Source: Rhodospirillaceae bacterium
GTDB lineage: Bacteria > Pseudomonadota > Alphaproteobacteria > Rhodospirillales > JABHCV01
Reading direction: 5' to 3'
DNA: 64,000 nucleotides
NCBI GenBank assembly: GCA_014382375.1
Contig: JACNJU010000090.1
Coordinates: 1 to 64,000, forward strand
The translations under genes were made by a program, and so were the position numbers. Shown in pieces: positions 1 to 64,000 of this stretch. Within the stretch, counting starts at the first letter, position 1. Every line of letters starts with the position of its first letter. Below the pieces are notes generated by a model. The model was not told the origin of the DNA and searched no databases. It saw only the letters and a list, made by a program, of their open reading frames with translations.

Positions 1-15
1 CCCATAGGTTTCATC

Positions 16-894
16 ATGGCACAACGTGCCCGCCCCCGACGCAGCTTCCTTTATATGCCCGGTTCCAACGCCAGGGCCCTTGACAAGGGCCGCAACCTTG
101 CCGCCGACGGGCTGATTCTGGATCTGGAAGATGCCGTCGCCCCTGATGCCAAGGAAGTGGCCCGCACCCAGATCATTGATGCCTTGAAAACCGGTGGATA
201 TGGAAAGCGTGAACTGATCGTTCGGGTCAATGCCATGGATACGGTCTGGGGTCGCGATGACATCACCGCCATGGCCAAATCCGGGGCCGATGCCATCTTG
301 CTGCCAAAAGTCGATAGTGCGGCAATGGTTCAGGATGCCGAAAAGCTGATGGCTGATGCCGGTGCACCGGATGATTTGGCTATCTGGTGCATGATGGAAA
401 CGCCGCTGGCGATACTTCACGCCGAAGAAATTGCTTTTTCGAGCAGGCGACTGGTTGGCTTCGTTCTTGGCACCTCGGATCTGGGCAAGGATTTGCACGC
501 AGCCCACACAAGAGACCGGCTGCCGATGATCACCAGTCTTGGCCTATGCCTGCTGGCGGCGCGCGCCGCTGGCATCGCTATTGTTGACGGCGTCCATCTT
601 GATCTTGATGACGAAGAAGGTTTTAGGCATTCCTGCATCCAGGGGCTGGAGCTGGGATTTGATGGCAAGTCCTTGATCCATCCCAAGACCATTAATTTGG
701 CCAATCAGGTTTTCGAACCTTCATCCGCAGAGGTGGAATGGTCCAAAACAATCATCGCCGCCCACGCTGAAGCTGATAGAGAAGGCAAGGGGGTGATCGT
801 CGTGGAAGGGAAACTGATTGAAAACCTGCACGTGGAAAACGCCCGGCGGTTGGTCGCCATGGCTGAGGCGATCGCTGAAAAGGACAGTGAATGA
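16..894 (+). CDS. mcl2: (3S)-malyl-CoA thioesterase / CitE-like CoA-ester lyase
   Basis: A 292-residue HpcH/HpaI-CitE family protein. DLEDAV lies at 36-41, the CoA/substrate arginine in RVN at 70-72, and the two metal-binding acids in METP (E128) and LGTSDLGKD (D155). Its short, compact sequence resembles the Mcl2 malyl-CoA thioesterases of Rhodobacter more than the longer Mcl1 malyl-CoA/methylmalyl-CoA lyase. It probably hydrolyses (3S)-malyl-CoA to malate and CoA in the cytoplasm, the last step of the ethylmalonyl-CoA pathway. The next gene starts inside its stop codon and looks like mesaconyl-CoA hydratase of the same pathway, which supports the assignment. A generic citrate-lyase-beta-like function cannot be excluded. 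The ATG at 16 is the first start in the window and no strong ribosome site is visible. Confidence 0.8.
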   Translation: MAQRARPRRSFLYMPGSNARALDKGRNLAADGLILDLEDAVAPDAKEVARTQIIDALKTGGYGKRELIVRVNAMDTVWGRDDITAMAKSGADAILLPKVDSAAMVQDAEKLMADAGAPDDLAIWCMMETPLAILHAEEIAFSSRRLVGFVLGTSDLGKDLHAAHTRDRLPMITSLGLCLLAARAAGIAIVDGVHLDLDDEEGFRHSCIQGLELGFDGKSLIHPKTINLANQVFEPSSAEVEWSKTIIAAHAEADREGKGVIVVEGKLIENLHVENARRLVAMAEAIAEKDSE

Positions 895-1949
895 GCAACA
901 AAACAAATCCCGGTAATTATTTTGAAGATTTTTCTCTGGGCCAGGAGATCGTTCACGCCACGCCGCGGACCTTAAGCGAAGGCGATGCCTCACTCTATAC
1001 GGCTCTTTATGGCACCCGTTTCCCGGTCCATTCATCTGATATGTTTGCCATCTCCATAGGGTTTGAAGCCGCACCCATCGATGACATGCTGGCGTTTAAT
1101 GTGGTCTTTGGAAAAACTGTCCCAGATATTTCGTTAAACGCCGTTGCCAATTTGGGCTATGCGGCGGGACGATACGGGGTTCCCGTTTATCCGGGTGACA
1201 CGCTTAGGGCATCATCGCGGGTGATTGGACTAAAGGAAAATTCCAATGCCAAAACCGGTATTGTTTATGTTCATTCCGTGGGTCTTAACCAGCGTGACGA
1301 GCCGGTGCTTGATTTTGTCCGCTGGGTGATGGTCAATAAACGCGATCCGGCCAGCCCTGCCCCCGAGCCCGTGGTTCCTGAGCTACCCGTGTTTGTTGCC
1401 GATGAAGAGTTGATTGTTCCCGACGGACTGGAAATGGCCGCCTTTGATACCATGCTTTCCGGAAGCGACATGCTTTGGGACGATTATAAGGCTGGCGAAA
1501 AAATCGATCACGTCGATGGCATGACCATTGAAGAGTCCGATCATATGCTGGCGACCAGGCTCTATCAGAATACGGCCAAGGTTCACTTCAACCAGCACAC
1601 CCAAAAGGAAGGCCGTTTTGGGCGTCGTATTGTTTACGGCGGCCATGTTATTTCGCTGGCCCGGGCGCTGTCGTTTAATGGTTTGGGAAACGCCTTCAAG
1701 GTCGCAGCCATCAATGCAGGCAATCACGTGGCACCGACTTTCGGCGGCGACACAATCTATGCCTGGAGCGAAGTTCTCGGCAAATCCGCAGTGTCCGGCC
1801 GCGATGATCTGGGCGCCTTACGTCTACGCACGGTGGCCAGCAAGGACCAATCTTGCGAGAACTTTCCGGGCAAGGAAGAAGATGGCAAGTACGATCCATC
1901 AGTTGTTCTTGATTTTGATTACACGGTGCTAATGCCCAAAAGACCTTAA
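891..1949 (+). CDS. mch: Mesaconyl-CoA hydratase (MaoC-type double hotdog)
   Basis: A 352-residue protein with two MaoC-like hotdog halves. The N-terminal half (KTNPGNYFEDF, ATPRTLSEGDASLYTALYG) and the segment FGKTVPDISLNAVANLGYA are characteristic of Mch, which interconverts mesaconyl-CoA and beta-methylmalyl-CoA in the ethylmalonyl-CoA route of acetyl-CoA assimilation. The length matches the family (about 340-350 residues). The ATG overlaps the stop of the upstream thioesterase by 4 bases, so the two are translationally coupled. The other pathway genes (ccr, ecm, mcd) are not in this window. Confidence 0.85.
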   Translation: MSNKTNPGNYFEDFSLGQEIVHATPRTLSEGDASLYTALYGTRFPVHSSDMFAISIGFEAAPIDDMLAFNVVFGKTVPDISLNAVANLGYAAGRYGVPVYPGDTLRASSRVIGLKENSNAKTGIVYVHSVGLNQRDEPVLDFVRWVMVNKRDPASPAPEPVVPELPVFVADEELIVPDGLEMAAFDTMLSGSDMLWDDYKAGEKIDHVDGMTIEESDHMLATRLYQNTAKVHFNQHTQKEGRFGRRIVYGGHVISLARALSFNGLGNAFKVAAINAGNHVAPTFGGDTIYAWSEVLGKSAVSGRDDLGALRLRTVASKDQSCENFPGKEEDGKYDPSVVLDFDYTVLMPKRP

Positions 1950-1971
1950 CGAAGACGTTAGGGAAAATGAA

Positions 1972-2505
1972 AGAGGCGTCAGGTATACAGATCCTGGGAA
2001 ACCTGCATAACGCGCCGCCAAAGCAGCGCACCTGACGCCTCTAATTGGAGCCGGCCAGGCTCCGTGCATATGAAAAGCGGGCTTGTCGCCATCATCACCA
2101 TCGGTTCATGGACGAACCCTGGGCAGAGAACCGTCCTTGACCGTTGGTGGTGTGAACTGCCTTCCCCCAACAATCCTTCATTCCGGTTTGCACCAGCATG
2201 AAAGACCCTTAAGTTTCAACAATTCTCCGACACGCTATCGCCGTCCTCAGTGCTGCGGACTAAAAGCGGGTGCCCTAAAAATAAAGAAGCCGAAACTTCT
2301 CGATCCTCAGGTAACCCTGGAAGGCAAGGCCTTCCGGAACGACTGGTGTTCTGGCTGCATAACAGTCTGAACCTCCCTGTCCCCTAGCTCTCCCGTCGTT
2401 CCGGCCGAGACCGGAATTTGAGGTTTGCTCTTTCGCCAAGGCACGACCGGTCTCCACCAGGGAAGAGCAGCCTACCAGCGAAAGGTCCGCCTCACTTTAG
2501 TGAGG
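1972..2505 (-). ncRNA. Unassigned stretch dense in inverted repeats, possible structured RNA
   Basis: No credible gene lies between 1950 and 3011. This part holds many exact complementary arms: 1972-1984 with 2030-2042 (13 bp), 2047-2052 with 2058-2063, 2319-2324 with 2330-2335, 2334-2343 with 2395-2404 (10 bp), 2407-2414 with 2447-2454 (8 bp), 2426-2432 with 2463-2469, 2478-2483 with 2431-2436, and the hairpin 2490-2505 (6 bp, TTTA loop). Some pairs cross, as in pseudoknots. A hairpin at 2012-2029 has a C/A mismatch read on plus but a G/U wobble on minus, and a T-rich run follows the 13-bp stem on minus, so the minus strand is preferred. I could not match it to tmRNA, RNase P RNA, SRP RNA or 6S RNA. 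It could also be a decayed gene. Confidence 0.35.
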
Positions 2506-2756
2506 TCAGTTATTTCGCGGCGCCCTCAAAATGGATATCCAGGCCGAAGCGCGGAAAATCCTTCATAAGGACACTGTCTCCTGAACGCTCTACAGCGCGA
2601 ACACCGCAGATATTCAAGAGGCAGTAAATTTCTCAATAAAACGCCCATCAGGTCCCGAAGGACGATCAGAAAGCAATGTCAAAATTTACTGCATCGGCAC
2701 TTTTACATACGCGATACATGGTCTGAAAAATCGTTTATGGCTTCAATATAAATATC

Positions 2757-2935
2757 TGTGAAAAAACAACATTTCTGTGAATAAGATTCCAACATGCACA
2801 CATTTGACACACATGTTTTCCACAACTGTGTTCACATGTCTTGGTAGGTTTTCTTTGGAATCAACAGATTAGGGTTTCGCGGCTAAATCTTAATTTAGAA
2901 GAAACTAATGTAATAAGAGTGTTTATTTTATTTCC
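2757..2935. other. Candidate replication origin (DnaA-box cluster, IHF-type site, AT-rich tract)
   Basis: Three 9-mers fit the DnaA-box consensus TTWTNCACA: TGTGAAAAA at 2757-2765 and TGTGAATAA at 2776-2784 (both minus orientation), and TTTTCCACA at 2816-2824 (plus). AATCAACAGATTA at 2859-2871 fits the IHF consensus exactly. GANTC sites for CcrM-type methylation lie at 2785-2789 and 2858-2862. A very AT-rich tract at about 2885-2935 could be the unwinding element. Together these are the parts of a bacterial oriC, but the neighbouring genes are not the usual alphaproteobacterial oriC neighbours (hemE, maf, parA) and no dnaA gene is near. Regulation of sdhC by DnaA or IHF is the alternative. 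Confidence 0.4.
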
Positions 2936-2957
2936 CCTCGGGTTGAGGTTGTGAAAG

Positions 2958-2986
2958 TTGACTTGCCCGAACTGAGCGTTTAAACG
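2958..2986 (+). promoter_or_regulatory. Possible sigma-70 promoter of sdhCDAB
   Basis: TTGACT (2958-2963) and TAAACG (2981-2986) are separated by 17 bases, 26-38 bases before the candidate sdhC starts. The -35 is good and the -10 is weak. A second candidate -35, TTGACA at 2804-2809, has only TGTGTT at the matching -10 position. Confidence 0.35.
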
Positions 2987-3023
2987 GGTTGGGAAGCTTG
3001 TTTATAATCATTTGGACTTCTTC

Positions 3024-3443
3024 ATGACGTCAGAGAAATCAACCACCGGTGCTGCAAAGGCGCGGCCACTTTCGCCGCACCTTCAGGTTTATAACCCACA
3101 GATAACATCTGTCCTGTCGATCTTGCACAGGATGATGGGCGTCGCTCTGTCTTTTGGCAGTGTATTCCTGATTTACTGGTTGTCGTCAGCGGCTTATGGT
3201 CCTGATGCGTATGGTCGCGCACAAGATTTTTTTGGCTCTCCTATCGGCCAGCTCATCTTGTTGGGTCTGACTTTTTCGCTGTTTTATCACCTAGCCAACG
3301 GCATCCGTCATTTGATTTGGGACGTCGGTCTTGGTTTTGATATGCCGATGTTGCGGGCCACGGGAATCGTTGTTGTTTTCACGGCCTTTGGACTAACGGC
3401 GCTAACCTGGATCGTTGCCTATGTGCGCGCCGGGATCATTTAA
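3024..3443 (+). CDS. sdhC: Succinate dehydrogenase cytochrome b556 subunit
   Basis: A 139-residue integral membrane anchor with three predicted helices. The N-terminal RPLSPHLQVY and the following S..HR..G motif are typical of SdhC and contribute to the ubiquinone site. The helix with FYHLANGIRHLIWD carries the family haem/quinone histidines. It anchors SdhAB in the inner membrane and passes electrons to ubiquinone (complex II). I chose the ATG at 3024 with a weak GGA 7 bases upstream. An in-frame TTG at 3012 would add four residues. It is first in sdhCDAB, which follows with short gaps. Confidence 0.93.
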   Translation: MTSEKSTTGAAKARPLSPHLQVYNPQITSVLSILHRMMGVALSFGSVFLIYWLSSAAYGPDAYGRAQDFFGSPIGQLILLGLTFSLFYHLANGIRHLIWDVGLGFDMPMLRATGIVVVFTAFGLTALTWIVAYVRAGII

Positions 3444-3455
3444 AGGAACAACGAG

Positions 3456-3839
3456 ATGGAAATGCGCACACCTCTCGCCCATGCCCGCGGGCTCGGTCCG
3501 GCAAAAAGTGGCTGTACCAGTCATTGGTGGGCTCAACGGCTGACATCGATGGCGCTGCTGCCGTTGATGTTGTGGTTTGTTGTTTCTGTACTCAGTCTTG
3601 TTGGCGCTGACCATGGTGATTATGTGTTATGGGTTTCGGACCCGGGCAATACCCTGCTTCTGGTGCTGACGGTGGTGACGATTTTTTATCATTCCGAACA
3701 GGGCCTGCATGTTGTTGTTGAAGATTATGTTCATAGCGAAGTCGGTAAAATAACCGCCCTGATCGCGGTTAAGGCCTTTGCGTATCTTGGCGGGATTGCC
3801 TCGTTGCTAGCTATTTTCCGCGTTGCTTTCGGAAGTTAA
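3456..3839 (+). CDS. sdhD: Succinate dehydrogenase membrane anchor subunit
   Basis: A 127-residue, three-helix membrane protein. [20 protein letters not shown] and [16 protein letters not shown] are SdhD signatures, the second containing the axial haem-b histidine. It pairs with SdhC to hold haem b and the quinone site of complex II. It starts 12 bases after sdhC behind an AAGGA ribosome site and ends just before sdhA. Confidence 0.93.
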
Positions 3840-3846
3840 TTCATTC

Positions 3847-5637
3847 ATGTCCACTGCTTACGAAATTACCGATCACATTCATGATGTCCTGGTTATCGGG
3901 GCTGGCGGGGCCGGTCTTCGTGCGACCCTGGGAATGTCGGACGGCGGCCTTAAAACCGCTTGTATTACCAAGGTGTTCCCGACCCGCAGTCATACGGTTG
4001 CCGCCCAGGGCGGTATCGGTGCTTCGCTTGGCAATATGGCCGAAGATAACTGGCGCTGGCATATGTACGACACGGTTAAAGGTTCGGACTGGCTCGGCGA
4101 TCAGGACGCCATCGAATATATGTGCCGCGAGGCGGTGCCGGCGGTTTATGAGTTGGAACACTTCGGGGTGCCGTTCTCGCGTAACGAAGAAGGCAAGATC
4201 TACCAGCGCCCTTTCGGCGGCCACATGCGCAATTTCGGTGAGGCCCCGGTGCAGCGCGCTTGCGCCGCCGCCGACCGGACCGGTCACGCCATCCTGCATA
4301 CCCTCTATCAGCAATGCCTGAAACGTGGCGCCGAGTTCTTTGTTGAATATGTCGTTATCGACTTGCTGATGGATGACGAGGGCGATTGTTGCGGCGTTCT
4401 GGCCTGGAATCTGGATGACGGGTCCTTGCATCGTTTCCGCGCCCACAAAACCGTGCTGGCGACCGGTGGTTATGGCCGTGCCTTCTTCTCGTGCACGTCG
4501 GCCCATACTTGTACCGGAGATGGCAATGGCATGGTGGCGCGTGCGGGGTTGCCCCTACAGGATCATGAATTTGTCCAGTTTCATCCAACCGGCATGTACG
4601 GTTCAGGTTGCCTGATCACCGAAGGGGCACGCGGTGAGGGTGGTTATCTGACCAACAGCCAAGGTGAGCGTTTCATGGAACGCTACGCGCCGACGGCCAA
4701 GGATCTGGCCTCGCGCGATGTGGTCAGTCGGGCCATGACCGTTGAAATACGCGAAGGCCGGGGTGTTGGTGACGAGGACGATCATATCTTCCTGCATCTT
4801 GAGCATTTGGGAGAAGACTTGCTGCTTGAACGTCTTCCGGGGATTACCGAGTCGGCGCAAATCTTTACTGGCGTTGACGCCACCCGCGAACCAATTCCGG
4901 TGCTGCCAACGGTTCACTACAACATGGGCGGTATCCCGACCAATTATCACGGTGAAGTCCTGCGCCCCACTGAAAGTGATCCCGACGCCGTCGTCGGTGG
5001 CTTGATGGCGATTGGCGAATGCGCCTGTGCCTCGGTTCATGGTGCCAACAGACTGGGCACCAATTCGCTTCTCGATATTGTCGTTTTCGGCCGTGCTGCG
5101 GCGATCCGCGCGGTCGAAACGATCAAGAAGGGCTCGAAACCCAAACCGTTATCCGTGGATCAGTCAGATCGCGCCCTGGGTCGCCTGGACGTCTTGCGTC
5201 ATGCCGACGGGGCATCGAAAACCAGCGAGATCAGGGGTGAGCTTCAGCGTGCCATGCAGCGCGACGCCGCCGTTTTCCGAACACAGGAAACCATGCAACA
5301 AGGTCAAAAAAATGTTGACGCGATTGTCAACTCAATGGACCAGATCGGGGTCTCGGACCGTTCCATGATCTGGAATTCGGATCTTGTTGAAGCGCTGGAA
5401 CTTGAAAATCTTTTGGCCTGCGCCCAGGCCACCATCCATTCAGCTGTCGCCCGCAAGGAAAGCCGCGGTGCCCATGCCCGCGAAGATTTCCCCGATCGGG
5501 ATGATGAGAACTGGATGAAACATTCGCTGGCCTGGATTGATGAGAACGGCAAGGTCACTTTAAGTTACCGTCCGGTCCATACCTGGACACTCAGCGACGA
5601 CGTCGATTACATCGAACCGGCAGCGCGGGTGTACTGA
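3847..5637 (+). CDS. sdhA: Succinate dehydrogenase flavoprotein subunit
   Basis: A 596-residue FAD-dependent catalytic subunit that oxidises succinate to fumarate on the cytoplasmic face. The dinucleotide-binding GAGGAG is near residues 18-23, and the covalent FAD histidine is H49 in [10 protein letters not shown]. The substrate-site motifs HPTG, GARGEGG and NMGGIPTN are present, as is the C-terminal domain with R-P-V-H-T. An upstream in-frame ATG at 3823 lies inside sdhD. I prefer 3847 because it lies beyond the sdhD stop, has a GGAAG about 12 bases upstream, and gives the usual family length. Confidence 0.97.
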
Positions 5638-5638
5638 C

Positions 5639-6415
5639 ATGGTAGAATTCAACCTTCCGGCGGATTCCAAAGTCGGTACTGGCAAAACCCACAAAGCACC
5701 CGATGGGGCGACCCGGATCAAGACCTTCAAGGTCTACCGTTTTGATCCCGACAGCGGTAATAATCCGCGTCTCGACAGCTTCGAGATCGATCTCGATAAA
5801 TGCGGACCGATGGTTCTGGACGCCCTGATAAAAATCAAGAACGAGCTCGATTCAACCCTGACCTTCCGGCGATCCTGTCGGGAAGGTGTGTGCGGGTCAT
5901 GCGCTTTTAATATCGACGGCACCAATACGCTGGCATGTACCAAGGCGATTTCCGAGATCAAGGGTGACGTTAAAATTTACCCGCTGCCCCACATGCCGGT
6001 GATCAAGGATCTGGTCCCCGACCTGACGGTGCCCTACGCACAATATACATCAATCAAGCCGTGGTTGAGCACCGACTCCGCAGCTCCCGACAATGAAAGA
6101 TTGCAGAGCCCCCAAGAGAGAGCCCGGCTGGACGGCTTGTGGGAATGTATTTTGTGTTTCTGCTGCCAGACCAGTTGCCCCAGTTACTGGTGGAACGGTG
6201 ATCGATATCTGGGCCCGGCCGTGTTGTTGCAGTCTTACCGGTGGATTGCCGATAGCCGGGACGAGGCAACAGGCGAGCGCCTTGACGATCTGGACGATCC
6301 GTTCAAGTTGTACCGCTGCCACACCATTATGAATTGCACCAGCACGTGTCCCAAGGGCCTCAATCCCGGCAAAGCCATCGCCGAGATCAAGAAGGCGCAA
6401 GTAAAACGATTATAG
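5639..6415 (+). CDS. sdhB: Succinate dehydrogenase iron-sulfur subunit
   Basis: A 258-residue electron-transfer subunit of complex II. The N-terminal ferredoxin domain has the [2Fe-2S] motif [15 protein letters not shown] plus a distal cysteine (LACTK). The C-terminal domain has the [4Fe-4S] motif [12 protein letters not shown] and the [3Fe-4S]/second-cluster motif [17 protein letters not shown]. The start lies one base after the sdhA stop, so translation is coupled. All expected cysteines are present. Confidence 0.97.
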
Positions 6416-6430
6416 TTTAGGGTAAGCCCC

Positions 6431-7786
6431 ATGAACTTGTATGCCATGCTTCAAGCGAGGGCCGAACAGGGCATGCCTTTGCGGGTCGGCCTGATCGGTG
6501 CTGGAAAATTTGGTGCCATGTTCTTAAGTCAGGCCTTGCACACACCGGGTTTGCATATTCTCGCCATCGCCGACCTTGATGTCGGCCGCGCCCGCGAACA
6601 ACTGGCGACCACCGGTTGGCCGCCTGAACGCTATGGTGCCACGTCGCCCGCCAAGGCCCTGGCCGACGGCTCCACTTACCTTACCGATGATGCAGACGAA
6701 TTGATAAGGGCCGGCGGCATCGAAGTCGTAATCGAGGCGACCGGGGTGCCCGAGGCCGGTATCGCGCACGCCCTGAAATGTTTCGAACGCGGTCGCCATG
6801 TGATCATGGTCAACGTCGAAGCCGACGCCCTGGCGGGGCCCCTGCTGGCGCGCCGGGCAGCGCAGGCCAATGTTGTTTATTCCATGGCTTACGGCGATCA
6901 ACCGGCGTTGATTGCCGAACAGGTCGATTGGGCAAGGGCTTGCGGTTTCCAGGTTATTGCAGCGGGCAAGGGAACCAAGTATCTGCCCCAGTATCATGCC
7001 TCGACACCCGAAACGGTTTGGGATTATTACGGACTGACGTCCAAGCAAGCGGCGGCGGCGGGCATGAATGCCAAGATGTTTAACTCGTTTCTGGACGGCA
7101 CCAAATCGGCTATTGAAATGGCGGCGGTGGCCAATGCCTGCGATTTAACACCGCCCGATGACGGTTTGCAGTTTCCGCCGTGTGGTATTGACGATCTGGC
7201 TCAGGTTCTGCGCCCCCAGGCCGATGGCGGGGTTCTGCCCGAGAAGGGCATGGTCGAGGTGATCTCAAGTCTTCACCGGGACGGACGGGAGGTCGAGCGG
7301 GATTTACGTTGGGGCGTGTTTGTATCCTTTGAAGCGCCATCGGATTACGTCCGCGACTGTTTTGCCCAATACGGCGTCACCACCGATGACAGTGGACGCT
7401 ACTGCGCGCTCTACAGGCCGTTTCATCTGATCGGGCTGGAACTGGGTATCAGCGTAATTGCCGCAGGGCTTACCGGCCAGCCGACCGGTGTGGCGCAGCA
7501 TTTCCGGGGTGACGTGGTGGCAACGGCAAAACGCGGACTGGAATCTGGCGAGGTGCTTGACGGTGAGGGCGGCTTTACTGTGTATGGCACCTTGATGGGG
7601 GCTGCCAAATCCTGTCACAACGGCTACCTGCCAATCGGCCTTGCCAGTGGCGTTACCTTAAAAACCCATATTGCCAACGGTCAGGCGATAAAGTTTTCAG
7701 ATGTGGAAATTGACGAAACGACCATGGCGTTTCAGTTCCGCCGTCAAATGGAAGCAACATTTGATCCGGTCGGTGGCTTGATTTAG
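6431..7786 (+). CDS. NAD(P)-dependent homoserine-dehydrogenase-like protein with SAF domain
   Basis: A 451-residue protein. An N-terminal Rossmann domain ([15 protein letters not shown] at about 17-31; [10 protein letters not shown] near 100) is followed by a homoserine-dehydrogenase-like middle. A C-terminal part rich in glycine and aliphatic residues corresponds to the SAF (antifreeze/FlgA-like) fold. Such proteins are often labelled SAF-domain oxidoreductases or wrongly FlgA. Substrate and pathway are not known to me. It starts 15 bases after sdhB behind AGGGTAAG, so it may be co-transcribed with the complex II genes. A role in sugar-acid or hydroxy-acid catabolism feeding the TCA cycle would be inference only. 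Confidence 0.75.
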
Positions 7787-7815
7787 ACTGCTATCAGTTA
7801 ATTCGTCAACATAAG

Positions 7816-8937
7816 GTGGCTAAACTGGAAGGTCCGCTTAACGATTACCGTCGCATGATACTGGCCGGGGAATTGCGACCCGATTCGGCCCAGAGTCTTG
7901 CCGTGGAAAAACTGCAAAGCCTTCATCATGCCCTGGCCGCTTACGAACCATCGAGCGGAAGCAAAGGCTGGAAGGACCGTTTCGGCCTTGGCCGCAGACG
8001 TGAACAGCCGCCCCAGGGTCTGTACATGTTTGGTGGCGTCGGGCGTGGCAAATCCATGCTAATGGACATGTTTTTCAAAACCGCACCGGTCCGGAACAAG
8101 CGGCGTGTCCACTTCCATGCTTTTATGCAACAGATTCATGCCCGCCTGAATGAGTACCGCAAATGGAAAGGCCGTGGCGATGACCCGATCCCGCCCATCG
8201 CCAAACGCCTGGCTGAAGAGGCAACCCTTTTGTGCTTCGATGAATTTCAAGTTCACGACATTGCCGATGCAATGATTTTAAGTCGCTTGTTTAAAACCCT
8301 TTTCGATGAAGGTGTGGTTGTTGTGGCGACATCGAACAGGCCGCCATCCGATCTTTATAAAGATGGTTTGCAGCGCGCCTTGTTCTTGCCGTTTATCGAC
8401 CTTCTGGAAGAAAAACTCGATCTGCTGATGCTTGACGGGGCTTTGGACTATCGCCGGGAAACTATTCGTCAGGCCGGTGTCTATCTGACTCCGCACAGCA
8501 AAGAATCGGAACGACACCTTGGCCAGTTATTCGAGCGCCTGACCAGCGAAGCCGAAGAACTTTCCGAACCGATTATTGTTAACGGTCGCGAACTGAATAT
8601 TCCAATGGCCGCTGACGGGGTTGCCATGATCGGTTTTGATGATTTGTGCGGAACCGAACTGGGTCCGGCGGATTATCTGGCCGTCGCCGGTCGTTATCAC
8701 ACGCTGCTGCTTTACGATATTCCGCGCATGGGGCCTGAAAACCGCAACGAGGCCAAGCGCTTCGTGACGCTGATTGACGCGCTCTATGAAAGCGGCAGCA
8801 ATCTGGTTTGTTCAGCCGCCGCCCAACCTTCGGAGCTTTATACGAAGGGTGACGGGTCTTTCGAGTTTGAGCGGACCGCATCAAGGTTGATGGAAATGCA
8901 ATCCGAAGAATATCTTGGCCAAGACCAGGCCGCCTGA
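7816..8937 (+). CDS. zapE: AFG1/ZapE-type cell-division ATPase
   Basis: A 373-residue P-loop ATPase of the AFG1/ZapE family. Walker A is GGVGRGKS (73-80) and Walker B is LLCFDEF (138-144), followed by [11 protein letters not shown] typical of the family and the sensor segment [12 protein letters not shown]. ZapE associates with the Z-ring, and mitochondrial AFG1 handles membrane proteins. The start is GTG at 7816 with AAGG just upstream. zapE is a usual neighbour of mdh-sucCDAB in alphaproteobacteria, but here nadA and nadC intervene. Confidence 0.92.
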
Positions 8938-8985
8938 CAGGGTTTGCCATAGCCCTTGTGCAATCGGTTCCATACGACTAAATCA

Positions 8986-8999
8986 GGGGGGTAACCCCC
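8986..8999 (+). promoter_or_regulatory. G-C hairpin just upstream of the nadA ribosome site
   Basis: GGGGG-GTAA-CCCCC forms a short, very stable hairpin ending 6 bases before the nadA ribosome site (GTGGAG, 9005-9010). It could affect nadA translation, or be the remainder of a weak terminator after zapE, although no T-run follows. Confidence 0.3.
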
Positions 9000-9017
9000 A
9001 TTCAGTGGAGACTCTCG

Positions 9018-10046
9018 TTGAGCGATAGCGTCGTATTACCGGATTTTCAAGTAACCAGTAACATCGCCCCAGGCATTGATCTGAAGGCCGAGATCAACCG
9101 GTTGCGTGCGGACAAGAATGCGATCATTCTGGCCCACTATTATCAGGACTACGAAATTCAGGACATTGCCGATTTTGTCGGCGATAGCCTTGATCTGTCT
9201 CGCAAGGCAGCTGAAACAGACGCTGATGTGATTGTTTTTTGTGGTGTGCGTTTCATGGCCGAGGTCGCCAAGATCGTCAACCCGACCCGCACCGTGCTGT
9301 TACCTGATGGCGATGCCGGTTGTTCCCTGGAAGAGGCGTGTGGCCCACAGGAATTCCAGGCCTGGCGCGAGGCTCACCCGGATCATATCTCGCTGACTTA
9401 TATCAATTGCTCGGCTCAGGTTAAGGCGCTTTCTGATATTATTGTGACCTCGTCAAATGCCGAGGCGATCATCAATCAGCTGCCCAAGGACCAGCCGATC
9501 CTGTTCGCCCCTGATCGTCATTTGGGACATTTCCTTAACAAGAAAACCGGTCGCGACATGGTTCTGTGGCCGGGGAGTTGCATCGTCCACGAAGAATTTT
9601 CCGAAGATCTGCTTTTGCAGCTAAAGGCAGAGCATAAGCAAGCCCAGGTCGCCGCACACCCCGAATGCCCCGATACGATCCTTGAATTGGCTGATTATAT
9701 CGGCTCGACCAGGGGTATCCTCAATTTTGTCGCCACTGACCCGGGCCAGGAATTTATCATCGCCACCGAACCCCACATCATCCACCAGATGCAGAAGGAT
9801 AATCCGGAAAAAACCTTCATCGCCGCACCAGGGGTCAGCGAAGCACGCGATGTCGATGCCTGTCCGTGCACCAATTGTCCCTACATGGCCCTGAACACCA
9901 TGGAGAAACTCTATCAGGCGATGAAGAATGATGGCCCCCGTATCGAGCTGGACGAAGATTTACGCCTGCGCGCCCTAAAGCCCATAGAGCGGATGCTCGA
10001 GATGTCGCCGAAGGGCACTGCTGCGGCGTCGCAAGCGGCAGAATAA
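9018..10046 (+). CDS. nadA: Quinolinate synthase A
   Basis: A 342-residue [4Fe-4S] enzyme that condenses iminoaspartate with dihydroxyacetone phosphate to quinolinate in NAD synthesis. The triplicated NadA fold is recognisable from ILAHYYQDYEIQDIADFVGDSL, the VFCGVRFMAE repeat and GPQEFQAW. Cluster cysteines are expected in DAGCSLEEAC, AAHPECP and CPCTNCPYM, all present. The start is TTG at 9018, supported by GTGGAG 7 bases upstream, with no better ATG nearby. It forms an operon with nadC, 4 bases downstream. No nadB is adjacent, so iminoaspartate must come from a gene elsewhere. Confidence 0.95.
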   Translation: MSDSVVLPDFQVTSNIAPGIDLKAEINRLRADKNAIILAHYYQDYEIQDIADFVGDSLDLSRKAAETDADVIVFCGVRFMAEVAKIVNPTRTVLLPDGDAGCSLEEACGPQEFQAWREAHPDHISLTYINCSAQVKALSDIIVTSSNAEAIINQLPKDQPILFAPDRHLGHFLNKKTGRDMVLWPGSCIVHEEFSEDLLLQLKAEHKQAQVAAHPECPDTILELADYIGSTRGILNFVATDPGQEFIIATEPHIIHQMQKDNPEKTFIAAPGVSEARDVDACPCTNCPYMALNTMEKLYQAMKNDGPRIELDEDLRLRALKPIERMLEMSPKGTAAASQAAE

Positions 10047-10050
10047 AAGC

Positions 10051-10893
10051 GTGACCACTCTTGACCAGCGAACCATCGAGCGCCTGATCGACGATGCCCT
10101 CAAAGAAGACTTGGGGAGCGGTGACCAGACATCTGCGGCAACCCTCGGAGAGAAGACGCGCCTGCATCTGGTGATGGCGACGCGCGAGGATATCATCGTC
10201 GCCGGTCTCGATATTGCGGCTCAGGTCTTTAAGCGCCTTGCCCCCTATGCCCATATTCAGTGTTTGAGTGAAGACGGCGCGCGGGTGGCAAGGGGTGGCC
10301 AGTTGATGAAGCTGGAAGGACCGGCGCGGGCGCTTTTAAGCGCCGAACGCACGGCCCTGAATATTGTTCAGATGCTTTCGGGCATCGCCACCGAAACGGG
10401 ACGCTTTGTCGATGCCATTGCTGGCAGCGGCGCTACCTTGCTCGATACCCGTAAAACCATTCCCGGATTGCGGGCCCTTTCCAAGTACGCAACGCGCATG
10501 GGCGGGGCGACCAATCACCGTATGCGTCTCGATGACGGGGTGCTGATCAAAGACAATCACATTGCCGTCGCAGGGTCAGTAGCCATGGCCCTTAAACTGG
10601 CGCAGGAAGCGGGCTTGAAGGACATCGAGGTGGAATGCGACACGCTTGAGCAGGTTGCCCAGGCTCTGGCAGCGGGGGCCGATAAAATCCTCCTCGATAA
10701 CATGAGCATTGAAGAGCTTAAGCAGGCGGTTGAAATGTCCGGCGGACGCATCCCCCTTGAAGCTTCTGGGGGAGTCAATCTCAAGACCATCGGAGCGATT
10801 GCTAAAACCGGGGTCGATTTTATTTCCGTCGGTCACATCACTCAATCTGCAGGGGCCGTCGATATTGGTCTTGATATTATAGAACCACAATAA
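10051..10893 (+). CDS. nadC: Nicotinate-nucleotide pyrophosphorylase (carboxylating)
   Basis: A 280-residue quinolinate phosphoribosyltransferase producing nicotinate mononucleotide. Motifs are RTALNIVQMLSGIAT, LDTRKTIPGLR, the substrate-binding MGGATNHRMRLDDGVLIKDNH, and the barrel-end motifs EVECDTLEQ, KILLDNM, LEASGGVNL and VDFISVGHITQS. It starts with GTG at 10051, four bases after nadA, and follows directly in the NAD biosynthesis order. Confidence 0.95.
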   Translation: MTTLDQRTIERLIDDALKEDLGSGDQTSAATLGEKTRLHLVMATREDIIVAGLDIAAQVFKRLAPYAHIQCLSEDGARVARGGQLMKLEGPARALLSAERTALNIVQMLSGIATETGRFVDAIAGSGATLLDTRKTIPGLRALSKYATRMGGATNHRMRLDDGVLIKDNHIAVAGSVAMALKLAQEAGLKDIEVECDTLEQVAQALAAGADKILLDNMSIEELKQAVEMSGGRIPLEASGGVNLKTIGAIAKTGVDFISVGHITQSAGAVDIGLDIIEPQ

Positions 10894-10968
10894 ATCTAAC
10901 GATATCCAGCAACCCATTCAGGTAGGTTCCCCTTGCCCTTGGGTCTAATTAGCGTTACAAAAAATTGA

Positions 10969-12282
<1,314 letters not shown>

Positions 12283-12343
12283 TTTCAGCTGTGATCTGAA
12301 TGGTCCGCAAGGCCCGTAACGCAAGGGAACTTTAAGGAAACCG

Positions 12344-13537
12344 ATGAATATTCACGAGTATCAGGCCAAGCAGTTGCTGGCCAAGTTCGGCGTCACTGTA
12401 CCCCGCGGGGGTGTCGCCTACACACCGCCGGAGGCTGAAACCGTTGCCAACGAGCTGGGCGGTCCTGTGTGGGTCGTCAAATCACAAATTCATGCCGGTG
12501 GACGTGGTGCCGGACGTTTCGCCGATAACCCGGATGGCAAAGGCGGTGTCCGCGTCGTCACATCCATGGACGATGTTAAAGAAAGCGTCGGTGAGATGCT
12601 TGGCCATGTTCTGGTCACCAAGCAGACCGGCCCGGCGGGTAAGGAAGTCAAGCGAGTCTATATCGAAGAAGGCTGCGACATTGCTCGCGAGCTCTATTTG
12701 TCCATACTGGTTGATCGTTCGACGTCAAGGGTGACCTTGATGGCATCAACGGAAGGCGGTATGGAAATCGAAGAAGTCGCCGAAGCGACTCCGGAAAAAA
12801 TCCTTAAAGTGTCCATCGATCCTGCCACCGGCATGTTGCCGTTCCACGCCCGTAAACTGGCTTTCGGTTTGGGCCTGGAGGGCAAGCAGGTCGGCACGGC
12901 GACCAGGTTCATGCTGGCGCTTTATGACGCGTTTATAAAACTGGACGCCTCAATGATGGAAATCAACCCGCTGGTGGTTACCGGTGATGGCGACATTATT
13001 GCGCTGGACGCAAAAATGAACTTCGACGACGACGCCCTGTTCCGCCACAAGGATGTGGAGGAACTGCGCGACGAAGACGAAGAAGACCCCGCCGAACTTG
13101 AAGCGGCGCGTCATGAACTCAATTACATCAAACTTGATGGCAACATTGGCTGCATGGTCAATGGTGCCGGGCTTGCCATGTCGACCATGGATATCATCAA
13201 GCTTTACGGTGGTGATCCGGCCAACTTCCTGGATGTTGGCGGCGGGGCGACCAAGGAGCGGGTAACCACCGCTTTCAAGCTGATCTTATCAGACCCAAAT
13301 GTCGAAGGCATTCTGGTCAACATCTTCGGCGGAATTATGCGCTGTGATGTGATTGCCGAAGGCGTTGTCGCCGCAGCCCGTGAGGTTAGCCTCAACGTGC
13401 CGCTGGTTGTTCGTCTTGAAGGAACCAATGTTGAACTGGGCAAGAAGATTCTGAGCGAGTCAGGGTTAGCCATTGTTTCAGCCGACGATTTGGCCGAAGC
13501 GGCCGAAAAGGTCGTCCAGGCCGTGAAGGAGGCTTAA
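12344..13537 (+). CDS. sucC: Succinyl-CoA ligase (ADP-forming) beta subunit
   Basis: A 397-residue ATP-grasp subunit of succinyl-CoA synthetase, which makes ATP and succinate from succinyl-CoA. The start [17 protein letters not shown], the ATP-grasp segment [27 protein letters not shown], and the C-terminal flavodoxin-like domain with [17 protein letters not shown] are all as in the family, and the length is normal. AAGGA precedes the ATG. sucD follows after 5 bases. Confidence 0.97.
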
Positions 13538-13542
13538 GAGCT

Positions 13543-14418
13543 ATGGCTGTACTTGTCGACTCAGATACCAAAGTCATCTGTCAGGGTTTCACCGGAGCCC
13601 AGGGCACATTCCATTCCGAACAGGCGATTGCTTATGGCACCCAAATGGTTGGTGGCGTAACACCCGGCAAGGGTGGTGCCCGCCATCTTGACTTGCCGGT
13701 GTTCGACACCGTTGCCGATGCGGCCAAAGCGACCGGGGCGACAGCTTCGGTTATTTACGTACCGCCGCCGTTCGCCGGTGACGCCATTGTCGAGGCCATT
13801 GACGCCGGACTTCCCCTGGTTGTCTGCATTACTGAAGGCATTCCGGTGCTTGATATGGTCAAGGTCAAACGTGTCCTTGAAGGCTCATCAACGCGCCTCG
13901 TCGGTCCCAATTGTCCCGGTGTTATTACCCCCGGCGAATGTAAAATTGGCATTATGCCCGGCCACATCCACACCCGTGGCAAGATTGGCATTGTTTCGCG
14001 TTCGGGAACCCTGACGTACGAAGCGGTGGCCCAAACAACGGCCGCAGGCCTCGGTCAATCAACTTGTATCGGCATCGGCGGCGATCCCATCAACGGCACC
14101 AACTTCGTTGATTGCCTTGAAATGTTCCTGGCCGATCCACAAACCGAAGCCATCGTCATGATCGGTGAAATTGGCGGCACCGCCGAAGAGGAAGCCGCCG
14201 ACTATATCAAGCAGTCGAAAACCAAAAAACCGGTGGCCAGTTTCATTGCCGGGATGACCGCCCCCCCGGGTCGCCGCATGGGCCATGCCGGGGCGATTAT
14301 TTCGGGTGGCAAGGGAACCGCAGCCGACAAGATTGAAGCGTTAAAAAGCGCCGGAATTTTCGTCGCTGACTCACCATCTGCTATCGGTTCGACCATGGTC
14401 AAGGCGATAGCCGGGTGA
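13543..14418 (+). CDS. sucD: Succinyl-CoA ligase (ADP-forming) alpha subunit
   Basis: A 291-residue CoA-binding subunit. The N-terminal Rossmann CoA domain ([18 protein letters not shown]) and the phosphohistidine H248 in RRMGHAGAI, which carries the phosphoryl group between active sites, are present. [20 protein letters not shown] is the family signature. The ribosome site GGAGG lies in the last codons of sucC, so the two subunits are coupled. Confidence 0.97.
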
Positions 14419-14434
14419 CGATCTAATCATCAAA

Positions 14435-14471
14435 GGGAGGGGAGACGGATCAGCTGAAATCCGTCCATATG
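14435..14471 (+). promoter_or_regulatory. Ribosome site separated from the sucA start by a hairpin
   Basis: The strong purine-rich site GGGAGGGGA (14435-14443) is about 25 bases from the ATG at 14469, too far for normal initiation. A 7-bp stem fills the gap exactly: GACGGAT (14444-14450) with ATCCGTC (14459-14465), loop of 8. Folding would leave about 3 bases between stem and ATG. A second ATG lies at 14478. Confidence 0.4.
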
Positions 14472-17462
14472 AACATCATGTCTTCGTCAATTGATAATTT
14501 CCTGACCGGTGCCAATGCGACCTATGTTGCAGAGCTCTATGCCCGCTTTCTTGAAAACCCGACACTGGTCGATCAGACCTGGGTCGATTTTTTCAACGGG
14601 TTGACCGATGACTTAAGCGATACCAGAAACGATTTCAGGGGTGCCAGCTGGGCCCCGTCGGAATCCGGTGTTATAGGTACCAATGGTGGCCTGATCGCAG
14701 AAGAAATTGGGGCCTCCATGGATCAGTCCCCGGTGGCTTATGATGGTGGTTCAGCCGCTGAAATGATGGGCGGCGGCCTGCCGACCATGGCCCGCGGCCT
14801 TGATGGTCGCGCCGATGCCGGCAAGATCCGCCAGGCAACCCTGGATTCGATCAGCGCCTTGATGATGATCCGTGTTTACCGGGTGCGCGGCCACCTGAAT
14901 GCCAACTTTGACCCCTTAGGTCTGGAGGGCATGGATCTTCATACGGAGCTTGATCCAAAGACCTACGGTTTCCACGAAGAAGATATGGACCGGCCGATCT
15001 TTATCAATAATGTGCTCGGCCTGGAAACGGCGACACCCAGGGAAATTCTCAAAATCCTAAAGGAAACCTACTGCGGCTCCATTGGTGTCGAATTTATGCA
15101 TATCCAGGAACCCGAAGAGCGCGCCTGGATTCAGCGTCGTATCGAAGGTGCTCACAACCACACGGAATTCACCTTCAAGGGCAAACGCTTTATTTATCAG
15201 CGCCTTGTCGAAGCCGAAGGATTCGAGCAATTCCTCGACAAGAAATACACCGGCACCAAACGCTTTGGCCTGGATGGCGGCGAAAGCCTGATTGCGGCCC
15301 TGGAGCAAATCATCAAGCGCAGCGGTCAGCTAGGCGTCAAGGAAGTGGTCCTCGGTATGCCGCACCGTGGACGCCTGAATGTGCTCGCTTCGATCATGAA
15401 CAAGCCCTATCTGGCAATGTTCGCCGAATTCATGGGGTTGGCCTCAAAGCCGGATGACATTATGGGTTCGGGCGACGTTAAATATCACCTGGGAACATCA
15501 GCCGATCGTATTTTCGATGGTAATACGGTGCATTTGTCGCTGACCGCCAACCCGTCCCATCTGGAAGCAGTCAACACCGTCGTTCTGGGCAAGGTTCGCG
15601 CCAAGCAGGCGCAAATCGGTGATGAGGAACGCAAGTGCATTATGGGTCTTCTGATGCATGGCGATGCCGCTTTCGCCGGTCAGGGACTGGTCCCTGAAAC
15701 CCTGGACCTGTCACAACTGAAGGGCTACCGGACCGGCGGCACCGTTCATTTCATCGTTAACAACCAGATCGGGTTCACCACCGCGCCGTCCAAGTCCCGC
15801 TCCTCGCCGTATCCGTCTGATATCGCCAAGGGCATTCAGGCACCGATTTTCCACGTCAATGGTGATGACCCCGAAGCGGTTGTCCATGTTGCCAGGATCG
15901 CCGCCGAATTCCGCCATGAGTTTAATCGTGACGTGGTCATCGACATGTTCTGCTATCGCCGTCATGGCCATAACGAGGGTGACGAGCCGATGTTCACCCA
16001 GCCGATTATGTACAAGGCGATCAAGAAGCATCCGACGACCCGCGACATCTATGCCCGGCAGCTTGAAAAAGAAGGCGTGCTTGGTGAAGGCGAAGCCCAG
16101 CACATCATGCAGACCTTTGACAGCGAGTTGGAAAAGGAATTCGCTGCGGCAAATACTTACAAACCAAACAAGGCTGATTGGCTTGAGGGCAAGTGGAAAG
16201 GCCTGATCCAGTTAACCGGCGAAGAAGAAATGCAGGATGATGACACCTCGGTGTCGATGGAACTGCTTAAAGAAGTCGGCTTGTCGATTGCGAGAATTCC
16301 GGAAAATATTGAACTGAACAAGAAAATCGCCCGCCAGCTTGATGCCAAACGCAAGATGATTGAAGAGGGCAAAGGCATCGACTGGGCGATGGGGGAAGCG
16401 TTGGCTTTCGGGACATTGCTTGTCGAGGGTACGGGTGTCAGGCTTTCCGGTCAGGATTCCGGGCGTGGCACGTTCTCTCATCGGCACTGTGTTCTGGTCG
16501 ATCAGAACAACGAAAACCGTTATTTTCCGTTAAGTGAAATTCGCAACGAGCAGGCCCAGTTCGAGGTGATGGACAGCCCGCTTTCGGAAGCCGGTGTGCT
16601 TGGTTTCGAGTATGGTTATTCGCTCGCCGATCCGCAAACCCTGGTTTTGTGGGAAGCTCAGTTTGGCGATTTTGCCAATGGCGCCCAGGTCATTATTGAT
16701 CAGTTTATTTGCTCCGGGGAGTCCAAGTGGCTCAGGATGTCGGCGGTTTGCATGTTGCTGCCTCATGGTTTTGAAGGCCAGGGACCGGAACATTCATCGG
16801 CCCGGCTTGAGCGCTATCTGCAATTGTGCGCCGAAGACAACATGCAGGTCGTCAACATCACCACTCCGGCCAATTATTTCCATGTGTTAAGGCGGCAAAT
16901 GCGGCGAAACTTCCGCAAACCGCTGATTGTGATGTCGCCTAAGTCGCTGCTGCGACACAAACGGGTGATTTCCAACCTCGGTGAAATGGGCCCTGATACC
17001 CGCTTCCGCCGTGTATTGCCCGAAACGGATAATCTGGAATTGGACAAGAATATTCGCCGGGTCGTGGTCTGCACCGGCAAGATCTATTATGACCTTTTGC
17101 AAGCCCGTCGGGATGCGGGCACAAAGGATGTAGCGATTATTCGCGTCGAACAACTTTATCCGTGGCCGCGCAAGTCGCTTTATCAGCAATTGAGTCGCTA
17201 TCCCAATGCTGAAATCGTCTGGGTTCAGGAAGAACCGGCAAATATGGGTGCCTGGTTCTTTGTCTATCCACGCTTTCTGTCCATGTTCGACAAGCTGGAT
17301 GGCAAAAACAAACGACCGACCTACATCGGACGCACGGCGGCGGCATCACCGGCGACCGGCTTTGCCAAGGTTCATAAGGCCGAACAGGATGAAATTGTCG
17401 AACGCGCCCTGCATGTGGCGATTGAAGAGCTACCGCAACCGTTTACGCGTAGCGGTTATTAA
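14469..17462 (+). CDS. sucA: 2-oxoglutarate dehydrogenase E1 component
   Basis: A 997-residue thiamine-diphosphate decarboxylase. The N-terminal E2-binding peptide (DNFLTGANATYVAELYARFLENP, about 7-30) is typical, as is the RVRGHLNANFDPLG linker. The ThDP/Mg site is around GDAAFAGQG ... VNNQIGFTT, followed by FCYRRHGHNEGDEP and the transketolase-like C-terminal half with LLPHGFEGQGPEHSSAR. It oxidatively decarboxylates 2-oxoglutarate and passes the succinyl group to SucB. Downstream sucB and lpdA complete the complex. The initiator is either 14469 or the in-frame ATG at 14478. Confidence 0.96.
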   Translation: MNIMSSSIDNFLTGANATYVAELYARFLENPTLVDQTWVDFFNGLTDDLSDTRNDFRGASWAPSESGVIGTNGGLIAEEIGASMDQSPVAYDGGSAAEMMGGGLPTMARGLDGRADAGKIRQATLDSISALMMIRVYRVRGHLNANFDPLGLEGMDLHTELDPKTYGFHEEDMDRPIFINNVLGLETATPREILKILKETYCGSIGVEFMHIQEPEERAWIQRRIEGAHNHTEFTFKGKRFIYQRLVEAEGFEQFLDKKYTGTKRFGLDGGESLIAALEQIIKRSGQLGVKEVVLGMPHRGRLNVLASIMNKPYLAMFAEFMGLASKPDDIMGSGDVKYHLGTSADRIFDGNTVHLSLTANPSHLEAVNTVVLGKVRAKQAQIGDEERKCIMGLLMHGDAAFAGQGLVPETLDLSQLKGYRTGGTVHFIVNNQIGFTTAPSKSRSSPYPSDIAKGIQAPIFHVNGDDPEAVVHVARIAAEFRHEFNRDVVIDMFCYRRHGHNEGDEPMFTQPIMYKAIKKHPTTRDIYARQLEKEGVLGEGEAQHIMQTFDSELEKEFAAANTYKPNKADWLEGKWKGLIQLTGEEEMQDDDTSVSMELLKEVGLSIARIPENIELNKKIARQLDAKRKMIEEGKGIDWAMGEALAFGTLLVEGTGVRLSGQDSGRGTFSHRHCVLVDQNNENRYFPLSEIRNEQAQFEVMDSPLSEAGVLGFEYGYSLADPQTLVLWEAQFGDFANGAQVIIDQFICSGESKWLRMSAVCMLLPHGFEGQGPEHSSARLERYLQLCAEDNMQVVNITTPANYFHVLRRQMRRNFRKPLIVMSPKSLLRHKRVISNLGEMGPDTRFRRVLPETDNLELDKNIRRVVVCTGKIYYDLLQARRDAGTKDVAIIRVEQLYPWPRKSLYQQLSRYPNAEIVWVQEEPANMGAWFFVYPRFLSMFDKLDGKNKRPTYIGRTAAASPATGFAKVHKAEQDEIVERALHVAIEELPQPFTRSGY

Positions 17463-17500
17463 TTTTTATTATTTGATTTAACTCTGACATTGAGGATGAC

Positions 17501-18754
17501 ATGGCGACGGAAATAAAAGTACCAACATTGGGAGAATCCGTAACCGAGGCCACAGTTGCCAAGTGGATGAAATCGGTTGGCGACGCGGTTGCCCTTGACG
17601 AACCACTTGTCGAGCTTGAAACCGATAAGGTAACGCTTGAAGTGAACGCGCCGACGGCGGGCACCCTAAGTGCCATTAGTGCCGATGAAGGGGCCGAGGT
17701 CGAAGTCGGTGCACTATTGGGCATGTTGGAGGAAGGTGCTGGCGCCCCGGCAGCCAAGCCTGCAGCCAAACCCGAACCGGCCGCAGCCGCCCCGGCCCCT
17801 GAACCAGCCCCCGCTGCCGCCCCGGCACCTGCCGCAGCCGCAAGTGCCACATTGTCGCCAGCGGTCCGCAAGCTGGTCGAGGAAAACAATCTCGACCCCG
17901 CAGCCATTCCCGCCACCGGCAAGGATGGCCGTCTGGTCAAGGGCGATGTGCTGGCCTTTATGGAAGGCGGCGGTGCCGCAGCCCCCGCCGCAGCCCCTGC
18001 CGCCAGCGCGCCCGCTCCGGCGGCGGCAAGTTATCCGGCCCGGCCAGCTGGCCCGCGCGAGGAAAAAGTTCGGATGACGCGACTGCGCAAGATGGTCGCG
18101 GCGCGCCTTAAGGAAGCCCAGAACACGGCGGCCATGCTGACCACCTTCAACGAAGTTGACATGACCGAAGTGATGGCGATGCGGGCCAAGTACAAGGAAA
18201 TTTTCGAGAAGAAGCACGGCGTCAAGGTCGGCTTTATGTCGATTTTCGCGAAAGCCTGTGTCGTCGCCCTGCGCGAGTTTCCGGGGGTCAATGCGGAAAT
18301 CAGCGGTGATGAAATTATCTATAAAAACTATTACGACATCGGTGTCGCCGTCGGCTCGCCGCAAGGCCTGGTGGTGCCGGTGCTGCGCGATGTCGATGCC
18401 GCAAGCTTTGCTGATATTGAAGCACAAATTGGTGATTTCGGTCGTCGTGCCCGTGATGGCAAACTGACCATGGACGAAATGCAGGGCGGATCGTTCACCA
18501 TCACCAATGGCGGTATCTTCGGCTCGTTGCTATCGACGCCAATCCTCAACCCGCCCCAATCGGGTATTCTTGGAATGCACAAAATCCAGCAACGGCCGAT
18601 GGTCATGGCTGATGGTTCTATCGAGGCCCGGCCGATGATGTATCTGGCGCTGTCCTACGATCACCGCATTGTTGATGGCCGAGAGGCGGTGTCGTTCCTG
18701 GTTCGCGTCAAGGATTGCATCGAAGACCCGCAGCGCATCATGCTGGACACCTAA
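17501..18754 (+). CDS. sucB: 2-oxoglutarate dehydrogenase E2 (dihydrolipoyl succinyltransferase)
   Basis: A 417-residue acyltransferase core. The lipoyl domain spans 1 to about 77 with lipoyl-lysine K43 (ETDKVTLEV). An Ala/Pro-rich flexible linker follows (about 83-120), then the peripheral-subunit-binding domain [19 protein letters not shown], a second Ala/Pro linker, and the catalytic domain with H388 in [11 protein letters not shown]. All essential parts are present. It transfers succinyl to CoA and binds E1 and E3. It lies 38 bases downstream of sucA. Confidence 0.96.
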
Positions 18755-18768
18755 AAGGAATAGTAAAA

Positions 18769-20172
18769 ATGAGCGATCCCTATGACGTGATTGTTGTCGG
18801 CGGTGGTCCCGGCGGCTATGTGTGCGCCATCCGCGCAGCCCAGCTGGGCCTGAAAGTCGCCTGCGTCGAGAAGCGCGGCACCCTTGGCGGCACCTGCCTG
18901 AATGTCGGCTGTATTCCCTCGAAGGCTTTGTTGCAGTCGTCCCATCATTTTGAAGCAGCGTCTCATGAATTCGCCGCCCATGGGGTGAAGACCGGCAAGG
19001 TCGCCCTTGATCTTGAAACCATGCTCGGGCGCAAGGACAAGGTTGTCGATGACCTGACCAAGGGTATTGAGTTCCTGCTCAAGAAAAACAAGGTCGATTA
19101 CATTATTGGCAGCGGTACCATCAAGGAAGCAGGTACCCTTGAGGTGACATCGCTGGATGGCGGGAAACAGGTTCATAAAGCCAAGAACATCGTTATCGCC
19201 ACCGGCTCCGATGTTGCTCCGCTTCCCGGCGTGACCATTGACGAGAAGCAGATCGTCAGTTCGACCGGCGCGCTGGCCCTCACGAAAGTGCCTAAATCCA
19301 TGGTCGTCGTTGGCGGCGGGGTGATCGGTCTCGAGCTGGGGTCTGTCTGGCGGCGGTTAGGAGCGGAAGTCACCGTGGTTGAATTCCTCGACAGCATTCT
19401 GCCGGGCATGGACGGTGAAGTGGTCAAACAAATGACCCGGACCCTGAAAAAGCAGGGCATGAAGTTCAAGTTGCAAGCCAAGGTTACGGCGGCCAAGGCA
19501 TCGAAAGCCGGTGTCTCTTTAAGCGTCGAGCCGCGTGATGGTGGGAAGGCCGAAAAAATCAAGGCAGACGTGGTGCTGGTTGCCATCGGTCGCAGGCCCT
19601 ATAGCGACGGCTTGGGCCTTGAGGAGGTCGGTGTCGCCATGGACCGTGGTTTTATCATCACGGATCATGACCTGCAGACCAATGTAGCGGGTATTTATGC
19701 CATCGGCGATGTGATCGGTGGCGCCATGCTGGCCCACAAGGCCGAAGAAGAAGGCGTCGCCGTGGCCGAACATCTGGCTGGTCAGTCAGGGCATGTTAAC
19801 TACGACGTGATTCCGGGCGTTGTTTACACCTGGCCGGAAGTGGCGGCGCTGGGAAAAACCGAGGAAGCCCTGAAAGAGGAAGGAGTCGCGTACAGCGTCG
19901 GTAAATTCCCCTTCAGCGCCAATTCACGGGCCCGCGCCAATGCCGATAGCGAGGGTTTTGTGAAGATTTTGGCTGACGCCAAGACCGACAAGGTCCTGGG
20001 TGTTCATATCGTTGGACCGGCGGCTGGTGATTTGATTGCCGAGGCTGTTTCGGTGATGGAATTCGGCGGCTCGGCTGAAGATATCGCGCGCACCTGTCAT
20101 GCGCATCCTGGACTTTCCGAAGCGGTTAAAGAGGCGGCCCTTGCGGTTGGTGGCCGCGCCATCCATATGTAA
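18769..20172 (+). CDS. lpdA: Dihydrolipoyl dehydrogenase (E3)
   Basis: A 467-residue flavoprotein. It has an FAD-binding [10 protein letters not shown] near the start, redox disulfide C43/C48 in [16 protein letters not shown], the NAD-binding [12 protein letters not shown], and the active-site HAHPGLSEA at the C-terminus. It reoxidises dihydrolipoamide on SucB. AAAAGGA precedes the ATG at 18769. An earlier in-frame ATG at 18715 lies inside sucB and would add an unrelated 18 residues. It is last of the mdh-suc-lpd set. Confidence 0.97.
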
Positions 20173-20209
20173 TGTGTAAGCTTTACCAAAATGAGGGGAG
20201 GCAAGCCCC

Positions 20210-20566
20210 GTGTTTGAACTATTATCAGGCAGCAAAGGAAAGGTCGTTGGCATACACGCCAGCGGACGCCTGACGGATTTCGACTACAAAACCTTCATGC
20301 CCAAAATCGAAGAGCGGATCGACGAATACGGCAAAATCAGGCTATTGGTCGATATGGAAGGGTTCGCCGGTTGGGACCTGTACGCCGCGTGGGACGATTT
20401 TACTTTCGGTATGACCCATTGGCACCATTTCGAGAAAATGGCCCTGGTCGGCGACGCGACCTGGGAACGGTTGGCGGCCAAGGCGGCCGACCTTCTGATT
20501 CGGGGCGATGTTCGTTATTTTGATTTGTGTGATCGCGATGCGGCCTGGGACTGGATTAAGGAATAG
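20210..20566 (+). CDS. SpoIIAA-like (STAS-superfamily) protein
   Basis: A 118-residue cytoplasmic protein resembling the SpoIIAA-like family: VVGIHASGRLTDFDYKTFMP, LLVDMEGFAGWD, and MALVGDATWERLAAKAADLL. Family members have a STAS-related fold and no firmly assigned function; some bind lipophilic ligands. It starts with GTG at 20210 behind GAGGGGAGG and is followed without a gap by a transporter gene. Confidence 0.75.
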   Translation: MFELLSGSKGKVVGIHASGRLTDFDYKTFMPKIEERIDEYGKIRLLVDMEGFAGWDLYAAWDDFTFGMTHWHHFEKMALVGDATWERLAAKAADLLIRGDVRYFDLCDRDAAWDWIKE

Positions 20567-21790
20567 GTGTCCATTTCGGCCTCTCCCTTACGCCTGAGCG
20601 TAATTTTGTGCCTGGCTGAGATTGTTGGTATGACCGGTTTTTCGGTCTTTCCCGCTCTGTTGCCCGGATTTATCCATGAGTGGTCCTTAACCAATACGCA
20701 AGCGGGCTGGATAAACGGCATTCTTTACGGCGGCTATTTGGTCTCTGTGCCGGTTCTGGTCAGCCTGACCGACCGGTTGCCGCCCAAGCGTATTTACTTC
20801 CTGTCCATGGCTCTAAGCGGCATCGCCTGTCTTGGTTTTGCCTTGTTTGCCGAAGGCCTGTGGACGGGATTGCTTTTTCGCGCCCTTATCGGCATCGGCC
20901 TTGCCGGTACCTATATGCCGGGGCTGAAGATTATCAGCGATCATATTGAAGGCCCCATTCAAAGCCGCGCCATTGCGTTTTATACGGCCAGTTTCTCTAT
21001 CGGTGCGGCGCTTTCGTTTCTGATGGCTGGCGAAATTTCCAGCCTTTATAACTGGCAATGGGCATCGATTGTCGCCGCTGGCGGGCCTTTACTGGCGATG
21101 ATGCTGGTCTCGCCGGTGCTGCCACGGGAACTTCCCGCAGATCATGAGGAACCGGACACCCACCTGCTTGATTTCAGGCCGGTGCTGAAGTGCCGCGCGG
21201 CAATGGGCTATGTTCTGGCTTACACGGCCCATAATTTCGAGTTGTTTAACTTGCGCTCGTGGATGGTCGCTTATCTGGTTTTCGCGCAGGGGCTGGTTGA
21301 GCCGGGTTATGAAATGTGGAGCGCTACGGCGGCGGCGACCTTTGTCACGCTACTTGGGTTACCATCAAGCGTTATCGGTAACGAGTTTTCCAACCGTTTC
21401 GGCAGGAATCGGGTGATCACCGTTGTCATGTTATCGTCCGCGGTGCTTTCGGCTGTTATCGGCTTTCTTGCCGGAAACGTTCCCTACTGGCTGATTATCG
21501 GGTTCTTTATTGTTTACGGAATTACGGTGACGGCGGACTCGGCGTCGATCACATCAGGTGTCGTCGCCGCAGCCCCCAAGGGATACCGCGGGGCGACCAT
21601 GGCGGTCCATTCCTGCATCGGGTTTTCAGGTGCTTTTTTGGGTCCGCTGGTGTTCGGGGTGATGCTTGATGTTGGTGCCAGCACCACGTTTGTGTCGCCC
21701 TGGGGGCTGGCTTTTGTTGTTACCGGACTAGCCGTCGCCATGGGACCGGTGGCTTTAAGGTTGTTTCGGGCTGACCCCAATCTCAAGTGA
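20567..21790 (+). CDS. MFS transporter
   Basis: A 407-residue, highly hydrophobic protein with about twelve predicted transmembrane helices and a cytoplasmic loop at mid-length. The segment SLTDRLPPKRIYFLS between helices 2 and 3 fits the MFS loop motif. The substrate cannot be told from the sequence; cyanate/nitrate-type MFS proteins look broadly similar. It starts with GTG at 20567 directly after the upstream stop, so it is probably translated with the SpoIIAA-like gene. Confidence 0.8.
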   Translation: MSISASPLRLSVILCLAEIVGMTGFSVFPALLPGFIHEWSLTNTQAGWINGILYGGYLVSVPVLVSLTDRLPPKRIYFLSMALSGIACLGFALFAEGLWTGLLFRALIGIGLAGTYMPGLKIISDHIEGPIQSRAIAFYTASFSIGAALSFLMAGEISSLYNWQWASIVAAGGPLLAMMLVSPVLPRELPADHEEPDTHLLDFRPVLKCRAAMGYVLAYTAHNFELFNLRSWMVAYLVFAQGLVEPGYEMWSATAAATFVTLLGLPSSVIGNEFSNRFGRNRVITVVMLSSAVLSAVIGFLAGNVPYWLIIGFFIVYGITVTADSASITSGVVAAAPKGYRGATMAVHSCIGFSGAFLGPLVFGVMLDVGASTTFVSPWGLAFVVTGLAVAMGPVALRLFRADPNLK

Positions 21791-21813
21791 AGACCGGGAC
21801 CAGCTCTGAAACG

Positions 21814-22740
21814 CTATTTCTTCGCCCAAACATCGCCGGCGACACTGATCAGCGCCGCTTTGATGGTGTTGGGGCTGTCCATGATATTCATGAAGCTGTT
21901 GTCACCCATCATCGCCAGATCAGGGAAGCTGATGGCGATGCGGAAACGCGCAGACAAGGCATAGACACGGTTGCCGGTAACCAGCATTTCATAGGGCAAA
22001 TGGGCTGAAGAGCGGATGTCCTTGAAGTCGATCTCGCTCATCAGGAATTTGTCATCCTGTTGATCGCCGGCACCCTTGGCGCCGTTCATGGCGACACCGA
22101 AAAGGACCTCTTCCTTGCCCGGAATATCAATCCGGTAAACTTTGGTGATACCGCTGGTACCTGCGGCAAGGCCTTTTTCGACGGCGGCGACGGCGTCGGT
22201 GTGGTTCAGAAAGCGTGACAGATAGTGCGGGTCGGTAAAGTATTCCATACCAAACATGTAGTGGTAATCGCGCAAGTCACTGTCGCTCATGCCGTCGCTC
22301 ATGCCGTATTCTTCTGTCTTGCCTAGCGCACCTTCAAGGGTCTTGGCGGCGAAGTCCAGATTGCCATCCATACGGTACGCCCCGGCCATGTAATAGGGAT
22401 TGGTGTAGGAGACCTGAATCTCACCTCCCTGATCAGTTATTGAAACCCGCTGGGCGGCACCGAAGCCGCCACGCTCTGACTTGGCGGCGGTTTGTTTCAT
22501 GGCGTCATTGGTGACAACAAGAATGGTGGCGGTTGGGTACGGGCTGTGAGTGCCGACAATTTCCAGTCCTGCGGCAGTCAGTTTGGTGCTGACTTCGGCG
22601 ACAGTGGCGGCCATTTCACCGGCCCCTTTTGAGGCCAGAACGAACGGTTTGTACTTGGGTTTCGATACGGCGGATGCATCGGCAAGGCTAAAATTAATAG
22701 CGATTATGGCCAACAGGGCCACCTTTAGAATTCTCTTCAT
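21814..22740 (-). CDS. Secreted protein of unknown function
   Basis: A 308-residue protein beginning with a clear signal peptide (MKRILKVALLAIIAINFSLADASA), so probably periplasmic. I chose the ATG at 22740 because GGGGAGGA lies just upstream and it places the signal peptide at the N-terminus; the open frame itself reaches 22839. The mature part has no motif I recognise. Notable segments are YTNPYYMAGAYRMDGNLDF and FGMEYFTDPHYLSRF, the first hinting at ligand binding. It is transcribed towards the MFS gene, and xerC lies upstream on the same strand. Confidence 0.7.
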   Translation of the reverse strand: MKRILKVALLAIIAINFSLADASAVSKPKYKPFVLASKGAGEMAATVAEVSTKLTAAGLEIVGTHSPYPTATILVVTNDAMKQTAAKSERGGFGAAQRVSITDQGGEIQVSYTNPYYMAGAYRMDGNLDFAAKTLEGALGKTEEYGMSDGMSDSDLRDYHYMFGMEYFTDPHYLSRFLNHTDAVAAVEKGLAAGTSGITKVYRIDIPGKEEVLFGVAMNGAKGAGDQQDDKFLMSEIDFKDIRSSAHLPYEMLVTGNRVYALSARFRIAISFPDLAMMGDNSFMNIMDSPNTIKAALISVAGDVWAKK

Positions 22741-22849
22741 TGGACGTCCTCCCCTTACTTTACAAGTTGCTAAAGTATAGAAGGCTGGCGCTGGAAGATA
22801 GGTAGTATCATGCGCACACAGAAAAAGCATTAATTTCAACTACTTAGGT

Positions 22850-23818
22850 TTAATGCCGGTTTCTGGCCCGTGGATGGGCTTGTTTGTAGACGGCGCTCAG
22901 ACGTCCCGCATCGACATCCGTATAGCGCTGGGTTGTCGATAGTGAAGCATGTCCCAGAAGCTCCTGAATGGTGCGCAGGTCACCACCACCGCTTAACAGA
23001 TGGGTAGCAAAGCTATGGCGCATGGCGTGTGGTGTCGCTGATTCGGGCAGACCCAGAAGGTGGCGCAGATTGCGCACCTGTTTCTGGAACACGCCGGGGT
23101 TCAGTCGCTTGCCACGGGCACCAACAAACAGGGGGCCATCGGGTGCCAATGTAAAGGGGCAGGCATCGATATAGGCCTTAACCGCCTCGACGACGACCGC
23201 AAGCAAGGGCACAACCCGTTGCTTGTTGCCCTTGCCGGTAATCACCATGGCTTCACCGCTCGGTGCCTCGTTGCGATTCAGGTCCAGAGCTTCTGAAATA
23301 CGTAAACCACAACCATAAAGCAGGGTCATCAGGGCGACGTCGCGTTTGCCAATCCATGGTTCAAGCGCCAATTCATCAATCGCCGAGACCGCTTCCAGGG
23401 CGTCTTCTTCAGTTAAGGCCTTGGGAATCGATTTTGGTAATCTGGGGGTACGCAGCCCATTGATGGCCGCATTATGGGCAAGCTCGCGACGTTCCAGGAA
23501 CCGAAAGAAATTGCGGAGTGTTGACAGTCCGCGCGCCATTGAAGCACGGGATAGTCCGTCGGCGTTGCGGCGGGCCAGAAAGCTTCTGAAATCGGCGGTT
23601 TTTAACTTTTCCAGATCCTTTAACCCGGCAGGAAAACCCAAGTGATCATTCAGGAAGGATAAAAAGAAGCCCAGGTCGCGCCCGTAGCCATCGATGGTAT
23701 GACGCGAACAGCGTCGCTCATGGATCAGCCAGTCGCGCCAGCTTTCAATGGCCGAAAGGACGCCCGGTTCGGCTTTTAGTAAGTTTAGTTCTTTGTCGCC
23801 AGACATTTGTCGATACAC
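22850..23818 (-). CDS. xerC: Tyrosine recombinase XerC
   Basis: A 322-residue site-specific recombinase that resolves chromosome dimers with XerD at dif. The SAM-like N-terminal domain has RRCSRHTIDGYGRDL. The catalytic set is complete: Arg in GCGLRISEAL, Lys in GKGNKQR, HxxR in HAMRHSFATHLL, His in LLGHASLSTTQ and Tyr in RYTDVD. The N-terminus overlaps the end of the DUF484 gene, a pairing also seen in gammaproteobacteria. The initiator may be the ATG at 23818 or at 23806. Confidence 0.92.
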   Translation of the reverse strand: MYRQMSGDKELNLLKAEPGVLSAIESWRDWLIHERRCSRHTIDGYGRDLGFFLSFLNDHLGFPAGLKDLEKLKTADFRSFLARRNADGLSRASMARGLSTLRNFFRFLERRELAHNAAINGLRTPRLPKSIPKALTEEDALEAVSAIDELALEPWIGKRDVALMTLLYGCGLRISEALDLNRNEAPSGEAMVITGKGNKQRVVPLLAVVVEAVKAYIDACPFTLAPDGPLFVGARGKRLNPGVFQKQVRNLRHLLGLPESATPHAMRHSFATHLLSGGGDLRTIQELLGHASLSTTQRYTDVDAGRLSAVYKQAHPRARNRH

Positions 23819-24501
23819 CGCTCCAAAACCCTGGCCAGAAAGCCGATCAGTTCTGTGCCCTGACCGGGGTAAAAAGCGCTTCCTCTGGAACCAAGGGCGA
23901 GCAGACCGGGTGGCGTTTGGTGTCCAGGTCTGAGCCTGGCCAGCGCTGCAGAATGGACAAGTCCCGCCCCTTCGCCAAACAGGCCGCCATCGTCGGCGAC
24001 ATCGCGCATTAACAGAACATCCTGATCGGCTCCCAGATGGCGTTCGACATCGCCCGGCAGGAAGCGGATGACTCCGGTTGACATTAGTTCTGTACCCGGT
24101 GCATTGGCCGGTTCAAAACCGATTTTGGCGACATCAATATCCAAGAGCAGGGGGAAGTCTTCGGAAATGACCCTGAAAAGCTGGTTGAAATTGGTCGCTG
24201 ACAACAAAGCCAGTACGGCGGTATGGGTGCGGGTCTGGATAGACATGTTGGTGCGGCTGGTTTCGATGACGTCCTGGGCGCAGTCGCGCAGGTTATCGAT
24301 TTCGCCGCGCAGTTGCTCAAGCATGAATTGCTGCATGTCAGCAACACTGTCGCCGCTCCAGCGGGACGGAGCCACCATGTTTTTTAAAATTTCAGGATTG
24401 CGGGTCAGATAATCAGGGTTTTCGGAAAGAAAGTCGCTGACCTGCTCTTCACTCAAGCCGCTGCTGGTTTCACTGGCGGCATCATTTTTAAGTCCACTCA
24501 T
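23785..24501 (-). CDS. DUF484 (GAF-like) protein
   Basis: A 238-residue protein of the DUF484 family that accompanies xerC. SEEQVSDFLSENPDYLTRNPEILKNM is the family opening. A coiled region then leads into a GAF-like fold (FRVISEDFPLLLDIDVAKIGFE and GLLALGSRGSAFYPGQGTELIGFLA). The function is not established. I chose the ATG at 24501 (AGGAACACCTGAAG upstream); the open frame up to 24567 would overlap the divergent priA start. Confidence 0.82.
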   Translation of the reverse strand: MSGLKNDAASETSSGLSEEQVSDFLSENPDYLTRNPEILKNMVAPSRWSGDSVADMQQFMLEQLRGEIDNLRDCAQDVIETSRTNMSIQTRTHTAVLALLSATNFNQLFRVISEDFPLLLDIDVAKIGFEPANAPGTELMSTGVIRFLPGDVERHLGADQDVLLMRDVADDGGLFGEGAGLVHSAALARLRPGHQTPPGLLALGSRGSAFYPGQGTELIGFLARVLERCIDKCLATKN

Positions 24502-24547
24502 CTTCAGGTGTTCCTGTCCTCTACTAGATTCGCTTAAAGTGTACCCC

Positions 24548-26749
24548 ATGCCCGAGTCTCCTGCCAAACACTGTCATCTTCCCGGTTCGCGTGTCGCCGT
24601 GCTGCTGGCCCTTCCCCTGCCTGTGCCGTACGACTACCGGGTCGCTGAAAACATGACCCTTGAAGACGGCGATTTCGTCCGTGTACCACTGGGCAGACGC
24701 GAAGTCAGCGGGGTCGTTTGGGCTGCGGGTAGCGACGCCGTCGCAGAGAGCAAGATCAGGGAAGTGCTGGAAAAGCTGGCGATAACGCCCTTGAACGGGA
24801 ATTTCAGACGCTTCCTTGATTGGGTCGCCCATTATACCGTCTCGCCCCCCGGTGCGGTTTTGAAAATGGCGATGAGCGTGCCTGCGGCCCTTCAACAACC
24901 AAGGCCGGTTATTGCTTACGAACTGAACCCGGTCATGCCTGACATTAAAATAACGGCGGCGCGGCAGCGGGTGCTTGATATCCTGAAAGATGGTCAGCCA
25001 CCCAGAGCAGGGGCAGAACTGGCACGTGAAGCGGCGGTCGGAACGTCCGTCGTCAGTGGCCTGGTCAAGGCTGGTGCCCTGTTTTCTGTAGAGATCCAGC
25101 CAAATTTTGCCGTCGCCAGACCGGATGGTGAACATCCGGGCCCTGACCTGTCGCCGACTCAGGCTGAAAGCGGAACCATCCTGGCCGGGGATGTGAGCAA
25201 AGGCGGTTTCGCCGTCTCGTTACTTGATGGGGTGCCGGGATCGGGTAAAACGGAAGTCTATTTTCAGGCTATCGCCGAGGCCCTGAAGCAGGGCCGACAG
25301 GCTTTGGTGTTGCTGCCGGAAATTTCCCTGAGCGCCCAATGGCTGAACCGCTTTAAACGTCGTTTCGGCACCGCCCCAGCCCAGTGGCATTCGGATTTGA
25401 CACCGGCCACCCGTCGCGACACCTGGCGCGCCGTCAGTGAAGGCCGCGCCAGGGTCATCGTCGGGGCGCGTTCGGCCCTGTTCCTGCCTTTCAGGAATCT
25501 CGCCCTGATTGTCGTCGACGAGGAACATGAAGGGGCGTTCAAACAGGAAGAAGGGGTTATTTATAATGCCCGCGACATGGCCGTGGTCCGGGCCAGTCTT
25601 GCCGATATCCCGATCGTACTGGCATCGGCGACGCCGTCCCTTGAATCGGTGGTTAATGCGAAAGCCGGAAGGTACCGTTTGTTGCATTTGCCTGAGCGCC
25701 ATGGCGGTGCCGAATTGCCCGATGTTTCGCTTATTGATATGCGGGCCGAAGCACCTTCCGGCGGGCGCTGGCTTTCTCCGGTGCTGGTAGGGCAGTTGAA
25801 GGAAACATTCGCCGCCGGTGAGCAGGCAATGTTGTTTCTTAATCGCCGCGGCTATGCACCGCTAACGCTGTGTCGCACCTGTGGCCACCGCTTCGCCTGT
25901 CCCAACTGCAGCACCTGGCTTGTCAGTCACCGTCGCGGGGCAGGGAAGATGCAGTGTCATCATTGTGGTTATGTGACGCCGATGCCTGAAACCTGTCCGT
26001 CTTGCCAAAAGGATACGCTGGCCGCCTGTGGCCCAGGTGTTGAGCGTCTGGCCGAAGAGGTTGCCGACTTGTTTCCGACGATCCGCACCGATATTGCCGC
26101 CAGTGATTCCATTTCCGGGCCGAAGGCGGCGGCGGAACTGGTGGCGCGAATTGAAGCCCACGAGGTCGATTTAATCATTGGCACCCAGATTATCGCCAAG
26201 GGTTATCATTTTCCGCTTTTGACGCTGGTTGGGGTGGTTGATGCGGATTTGGGTCTTTCAGGCGGCGATTTACGCGCCGCCGAACGGACATACCAGTTAC
26301 TCTATCAGGTCGCAGGAAGGGCCGGTAGGGCCGAGCACCCGGGCCGGGTGGCGCTGCAAACATACATGCCCGATCATCCGGTCATGCAGGCGTTACTATC
26401 GGGCGAGCGTGAACGCTTTATTGAAACGGAAACCAAAGCCAGAGAACAATTTGATATGCCGCCGTTCTCAAGGCTGGCGGCGGTTATCGTTTCGGGTCCT
26501 TTTGAGAGCGAAGTGGATAAGGTTGCAGCCCAGCTGGGCCGTAGAGCGCCTGACTATAAAGACGTTATGATTCTGGGCCCGGCGACGGCCGCGCTGGCCA
26601 GGATCAGGGGACGCCATCGCAGACGGTTTCTGGTCAGGGCGGCAAAACAGGTTGATATTCAGGGGTTGCTTAACGACTGGTTGGCGCAGGTCCCCGGAAG
26701 CGGCAAAGTCCGTATCCAGGTGGATATCGACCCTTATAGTTTCCTGTGA
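24548..26749 (+). CDS. priA: Primosomal replication-restart helicase
   Basis: A 733-residue superfamily 2 DNA helicase that restarts stalled forks. It has Walker A GVPGSGKTE, Walker B variant VVDEEH, and the paired zinc motifs CRTCGHRFACPNC and CHHCGYVTPMPETCPSC inserted in the helicase core. The C-terminal helicase motifs include IIGTQIIAKGYHFP and QVAGRAGR. The ATG at 24548 and the GTG at 24539 are both in frame and neither has a good ribosome site. It is divergent from the DUF484 gene. Confidence 0.95.
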   Translation: MPESPAKHCHLPGSRVAVLLALPLPVPYDYRVAENMTLEDGDFVRVPLGRREVSGVVWAAGSDAVAESKIREVLEKLAITPLNGNFRRFLDWVAHYTVSPPGAVLKMAMSVPAALQQPRPVIAYELNPVMPDIKITAARQRVLDILKDGQPPRAGAELAREAAVGTSVVSGLVKAGALFSVEIQPNFAVARPDGEHPGPDLSPTQAESGTILAGDVSKGGFAVSLLDGVPGSGKTEVYFQAIAEALKQGRQALVLLPEISLSAQWLNRFKRRFGTAPAQWHSDLTPATRRDTWRAVSEGRARVIVGARSALFLPFRNLALIVVDEEHEGAFKQEEGVIYNARDMAVVRASLADIPIVLASATPSLESVVNAKAGRYRLLHLPERHGGAELPDVSLIDMRAEAPSGGRWLSPVLVGQLKETFAAGEQAMLFLNRRGYAPLTLCRTCGHRFACPNCSTWLVSHRRGAGKMQCHHCGYVTPMPETCPSCQKDTLAACGPGVERLAEEVADLFPTIRTDIAASDSISGPKAAAELVARIEAHEVDLIIGTQIIAKGYHFPLLTLVGVVDADLGLSGGDLRAAERTYQLLYQVAGRAGRAEHPGRVALQTYMPDHPVMQALLSGERERFIETETKAREQFDMPPFSRLAAVIVSGPFESEVDKVAAQLGRRAPDYKDVMILGPATAALARIRGRHRRRFLVRAAKQVDIQGLLNDWLAQVPGSGKVRIQVDIDPYSFL

Positions 26750-26853
26750 GCCGGATTATACAGGGTTACTCTTCAGTTTGCTAATATGCGGATGCCTGAT
26801 TTCCATTGGAATTCCGCCATTTTTCTGCAGTATATAAGTACTTATGAGTCATC

Positions 26854-26882
26854 TTGCATGGCCCAGATGAGTATGATAGATA
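26854..26882 (+). promoter_or_regulatory. Possible sigma-70 promoter of atpHAGDC
   Basis: TTGCAT (26854-26859) and TAGATA (26877-26882) are separated by 17 bases, 75 bases before the atpH start. Between them and atpH lies the palindrome CGCTTTAAAGCG (26900-26911), of unknown meaning. Confidence 0.4.
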
Positions 26883-26957
26883 ACAGTCAAATCGCCGGGC
26901 GCTTTAAAGCGTCTGTTTTAATAAATTAACGACTTTCGGACTTAAGGGATTTCCCAG

Positions 26958-27518
26958 TTGTCATCCGACAAATCAGGCACCAGTGGGCTGGCAGGCCGAT
27001 ATGCCTCCGCCATATTCGACTTGGCTGTCGCCAACAAACAGCTTGATGCTGTAACCGGCAACCTCGAACAGCTCAGCGCCATGATTGGCGAAAGTGAAGA
27101 TTTGCGCGTGCTTCTTGGCTCGCCGGTGATTTCACGTAACGATCAAAACAAGGCCATGTCGGCACTTGCCGAAAAAGCCGGTTTTGATGGGTTGACCCGT
27201 AATTTTATCGGCGTTGTCGCCGATAACCGTCGTCTATTCGTACTTCCGGCAATTATCGCCGCTTTTCAGGAAATTCTTAAAAGCCATCGGGGGGAAGCGA
27301 CTGCTGAAGTCGTCTCTGCTTCCGCACTTTCAGACAAACAGGTTAAAGCCCTTGGTGATCAGCTTAAAAAAGCGATAGGCACCAAGGTAACCATAGACAC
27401 TTCTGTTGATCCCGAACTGCTTGGCGGCCTTGTCGTCAAGGTTGGTTCGCGTATGATTGACAGTTCTCTTCGCACCAAGCTGCAACAGTTGCGGTTAGCC
27501 ATGATAGGGGTTGGATAA
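26958..27518 (+). CDS. atpH: ATP synthase F1 subunit delta
   Basis: A 186-residue stator subunit linking F1 to the b subunits. The N-terminal [15 protein letters not shown] and the C-terminal [23 protein letters not shown] are family signatures. The start is TTG at 26958 behind AAGGGAT. The stop overlaps the atpA ATG (TAATG). It heads an F1-only operon, as in other alphaproteobacteria where F0 genes lie elsewhere. Confidence 0.94.
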
Positions 27519-29050
27519 TGGACATCCGGGCGGCGGAAATTTCCGCTATTCTCAAGGATCAGATCAGCAATTTTGGGACCGAGGCGGAAGTCGCCGAAGT
27601 CGGACAGGTTCTTTCAGTCGGTGACGGTATCGCCCGCGCCTACGGACTGGACAATGTTCAGGCCGGTGAAATGGTTGAATTTCCAGGTGGCATCAAAGGC
27701 ATGGCCTTGAACCTGGAATCCGACAACGTCGGTATCGTTATTTTTGGTGATGATCGCACCATCAAGGAAGGCGATACGGTTAAACGAACCGGCGCTATTG
27801 TTGATACACCTGTCGGCAAGGGCTTGCTCGGCCGTGTCGTTGACGGCCTTGGCAACCCCATTGACGGCAAAGGCCCGATTGTCGATGCCGAACGAATGCG
27901 TGTTGAAGTCAAGGCGCCGGGTATTATCCCGCGTAAATCCGTGCATGAACCCATGCAGACGGGCCTTAAGGCCATTGATAGCCTGATCCCCATTGGCCGT
28001 GGTCAGCGCGAATTGATCATTGGTGACCGCCAAACGGGCAAGACCGCCATTATCATGGACACCATCATCAACCAGAAAGTAACCAACGACGCGGCCAAGG
28101 ATGAAAGCGACAAGCTGTTCTGTATCTATGTCGCCATCGGCCAAAAGCGCTCGACCGTTGCCCAGATTGTTAAAACCCTTGAAGAAAACGGCGCATTGGA
28201 ATATTCCATCGTCGTCGCCGCCACAGCGTCGGAACCGGCACCGCTTCAGTTCCTGGCCCCCTACACCGGTTGCACCATGGGTGAATACTTCCGCGATAAC
28301 GGTATGCACGCGGTTATCTGTTATGACGATTTGTCCAAACAGGCCGTTGCTTACCGGCAGATGTCGCTGCTGCTTCGCCGTCCGCCGGGACGTGAAGCTT
28401 ACCCAGGTGACGTTTTCTACCTGCATTCACGCCTTTTGGAACGCGCCGCCAAGATGAACGAAGACAATGGCTCTGGTTCACTGACTGCATTGCCGGTTGT
28501 TGAAACCCAGGCCTCGGACGTTTCGGCCTATATCCCGACCAACGTGATCTCCATCACCGATGGCCAGATCTTCCTGGAAACGGAACTGTTCTATCAGGGC
28601 ATCAGGCCAGCCGTGAACGTTGGTATTTCGGTGTCTCGTGTTGGTTCTGCCGCTCAGGTCAAAGCCATGAAGAAGGTTTCAGGCTCAATCAAACTGGAAC
28701 TGGCCCAGTACCGTGAAATGGCGGCTTTTGCGCAATTTGCTTCCGATCTTGATGCCTCGACCCAACGTTTGCTGGCCCGTGGTGCCCGCCTGACTGAAGT
28801 TCTCAAGCAGGGTCAATTCGTGCCTTACCCAGTTGAAGAGCAGGTTGTTGTCATTTTCGCCGGTGTTAATGGTTATCTTGATGGTATCGAGACGGATGAA
28901 GTCACCCGCTTTGAGCAATCACTGCTTGATGATGTGCGCGCCAACGGCCTCGACATCCTTGCATCCATTCGCGATAGCGGAGACCTGAGCCAGGAGACCG
29001 AAGACAAGCTCAAGGAATTCCTCGCAAAATTCACCAAGGCTTTTGCTTAA
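27518..29050 (+). CDS. atpA: ATP synthase F1 subunit alpha
   Basis: A 510-residue non-catalytic nucleotide-binding subunit. It has P-loop GDRQTGKTA, the [29 protein letters not shown] region, and the start [16 protein letters not shown]. Length and motifs are standard. It is translationally coupled to atpH. Confidence 0.97.
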
Positions 29051-29074
29051 ACACCGGATCGGACGCACAGTCTT

Positions 29075-29968
29075 ATGGCAAATCTGAAAGACCTGAGAAT
29101 CCGGATCACCAGCGTCAAGTCGACGCGGAAGATCACGTCGGCCATGAAAATGGTTGCCGCATCCAAGCTCAAACGGGCGCAGAACGCGGCGGAACAAGGT
29201 CGCCCTTATGCCGAACGAATGGAACGCATGTTGGGGGAATTAACCTCAAGCCTGTCGACCATGGACGGAGCGCCGAAATTGCTTTCAGGTAGCGGTGCGG
29301 ATGACACCCATCTGATCGTCGCCATTACCGCTGATCGTGGCCTGTGCGGCGGTTTTAACGGATCGATCATCCGTGAAGCCAAGCGTCGGGTTTTGGATTT
29401 GCAGGCACAAGGTAAAAAGGTCAAAATTCTTTGCCTTGGTCGTAAAGGCCGCGATGGCCTGAACCGTGATTTCCCGAAAGATATAATCGATACCCTGGAA
29501 GGTCTGACCAAGACCGGCGTCGAGTATGAAATGGTTAGTGATGTGGCGGGTAATCTGGTCGAACGTTTCGAGGCCGAAGAATTTGACGTCTGTACAATCA
29601 TCTACAACCGTTTTGTTTCAGCGATTTCTCAGGATGTTACGATCCAGCAAGTGATTCCGTTCCCGGTTCCCGAAGCGGACGAGAAAGACGACGCTTCTGA
29701 TAAATCGCAGAACGCCATGTATTTGATGGAACCCTCGGAAGAAGAAATCCTTGATGAGTTGCTGCCGCGTAATTTGTCGGTGCAATTATTCAGGGCGCTT
29801 TTGGAAAGCAATGCATCGGAACACGGTGCCAGGATGAGCGCCATGGACAATGCAACCCGCAATGCCGGCGATATGCTCGACGATTTGACCATGACCTACA
29901 ACCGTACCCGTCAGGCCGTCATAACCAGCGAACTGATAGAAATCATCTCCGGCGCAGAGGCCCTTTAA
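29075..29968 (+). CDS. atpG: ATP synthase F1 subunit gamma
   Basis: A 297-residue central rotor shaft. The N-terminal helix [26 protein letters not shown] and the C-terminal helix [26 protein letters not shown] are conserved, as is [10 protein letters not shown]. It connects F1 catalysis to the c-ring. Confidence 0.96.
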
Positions 29969-30015
29969 AGGTCGCGCTGGCAAAGTTAATTAAGAAGGCA
30001 TTTTTAGGAGCCTGA

Positions 30016-31443
<1,428 letters not shown>

Positions 31444-31457
31444 GTTAGGATTGTTCG

Positions 31458-31859
31458 ATGGCCGAAGAAAAAATAGAACTGGAAATAGTTACTCCGGCCA
31501 AGCTGCTGTTCAGCGGTGTTGCGGACATGGTTGTCGTTCCCGGTGGGGAAGGCGATTTTGGTGTGCTGACCGGTCACGCGCCGATGCTCTCAACCGTGCG
31601 GGCCGGAACCATTGATATTTATGAAGATGACAAAATCACGGCCCAGGTATTCGTTGAAGGCGGCTTCGCCGAAGTGACGGACGAGCGATGCACGGTGCTT
31701 GTCGAGACGGCGATGATGGTTGCCGACATTGACAAGGCGGCAGCCGAAAAGCGTTTGAACGACGCCAAAGCGGCTCAAAGTGCTGACAGTGATCATGTTG
31801 ATGGTCTGGACAGCCCTGAAGTCACAGCCGCCGAAGCGATGGTTTCTGCCGCCGATTAA
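31458..31859 (+). CDS. atpC: ATP synthase F1 subunit epsilon
   Basis: A 133-residue rotor subunit that also inhibits ATP hydrolysis. The beta-sandwich domain LEIVTPAKLLFSGVADMVVVPGGEGDFGVLTGHAPMLS is typical. The C-terminal helical part is short. It ends the F1 operon. Confidence 0.94.
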   Translation: MAEEKIELEIVTPAKLLFSGVADMVVVPGGEGDFGVLTGHAPMLSTVRAGTIDIYEDDKITAQVFVEGGFAEVTDERCTVLVETAMMVADIDKAAAEKRLNDAKAAQSADSDHVDGLDSPEVTAAEAMVSAAD

Positions 31860-31885
31860 TTTTATCAATAAAGTAGAGTGCGATC

Positions 31886-32368
31886 ATGACGCTCTATCTT
31901 GTTCAGCATGGTGACGCCCTTGGCAAAGCCCAGGACCCTGAGCGCCCTTTAAGCGACAAGGGCCTGCGGGACGTGCGAACCATGGCCTCGTTCCTGGCCG
32001 AAAGTGGGGTCAGGCCCAGGCGTATCATCCACAGTGGCAAAACCCGGGCTATGGAAACAGCGATGCTGCTCTACGAAGGTATTGGTGATGGAGTCGTCGA
32101 GGAAATTGATATTGGTCTATCGCCTAACGATCCGACAGGGCCCCTGAAAGATTTGGCCGAAAGCTGGGACGCGGATATTATGGTCGTTGGCCACCTGCCG
32201 TTCATGGGTCGCATGGTAGCGCATCTTCTCGGCGCAGAGTCGGGACCCGCTCCTGTGGCCTTTGAACCTGGATCGGTGGCCTGCCTTCAAATGGTTGAAG
32301 ATGGAAACTGGAGAATACAGTGGATGATCAGGCCGTCACTTCTTCAAACGTTGAGGAACGGCACGTAA
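31886..32368 (+). CDS. sixA: SixA-type phosphohistidine phosphatase
   Basis: A 160-residue histidine-phosphatase-superfamily protein close to SixA (LYLVQHGDA..., RPLSDKGLRDV, IIHSGKTRAMETA, VVGHLPFMGR). The catalytic motif reads QHG rather than RHG, so the usual arginine is glutamine, as also in some SixA relatives. The second histidine (VGHLP) is present. It likely removes phosphate from histidine phosphotransfer proteins. It directly follows atpC, and its 3' end overlaps the convergent hemerythrin gene by 25 bases. Confidence 0.82.
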   Translation: MTLYLVQHGDALGKAQDPERPLSDKGLRDVRTMASFLAESGVRPRRIIHSGKTRAMETAMLLYEGIGDGVVEEIDIGLSPNDPTGPLKDLAESWDADIMVVGHLPFMGRMVAHLLGAESGPAPVAFEPGSVACLQMVEDGNWRIQWMIRPSLLQTLRNGT

Positions 32369-32748
32369 GAGCGGTCTGTGCGCATAATATGGTTGATCAG
32401 CCAGTTTTTTAGAAATTTCATGACATCATCAATATTGATAGCATCCGGGTCGGCGGCGTACTGGTCCGAGATACCGCGCACCACCTGTTCGATTTCCCGG
32501 TGCTTTTTCATATGCGCCTGGCCATCGGGGTAGTCACTTTCCTGAAACAGACTTTCCTCGCGCTGGAAATGTAGTTCGACGTAGTTAATCAGGTATTTGA
32601 TAACTGTCGAAATTTCTTCAGTGCTGAGGCCTTTGTCAACGCAAGCGAACAACTCATTGGTGATGTTAACCAGTGTTTGATGGTCGTAATCGATCAGCGC
32701 GTTGCCGACACAATATTCATCCTTCCACTGGATATGCATTGCGCTCAT
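32344..32748 (-). CDS. Bacteriohemerythrin
   Basis: A 134-residue four-helix oxygen-binding protein. Di-iron ligands are recognisable in IDYDHQTLVNI, VELHFQREESLF, HMKKHREIE and LINHIMRTD. It starts IQWKDEYCVGNALID, as in the single-domain hemerythrins. I chose the ATG at 32748 (GGTGGGGG upstream); in-frame ATGs at 32739 and 32820 are alternatives. It may buffer or sense oxygen. It is convergent with sixA. Confidence 0.88.
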   Translation of the reverse strand: MSAMHIQWKDEYCVGNALIDYDHQTLVNITNELFACVDKGLSTEEISTVIKYLINYVELHFQREESLFQESDYPDGQAHMKKHREIEQVVRGISDQYAADPDAINIDDVMKFLKNWLINHIMRTDRSYVPFLNV

Positions 32749-32875
32749 TTTCAACGGGCCCCCACCCAAGATAGTTTCCAAATTACCTAGTGTGGCCCCT
32801 GGAATGTGATCAAAATACAATAATGAAGTTAAGAGTCAAGGCGTCCCCTATCCGCAGGGATGGTGAAGAAAAATC

Positions 32876-35020
32876 TTACGATTTGCGCCGTTTCCAGGAC
32901 TTTGTTGTTTTTGCCTTGGCCTTCGAATCCCAACCACTTCGGGCTGCTGCTTTGGGCGCGATACCGGCTTTATTCAAGCCCAGCTCGCTGGCCTCAAGCC
33001 TTCGCACTTCATCGCGCAATCTTGCCGCTTCTTCAAATTCAAGATCGGCGGCGGCGGCTTTCATACGCTCTTCAAGATCCTTTATGTGGCCGCGCAAGTT
33101 ATGCCCGACAAGGTGCTTGTCACCGGAAACACCGGTATCGACAGTGACATAGTCTTCTTCGTAAACGCTGCCCAGAACATCAGCTATTTTTGATCGGATG
33201 CTTTCGGGGGTAATGCCGTTGGCGGCATTGTAGGCCTGTTGCTTCTCGCGCCTGCGGTTGGTCTCGCCAATGGCGTAATCAAGACTATCGGTCATCTTGT
33301 CCGCATAAAGAATAACCCGTCCCTCGACATGGCGGGCGGCCCGGCCAATGGTCTGAACCAGAGATGTTTTGGAGCGCAGAAAGCCCTCCTTGTCGGCGTC
33401 GAGAATGGCGACCAGGGCGCATTCGGGAATATCCAGTCCCTCGCGTAGAAGGTTGATGCCGACCAGCACATCAAAAGCCCCCAGACGCAGGTCACGGATG
33501 ATCTCGATACGCTCCAGAGTATCGATGTCCGAATGCATGTAGCGAACACGGACCCCGTGATCATGCAGGTATTCGGTCAGGTCTTCGGCCATCCGCTTGG
33601 TCAGGGTGGTGACCAGCACGCGCTCGGCCCGGGTGGCGCACTGTTTGACTTCCTTGAGAAGATCATCAACCTGGGTTTCGACCGGGCGGATGATGCACAA
33701 GGGATCGATAAGGCCGGTCGGGCGGACCAGTTGTTCAACAAAAACACCACCGGTGCGCTCCAGTTCCCACGGTGCCGGAGTCGCCGAAACGAAAACACTT
33801 TGCGGCCGCATGGCGTCCCATTCTTCATATTTAAGCGGTCTGTTATCCATACAGCTAGGCAGCCGGAAACCGTATTCGGCGAGGTTCGCCTTGCGACTGC
33901 GATCACCCTTGTACATACCGCCGATCTGGGGGACCGAGACATGACTTTCATCGACGAACAGCAGGGCATTTTCGGGCAGGTATTCAAACAGGGTTGGCGG
34001 TGGTTCGCCGGGGTTGCGTCCACTCAGGTAGCGGGAATAATTTTCGATACCGCTGCAAAACCCTGTGGTTTCCATCATTTCCAGATCGAAGGTGGTGCGC
34101 TCCTGTATACGCTGCGCCTCAATCAGGCGGCCTTCGCCGGTCAACTGTTCGACCCGGTCTTTCATCTCTGCCTTGATCTTGGGCAGGGCCTGCATCAGCG
34201 TCGGCCGGGGTGTGACATGGTGACTTGAGGGATAAACGGTGACGCTTTCCATTGAGGATACTTTTTCGCCGGTTAGCGGGTCAATTTCCCAGATCGATTC
34301 CAGTTCGTCACCGAAAAGTGACAGGCGCCAGGCCCGGTCTTCGAAATGGGAAGGAAAGATTTCGACGACATCGCCACGAACCCGGAACGAGCCACGGGAA
34401 AAATCCGCATCATTGCGCCGGTACTGCAATTCAACGAAACGTTTGAGAAGGTCATTTCGATCGATGCGGGTACCAGCAACCAGTTTTTCGGTCATTTCGG
34501 CGTAAGTTTCAACATCACCGATGCCGTAAATACAGGAGACAGAGGCGACGATGATGACATCTGGGCGCTCCAGCAGGGCGCGAGTTGCGGAATGACGCAT
34601 TCGGTCAATTTGCTCGTTGACGGAGCTGTCTTTCTCAATGTAGGTGTCGGTCCGCGCCACATAGGCTTCCGGCTGGTAATAATCATAGTACGAGACGAAA
34701 TATTCGACAGCATTTTCAGGGAAAAAACTCTTCATTTCGCCATAAAGCTGGGCCGCAAGGGTCTTGTTATGGGCCATCAACAAAGTTGGGCGCTGCAGGT
34801 TTTGAATGGTATGGGCAACGCTGAAGGTTTTTCCCGAACCGGTAACACCCAGCAAAACCTGATCACGTTCGCCTTCTTCGATGCCTTTGGTAAGCGCTGC
34901 AATGGCTTCGGGTTGATCCCCCGCCGGTGTGTAATCAGAGACCAGCCGGAAGGGGTTGCCGGGCTTAAGGGCCGGTCGTTTATTGGGGATAAAAAGGGGT
35001 TTTGTCAGGGCGCTGTTCAT
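32876..35020 (-). CDS. uvrB: Excinuclease ABC subunit B
   Basis: A 714-residue damage-recognition helicase of nucleotide excision repair. It has Walker [10 protein letters not shown], the beta-hairpin segment [21 protein letters not shown], helicase motifs through QTIGRAARH, and the C-terminal UVR motif ([20 protein letters not shown]) that binds UvrC. AACAAGG precedes the ATG at 35020. The frame extends to 35071 with unrelated residues. A short basic tail follows the UVR motif. Confidence 0.97.
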
Positions 35021-35194
35021 CCTTGTTTTATAAGCGCGGGTCGCTTGAGATGCGAGTCCCATGTGGGTCAAACAAAATTATTAAAACAATCTTATAAAAA
35101 AAGTTATCATTTAATACTTGACTAAAATACTATGGGATAAGATGATCTTGAATAGGATCGACGTCCGGGTTTTTGCTCTTATTAGCAGGGGCCT

Positions 35195-35241
35195 CCGGAA
35201 GGGATTCATACTCCCGCCCCCTTTCCCCAAATCCCTTCCGG
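35195..35241. repeat. 12-bp inverted repeat in the uvrB upstream region
   Basis: CCGGAAGGGATT (35195-35206) is exactly complementary to AATCCCTTCCGG (35230-35241) across a 23-base pyrimidine-rich loop. It lies between the divergent uvrB and methyltransferase genes, so it could be a transcription end or an operator. No T-run follows. The rest of 35021-35288 is AT-rich with no gene visible. Confidence 0.4.
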
Positions 35242-35288
35242 CGTCATCCTGAATTTCCAAAGAAAATATCCTGTGTTACTGTCTGGTC

Positions 35289-35912
35289 ATGGCAGAGAAT
35301 GTTCTATTCCCGGCAACATTGATGCCCAATGACGATTGGTGGCAGGCGTTGTGGCCAGATCCTATGGACATCCTCGCCAAGATAGGCATTGTTTCTGGTA
35401 TGACGGTTATCGACCTGTGTTGTGGTAGCGGTTATTTCACGGCCCCACTGGCTTGCCTCTCCGGGCCAGAGGGCAAGGTTATCGCCGTCGATCTTGACTC
35501 CAACATGCTGGAGAAGGCGCGCCTGCGGGTCGAGCAGGAAGAGGAAGCGAGGCCCGTGGCGCCCTGTGTATGGGTCGCGGCTGATGCTTGCAAACTTGAT
35601 CAGGTTTTAGCGGCAAATACCAATGTAGATTACTTGGTTATTGCTAACACGTTTCACGGGGTCCCTGACCAAACGGCACTGTCGGCAGTCGTCGCCCGGT
35701 TGCTTAAGCCCGGCGGCACATTCACGATCATCAACTGGCATGCCCGAGCGCGCACCGAGACGGTTGTTCTTGGTCAGGCGCGCGGCCCAAAGGATGAGAT
35801 GCGGATGTCCCCGGCAAGTGTAGAAGCGGTGGTCACCGTTGCCGGATTTACTTTTGTTCAGACTATTGAGTTGCCGCCGTATCATTACGCTGCCGTGTTG
35901 CAGGTTGCGTAA
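35289..35912 (+). CDS. Class I SAM-dependent methyltransferase
   Basis: A 207-residue protein with the Rossmann methyltransferase motif I VIDLCCGSGYFTAPLA, motif II IAVDLDSNMLEKA, an acidic WVAADACKL, and the post-motif LLKPGGTFTIINWHA. The sequence resembles UbiE/arsenite-methyltransferase-like proteins, but the substrate cannot be stated. It is a separate transcription unit between uvrB (divergent) and the aminotransferase. Confidence 0.8.
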   Translation: MAENVLFPATLMPNDDWWQALWPDPMDILAKIGIVSGMTVIDLCCGSGYFTAPLACLSGPEGKVIAVDLDSNMLEKARLRVEQEEEARPVAPCVWVAADACKLDQVLAANTNVDYLVIANTFHGVPDQTALSAVVARLLKPGGTFTIINWHARARTETVVLGQARGPKDEMRMSPASVEAVVTVAGFTFVQTIELPPYHYAAVLQVA

Positions 35913-35962
35913 CGGGTTTTCAAGGCGTAGATTGCCGCCGGATTTATAACCAAGTGTTTTAA

Positions 35963-37177
<1,215 letters not shown>

Positions 37178-37202
37178 TCGATATCTTTTGAATGATTAAA
37201 AG

Positions 37203-37232
37203 AAAAAGGAGGGCCCATGCCCTCCTTTTTTC
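37203..37232 (+). terminator. Rho-independent terminator after the aminotransferase gene
   Basis: A 12-bp stem, AAAAAGGAGGGC (37203-37214) with GCCCTCCTTTTT (37219-37230), loop CCAT, ends in a T-run. It starts 25 bases after the stop codon. Confidence 0.9.
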
Positions 37233-37284
37233 TTGGACTCCCTTAAGCCAGGGTCTTAACCTTCTGGGTGACGCCTTGATCTAG

Positions 37285-37333
37285 GGCGCTCATAAAAAGC
37301 GCCTGAGAGCTACCTGCGTTTCATTAAACGCAG
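37285..37333 (+). promoter_or_regulatory. Two hairpins in the leader of the EF-G-like gene
   Basis: GGCGCT (37285-37290) pairs with AGCGCC (37298-37303). CTGCGTTT (37314-37321) pairs with AAACGCAG (37326-37333) over a CATT loop. They lie between the previous terminator and the gene start at 37393 and could be leader structures. No known riboswitch was recognised. Confidence 0.35.
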
Positions 37334-37392
37334 TTCATTTGATCTAAAGCGTCCAAAGTGGTTGAGACAAATTAAACCTGGGAGGCGCAGTC

Positions 37393-39414
37393 GTGACTAA
37401 AACTCCATCCGGACCCCGCGTGGCGGCCCTTGTCGGCCCTTACCTGAGTGGTAAGACGGCACTTCTTGAAAGTATTCTCGTAGCCTGCGAGGCCATAAAT
37501 AGAAAGGGAAACGCCAAGGAAGGCTATGCTGTTGGCGATGGCTCAGCAGAATCAAAATCCCGCGGAATGGGTACGGAATTGAGCGTCGCAAACGCAGAAT
37601 ACATTGGCGAAAAGTGGTCATTTATTGATTGTCCAGGTTCTGTCGAACTGATTCAGGAAACATATAACGCCCTGATGGTGGCTGATTGCGCGGTCATTGT
37701 TTGCGAACCCGAACTCGACAAGGCGCTGATGATTTCTCCGTTATTAAAATTTCTAGACGATCACCAAATCCCCCACATTATTTTTATCAACAAAATGGAC
37801 AGCGCCTCTGTCGGCGTCAAAGCGACACTCGAGGGGTTGCAGGCGGTTTCCGAACGACCACTGGTTCTTCGCGAAATTCCCATGCGCGATGGTGACACGG
37901 TCAGTGGCCATGTCGATCTGGTTAGTGAGCGCGCCTTTCAGTGGAAAGAAGGCAAGGTTTCCGACCTGATGCAAATTCCCGAGTCCATTGAAATGCGCGA
38001 AGTAGATGCGAGAACCGAAATGTTGGAAACCCTGGCTGATTTCGATGACACGTTGCTCGAGGAACTGCTTGAAGACATCACCCCTTCAAAAGAGGAAATT
38101 TATCAAAACCTGACCCGTGATTTTCAACAAGATAGCATTGTTCCGGTATTTTTTGGTTCCGCCGAAAACGACAACGGCGTCGTGCGCTTGCTAAAAGCCC
38201 TGCGCCATGAAGCACCAGAGGGTGACCAGACGGCCACGCGGCTGGGCCTGGATAAAACCACCCCCAGCGCGCAAGTTTTCAAGACCATCTACGCCGGGCA
38301 CGCAGGCAAACTTTCTTATGTGCGGGTTTTTTCGGGCACCATCAAGGATGGATCGGACCTGGACGGGCAGCGCGTTAGTGGCGTTTATGGCCTTCTGGGT
38401 CAAAACCAAATCAAACAGGCCCAGGCCACGGCCGGTGAAGTGGTCGCTCTGGGGCGTCTGGATAATGCCGAGACGGGGAAATGTTTAAGTGAGAAGGGCA
38501 CCTGGATGACCGAATCCTGGCCTGCACCGCTTACCCCCTTGTTCTCCTTGGCGGTTCACGCGGAAAATCGATCTGACGAGGTCAAGCTTTCGGGTGTTCT
38601 GGCCAAGCTGGTCGAGGAAGATCCCTCCCTTGCCATCGAACAAAACCAGGATAGTGGCGAGTTGTTGCTTTGGGGGCAGGGTGAAATGCATCTGTTGATC
38701 GCCATTGATCGTATGGACAACCGCTTCAATATGTCGGTCACCGTCGCCCGTCCTGAAGTTCCATACAAGGAAACCATCAAAAAACCCATATCCCAGCACG
38801 CCCGCCATAAAAAGCAAAGTGGTGGCCATGGTCAGTTTGGCGATGTCCATCTGGACATCAAACCACTGGCCCGCGGATCGGGCTTTAACTTCAATGACAC
38901 CATCACCGGCGGTGTCGTACCCAAGCAATACATTCCCGCCGTTGAAAACGGTATTAACGATTACATGAAGCGCGGGCCGCTGGGGTTCCCGGTTGTCGAT
39001 ATTGCCGTTACCCTGACCGATGGCCAGTTTCATGCCGTCGATAGCTCTGAAATGGCGTTCAGGGCAGCAGCGCAACTGGGGATGCGCACGGCCATGCCCA
39101 ATTGTCAGCCGGTACTGCTGGAACCCATCTGCAAGGTTGAAATTTCCATTCCCAATGAATTTACCTCGAAAATTCAGCGCCTTGTCAGCGGCCGTCGTGG
39201 CCATATTCTGGGCTTCGACGCCAAGCAAGGCTGGAAGGGCTGGGACGAGGTTTCTGTGCAGTTGCCGCAGTCGGAAATGCATGACCTGATTATTGATCTG
39301 CGTTCGATGACACTTGGCATCGGCACCTTTAGCTGGAGCTTCGATCATCTGCAGGAATTTGTCGGCAAGCAAGCCGACAAGGTTGTCGCCGCCCAGGCCG
39401 ATCGAACTGGTTGA
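37393..39414 (+). CDS. EF-G-like translational GTPase (paralogue)
   Basis: A 673-residue protein with the EF-G domain order: G domain, beta-barrel II, and domains III-V ending near RSMTLGIGTFSWSFDHLQEF. G1 is GPYLSGKT rather than the canonical GHIDHGKT, and G3 is DCPGS where EF-G has DCPGH. The histidine needed for ribosome-stimulated GTP hydrolysis is therefore serine. G4 NKMD is intact. Such paralogues exist in alphaproteobacteria and are not the main EF-G. The start is GTG at 37393 behind GGGAGG. It is a single-gene unit. The role is unknown; possibilities include recycling, rescue or stress translation. Confidence 0.88.
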   Translation: MTKTPSGPRVAALVGPYLSGKTALLESILVACEAINRKGNAKEGYAVGDGSAESKSRGMGTELSVANAEYIGEKWSFIDCPGSVELIQETYNALMVADCAVIVCEPELDKALMISPLLKFLDDHQIPHIIFINKMDSASVGVKATLEGLQAVSERPLVLREIPMRDGDTVSGHVDLVSERAFQWKEGKVSDLMQIPESIEMREVDARTEMLETLADFDDTLLEELLEDITPSKEEIYQNLTRDFQQDSIVPVFFGSAENDNGVVRLLKALRHEAPEGDQTATRLGLDKTTPSAQVFKTIYAGHAGKLSYVRVFSGTIKDGSDLDGQRVSGVYGLLGQNQIKQAQATAGEVVALGRLDNAETGKCLSEKGTWMTESWPAPLTPLFSLAVHAENRSDEVKLSGVLAKLVEEDPSLAIEQNQDSGELLLWGQGEMHLLIAIDRMDNRFNMSVTVARPEVPYKETIKKPISQHARHKKQSGGHGQFGDVHLDIKPLARGSGFNFNDTITGGVVPKQYIPAVENGINDYMKRGPLGFPVVDIAVTLTDGQFHAVDSSEMAFRAAAQLGMRTAMPNCQPVLLEPICKVEISIPNEFTSKIQRLVSGRRGHILGFDAKQGWKGWDEVSVQLPQSEMHDLIIDLRSMTLGIGTFSWSFDHLQEFVGKQADKVVAAQADRTG

Positions 39415-39420
39415 GAGCGC

Positions 39421-39531
39421 AAAAAAATGCCGGACCCTAAGGCCCGGCAAGTTCAACAGAGGAGGCTTTACGTCTAAAAGACGAAGGGGCCGGTTATCAG
39501 GGGGAGAGAAGATGCCCGGTCCCGGCATCGA
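39421..39531 (-). ncRNA. Candidate small RNA A, first of a tandem pair
   Basis: Read on minus, the segment has a hairpin at 39513-39531, a small hairpin CGTC-GACG (39471-39483), and an unpaired CCTCC at 39461-39465 complementary to ribosome-binding sites. It ends in an intrinsic terminator: 9-bp stem with one G/U pair (39428-39449) followed by seven T. It aligns over about 70 bases with the element at 39597-39710, sharing all these parts. The layout resembles alphaproteobacterial CcsR/alpha-r14-type RNAs with a CCTCC motif. The 5' end is uncertain and no clear promoter was fixed. Confidence 0.6.
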
Positions 39532-39596
39532 ATTCATGATGTTTTTCTAATATAATGAAATTCTAATATATGTCCAGTGAAAAAACACTGCTGGGC

Positions 39597-39710
39597 AAAA
39601 AAAAGCCGGACCTAAAAAGGTCCGGCGAGTTTAACAGGGAGGTTTCGCGTCGGGGGGGGACGCAAGGGGCCACATGTGGTGGTCCCTTTTTTGGGCGTTA
39701 AGCCCAAAAC
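39597..39710 (-). ncRNA. Candidate small RNA B, second of a tandem pair
   Basis: The minus strand carries the same order as element A: a GGCCCCTT-type segment, hairpin GCGTC-GACGC (39647-39663, loop of seven C), CCTCCC (39637-39642), an AACTC spacer, then the terminator GCCGGACCT/AGGTCCGGC (39605-39626) followed by eight T. Hairpin 2 keeps its pairing while bases differ from copy A, which is compensatory change. An extra 8-bp hairpin lies upstream at about 39690-39710. The elements sit downstream of the LysR gene on the same strand. The rest of 39711-39879 shows no gene. Confidence 0.6.
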
Positions 39711-39879
39711 TCTGTGTGATGCTGCACTGCAACATCGCATTTTGTGAATATAGGGAGGGAGTTTCGGTAGCGCCATGAACAATTTGGCATCGCAGCCATG
39801 CATAAAACGCATGGGTTATAAAAATATATTAAACTCAACAAGTTAAGCGGGTGAATTAATTGATTTCAAAATGATATAT

Positions 39880-40788
39880 TCATGATTTATTGTGCATGTA
39901 GCCGTCTTCGGCAATGCGACGGATCAGATAATCACGAAAAACAGCGATGCGTTTCATGTTTTTGAGTTCCTCAGGATAGACGAAGTAGGCGTCAATATGC
40001 TGACCTTTCATTTCCGGAAGAACCTCGACCAGTCGCGATGATTCCCGCTGCATGTAATCGGGCAGGGCGCCAATGCCCAGACCCCCCTCAACGGCCCTGA
40101 AGATGCCGTAGATGGAGTTAACCCGAAGGGTGGCAGGGCGTGGCTTCTGATTTTTTTTCAGGCCCACTTCAAGCAGCCAGTTAACCTTTTCAATAGGCGG
40201 TTTGGCATCTTCGCCGTAGACGATCAGTTTGTGCTGGTCCAGATCCGAGGTGTTTTTGGGTATGCCGTGACGCTTCAGGTAATCGGGGTTGGCAAAGTTC
40301 TTGAAGGGCATGTTCATCAGGTGGCGCTGGATCAGGTCGCCCTGGGTCGGTGGCGTCATACGGATGGCGACGTCGGCCTCACGCATGGATAGATCAAGGT
40401 CAACATCCGAAAGCACCAGCGAGACTTCGATGCCCGGATAAAGTTTCAGAAACTCCGCCATTCGGGGGGTTAACCAGACCGAACCGAAGGCGACAGTGGT
40501 GGTTATTTTCAAGGGCCCTTCAGGACTTTGCTTGGTGTCATTGATACGTTGTTCGACGAGCGACAGCCTGTTGAATACCTCATGAGCCTCGCCGAATAAA
40601 AGCTCGCCTTGTTCTGTCAGCAACAGGCCACGGGCGTGGCGATGAAACAGGGAAACATTGAGACTTTCCTCCAGGCCGCTGATTTGCCTGCTAACGGCCG
40701 ATTGGGACAGGTTCAAAACATCACCCGCATGGGTAAAACTGCCAGCTTCGGCGACGGCGTGAAAGACGCGAAGTTTATCCCAGTCCAT
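39880..40788 (-). CDS. LysR-family transcriptional regulator
   Basis: A 302-residue regulator. The N-terminal winged helix-turn-helix reads LRVFHAVAEAGSFTHAGDVLNLSQSAVSRQISGLE. The C-terminal effector domain has PEGPLKITTTVAFG and SIYGIFRAVEGGLGIGALPDYM. Its sequence is closest in style to GcvA/HexA-like regulators, but the effector is unknown. It starts 7 bases after trxB on the same strand, so the two are probably co-transcribed. Confidence 0.88.
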   Translation of the reverse strand: MDWDKLRVFHAVAEAGSFTHAGDVLNLSQSAVSRQISGLEESLNVSLFHRHARGLLLTEQGELLFGEAHEVFNRLSLVEQRINDTKQSPEGPLKITTTVAFGSVWLTPRMAEFLKLYPGIEVSLVLSDVDLDLSMREADVAIRMTPPTQGDLIQRHLMNMPFKNFANPDYLKRHGIPKNTSDLDQHKLIVYGEDAKPPIEKVNWLLEVGLKKNQKPRPATLRVNSIYGIFRAVEGGLGIGALPDYMQRESSRLVEVLPEMKGQHIDAYFVYPEELKNMKRIAVFRDYLIRRIAEDGYMHNKS

Positions 40789-40795
40789 AGCGATA

Positions 40796-42395
<1,600 letters not shown>

Positions 42396-42399
<4 letters not shown>

Positions 42400-42791
42400 A
42401 AGCCAGGTGGCCGACACTGCCAAACGGGTCGGTGGACTGGGCAAGCGTCTTCCAACACCCTGAAAGCGGCCTGATGGTCAATGTAGAGCGTGCCGATAGC
42501 ACCGAAAAACTGCAAGCTTGTATGCATGTCATTATTGGCGCCCTGTTTTCACGCGACAGCGACGCTGATGTCAGGCGCTCGTTTCTTGCTTCCATCGAGG
42601 AACTGTTTTCCCGTGGTGGCGGCAATCTGGTGTCCCAGAAGGCCAAGATCAATCTGCTGCTCAGTCGCATCATGTATGACCGGGAAGAGCGCGCCCACCT
42701 GTATGCCCAGCAACAGGCAAACAAGCAGGCCGGAAAGGCCGAAGCGCGCCTTAAAGAAGACGACCCCTTGCAGGCGCTAAAGGAGATTTAG
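42396..42791 (+). CDS. Hypothetical protein coupled to lrp
   Basis: A 131-residue protein I do not recognise. It begins with GTG overlapping the lrp stop (GTGA), which argues for real, coupled translation. The sequence is mostly helical. The C-terminal third is rich in Gln, Lys and Glu (AHLYAQQQANKQAGKAEARL), likely a solvent-exposed helix. No signal peptide or membrane segment. It converges on greA, 4 bases away. Confidence 0.65.
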
Positions 42792-42795
42792 CCCC

Positions 42796-43269
42796 TTATT
42801 TATAATCGACCTTGATGATCTCGTAGAATTTTGAGCCGCCGGGGCTGACCACTTCGATGCTGTCGCCCAGCGACTTGCCGATCAGGGCGCGGGCCAGGGG
42901 GGCGGTTATCGACAGGCGGCCACTGTTGACGTCGGCCTCGTGTGTGCCAACGATCTGATAGGTGGACTCGGCGTCGGTTTCCTCGTCGGCAAGCTCAATG
43001 GTGGCACCAAAGCGCACCACATCGCCGGACAGGGCGGCAGGGTCGATGATTTCGGCAAGCGAGATGATTGACTTCAGTTCGGCCAGGCGGCCTTCGACAA
43101 AACTCTGGCGTTCGCGGGCCGCGTGGTATTCGGCGTTTTCGGAAAGATCACCATGTTCGCGGGCGCTGGCAATAGCCCGAATGATCGCCGGGCGTTCTTC
43201 TTCCAGCAGGCGGCGCTGCTCTTCTTCCAGTCTGACCACGCCTTCTCTGGTCATCGGTAATTTTTCCAT
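42796..43269 (-). CDS. greA: Transcription elongation factor GreA
   Basis: A 157-residue cleavage factor that rescues backtracked RNA polymerase. The N-terminal coiled coil has the acidic tip (ASAREHGDLSENAEYHAARERQ), and the C-terminal FKBP-like domain has SITAPLARALIGKSLGDSIEV. Standard length. It lies downstream of carB on the same strand. Confidence 0.96.
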   Translation of the reverse strand: MEKLPMTREGVVRLEEEQRRLLEEERPAIIRAIASAREHGDLSENAEYHAARERQSFVEGRLAELKSIISLAEIIDPAALSGDVVRFGATIELADEETDAESTYQIVGTHEADVNSGRLSITAPLARALIGKSLGDSIEVVSPGGSKFYEIIKVDYK

Positions 43270-43357
43270 GGACTTAAACTCTCTTCACTGCGAACAAAAA
43301 ACTCAACCCGCGCCCTCCACCTTTTGAAGGCCGCGCTAACAATCATCAAAATGAAAA

Positions 43358-46608
<3,251 letters not shown>

Positions 46609-46609
<1 letters not shown>

Positions 46610-47796
46610 TAGTCCCCCCCCATCATCTCAACAAACCGCTCGAACAGATAATGGCTGTCCTGCGGGCCGGGGGAGGCTTCCGGGTGGTATTGGACGGAGA
46701 AGGCTTTTTTGCCTTCGATGCGGATGCCCTCGAGGGTTCCGTCGAACAATGACGTGTGGGTTTCGATGACTCCGTCCGGCAGGCTGTCGCGCTCGACCAC
46801 GAAGCCGTGGTTCTGTGACGTAATCTCGACGCGGCCGGTGGCCAAATCCTTGACTGGGTGGTTGGCTCCCCTGTGGCCCATGTGCATCTTGCTCGTCGTC
46901 GCACCCATGGCCAGCGCCATCATCTGGTGGCCAAGGCAAATGCCGAACAGCGGCATGTCGGCGTCCAGTATGGCCTTGATCATCGGCACCGCGTAAAGCC
47001 CTGTCGCCGCTGGGTCGCCGGGGCCGTTGGCGAGGAAGACGCCGTCGGGCTTATGGGCCAGGATTTCTTCGGCACTGGTCTCGCCGGGTACGACGGTGAC
47101 CTTGCAGCCGCTTGCGGCAAGGCAGCGCAGGATGTTCTTCTTGGCCCCGAAATCGACGGCGACGACGTGGTATGTGGGGGCATTTTGGGTGGCGTAACCG
47201 CTTTCGATGGACCACGCCGCCTGATCCCAGGAATAGCTCTGGGTGCAGCTGACTTCCTTTGCCAGGTCCGTGCCTTTCAGGCCGGGCCAGGCCAGCGCCA
47301 TGGCTTGCAGGGCCTTGATGTCGATGTCCTCGTCCACTTCGGGCAGGTGGATCAGGGTGCCGCGCGGCGCCCCGTTATCGCGGATGTGACGGGTCAGCCT
47401 GCGGGTGTCGACGCCGGTCACGCAAACCAGCTGGTGTTTTTTCAGCCAGTCGTCCAGATGCCCCACCGCCCGCCAGTTGGCCGGTTCGGTGATGTCCGCG
47501 CGCAGGATACAGCCACGCACCGCCGGGGTGTCGGTTTCGACATCCTCGGCGTTAACCCCGACGTTGCCGATATGGGGGAAGGTGAAAGTGACGATCTGCC
47601 CTGCGTAGCTGGGATCGGTGAGGATTTCCTGATAACCGGTGAGGGAGGTGTTGAAGCAGACCTCGGCGATGGCGACGCCTTCGGCCCCGGCCCCCAGGCC
47701 CCAAAATACCTGGCCGTCCTCAAGAACAACAGCGGCGTTGACTCCCGGCGGCCGGGCGTCGTGGTGCGGCTGCGCTGTGGAATCGGCCTCAGACAT
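46609..47796 (-). CDS. carA: Carbamoyl-phosphate synthase small (glutaminase) subunit
   Basis: A 395-residue glutamine amidotransferase subunit. The N-terminal CPSase domain has [12 protein letters not shown] and [20 protein letters not shown]. The class I amidotransferase domain has the nucleophile Cys in [13 protein letters not shown] and the His/Glu in [12 protein letters not shown]. It hydrolyses glutamine to feed CarB. AAGGA lies upstream of the ATG at 47796. Divergent from yqeY. Confidence 0.97.
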
Positions 47797-47980
47797 GGGG
47801 TTAGCTATCCTTTTGATTAGAGTTGGAAGTGTTTAAGCAATACGCTCCGCAACGTCAAGTGCTCCGGTCGCTACATATAAGTTTCTTTGTTTTCAATGGC
47901 TTAAAATATATCAAGGAGTTGCCTTTTTTGTCCGATTTCTATAACGTCTGCGCTTCTGAACATTGCAGGAAGATTCTAGT

Positions 47981-48436
47981 ATGCTGCGCACGCGCATAAG
48001 CGACGCTTTGAAGACGGCGATGAAATCCAAGCAGACCCATACCGTCTCGACCGTTCGCCTGATTATGGCCGCTCTCAAAGATCGTGACATCGCCGCCCGC
48101 TCGAAAGGCAACGCCGAGGGCATCGGCGATGATGAAATTCTTTCGATGTTGCAATCGATGATTAAACAACGCCGCGAAAGCGTTGAAATGTATGAAAAAG
48201 GCGGTCGCGCCGAACTGGCCGAACAGGAAGCCAGTGAAATCGAAATCATCCAGACTTTCCTGCCTGAGCAGATGGATGATGCGGCCCTAAGCGCCGCCGT
48301 CACCGAGATCGTTAAAGAGGCAGAGGCGACATCATTGAAAGACATGGGCAAGGTGATGGGGCTTTTGAAAGAACGCTACGCCGGTGAAATGGACTTCTCG
48401 AAAGCCAGCGCCCAGGTCAAAAACCAGCTTTCTTAA
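47981..48436 (+). CDS. yqeY: GatB/YqeY-domain protein
   Basis: A 151-residue protein with the GatB/YqeY helical fold (LRTRISDALKTAMKSK, VRLIMAALKDRDI, GIGDDEILSMLQSMIKQRRES, EIEIIQTFLPEQM, MGKVMGLLKERYAGEMD). These proteins resemble the tRNA-binding part of the GatB amidotransferase; the function is not settled. The ATG at 47981 follows AGGAAG; the frame also extends to 47963. It precedes dnaG and rpoD in the usual order. Confidence 0.9.
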   Translation: MLRTRISDALKTAMKSKQTHTVSTVRLIMAALKDRDIAARSKGNAEGIGDDEILSMLQSMIKQRRESVEMYEKGGRAELAEQEASEIEIIQTFLPEQMDDAALSAAVTEIVKEAEATSLKDMGKVMGLLKERYAGEMDFSKASAQVKNQLS

Positions 48437-48573
48437 ACAACTTTATACCGGCTTCTGTGGATGAATCTCTGCATAAGTTGGTGGATAATTTCACCATCTA
48501 GGCAATTGGATAGCGACGCCAATCGGTTTAGAATCGCGCCGTCCGTCCACGTGCTTCCCGGGATCACCCGACC

Positions 48574-50418
48574 ATGGCTTTTTCGCCGCAGTTTCTTGAT
48601 GAGTTGCGCCTTCGCACCGGCCTTGCCGATCTGATCGGCAAACGGGTGCGCCTGACCCACAAGGGCAACGAACATCAGGGCTTGTGTCCCTTCCATAAAG
48701 AAAAGACGCCGTCGTTCACCCTTAACGAGGAAAAGGGCTTCTATCACTGCTTCGGCTGTGGCGCCCATGGCAGCGCCATCGACTTTGTCATGAACATGGA
48801 CGGCCTGTCCTTTCCCGAAGCCGTCGAGCGGCTGGCCGGGGACGCCGGTATGGAAGTCCCCGTTGACAGCCCCGAGGAGCGCGAAAACGCCAAGAAGCGC
48901 CAGACCTTATATGACGTTGTCGAGGCGGCTGCTGCCTACTTCGAGCAACAACTGCGGATGCCCGAAGGCCGGACGGCGCTGGATTACCTGAAAGGCCGTG
49001 GGCTTGATGACGGAACAATCGCCAAATTTCGCTTAGGCTTCGCCCCCGATGGTCACGGCGCCTTAAAGACGGCACTCAGACGGTTGAAAATCAGCGACGA
49101 TCAAATGGTCGCCGCTGGTTTGCTTATCCAGCCCGAAGACGCCGGGCGCGAGGCTTACGACCGCTTCCGCAACCGGGTTATTTTCCCGATTACCGACAAA
49201 CGCGGTCGGGTTATCGCCTTCGGTGGCAGGATTATGGCCGGGGACGATGATAAAAAGCTCGCCAAGTACCTGAATTCACCGGAAACAGCACTTTTTCATA
49301 AAGGCAATGTTCTTTACAACCTGGCCCTGGCCGCAAAGTCCGCCCGTCAGCAGGGCACGGTGATCGTCACCGAAGGCTATATGGATGTCATCGCCCTGGC
49401 CCAGGCTGGCTTCGAGCACGCCGTCGCACCGCTGGGCACGGCGCTTACCGAACAGCAGATCGTTGAATTATGGAAGTTGGTGCGCGAACCGGTGATGTGC
49501 TTCGATGGTGACAATGCCGGTATGCGGGCGCAAGGCCGCGCCGCAGAGCGGGCACTGGCGCTGCTCAAGCCCGGCTATGCCCTGCGTTTCGCCACCCTGC
49601 CCCAGGGCGAGGATCCGGACAGCCTGATCGCCAATCAAGGCCGCCAGGCCATGGCCAACCTTATTGAAAAGGCCGAACCGTTATCGGAAGTGTTGTGGAA
49701 AATCGAAACCGGCGGTCGTTTGCCGAAAACCCCCGAGCAACGCGCGGCCCTGCAAAAAGCGTTGGAAGATCACGCTCGCTCCATTACCGACCCGACCGTG
49801 CGGGCCCATTTTTCAAAAGATTTTAGGGATCGGGTGTGGGCCGCTTCGGGTCGAAGCGAGAAAGCAGGCAAAAGAGTTAAAACAATGGCCCCGACCATGG
49901 GTATTGGCGCAGGTGCAGCGACAGGTGCCAAAATAGACGCCCATGCCCTGCGTGAAAGGATTTTACTGGCTACCGTTTTGGGCCACCCGGGGCTCTATGA
50001 CACGGTTGGAGAGCGCCTGGGCGGGGTGTCATTTTCGGCTCCCGGCCTTGACAATCTACGTCAGGAAGTTCTAAAGACCTTGGCCGGGGAACCGGACCTT
50101 GACTCTGAGGGTGTGAAACGCCACCTCAAAGAGAATGGGTATTCGGAAATTCTGGATTTTGTTTTGATGCCTGAGGTTATTGCCAACGCTTTTTTTGTCA
50201 AACCAGGGACGGATATTGAAACGGCTCTGGAAGGCTGGGAAGAAACTTACGCTCTTTATAGAAACACGGATCTGGGAATTGAAATTGAAGAGGAGCGTGA
50301 TCGCCTGAAAGATGATATGTCTTCTGAAAATTTCAATCGGTTCAACTCTTTATCCGAACAGAAGCTGGAAGCTGCGAAGGGCATTGAAGATGAACAGGCT
50401 GGACGCACAAAGAATTAA
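48574..50418 (+). CDS. dnaG: DNA primase
   Basis: A 614-residue primase that lays down RNA primers. The N-terminal zinc domain has CPFHKEKTPSF and FHCFGCGAHG-type ligands (HCFGCG). The catalytic Toprim domain has VIVTEGYMDVIALAQAG and DGDNAGMRA. A C-terminal helicase-interacting part follows. Normal length. Together with rpoD it forms part of the macromolecular synthesis operon arrangement. Confidence 0.97.
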   Translation: MAFSPQFLDELRLRTGLADLIGKRVRLTHKGNEHQGLCPFHKEKTPSFTLNEEKGFYHCFGCGAHGSAIDFVMNMDGLSFPEAVERLAGDAGMEVPVDSPEERENAKKRQTLYDVVEAAAAYFEQQLRMPEGRTALDYLKGRGLDDGTIAKFRLGFAPDGHGALKTALRRLKISDDQMVAAGLLIQPEDAGREAYDRFRNRVIFPITDKRGRVIAFGGRIMAGDDDKKLAKYLNSPETALFHKGNVLYNLALAAKSARQQGTVIVTEGYMDVIALAQAGFEHAVAPLGTALTEQQIVELWKLVREPVMCFDGDNAGMRAQGRAAERALALLKPGYALRFATLPQGEDPDSLIANQGRQAMANLIEKAEPLSEVLWKIETGGRLPKTPEQRAALQKALEDHARSITDPTVRAHFSKDFRDRVWAASGRSEKAGKRVKTMAPTMGIGAGAATGAKIDAHALRERILLATVLGHPGLYDTVGERLGGVSFSAPGLDNLRQEVLKTLAGEPDLDSEGVKRHLKENGYSEILDFVLMPEVIANAFFVKPGTDIETALEGWEETYALYRNTDLGIEIEEERDRLKDDMSSENFNRFNSLSEQKLEAAKGIEDEQAGRTKN

Positions 50419-50524
50419 AGTCTCAACGTAAATCGTTTCGATGGCGCTGTTCTTGGGTTGTAAGACGGCGACAGTCTGGACAGGGGTTGTTGACCCCTTG
50501 AAGCAAGTATTTAAGAAGGTATAG

Positions 50525-52564
50525 ATGGCGACCAAATCAACCGCCACAGCGGAAAAAACCACCGGGCAGGAAGAAAGCACAGACGGTCCACTTCTGGATA
50601 CGCTGGGCGCTGCCGTAAAGAAGATGCTGGCCAAGGGCAAGGAGCGCGGTTTCGTCACCTATGACGAGCTTAATACGGCGCTGCCCCCTGAACAGGTTTC
50701 CTCCGAGCAGATCGAAGACACCATGACCCAGCTTTCGGAAATGGGAATCAACGTCGTCGAAAGCGAAGACAGCGAGGAAGCGACCAAGGACGAGCCCGCC
50801 GAAGAAGATAAGGAAAAAGCCAGCGGCAATGTTGACGAGAGTGATCTTGGCCGCACCGATGATCCGGTGCGCATGTACCTGCGCGAAATGGGCTCGGTTG
50901 AACTGCTGTCGCGCGAAGGTGAAATCGCTATCGCCAAGCGCATCGAGGCCGGCCGTGAAATGATGATCGGCGGTATTTGTGAAAATCCCCTGACCATCCG
51001 TGCCATCGTCGAATGGCATGACGCCCTGCTTGATGAAAAGATGTTGCTGCGTGATATCATCGACCTTGACGCCACCCACGGCGGTGGCCCGGGCCAACCG
51101 GTTAAAACCCCCGCTGCCACAGAAAATGGCGAGAGTGCCGAAGTCGTCGAGGGAGCTTCGAAAAAAGAAGATGCCAAGGAGGCCAAGCCCGCCAACGACG
51201 ACGAAGCCAAAGAGAAAGACGGCGAGCAAGGTGACGCTGAAAAATCCGAAGATGAAAAGGCCGCCGACGCCGAAGATGAAGCCGATGAAGAGGTAAACCT
51301 GTCACTGGCCGCCCTCGAGGCAAAGCTGATGCCGGAAGTTATCGAAACCTTCGAAGTGATCGCCAAGACCTACAAAAAATTACATCGTCTGCAATTGCAG
51401 CGCATGGAAGCGTTTTCAACCGGCGACACCATCAAGACGCCCCAGGAAAAGCGCTATGGCAAATTGCGCCATGAACTTGTTGTGCTGATGGACGGTGTTC
51501 ACCTGAATAACGCCCGTATCGAACAACTGGTTGAGCATCTTTACGGGCTCAATCGTCAGCTGCTCGGCTTTGAAGGCAAACTGCTGCGCATGGCGACCAC
51601 ATCGAAGGTCAAGCGCGAGGACTTCCTTGAGCACTATCATGGCCATGAACTGGATCCGCGCTGGCTCAAAAAGGTAGAAAAATTACCGGGCAAGGCATGG
51701 GAGCGTTTCGTCAATCGCTTCGGCGACGAGGTTAAGGAAATCCGCAAAGAGATTGGTGAAATTTCCAACGAGGCAGGGCTGCCCGTTGGCGAATTCCGCC
51801 GCATTGTCGCGGTCGTCCAGAAAGGCGAGCGCGAAGCGGCCAAGGCCAAAAAGGAAATGATCGAGGCCAATTTGCGGCTGGTCATTTCCATCGCCAAGAA
51901 ATACACCAACCGCGGCTTGCAGTTCCTCGACCTTATTCAGGAAGGCAACATCGGCCTGATGAAGGCGGTTGATAAATTTGAATACCGCCGCGGTTACAAG
52001 TTCTCCACCTACGCGACCTGGTGGATCAGGCAGGCGATAACCCGTTCCATCGCCGATCAGGCCCGGACCATCCGCATTCCCGTCCACATGATCGAAACCA
52101 TCAACAAACTGGTTCGCACCTCGCGTCAGATGTTGCATGAAATCGGTCGCGAACCGACGCCCGAAGAACTGGCGATCAAGCTTTCCATGCCCCTTGAAAA
52201 AGTGCGCAAGGTGCTGAAGATCGCCAAGGAACCGATCAGCCTTGAAACCCCGATTGGTGACGAGGAAGACTCACACCTTGGTGATTTCATCGAAGATAAA
52301 AATGCCGTCCAGCCGCTCGATGCGGCCATTCAGGCCAACCTGCGCGAAACCACGACGCGGGTACTGGCAAGCCTCACCGCCCGTGAAGAACGGGTGCTGC
52401 GTATGCGCTTTGGCATCGGCATGAACACGGATCACACCTTGGAAGAAGTCGGACAGCAGTTCTCGGTTACTCGAGAACGAATACGTCAGATCGAAGCCAA
52501 GGCGTTGCGCAAACTGAAGCATCCCAGCCGGTCGCGCAAACTCAGAAGCTTCCTTGATTATTAA
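50525..52564 (+). CDS. rpoD: RNA polymerase sigma factor RpoD (sigma-70)
   Basis: A 679-residue primary sigma factor. Region 1.1 is N-terminal, then region 1.2 ([29 protein letters not shown]). An acidic low-complexity stretch (about 190-260) sits in the non-conserved region. Core-binding region 2 has [41 protein letters not shown]. The region 4 helix-turn-helix has [35 protein letters not shown] precedes the ATG. A strong terminator follows. Confidence 0.97.
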
Positions 52565-52590
52565 AGGCGCGACTGAGAAGAACGTTTAAA

Positions 52591-52620
52591 AAGGCCGGGG
52601 TAAAAATTCCCGGCCTTTTT
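52591..52620 (+). terminator. Rho-independent terminator of rpoD
   Basis: AAGGCCGGG (52591-52599) pairs with CCCGGCCTT (52609-52617), followed by a T-run, 26 bases after the rpoD stop. Confidence 0.9.
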
Positions 52621-52660
52621 CATTTCATCCCCGCCGCATGTAGCAAGCGGGGAACACGGT

Positions 52661-52737
52661 GGGCCTGTAGCTCAGCTGGTTAGAGCCGGCCGCTCATAAC
52701 GGTCTGGTCGCAGGTTCGAGTCCTGCCGGGCCCACCA
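52661..52737 (+). tRNA. tRNA-Ile (CAT anticodon, lysidine type)
   Basis: A 77-base cloverleaf with encoded CCA. Acceptor GGGCCTG/CGGGCCC, D arm GCTC/GAGC, anticodon stem GGCCG/CGGTC with loop CTCATAA, variable TGGTC, and T arm GCAGG/CCTGC with TTCGAGT. The CAT anticodon with this body resembles tRNA-Ile2, whose C34 is modified to lysidine to read AUA; tRNA-Met is less likely. An integrase gene lies directly downstream on the opposite strand, so its 3' end is probably the attachment site of the adjoining element. Confidence 0.88.
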
Positions 52738-52776
52738 CCCCATTTTTAAGTCACTGATTTATTTGACTTAATCGCC

Positions 52777-52812
52777 AAAAGTCCCAAACTTTATATGGAG
52801 TTTGGGACTTTT
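52777..52812. terminator. Bidirectional terminator between tRNA and integrase
   Basis: A perfect 14-bp stem, AAAAGTCCCAAACT (52777-52790) with AGTTTGGGACTTTT (52799-52812), loop of 8, with T-runs on both strands. It can end the integrase transcript on minus and tRNA read-through on plus. Confidence 0.88.
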
Positions 52813-52816
52813 TGTT

Positions 52817-53845
52817 CTATTTTTGTCCATCAATACGCTCCCGAACCCGCTCTGCAAGTTGCTTCTGTTGGGCAGCTTTCGTGTATCGCTGGACCTCTGT
52901 AATGGTGTCATGTCCGGTGATGGACATGATCTCATGGATCGTGCAACCAATGTCGGCTAGGTGTGACGCTGCGGCTTTTCTCACTCCGTGGGCTGAACAT
53001 TGAGGTAGCCCAGCTTCATCGCATCTATCACGGAACCAGTTTCCAAATCCGTTGCCCGTGAATGGCTTTCCATGCTCCGTCACCAAGTAGGTCAAATCGC
53101 CTGTCTTGCTGGCATCAATGACACTTTGCAAATTGTCCAGAACTGGGATTTCGATGCGCTTGCCTGTTTTCTGCTGAATGACAGTCATCCAAGCGTCCTT
53201 GACGTGCTGCCTCCCCATTTTAACGATGTCTGAACGCCTCTGACCGGTGTACAGGAGAATGGCAAATGCCAGCCGTGCTTTTGTGCCGATGGGGTGCGTG
53301 GATTCGAACTGCGCTATTTCTTCAAGTGTCCAAGCATGGAATCCATCTTTGTTCTTTGTCTTTAATCTTTCGACTGCGATAACGGGATTGATATCGAGAA
53401 GATCATAGTTCACCGCGTACTTGAAGACCTGCCGCAACCCCTTGAGGAGGTTGTTGGCTGAACCTGGGCGATCCATCATGGCATCGCGGAACTTCCGAAT
53501 GTGGCGTGGGCGAAGTTGCGTGTATCGTTTATCACCATGCTCCTCGCAGAAATTATCCAGAATCCCTCGGCGGGTTTTTCTGTATCCATCGCCAATTTCT
53601 TTGAATGCGGAGGATTGGTAATACTGCTCGACGAGCCAGCGCATGGAATCTGGTTGGGCACGTTTGAAACTTGGTTTAACCTTCGTGACGCCATTCAGGG
53701 CGTTGTTATAGTCCTCCCAGAACTCAGGTGATCCCGATGGCCCTCGAAGAGGAATGCGTTTCCCCTGACCTTTCCGGAAATAGAACCGTTCCTTGCCGTA
53801 GCGGTCCTTCCAGTGATCAACGTGATTAATCTTCACTTTCATCAT
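52817..53845 (-). CDS. int: Tyrosine-type site-specific integrase
   Basis: A 342-residue phage/island integrase. An Arm-type or SAM-like N-terminal part precedes a catalytic domain with Arg in LLYTGQRRSDIVKMG, Lys in IQQKTGKRIE, HxxR in HGVRKAAASHLAD, His in SITGHDTITE and Tyr in VQRYTKAA, all present. It likely inserts the element into the tRNA-Ile 3' end. The open frame begins at 53905, but the tandem ATGs at 53845/53842, overlapping the end of the upstream excisionase-like gene, are better starts. Confidence 0.9.
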   Translation of the reverse strand: MMKVKINHVDHWKDRYGKERFYFRKGQGKRIPLRGPSGSPEFWEDYNNALNGVTKVKPSFKRAQPDSMRWLVEQYYQSSAFKEIGDGYRKTRRGILDNFCEEHGDKRYTQLRPRHIRKFRDAMMDRPGSANNLLKGLRQVFKYAVNYDLLDINPVIAVERLKTKNKDGFHAWTLEEIAQFESTHPIGTKARLAFAILLYTGQRRSDIVKMGRQHVKDAWMTVIQQKTGKRIEIPVLDNLQSVIDASKTGDLTYLVTEHGKPFTGNGFGNWFRDRCDEAGLPQCSAHGVRKAAASHLADIGCTIHEIMSITGHDTITEVQRYTKAAQQKQLAERVRERIDGQK

Positions 53846-54155
53846 CGTCCCAATCATTCTTGTCGTGGTTGGTTTGGGGACGTGGTAGGTCAGCGAAGAA
53901 CTCATCCAGTTCCTCTCTATCCCAGACTTTCTTTTTGCCGATCAATCGGGGGGATGGCATATCGCCATTTTTGACCATGCCGTCGAACATGCGCGGGGAA
54001 CACCCTATGTAGAATGCTGCATCCGTTCGGGGCAGACCGCGTGGGGCGAGGAGCCTTGCGGTTCGTAGCTGGATTACATTGTCTTGTGCTGGAGAGGACT
54101 GGTCGGAGATGTGGTCGGAAGTGACGATGGCAATATTGGAATTGCCTATGCGCAT
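53826..54155 (-). CDS. Excisionase-like / AlpA-type helix-turn-helix protein
   Basis: A 109-residue protein whose middle (LPRTDAAFYIGCSPRMFDGMV..GDMPSPRLIGKKKVWDREELDEFFADL) matches the MerR-like winged helix of AlpA/Xis proteins. The C-terminus is acidic. It overlaps the integrase start by about 20 bases, as expected for an excision/regulation gene paired with int. It may guide the direction of recombination. Confidence 0.75.
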   Translation of the reverse strand: MRIGNSNIAIVTSDHISDQSSPAQDNVIQLRTARLLAPRGLPRTDAAFYIGCSPRMFDGMVKNGDMPSPRLIGKKKVWDREELDEFFADLPRPQTNHDKNDWDDDESED

Positions 54156-54451
54156 GTATCTGACCTCGAGTGTTTGTTACACTGTATTGCGTACTCTTTC
54201 TGCGATGGCGTTATGTTTGGGACAATACCTCGACGTCGATAATCGTCAAAGGTTTCGAGGGTGATACCCCAGTGCGATGCCTGTTGCCATGTTGAACGAT
54301 GATGGCTTTGCAGCGGCAAAGGGTCGATATATTTGGTGGGGATGGTGGGGGCGGAGCAGTGGTCTCGTAATGTACGGGCGGAAACTATCCTACCGCCGTT
54401 GTTCATTGTTAAAAAATAGCACTGCCATGCACTCCCAATTAAGTGTTTCAT
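54146..54451 (-). CDS. Small open frame upstream of the excisionase-like gene
   Basis: A 101-residue frame overlapping the next gene by 10 bases. Its second half (WGITLETFDDYRRRGIVPNI) could be a helix-turn-helix remnant, and the first half is not protein-like. No strong ribosome site. It may be real, a remnant, or noise. Confidence 0.3.
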   Translation of the reverse strand: MKHLIGSAWQCYFLTMNNGGRIVSARTLRDHCSAPTIPTKYIDPLPLQSHHRSTWQQASHWGITLETFDDYRRRGIVPNITPSQKEYAIQCNKHSRSDTCA

Positions 54452-54538
54452 TATTTAACCATAGTATACTAAAAAGTGTAAAAAGTCAAGTTTTACATAT
54501 GAATAATATACAGGCGGTTTTTCCAGAATAAGGTAATA

Positions 54539-55294
54539 TTAGATATCAAATTTTATTTCTTTGTCTCGATCCTTAAGGTGAACAAACTCACGGAATTCTT
54601 CTTCCTTAATTACCCCTCTTATTTTTCTTACAGTTTCATCGGTCCACCGTTTGCCGTCTACGGTTAGGTAAGCTTCGCGATCCAATGCCCAAGCAATACG
54701 TTTGTTCGTGAGCTTAGGAGTTTCCTCCAAAATCTTCTCGATAACCCTATAGATAGGCTCAACCCCATGATAAAGGTGCTCGAAACCTTTTAGGCGACGG
54801 CGACCTATTTTGAATTTGGTTTTCCACTTCTCAATTGGGGAGGGTTTTTCTTTCTTTTTCTTTATGATTTTTTTTATGGGGCGACGTCGTGATTCAAATT
54901 TTTCCAATCTTGCCTGACGTTCAATTGCCTCCATGATTTTTCTATCAGGAGGAATTGCCACAAACTTCCAGTCCCTTATTTTCTTAAGTCTTTCGGCTTG
55001 TTCGAGGAAACTATTCAGCACTACGTTTGGTCTCCAGTTTCCAATATCTACGTACAAAAATGTTGCCTTATGTTTGTTGCAAAGTTCGGCTAGCTCCATC
55101 AGTACTTTGAATCCGGTTTTGCGACCTAATGAGAATTTTTGTTGCTCACCACCGTATTTAATAACTTCGTATTCATTCTCTTCTGCGTACTCCGCAATTC
55201 GATTGCGCTGCAACCTTGCATCAGGGGCCCATTTCCCTTTCCAGAGTCTGCCACGCATATAGCCTACGGCCTTGCCACTTCCACGCTCTGCCAT
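54539..55294 (-). CDS. Serine-recombinase-like protein without the usual catalytic motif
   Basis: A 251-residue, Lys-rich protein. The start GKAVGYMRGRLW and LQRNRIAEYAEENEYEVI follow the resolvase fold, as do FLYVDIGNW and the later KKIRDWKFVAIPPD. The C-terminal LTNKRIAWALDREAYLT...KRWTDETVRKIRG matches the recombinase DNA-binding domain. The catalytic YxRxS of serine recombinases reads YMRGR here, without the nucleophile serine, and the DRLaR-type motif is absent. It may bind DNA without cutting. The ATG at 55294 follows GAGAGG; the frame extends to 55369. The 55295-55540 region is AT-rich, with a possible promoter for the next gene. Confidence 0.6.
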   Translation of the reverse strand: MAERGSGKAVGYMRGRLWKGKWAPDARLQRNRIAEYAEENEYEVIKYGGEQQKFSLGRKTGFKVLMELAELCNKHKATFLYVDIGNWRPNVVLNSFLEQAERLKKIRDWKFVAIPPDRKIMEAIERQARLEKFESRRRPIKKIIKKKKEKPSPIEKWKTKFKIGRRRLKGFEHLYHGVEPIYRVIEKILEETPKLTNKRIAWALDREAYLTVDGKRWTDETVRKIRGVIKEEEFREFVHLKDRDKEIKFDI

Positions 55295-55540
55295 CGTTCC
55301 TCTCTTTAAAAAAACAGACAAATAAAAAGATTTATCCGATTTATTATCAATAATGTCAATATTTTGCAAAATGAGATAGTAAAAATAAGCCGGATTAAAC
55401 TGGTATTTTGTTGGTGTAAAACTGGCAGATTAAAAGGGCTGTAGGCAGTACTAAGTAGTTTCGAAAAACCGCATTATCGAAGTTGGGTACCTTTCTGGCG
55501 TCACGAGCAATCAAGCTCACCATTTGAAAGGAACCTCAAA

Positions 55541-56302
55541 ATGTCAAAATCTACCCTCACTAATACCCCCGTTGCAGCCAACGATTCCAACATTGCAGCA
55601 ACAAAGCCTTCCACCCTACTTGCCCAGTACCGGGCAGCTAAAGATGCCATCACCAACCTTAGCAGCATCGTTGGCAACTTGCTGAATGGGCAGGGTGGTG
55701 CCGGGCGCAGGGCACATCTTGCGGCTTACACTTTTGTTTCCGCTTGTATGGATAATCCAGCCGAAGCAGCCAAGTTGCCCGGCTGGGATGATGCGGCGGT
55801 GCAAGCTGGTACAAATCCCTGCTATCAACCGATTAAGATGCTGGCGGCAGATATGAACCCCGCAGTTCAATCTAAAATCAGCATGATGGCAAAAGTGTAC
55901 CAACATGCCCATAAAGCCAATATTGCCCCAGAACACTTTCTTGAACATCTGAAACGCAATCATGGGCTACGCCGCTGGTACGATGGCATCAATCTTGCCG
56001 AAAAGGCTGCGAATGGGAACACGCCAAAAGCTGGCACTAAAAAATCATCTACCGGCAGCACGGCACCTGCCAAGCCTAAAGTCCCACCACCGGCACCCAT
56101 CGATATTGTGCAACGGGTGGCTGATACCACCCAGATTGCCTACGCCATCATCGATAAAGAATTGTTGATCTGCGATAGCGATGCCAAAGGTGATCTGGAA
56201 TCTAACCCAGCATTTCTTGGAATTGTGCAGGTGGCAAACGATGATTGCATCACTTTCCTGAACGATAACGATCCACGCTTTGCCATGAAAGGAGCAGCAT
56301 AA
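55541..56302 (+). CDS. Unknown protein coupled to the DNA methylase
   Basis: A 253-residue protein I do not recognise. The first 25 residues are Thr/Ala/Asn-rich and probably disordered. A helical region follows (AQYRAAKDAITNLSSIVGNLL...), then a Thr/Ala/Pro-rich linker (about 160-190) and a small C-terminal domain with AYAIIDKELLICDSD. No signal peptide or membrane segment. AAAGGA precedes the ATG. Its stop overlaps the next start (TAATG), so the two products are made together. Confidence 0.65.
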   Translation: MSKSTLTNTPVAANDSNIAATKPSTLLAQYRAAKDAITNLSSIVGNLLNGQGGAGRRAHLAAYTFVSACMDNPAEAAKLPGWDDAAVQAGTNPCYQPIKMLAADMNPAVQSKISMMAKVYQHAHKANIAPEHFLEHLKRNHGLRRWYDGINLAEKAANGNTPKAGTKKSSTGSTAPAKPKVPPPAPIDIVQRVADTTQIAYAIIDKELLICDSDAKGDLESNPAFLGIVQVANDDCITFLNDNDPRFAMKGAA

Positions 56303-57225
56303 TGTATACGCCAGTACCAACTATCAAATCTGATTCATTAGCGATTGCGATGAATCCTGAACTTGGCTTCCAGCACGTAAGCCCCCTTCAATATATGGGC
56401 GGCAAGGCAAGGCATATTAGATACTTATCTACACTAATGCCTGCCAACATTGATTACCTGTTCGATGCCTTTATGGGCGGGTTAAGCACAACCATTTTTC
56501 TAATTAAAACGGGGCGGGTTAAGCCGGAACATTGTTATGCGGGCGATGTTTCAACCCACCTGCTAAATTTCTACAACGTGCTTAAAACGCAATATGAACC
56601 CCTAACCTTGAAATTGGCTAGTGATAGCATTTTCCATTCAAATGGTTCCCGTCACCTGTTCAACAAGGCAATCGATGTATTACGTGGATCAGATGATGAA
56701 TTTGAACTTGCACGCGCATTTTACATATTTAATAAAATTCGCATGCCCCATGTTTGGGATTTTGAATACACGGCATTTTCGCCATCAAAGGTCGGGCCGA
56801 ATGCCGGAATTACAATTCCGCAAATTTTAAGATTGCCATTGTTTGCTGCTCTGGTTCAGCGGGTTGCGTTCAGTGAATGGGATTACACCGATGCCCTAAA
56901 TCAGGCGGCGGCAATTGGCAAGAATGCTTTTGTATTCCTGGACCCACCATATGAACTGGTTGGCGATGAACTTTATGGAGTTGAATTTGATTTTGATGAA
57001 TTTGCGGAACAGTGCCACGCGGTGGCTGGAAAATGCACTTTCATGATTACCATCAATGATAGCCCTGAAAACCGCATGCGGTTTAGTGGCTATAATGTCA
57101 TCGCCCGCAGGCAGCATTATTCAGGTTCGCACAAGGCAAATGGTGATGAACTTGTAATATGTAACTACGAACTTAGCCACCAAGCCCATTACTTGAATCG
57201 GTTGGGGTATCAGGTTGCGGCATAA
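56302..57225 (+). CDS. Phage-type DNA adenine N6-methyltransferase (D12 class)
   Basis: A 307-residue methyltransferase. The SAM-binding YMGGKARHIRYL near residue 30 is the D12-class counterpart of motif I. DAFMGGLSTTIFLIKTG follows, and the catalytic motif IV is DPPYEL at about 213-218. It is related to Dam and phage adenine methylases. The target site cannot be read from the sequence, and no restriction endonuclease is adjacent, so protection or regulation is likelier than restriction-modification. A strong terminator follows. Confidence 0.85.
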   Translation: MYTPVPTIKSDSLAIAMNPELGFQHVSPLQYMGGKARHIRYLSTLMPANIDYLFDAFMGGLSTTIFLIKTGRVKPEHCYAGDVSTHLLNFYNVLKTQYEPLTLKLASDSIFHSNGSRHLFNKAIDVLRGSDDEFELARAFYIFNKIRMPHVWDFEYTAFSPSKVGPNAGITIPQILRLPLFAALVQRVAFSEWDYTDALNQAAAIGKNAFVFLDPPYELVGDELYGVEFDFDEFAEQCHAVAGKCTFMITINDSPENRMRFSGYNVIARRQHYSGSHKANGDELVICNYELSHQAHYLNRLGYQVAA

Positions 57226-57242
57226 TCGGTGGTTCGCCGACA

Positions 57243-57268
57243 GAAAGGGGGCAGCGTTGCCCCCTTTC
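57243..57268. terminator. Bidirectional terminator between methylase and Cys-rich gene
   Basis: An 11-bp stem GAAAGGGGGCA (57243-57253) with TGCCCCCTTTC (57258-57268), loop GCGT, with a T-rich stretch after it on plus. It serves both convergent genes. Confidence 0.88.
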
Positions 57269-57298
57269 TTTCTATTTTTGTCTCTGCCAATCTCCACA

Positions 57299-57730
57299 TT
57301 AATCATCGCATTCGCAACAATGTTCGATTTGCCCACATGTTGAGCACTTGGCGCAAATACATTCCTCTTTGTCGCAGTACACACACTGGCTGGATGTCAC
57401 TATCCTTAAGTTGCTGGGGACTGGTTTTGCCGCGACGTAGTACCCTACCCGATTTACAAAGCCCCTCGTGCCAGAAGACCAATATTGGTGGTCGTCGGCT
57501 TCATGAACTGTCCATATTCGGGAGTCATGTATTTTAGGATGGGAGGATCGCGCCTTCTCCAAGGAATCAAAGAATTGGCTCGTGTCGACCTCATAGGTTT
57601 TCCACGCATCGTCCTGAAGCATGTATTTTTCTTTGAGGTTATGGGGGGCTTTCCTGTCGGCTGCCCACTCAAAAATAGGGGCAAATGGGTCGTCTGTTTC
57701 GTCGTTGGTATTTACTTGTTGTTTATTCAT
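57299..57730 (-). CDS. Cys-rich hypothetical protein
   Basis: A 143-residue protein of unknown function. The last 29 residues contain nine cysteines (CVYC..ECICAKCSTC..HCCEC), probably binding zinc or another metal. The middle has SRIWTVHEADDHQYWSSG and no recognised domain. GAGGAGATTAG lies directly upstream of the ATG at 57730, and a promoter is visible (57763-57791). Confidence 0.7.
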   Translation of the reverse strand: MNKQQVNTNDETDDPFAPIFEWAADRKAPHNLKEKYMLQDDAWKTYEVDTSQFFDSLEKARSSHPKIHDSRIWTVHEADDHQYWSSGTRGFVNRVGYYVAAKPVPSNLRIVTSSQCVYCDKEECICAKCSTCGQIEHCCECDD

Positions 57731-57762
57731 CTAATCTCCTCACTGTTTATGATTATGTGCCT

Positions 57763-57791
57763 ATACTACCACACATGGAGTAAAAAAGCAA
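57763..57791 (-). promoter_or_regulatory. Sigma-70-type promoter of the Cys-rich gene
   Basis: On minus, TTGCTT (57786-57791) and TAGTAT (57763-57768) are separated by 17 bases, about 35 bases upstream of the ATG at 57730. Confidence 0.55.
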
Positions 57792-57831
57792 TTTAATTTA
57801 TAGCTTTACTCTATTTTCTTCAATAATAATA

Positions 57832-57860
57832 TTGACTTTTTGTCATTTTTACTTTATACT
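57832..57860 (+). promoter_or_regulatory. Strong sigma-70-type promoter of the replication-like operon
   Basis: TTGACT (57832-57837), 17-base spacer, TATACT (57855-57860). It faces away from the Cys-rich gene promoter. A short leader (to about 58020) with a terminator-like hairpin follows before the 70-residue gene. Confidence 0.65.
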
Positions 57861-57971
57861 ACTTGTATCATTAATAGAGGAGACGAAGAATAAATGGGCG
57901 CACGACGAACGAGGATAAAAACCGAATACATTTGCTTGTCCGAACTACGCCCAGTTCATTCAAGTCTCCCC

Positions 57972-58003
57972 GCCCAGCATCAATCCAGATGCTGGGCATT
58001 TTT
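57972..58003 (+). terminator. Leader terminator or attenuator hairpin
   Basis: GCCCAGCATC (57972-57981) pairs with GATGCTGGGC (57988-57997), loop AATCCA, followed by a T-run. It sits 17 bases before the ATG at 58021 and 72 bases after a leader ATG (57894), so it can stop most transcription from the upstream promoter. It is also translated in the frame that starts at 57894. Confidence 0.7.
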
Positions 58004-58020
58004 TATGGAGATTTATAAAA

Positions 58021-58232
58021 TGACGAGAGACTTAGAAATAACCGGGCATAAACGTGGATATCATCATCGTAACGATTCACTAGAAGTTACTGCTCATTAC
58101 GATTGCATTGATTCAGCCGAACGCTGGTGTCAGGAGAACGTTGGATATGGCTGGGCGAATAGAGAATATTGGTTTTCATTCGATCACCCACAGGATGCGC
58201 AGGCATTCAGAGAACTGTGGGGTGATGAATGA
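58021..58232 (+). CDS. Small hypothetical protein in the replication-like operon
   Basis: A 70-residue protein (DLEITGHKRGYHHRND ... WANREYWFSFDHPQDAQAFRE). The end, FDHPQDAQAF, is like small phage proteins. The ATG at 58021 has TGGAGA upstream. The frame also extends back to an ATG at 57894 with GAGGAG before it, which may encode a leader that reads through the attenuator hairpin. Its stop overlaps the next start (ATGA). Confidence 0.6.
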
Positions 58233-59413
58233 CAGACTTTCATACCCTGCTGGAGAGCATTACCGATCAGGATATGGAAAACCCTGTCATCGCGGACCTG
58301 GTTAGCCAGATGTACGATCCGTCAGAGTATTCTGACGTGGTCGAATTGGCAGCAGCAGAACAGGTCAATGACTGCCTGATGGCAATGGTGGAGGAGGAGA
58401 AGGCAAAGCAATTCTCCTCCAACTGCCAACCACCTGATTCCGGTCACATGTCAGGCATCGATACCGGTGCCGATTTGCCCGAATCCCCAGACTGCGACTT
58501 ATTTAATAGTGTTTCTAATATAGTAATACAGAAAGATAAAAAAGTCGCAGTCTGCGACTTTACTCCTGCTGACGCAGGGCAAAAAGGCAGGGGTCAACTG
58601 GACAGTAAAGAAGTCGCACTTTCGTGCGAAATGCTAGTCCAAGGCAATGAGACCCGGGACAGTAAAGAAGTCGCAGGTGCGGGGAATGGCAATCCAAACG
58701 GGGAGAGTAAACAAGTCGCATCTTCCCACAAAGTCCCCGTGGCATCGATCCGTGCCATCTTTGGCGACGTCGTGTGGATGCAGGTTCAGCTATGGGACAA
58801 CAGCGATAAATCCAATTGCGTCAAATACTACAGCAAGTACGACATCAAGAAATGCCGATCACCCGGCAAGTTCCAGAAAAACACCCTGTACCTGAACTTC
58901 ACCACCCGCCGCTCATATACGAAGAATTATAAAAAACTCCTCACAGAACGGCAGGAAAGGGATAAACCCGTCGCGCAGTTCTATGACAAGTGGCGGCGAC
59001 GTCACATCGAAGAGGAGAAGGTGACGACTGCCACACGGCCCCCGCTCATCGGCATTGCTATGAGCAATCCCAAGAAACTCTCATCCATCGAACATATGAA
59101 TGGAAAGTCCCAACTCAGGGTGACCACAAAAAACGGCAAGGAGGTCAGAAACGATTACTGGCCCGGCTACGTCGGTATCCTGTTCTGGGATGAATGCGAC
59201 ACCCCGCACATCTGGCTTGGCATCCATGGTCGTGGAGAAATGATATTCCCTCTGATTGATGGGAAGCACACGGCTGACTGGGAACCAAAAACCGACGTGC
59301 AACGACGATATGATCGCCACCCGTGCGACTTCATAGGTTACTGGCATCAGGATAAAGCTAAGGATGAATTGTTGCTGGAGAAGGTACGTCAGCTACAGGA
59401 ACGAAAGAAATGA
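58229..59413 (+). CDS. Unknown 394-residue protein with iteron-like DNA repeats, possible replication protein
   Basis: I do not recognise the family. Residues 1-60 are acidic and helical. About 60-175 is a low-complexity linker containing the repeated peptides KKVAVCDF, SKEVALSC, SKEVAGAG and SKQVASSH. About 175-394 looks folded (IRAIFGDVVWMQVQLWDNSDKS, YSKYDIKKC, GYVGILFWDECDTPHIWLGI). No ATPase or nuclease motif was seen. Repeats in the gene recall phage O-type initiators, which hold the origin in their own gene, but this is inference. It overlaps the upstream gene by 4 bases. Confidence 0.6.
   Translation: MTDFHTLLESITDQDMENPVIADLVSQMYDPSEYSDVVELAAAEQVNDCLMAMVEEEKAKQFSSNCQPPDSGHMSGIDTGADLPESPDCDLFNSVSNIVIQKDKKVAVCDFTPADAGQKGRGQLDSKEVALSCEMLVQGNETRDSKEVAGAGNGNPNGESKQVASSHKVPVASIRAIFGDVVWMQVQLWDNSDKSNCVKYYSKYDIKKCRSPGKFQKNTLYLNFTTRRSYTKNYKKLLTERQERDKPVAQFYDKWRRRHIEEEKVTTATRPPLIGIAMSNPKKLSSIEHMNGKSQLRVTTKNGKEVRNDYWPGYVGILFWDECDTPHIWLGIHGRGEMIFPLIDGKHTADWEPKTDVQRRYDRHPCDFIGYWHQDKAKDELLLEKVRQLQERKK
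58493..59331. repeat. Dispersed direct and inverted AAGTCGCA repeats inside the unknown gene
   Basis: The 8-mer AAGTCGCA occurs at 58542-58549, 58611-58618, 58668-58675 and 58713-58720 on plus, and as TGCGACTT at 58493-58500, 58553-58560 and 59324-59331. Copies 58611 and 58668 share a 19-base unit (GGACAGTAAAGAAGTCGCA), and the copy at 58713 differs from it at two bases. Copies 58542 and 58553 form a palindrome. The plus copies all read in the same frame; the inverted ones encode unrelated residues. Confidence 0.75.
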
Positions 59414-59602
59414 ATTGCCGGACAGATGCGCCAGGATGGCGAGTGTTCAATTTGTGCAGGGTTAGTAGCCAAAATACCTTGGTCGCGCATTCTGGGGCGA
59501 CTGGGCGGGACGTCGGCGGCGTTTGTCAGGGAACAGAGGAACTGTTTGCGGCTGCAAAGGGATAAAGGAAATTTTTAATGAGATAAACAAGGAGATAATA
59601 AT

Positions 59603-59785
59603 ATGAAGAAATATAAGATTACACGAATAATGCATGGAGGATATCTGACTGAAGAGATAATCGTTGAAGCAGATACCGAAGAACAAGCTGAGGAAATTTC
59701 TCTTACTGCGGATTTAGAAGACTGGACTGTAGTTAAAGAACTGGAGTTCAAGGATGCCGAACTAATAACTGAAAAAATTGGCTAA
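59603..59785 (+). CDS. Small hypothetical protein
   Basis: A 60-residue acidic protein (KYKITRIMHGGYLTEEIIVEADTEEQAEEISL...). The pattern beta-turn-beta-helix suggests a small alpha/beta domain. AAGGAGATAATAAT ends just before the ATG, a strong ribosome site. Function unknown. It probably belongs to the mobile element. Confidence 0.65.
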   Translation: MKKYKITRIMHGGYLTEEIIVEADTEEQAEEISLTADLEDWTVVKELEFKDAELITEKIG

Positions 59786-60083
59786 CATCTTCAGCCTTTT
59801 AGGATTCTTCGCAAAGCTTATAGAGGGGCGAGCAGCGTCATCCAGGGCCACCGCAAAGAAATTTTGGGATATATTGACCTGTGTCGATGGCGCAATTATC
59901 GGTTCTGGGTTTGAAAAGATATCGGAAGGTTAATTGACTGCCGTGCTACTCGGAAAGCATCCCGCTAAATGGCTATAAACTTCCGGTATTAGGGGTGAAC
60001 CGGAAATGTCAGGGCAATCGTCGGGTAACGACCACTTCGGCTTTTGACCCACAAGGGACATTCCGGACCCGCAATATCGGCGT
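59786..60083. other. Intergenic region at the possible right side of the element
   Basis: No gene is visible. It contains TTTTGACCCACAAGGGACA at 60041-60059, which resembles CTTGACCCAAAGAGGACT at about 63787 on the other side of the kinase. No copy of the tRNA-Ile 3' end was found here. Confidence 0.35.
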
Positions 60084-63000
60084 TTATCCATTCTCGATGA
60101 AAGTCTTAACAGCTTCAAACCGTTCATCCAAATCGACATGTAGGACTTCGATTCTTTCCTTATCATCTGCCTTGCCAGCTTTCTCCAATTCCTCGCATAA
60201 ATCAGCCAGCGCATTCGCTCCGATTGTTCGTGAAGACGATTTCAGCTTATGACCCAGTTCACCAATTTGTCTGACGGCGCCTTCTTCAAATGCTGCATGA
60301 ATTTCCGAAATCGTTTGGGAAGCTGGCGTGATAAACGTCTCAAGAAACTGCCGATGCAACGCCGGATCGTCACCGACAATCTGAGTTAGGATAGAAGGGT
60401 CAATGGGTGCATTTTTTACCGGGGGAGCTGGCTCCGCCTGAACGTCGACCTCAATCGCTGGCATGTTGATGCTGGGTTGTTCTGGTAGCCACTTGTTCAG
60501 AGTCTTCTCCAGAACATCGAGAGAAACAGGTTTGGTCAGATAACCGTCCATTCCCAATTTCATGCAACGGGCTTCCTCGTGTTTGAGAGCATTGGCCGTC
60601 AGGGCGATAATGGGGATGGGATTAAGGTCTTCTTCTTTTTCTTTCGTCCTAATTGCCGCCGTTAAATCGTAACCGTTCATTTCAGGCATGTGCAGGTCAG
60701 TTAGAAGCAGCCCGTAGTCACCGCCCCACATACGCTCATAAGCTTCCTGGCCATCGGAAGTCATTTCGGCACGGAGGCCAAGCAGGTCCAACTGACGAAG
60801 AATAACATCCTGATTGGTCTCATTGTCTTCCGCCACCAAGATCAACCGTCCTTGCTCAATCACTTCTTCGCGTGACAACAGGGTACTGCCCATGCCGGTT
60901 TTACGTTTGACCTTTTCGTAGTCTTCAAGGTTTCCCCGACCAGCGGCGACTGCCACAGCTTTCAGGAAACCACGACGGGTCAGGGCTTCACGGTCGATCT
61001 GATAGACGTTATCGCCGATTTTCCTTAATGACCGTCTGCTACCACGTTCTACGCTCAAATAGGATACCAGGATCGCATTGATTTTCTGGTTCGGGTAATG
61101 GCGCGTTAGTTCCTTGACTTTTTGAAACGCGGTCTCTCTCGCCGGTTCGCCGATAATTATAAAACAAAGGGGTTCGTTTGAGTCATGGCAGAAATTGTCG
61201 TGTGCCTCTTTCAGACCTCCTGCACGGAACACTTGAGCGCCGCTATGGCTAAGGTAGGTTTCAAAGTCGTCGCCAAGATTATCTTCAAAATCGACAACAG
61301 CACTGTTTAGCCCATTCACCAACGACGAGACGTCGTCAGCGGTTGGAGGCAGGACCGTGATAGGCAATTGCACCTTAAACGTTGATCCTTCTTCCGGAAC
61401 AGATTGCACGGTGATGTTTCCGCCCATCATCTCAACAAGGTTCCGGGATATGACCAAGCCCAGGCCGGTTCCGCCAAACCGCTTGGTAGTTGTGTCGTCA
61501 GCTTGTTCAAAAGATTGGAAAAGGCGGTTCTGGGCGTCTTCGTCCATTCCAATGCCGTTATCCGTTACGGATATTTTTACGACTGATTGATTGTTCTCCA
61601 ATGTCGTTAATTCGACCCGCACAGCGACGATGCCCCGATACTCCAATCCAGAAGAGAACTTGATCGCATTACTGATAAGGTTGGTCAGAACCTGACGGAT
61701 GCGCAGGGGGTCTCCATCAATACTGGAAGGAATTTCTGGGTCGAAGAACAACGTGAGCGCGACATCCTTATCCATGGCCAGTCTATCAAGAAGACCACAG
61801 ACCTGGTCGACTTCATCTTCCAGGCACATTGGTTCGGTGGAAATTTCCAGCTTCCCTGCTTCAATTTTAGAAAAGTCGAGAATGTCGTTGATAATCCCCA
61901 AAAGGGAGTGTCCGGATTTGCCTATTGTTTCTACGAGACGGTGATCGTCATCGCTCAAATCGCTATGGGACAACACTTCAAGCATTCCAAGGACACCGTT
62001 CATAGGTGTTCTGATCTCGTGGCTCATGTTGGCGAGGAAGGTAGATTTGGCTTTGTTGGCGGATTCTGCCACTTGCGCTCTACGATCCGACTCTTCGGCT
62101 TCAATATGTGTCGTAATGTCCTGAACTGTGCCATCAGAACGAACGACTTCACCTTCCTCGTTGCGAAGATGTTTGCACTTCTCATGCACCCAACTGACTT
62201 CCCCGTTATCCTTACGTATGATCCGATGGCGAATGTCATAAGGGAACTTGCCCTCTAAAGCTCCCTGATATTGCTCGTTGACATAATCCAGGTCATCAGG
62301 GTGAATTCTTTCCAAAAATGCTTCGTAAGTAGCTTCAAAGCCTTGTGGGTCGATGCCGAAAATCAAATAAATCTGTTCTGACCAGGTTAGGGAGTTGTTT
62401 ATTATGTCCAGGCTCCAACTCCCCACATTGGCAAGGCTCTGCGCTTGTTTTAACGCAACACCATGTAGAAGCAGTTCTTCATTTGCTTCTAGCAATCCAC
62501 TTTCCGCCGCAATGCTTGCGTCCTGGACACGACCTAGGATCACATAAAAGGCCACCAATAAAATGACGCCGATTCCGATGGCTAAGGCAGCCGCCAGCAA
62601 AATTGACTGATAAAACGCACTCTCTGACTCTGTTATATCACTGACAAAAACAAAGTCACCGATCTCACCCTTACCGATGTCCATCAGCGGGGTTAGGTCA
62701 ATTTCATATACCTTCTCCCCAATGTCCAGGTGGTGTTCCAATTCAACATGCCCGGCATAACTTGAGTGAGTTTTCAACACGTCACCTACATCGGAACGAA
62801 TTTCTTGAGAAAGATTACCAATGAATACGAAGTCTTTGAACGAATCCCAATTTGTAGGAGATTTGGAAAACTTCTGTCCGACTTCCCAATCATTTTTGTT
62901 GAGGAACTTCTTATAAATCAACGTGTAGACTTGAAGTGAAAATTCCTCGGAAATTGAGTGAAGGATATGATCTATCTCTTCGCCCAACTCGATGTAACCA

Positions 63001-63524
63001 ATCAAATGGCCCTTCACGACCCAGGGAACAACGGTACGCAAGGTTAAGGTTCCGAACTTCCCTAATTCAACGCCGCGGGTCGACTTTCCAGTGTTTTCAG
63101 CCGTGACCAGCGTGTGGCGATTGATCAGGTCGCCAAGACGATCTTTTTGGTGGACCCTCAGAAACGTCTTACGGTCAGGGGTGAAAAAGTAAAAATGGGT
63201 AATGTGATGGTTGGCTTTGTAGCGATTGAATATGGGGACGCTCAGCTCGTATAGCGTCTCTCTGTCCCTGGCTTCAAAGGCAGTACGAATATTTTCTACA
63301 TCAGTAATGCTGGCAATGACGGAACGCATCCAGAGAGCATCATTTTCGATGCTCGACTCGTACTCATAATTTGCTTCTTCAATGGTCTCTCGAAGAGTTT
63401 TTTCCTGGGTCTGTTGTTCTCGGATGAAACTGTTGGTGAGAAACAGACCAGTTATAACAGTTATCGCTACCAACAAAGGAACGAGAATGGTACGCCGAAT
63501 ATGATGATTTTGTGATGGATTCAT
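60084..63524 (-). CDS. Hybrid sensor histidine kinase with receiver and HPt domains
   Basis: A 1146-residue membrane kinase of BarA/EvgS-like layout. Transmembrane helices lie at about 11-31 and 308-332, with a periplasmic double-Cache-like sensor between (HFYFFTPDRKTFLRVH). A PAS domain spans about 362-475. HisKA has H502 (MSHEIRTPMNG), followed by HATPase with NLISNAIKF, DNGIGMD and GGTGLGL. A receiver-like stretch without the phospho-aspartate precedes a full receiver with D943 (LTDLHMPEMNG). The HPt domain has H1092 (GHKLKSSSRTIG). It probably signals to an unlinked response regulator. No regulator gene is adjacent. Whether it belongs to the element or the chromosome is unclear. Confidence 0.9.
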   Translation of the reverse strand: MNPSQNHHIRRTILVPLLVAITVITGLFLTNSFIREQQTQEKTLRETIEEANYEYESSIENDALWMRSVIASITDVENIRTAFEARDRETLYELSVPIFNRYKANHHITHFYFFTPDRKTFLRVHQKDRLGDLINRHTLVTAENTGKSTRGVELGKFGTLTLRTVVPWVVKGHLIGYIELGEEIDHILHSISEEFSLQVYTLIYKKFLNKNDWEVGQKFSKSPTNWDSFKDFVFIGNLSQEIRSDVGDVLKTHSSYAGHVELEHHLDIGEKVYEIDLTPLMDIGKGEIGDFVFVSDITESESAFYQSILLAAALAIGIGVILLVAFYVILGRVQDASIAAESGLLEANEELLLHGVALKQAQSLANVGSWSLDIINNSLTWSEQIYLIFGIDPQGFEATYEAFLERIHPDDLDYVNEQYQGALEGKFPYDIRHRIIRKDNGEVSWVHEKCKHLRNEEGEVVRSDGTVQDITTHIEAEESDRRAQVAESANKAKSTFLANMSHEIRTPMNGVLGMLEVLSHSDLSDDDHRLVETIGKSGHSLLGIINDILDFSKIEAGKLEISTEPMCLEDEVDQVCGLLDRLAMDKDVALTLFFDPEIPSSIDGDPLRIRQVLTNLISNAIKFSSGLEYRGIVAVRVELTTLENNQSVVKISVTDNGIGMDEDAQNRLFQSFEQADDTTTKRFGGTGLGLVISRNLVEMMGGNITVQSVPEEGSTFKVQLPITVLPPTADDVSSLVNGLNSAVVDFEDNLGDDFETYLSHSGAQVFRAGGLKEAHDNFCHDSNEPLCFIIIGEPARETAFQKVKELTRHYPNQKINAILVSYLSVERGSRRSLRKIGDNVYQIDREALTRRGFLKAVAVAAGRGNLEDYEKVKRKTGMGSTLLSREEVIEQGRLILVAEDNETNQDVILRQLDLLGLRAEMTSDGQEAYERMWGGDYGLLLTDLHMPEMNGYDLTAAIRTKEKEEDLNPIPIIALTANALKHEEARCMKLGMDGYLTKPVSLDVLEKTLNKWLPEQPSINMPAIEVDVQAEPAPPVKNAPIDPSILTQIVGDDPALHRQFLETFITPASQTISEIHAAFEEGAVRQIGELGHKLKSSSRTIGANALADLCEELEKAGKADDKERIEVLHVDLDERFEAVKTFIENG

Positions 63525-64000
63525 CGGTTCACTTCGGGCTGAGACTGTACAGAAGAAAACATAATGACCAACGTTCAGCTTGCTCAGCTTCGTTTCTAAA
63601 GGTCTCGTTCTTTATTGTCGCCAATGTCAGGTTGTGGCTATAACCGGCGGTGACAGCCACCTCCCAATTCATGACCGTAGCTGAAGGTCGAGCGGACATC
63701 AAGTGCACGAAATCCGTTTCGCCAGATTTCACTTCCGGTTATAGGGGCTGCAGCAGTCGTGAAAAACGGCTGGTCCTAAATGGCGGTCTTGACCCAAAGA
63801 GGACTTTGGGTAGCGAAAATCACATTCCTCCCTTAGGTCTTTCGATTCTTAAAAGGTGTGAGGCCACAAGATCTCAAGAGAGAGGTTTTTTCACATAATT
63901 ACAGCTTACGATCTCGGTCGTTTCTTTTCCGGATCGTAAAAGGAAAGGGGGACGACCGTCGCCGGTAGGCGTTTTTGGTGTCCGTCCAGTTTTCCCACCT
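63525..64000. other. Right-end region without a confident gene
   Basis: Short frames are present but none has protein-like sequence with a ribosome site. The last 110 bases could hold the end of a minus-strand gene that continues beyond the window. A TTGACCCAAA-GGACT motif sits at about 63788, resembling one before the kinase gene. Confidence 0.3.

Follow-up and report, generated by a model that had tools for sequence, protein, structure and literature searches.

A conserved DnaA-box array beside sdhC as the probable regulatory region of a predicted large structured RNA in Rhodospirillales

Why does a tight cluster of DnaA boxes lie upstream of sdhC in a Rhodospirillaceae bacterium, and what does it serve? 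The window, that is, the whole 64,000-nucleotide stretch analysed here (contig JACNJU010000090.1 of assembly GCA_014382375.1), contains three exact TTWTNCACA boxes within 68 bases, at 2757-2765 and 2776-2784 on the minus strand and at 2816-2824 on the plus strand. A preliminary description of this DNA listed them with an IHF consensus, two GANTC sites and an AT-rich tract, and read the locus as either the chromosomal origin, oriC, or a DnaA-controlled promoter. All of these motifs are present as it placed them, and its estimate that the box consensus arises by chance once in 33,000 per position and strand is close to the count in the bacterium's own genome, 176 exact boxes in 3.3 Mb or about one per 37,500 per position and strand. 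Because the genome has 176 such boxes, three of them in 68 bases are improbable by chance. The window as a whole holds six exact boxes, against 4.5 expected, and only the clustering is unusual. Apart from this locus, the GC content in the region 52661-64000 falls from about 0.53-0.55 to 0.45-0.50 directly after a tRNA gene (52661-52734), a drop that resembles a genomic island next to a tRNA.

Comparison with related sequences indicates that the cluster is real and conserved. What is conserved is an array of five boxes, one reversed and then four in an 11-12 bp register, often with an IHF site behind them (Table 1). In an alignment of 19 relatives, TTTTCTGTGNATAA is followed by boxes ending in CACA, whose ends lie 26, 37, 48 and 60 bases from where box 1 begins. 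The box 1 motif TTATNCACAGAAAA is conserved in 49 related loci; the CACA of box 2 (alignment columns 23-26) is found in at least 17 of the 19 loci and that of box 3 (columns 34-37) in all 19, and the T.CACA of box 5 is conserved at columns 55-60. Allowing one mismatch at most, an IHF site was present in 19 of 44 non-redundant loci, where 0.9 would be expected. Conservation confirms that part of the motif set is functional. Two of the three exact boxes (2776 and 2816) belong to the five-box array and are conserved, as is the IHF site; the box at 2757, the GANTC sites and the AT-rich tract are not part of the conserved set. The box at 2757 was rejected as an array member since it is absent from the nearest relative, a same-genus sequence (L002), and the AT-rich tract is not conserved in the alignment of 19 relatives. 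Control by CcrM was likewise rejected, because 21 GANTC sites were seen where chance alone predicts 20.6.

Table 1. Features of the array, the predicted RNA gene and the neighbouring gene, in window positions.
Feature	Positions	Strand	Remarks
Structured non-coding RNA (predicted), about 745 nt	1965..2710	-	predicted 5' end ~2710, 3' end ~1965
Conserved 3' domain, covariance model R1	1965..2141	-	158.6 bits
Terminal three-way junction, 12-13 bp closing stem	1972..2042	-	followed by a U-rich stretch, likely terminator
Hairpin GGAGCCUGGCCGGCUCC	2047..2063	-	nearly invariant
3' arm of helix P1 (CTTTTCATATGCAC)	2064..2077	-	
5' arm of long-range helix P1	2701..2713	-	at the predicted RNA start
Predicted -10 (GACCAT)	2718..2723	-	in relatives often CATCAT-like
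Predicted -35 of the RNA promoter (TTGAAG)	2741..2746	-	TTG at identical offset from box 1 in relatives
Extra exact DnaA box	2757..2765	-	absent from nearest relative
DnaA box 1 (TTATTCACA)	2776..2784	-	orientation opposite to boxes 2-5; directly upstream of the predicted RNA promoter
GANTC sites	2785-2789 and 2858-2862		
DnaA box 2, weak	2794..2802	+	conserved CACA core
DnaA box 3, weak	2805..2813	+	CACA invariant
DnaA box 4 (TTTTCCACA)	2816..2824	+	exact box; in relatives mostly TTATCCACA
DnaA box 5, weak (GTGTTCACA)	2828..2836	+	T.CACA conserved
IHF-type site, exact consensus (AATCAACAGATTA)	2859..2871	+	spacing from box 1 conserved, 80-83 bp
AT-rich tract	about 2885 to 2935		
sdhC	3024..3443	+	commonly adjoins the array on its other side; not fixed in the array-RNA unit

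The surroundings of the array had been taken for a 1-kb gene-free region, a description that holds for protein genes; a predicted gene for a structured RNA, however, fills most of 1965-2710. Between 2620 and 1960 the folding z was -9.6 for the minus strand, compared with -2.5 for the opposite strand, and the RNA strand had the lower folding z in 19 of 20 relatives. When the 3' domain was aligned in 17 relatives, 92.6% of cells paired, as against 38-47% in slid controls, and two-sided changes were seen at 22 of the 43 consensus pairs, a result reached in none of 500 shuffles. The sequences showed no coding potential: the three same-genus sequences differ by 33 indels and, because most of these are of 1-2 bases, the RNA region is probably not coding. 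The longest open reading frame inside it has 95 amino acids and a TTG start. The interior of the RNA is poorly conserved, with box 1 to the 3' end spanning 435-1056 nt among relatives, and for this reason the function of the RNA is unreadable from sequence. Two conserved loops of the 3' domain, CCUGG and CCCAGG, complement each other and may meet in a kissing or pseudoknot contact, on which covariation is uninformative because both are nearly invariant.

The predicted 5' end of the RNA pairs with a segment beside the GGAGCC hairpin, a nearly invariant element of the 3' domain. This long-range helix, P1, had a mean of 11.0 of 13 pairs over 30 loci (related sequences not corrected for), compared with 10.1 pairs when partners were swapped among species (0 of 300 swaps as high) and 8.4 pairs when sequences were shuffled. 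Covariation thus lay above that of slid and shuffled controls for both the 3' domain and helix P1. Since the 5' end pairs and covaries with the 3' domain, the computed structure suggests that a single transcript most likely runs from the start near the array to the distant 3' domain.

The predicted promoter of this RNA ties it to the array. In 33 of 44 loci the TTG of the -35 element keeps exactly the same offset from box 1. Reading along the RNA strand, it is followed by a -10-like element, which is weak and variable, and then by a 5' end with a conserved GYACGCGAAAGCGUC-like sequence. Counted from the predicted RNA start, the array occupies roughly -66 to -134, with the IHF site behind it, and the boxes hold a conserved position relative to the promoter, itself a predicted and not a mapped one. 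Most RNA-bearing loci match the array consensus at 26-37 of 37 positions, while the best score in five element-free stretches was 20-22 of 37 per 20 kb; degenerate arrays were seen beside some of the weaker class-level RNA matches and also in two relatives (G626 and G627).

An independent scan of 84,980 genomes, in which only the pattern of boxes 1 and 4 was used, returned 46 loci. Alphaproteobacterial or unplaced Proteobacteria records accounted for 22 of them, and the RNA was found on the expected side in 18 of these 22, the remaining four having too little DNA on the RNA side. The other scan loci, from other groups, gave no convincing RNA match. The box1-N31-box4 pattern also occurs without this RNA in Comamonadaceae (Acidovorax, Simplicispira, Giesbergeria, Diaphorobacter and Paracidovorax; loci L100, L101, L104, L114, L129, L134, L140 and L145), in several cases near an rdgC-like gene named by inspection, and these loci are possibly a separate conserved DnaA element. 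Within the order, the RNA model itself matched 37 of 188 genomes, with essentially one copy in each; this prevalence rests on a model built from 17 training sequences, and most carriers are metagenome-assembled genomes. In the class it matched 22 of 289 genomes, the own genome among them, mostly more weakly, and among 299 genomes drawn from the phylum it matched the own genome only. The carriers are Rhodospirillales and scattered related families.

No Rfam family reached its gathering score in the region of the window. RNase P RNA and tmRNA were rejected as identities because an RNase P RNA and an alpha-tmRNA are encoded elsewhere in the same genome, and antisense action of the conserved UCCCAG loop on dnaA leaders was rejected because, among 11 dnaA upstream regions, its complement, CTGGGA, was found in a single one. 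The small three-way-junction fold in the last ~60 nt resembles the Rfam DUF3800-VI RNA (RF02915), but that family covers 52 nt only and the window scores 25.1 against it, below the gathering score of 35. The terminal three-way junction of one relative (L018, 1536-1598) scores 37.3 with the same gathering score of 35. Rfam lists DUF3800-VI as cis-regulatory.

Two known systems in alphaproteobacteria resemble the locus in part. DnaA acts as a transcription regulator in Caulobacter (PMC3193534), and in DnaA-regulated promoters, as at the present locus, DnaA boxes precede the promoter at a fixed distance. The predicted output here, however, is a large structured RNA in place of a protein gene, and its array is longer, often with a conserved IHF site. 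CcnA of Caulobacter crescentus is likewise an alphaproteobacterial non-coding RNA beside DnaA boxes (PMC8959179). It is 182 nt long, lies inside the origin and is presumably activated by CtrA (PMC8959179), whereas the RNA described here is about 400-1000 nt long and lies hundreds of kb from the origin. A literature search, with most subscription journals outside its coverage, did not turn up this RNA or any DnaA array reported at sdhC; both components are known separately, but we met no account of a large structured RNA placed in fixed geometry with a DnaA-IHF array.

From the conserved array and its computed promoter geometry, we think it probable that a large non-coding RNA gene lies on the minus strand with this site as its regulatory region, and that DnaA, with IHF, regulates transcription of that gene. 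DnaA would bind the five-box array, with IHF at the site behind it, and the bound DnaA would set transcription from the promoter at a fixed distance from box 1. Once expressed, the RNA would follow DnaA state in its level, and hence the replication cycle. It would close on itself, its 5' end joined to the 3' domain through P1 around a variable interior, and would end in the hairpin and the three-way-junction terminator. The array lies upstream of the -35 element, and its position therefore fits activation, which we infer in preference to repression, itself also possible.

The main rival, which we regard as unlikely, is a DnaA-control locus of the datA or DARS kind, in which the array with IHF would hold DnaA or switch its nucleotide state and the RNA would be secondary or would clear the site by transcription. 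Such a locus with an incidental adjoining RNA would show much of the same conservation, including several boxes in one array and a conserved spacing to an IHF site. Its position would suit as well, since the element is origin-proximal, 331-584 kb from hemE in five genomes, which is reminiscent of datA. Upstream of dnaA there are no exact consensus boxes in 11 genomes, and few upstream of hemE, which also counts for this rival. We know of no RNA linked to DARS in E. coli. The geometry speaks against this reading, for it matches neither DARS nor datA. Like E. coli DARS1 and DARS2, the array has one box opposed to the others and is intergenic and away from oriC, and like DARS2 it has IHF in its neighbourhood (PMC4245941, PMC5742627); boxes I and II of the E. 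coli DARS cores, however, are convergent with a 5-bp gap, whereas here the boxes are divergent with a 9-bp gap. E. coli datA is similar in being a DnaA-box cluster with an IHF site that lies beside RNA genes (tRNAs) and is not oriC (PMC10950094, PMC5742627), but box order, polarity and IHF spacing differ, and the layout of minimal datA is not found here. A datA- or DARS-like function also leaves the fixed promoter position and the co-conserved RNA 5' end unexplained.

Another reading, in which the array would serve sdhCDAB as a DnaA-controlled promoter region and couple respiration to the cell cycle, is very unlikely. sdhC was found beside the RNA locus in 18 of 20 loci of the order, and a TATAAT-like -10 lies just before it (3003-3008), both of which would suit such a role. 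The distance to sdhC, however, varies from 213 to 446 bp, whereas that to the RNA promoter is fixed, and the array-RNA unit persists beside other genes, namely htpG and an EF-G-like gene in one locus (L162) and LysE-like and LicD-like genes in two others (L102 and L163; all names from inspection of translations). Because the unit persists beside these other neighbours, the array appears to go with the RNA rather than with sdhC. The proposal of a DnaA-controlled promoter is thus supported for the predicted minus-strand RNA promoter, at its fixed distance, and not for sdhC.

The locus is almost certainly not the chromosomal oriC, a role that its DnaA boxes, IHF site and AT-rich tract had suggested, since the GC skew, sampled in 20-kb blocks, flips at or near hemE, 396-584 kb from the element, in four relatives with chromosome-scale contigs. 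The preliminary description had itself set the skew and hemE as the test of this claim, and the outcome is against it. In G049, a single contig of 3.89 Mb, the skew is negative before about 420 kb and positive within 430-450 kb, with hemE at 433 kb and parS at 443-445 kb; the element lies at 3,742 kb, which on a circular contig would put it ~584 kb from hemE. The flip lies within 1,428-1,448 kb in G345 (hemE at 1,438 kb, element at 1,042 kb), between about 1.4 and 1.6 Mb in G626 (hemE at 1,535 kb, RNA at 2,064 kb), and between 3.7 Mb and the contig end in G627 (hemE at 3,821 kb, RNA at 3,334 kb). The element and hemE are 331 kb apart on one contig in G014, along which the sampled skew is too irregular to locate the flip, and in the same-genus genome G001 the element is flanked by positive skew on either side. 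Contig C62 of the own genome carries hemE, parS and the minimum of the cumulative skew, and the window is on C56. The computations thus place the element neither at the GC-skew minimum nor near hemE and parS. The likely oriC of the own genome, upstream of hemE (C62; L062, about 1000-1490), has three one-mismatch boxes and no exact TTWTNCACA, and the boxes upstream of hemE vary among relatives. DnaA-box clusters with IHF sites and AT-rich DNA can, as a caution, resemble an origin without being one.

A wider proposal, which we put forward tentatively and as somewhat less secure than the promoter reading, is that Rhodospirillales and scattered related alphaproteobacteria may carry a new family of large structured RNAs that acts as a replication-coupled riboregulator under the direct control of a DnaA-IHF array, reporting DnaA status to further processes of the cell from a conserved origin-proximal position and perhaps serving in cell-cycle or metabolic control. 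If confirmed, this would mean that the replication initiator of alphaproteobacteria has an RNA output, and the locus would offer a defined place to study how the state of replication is passed on to other processes.
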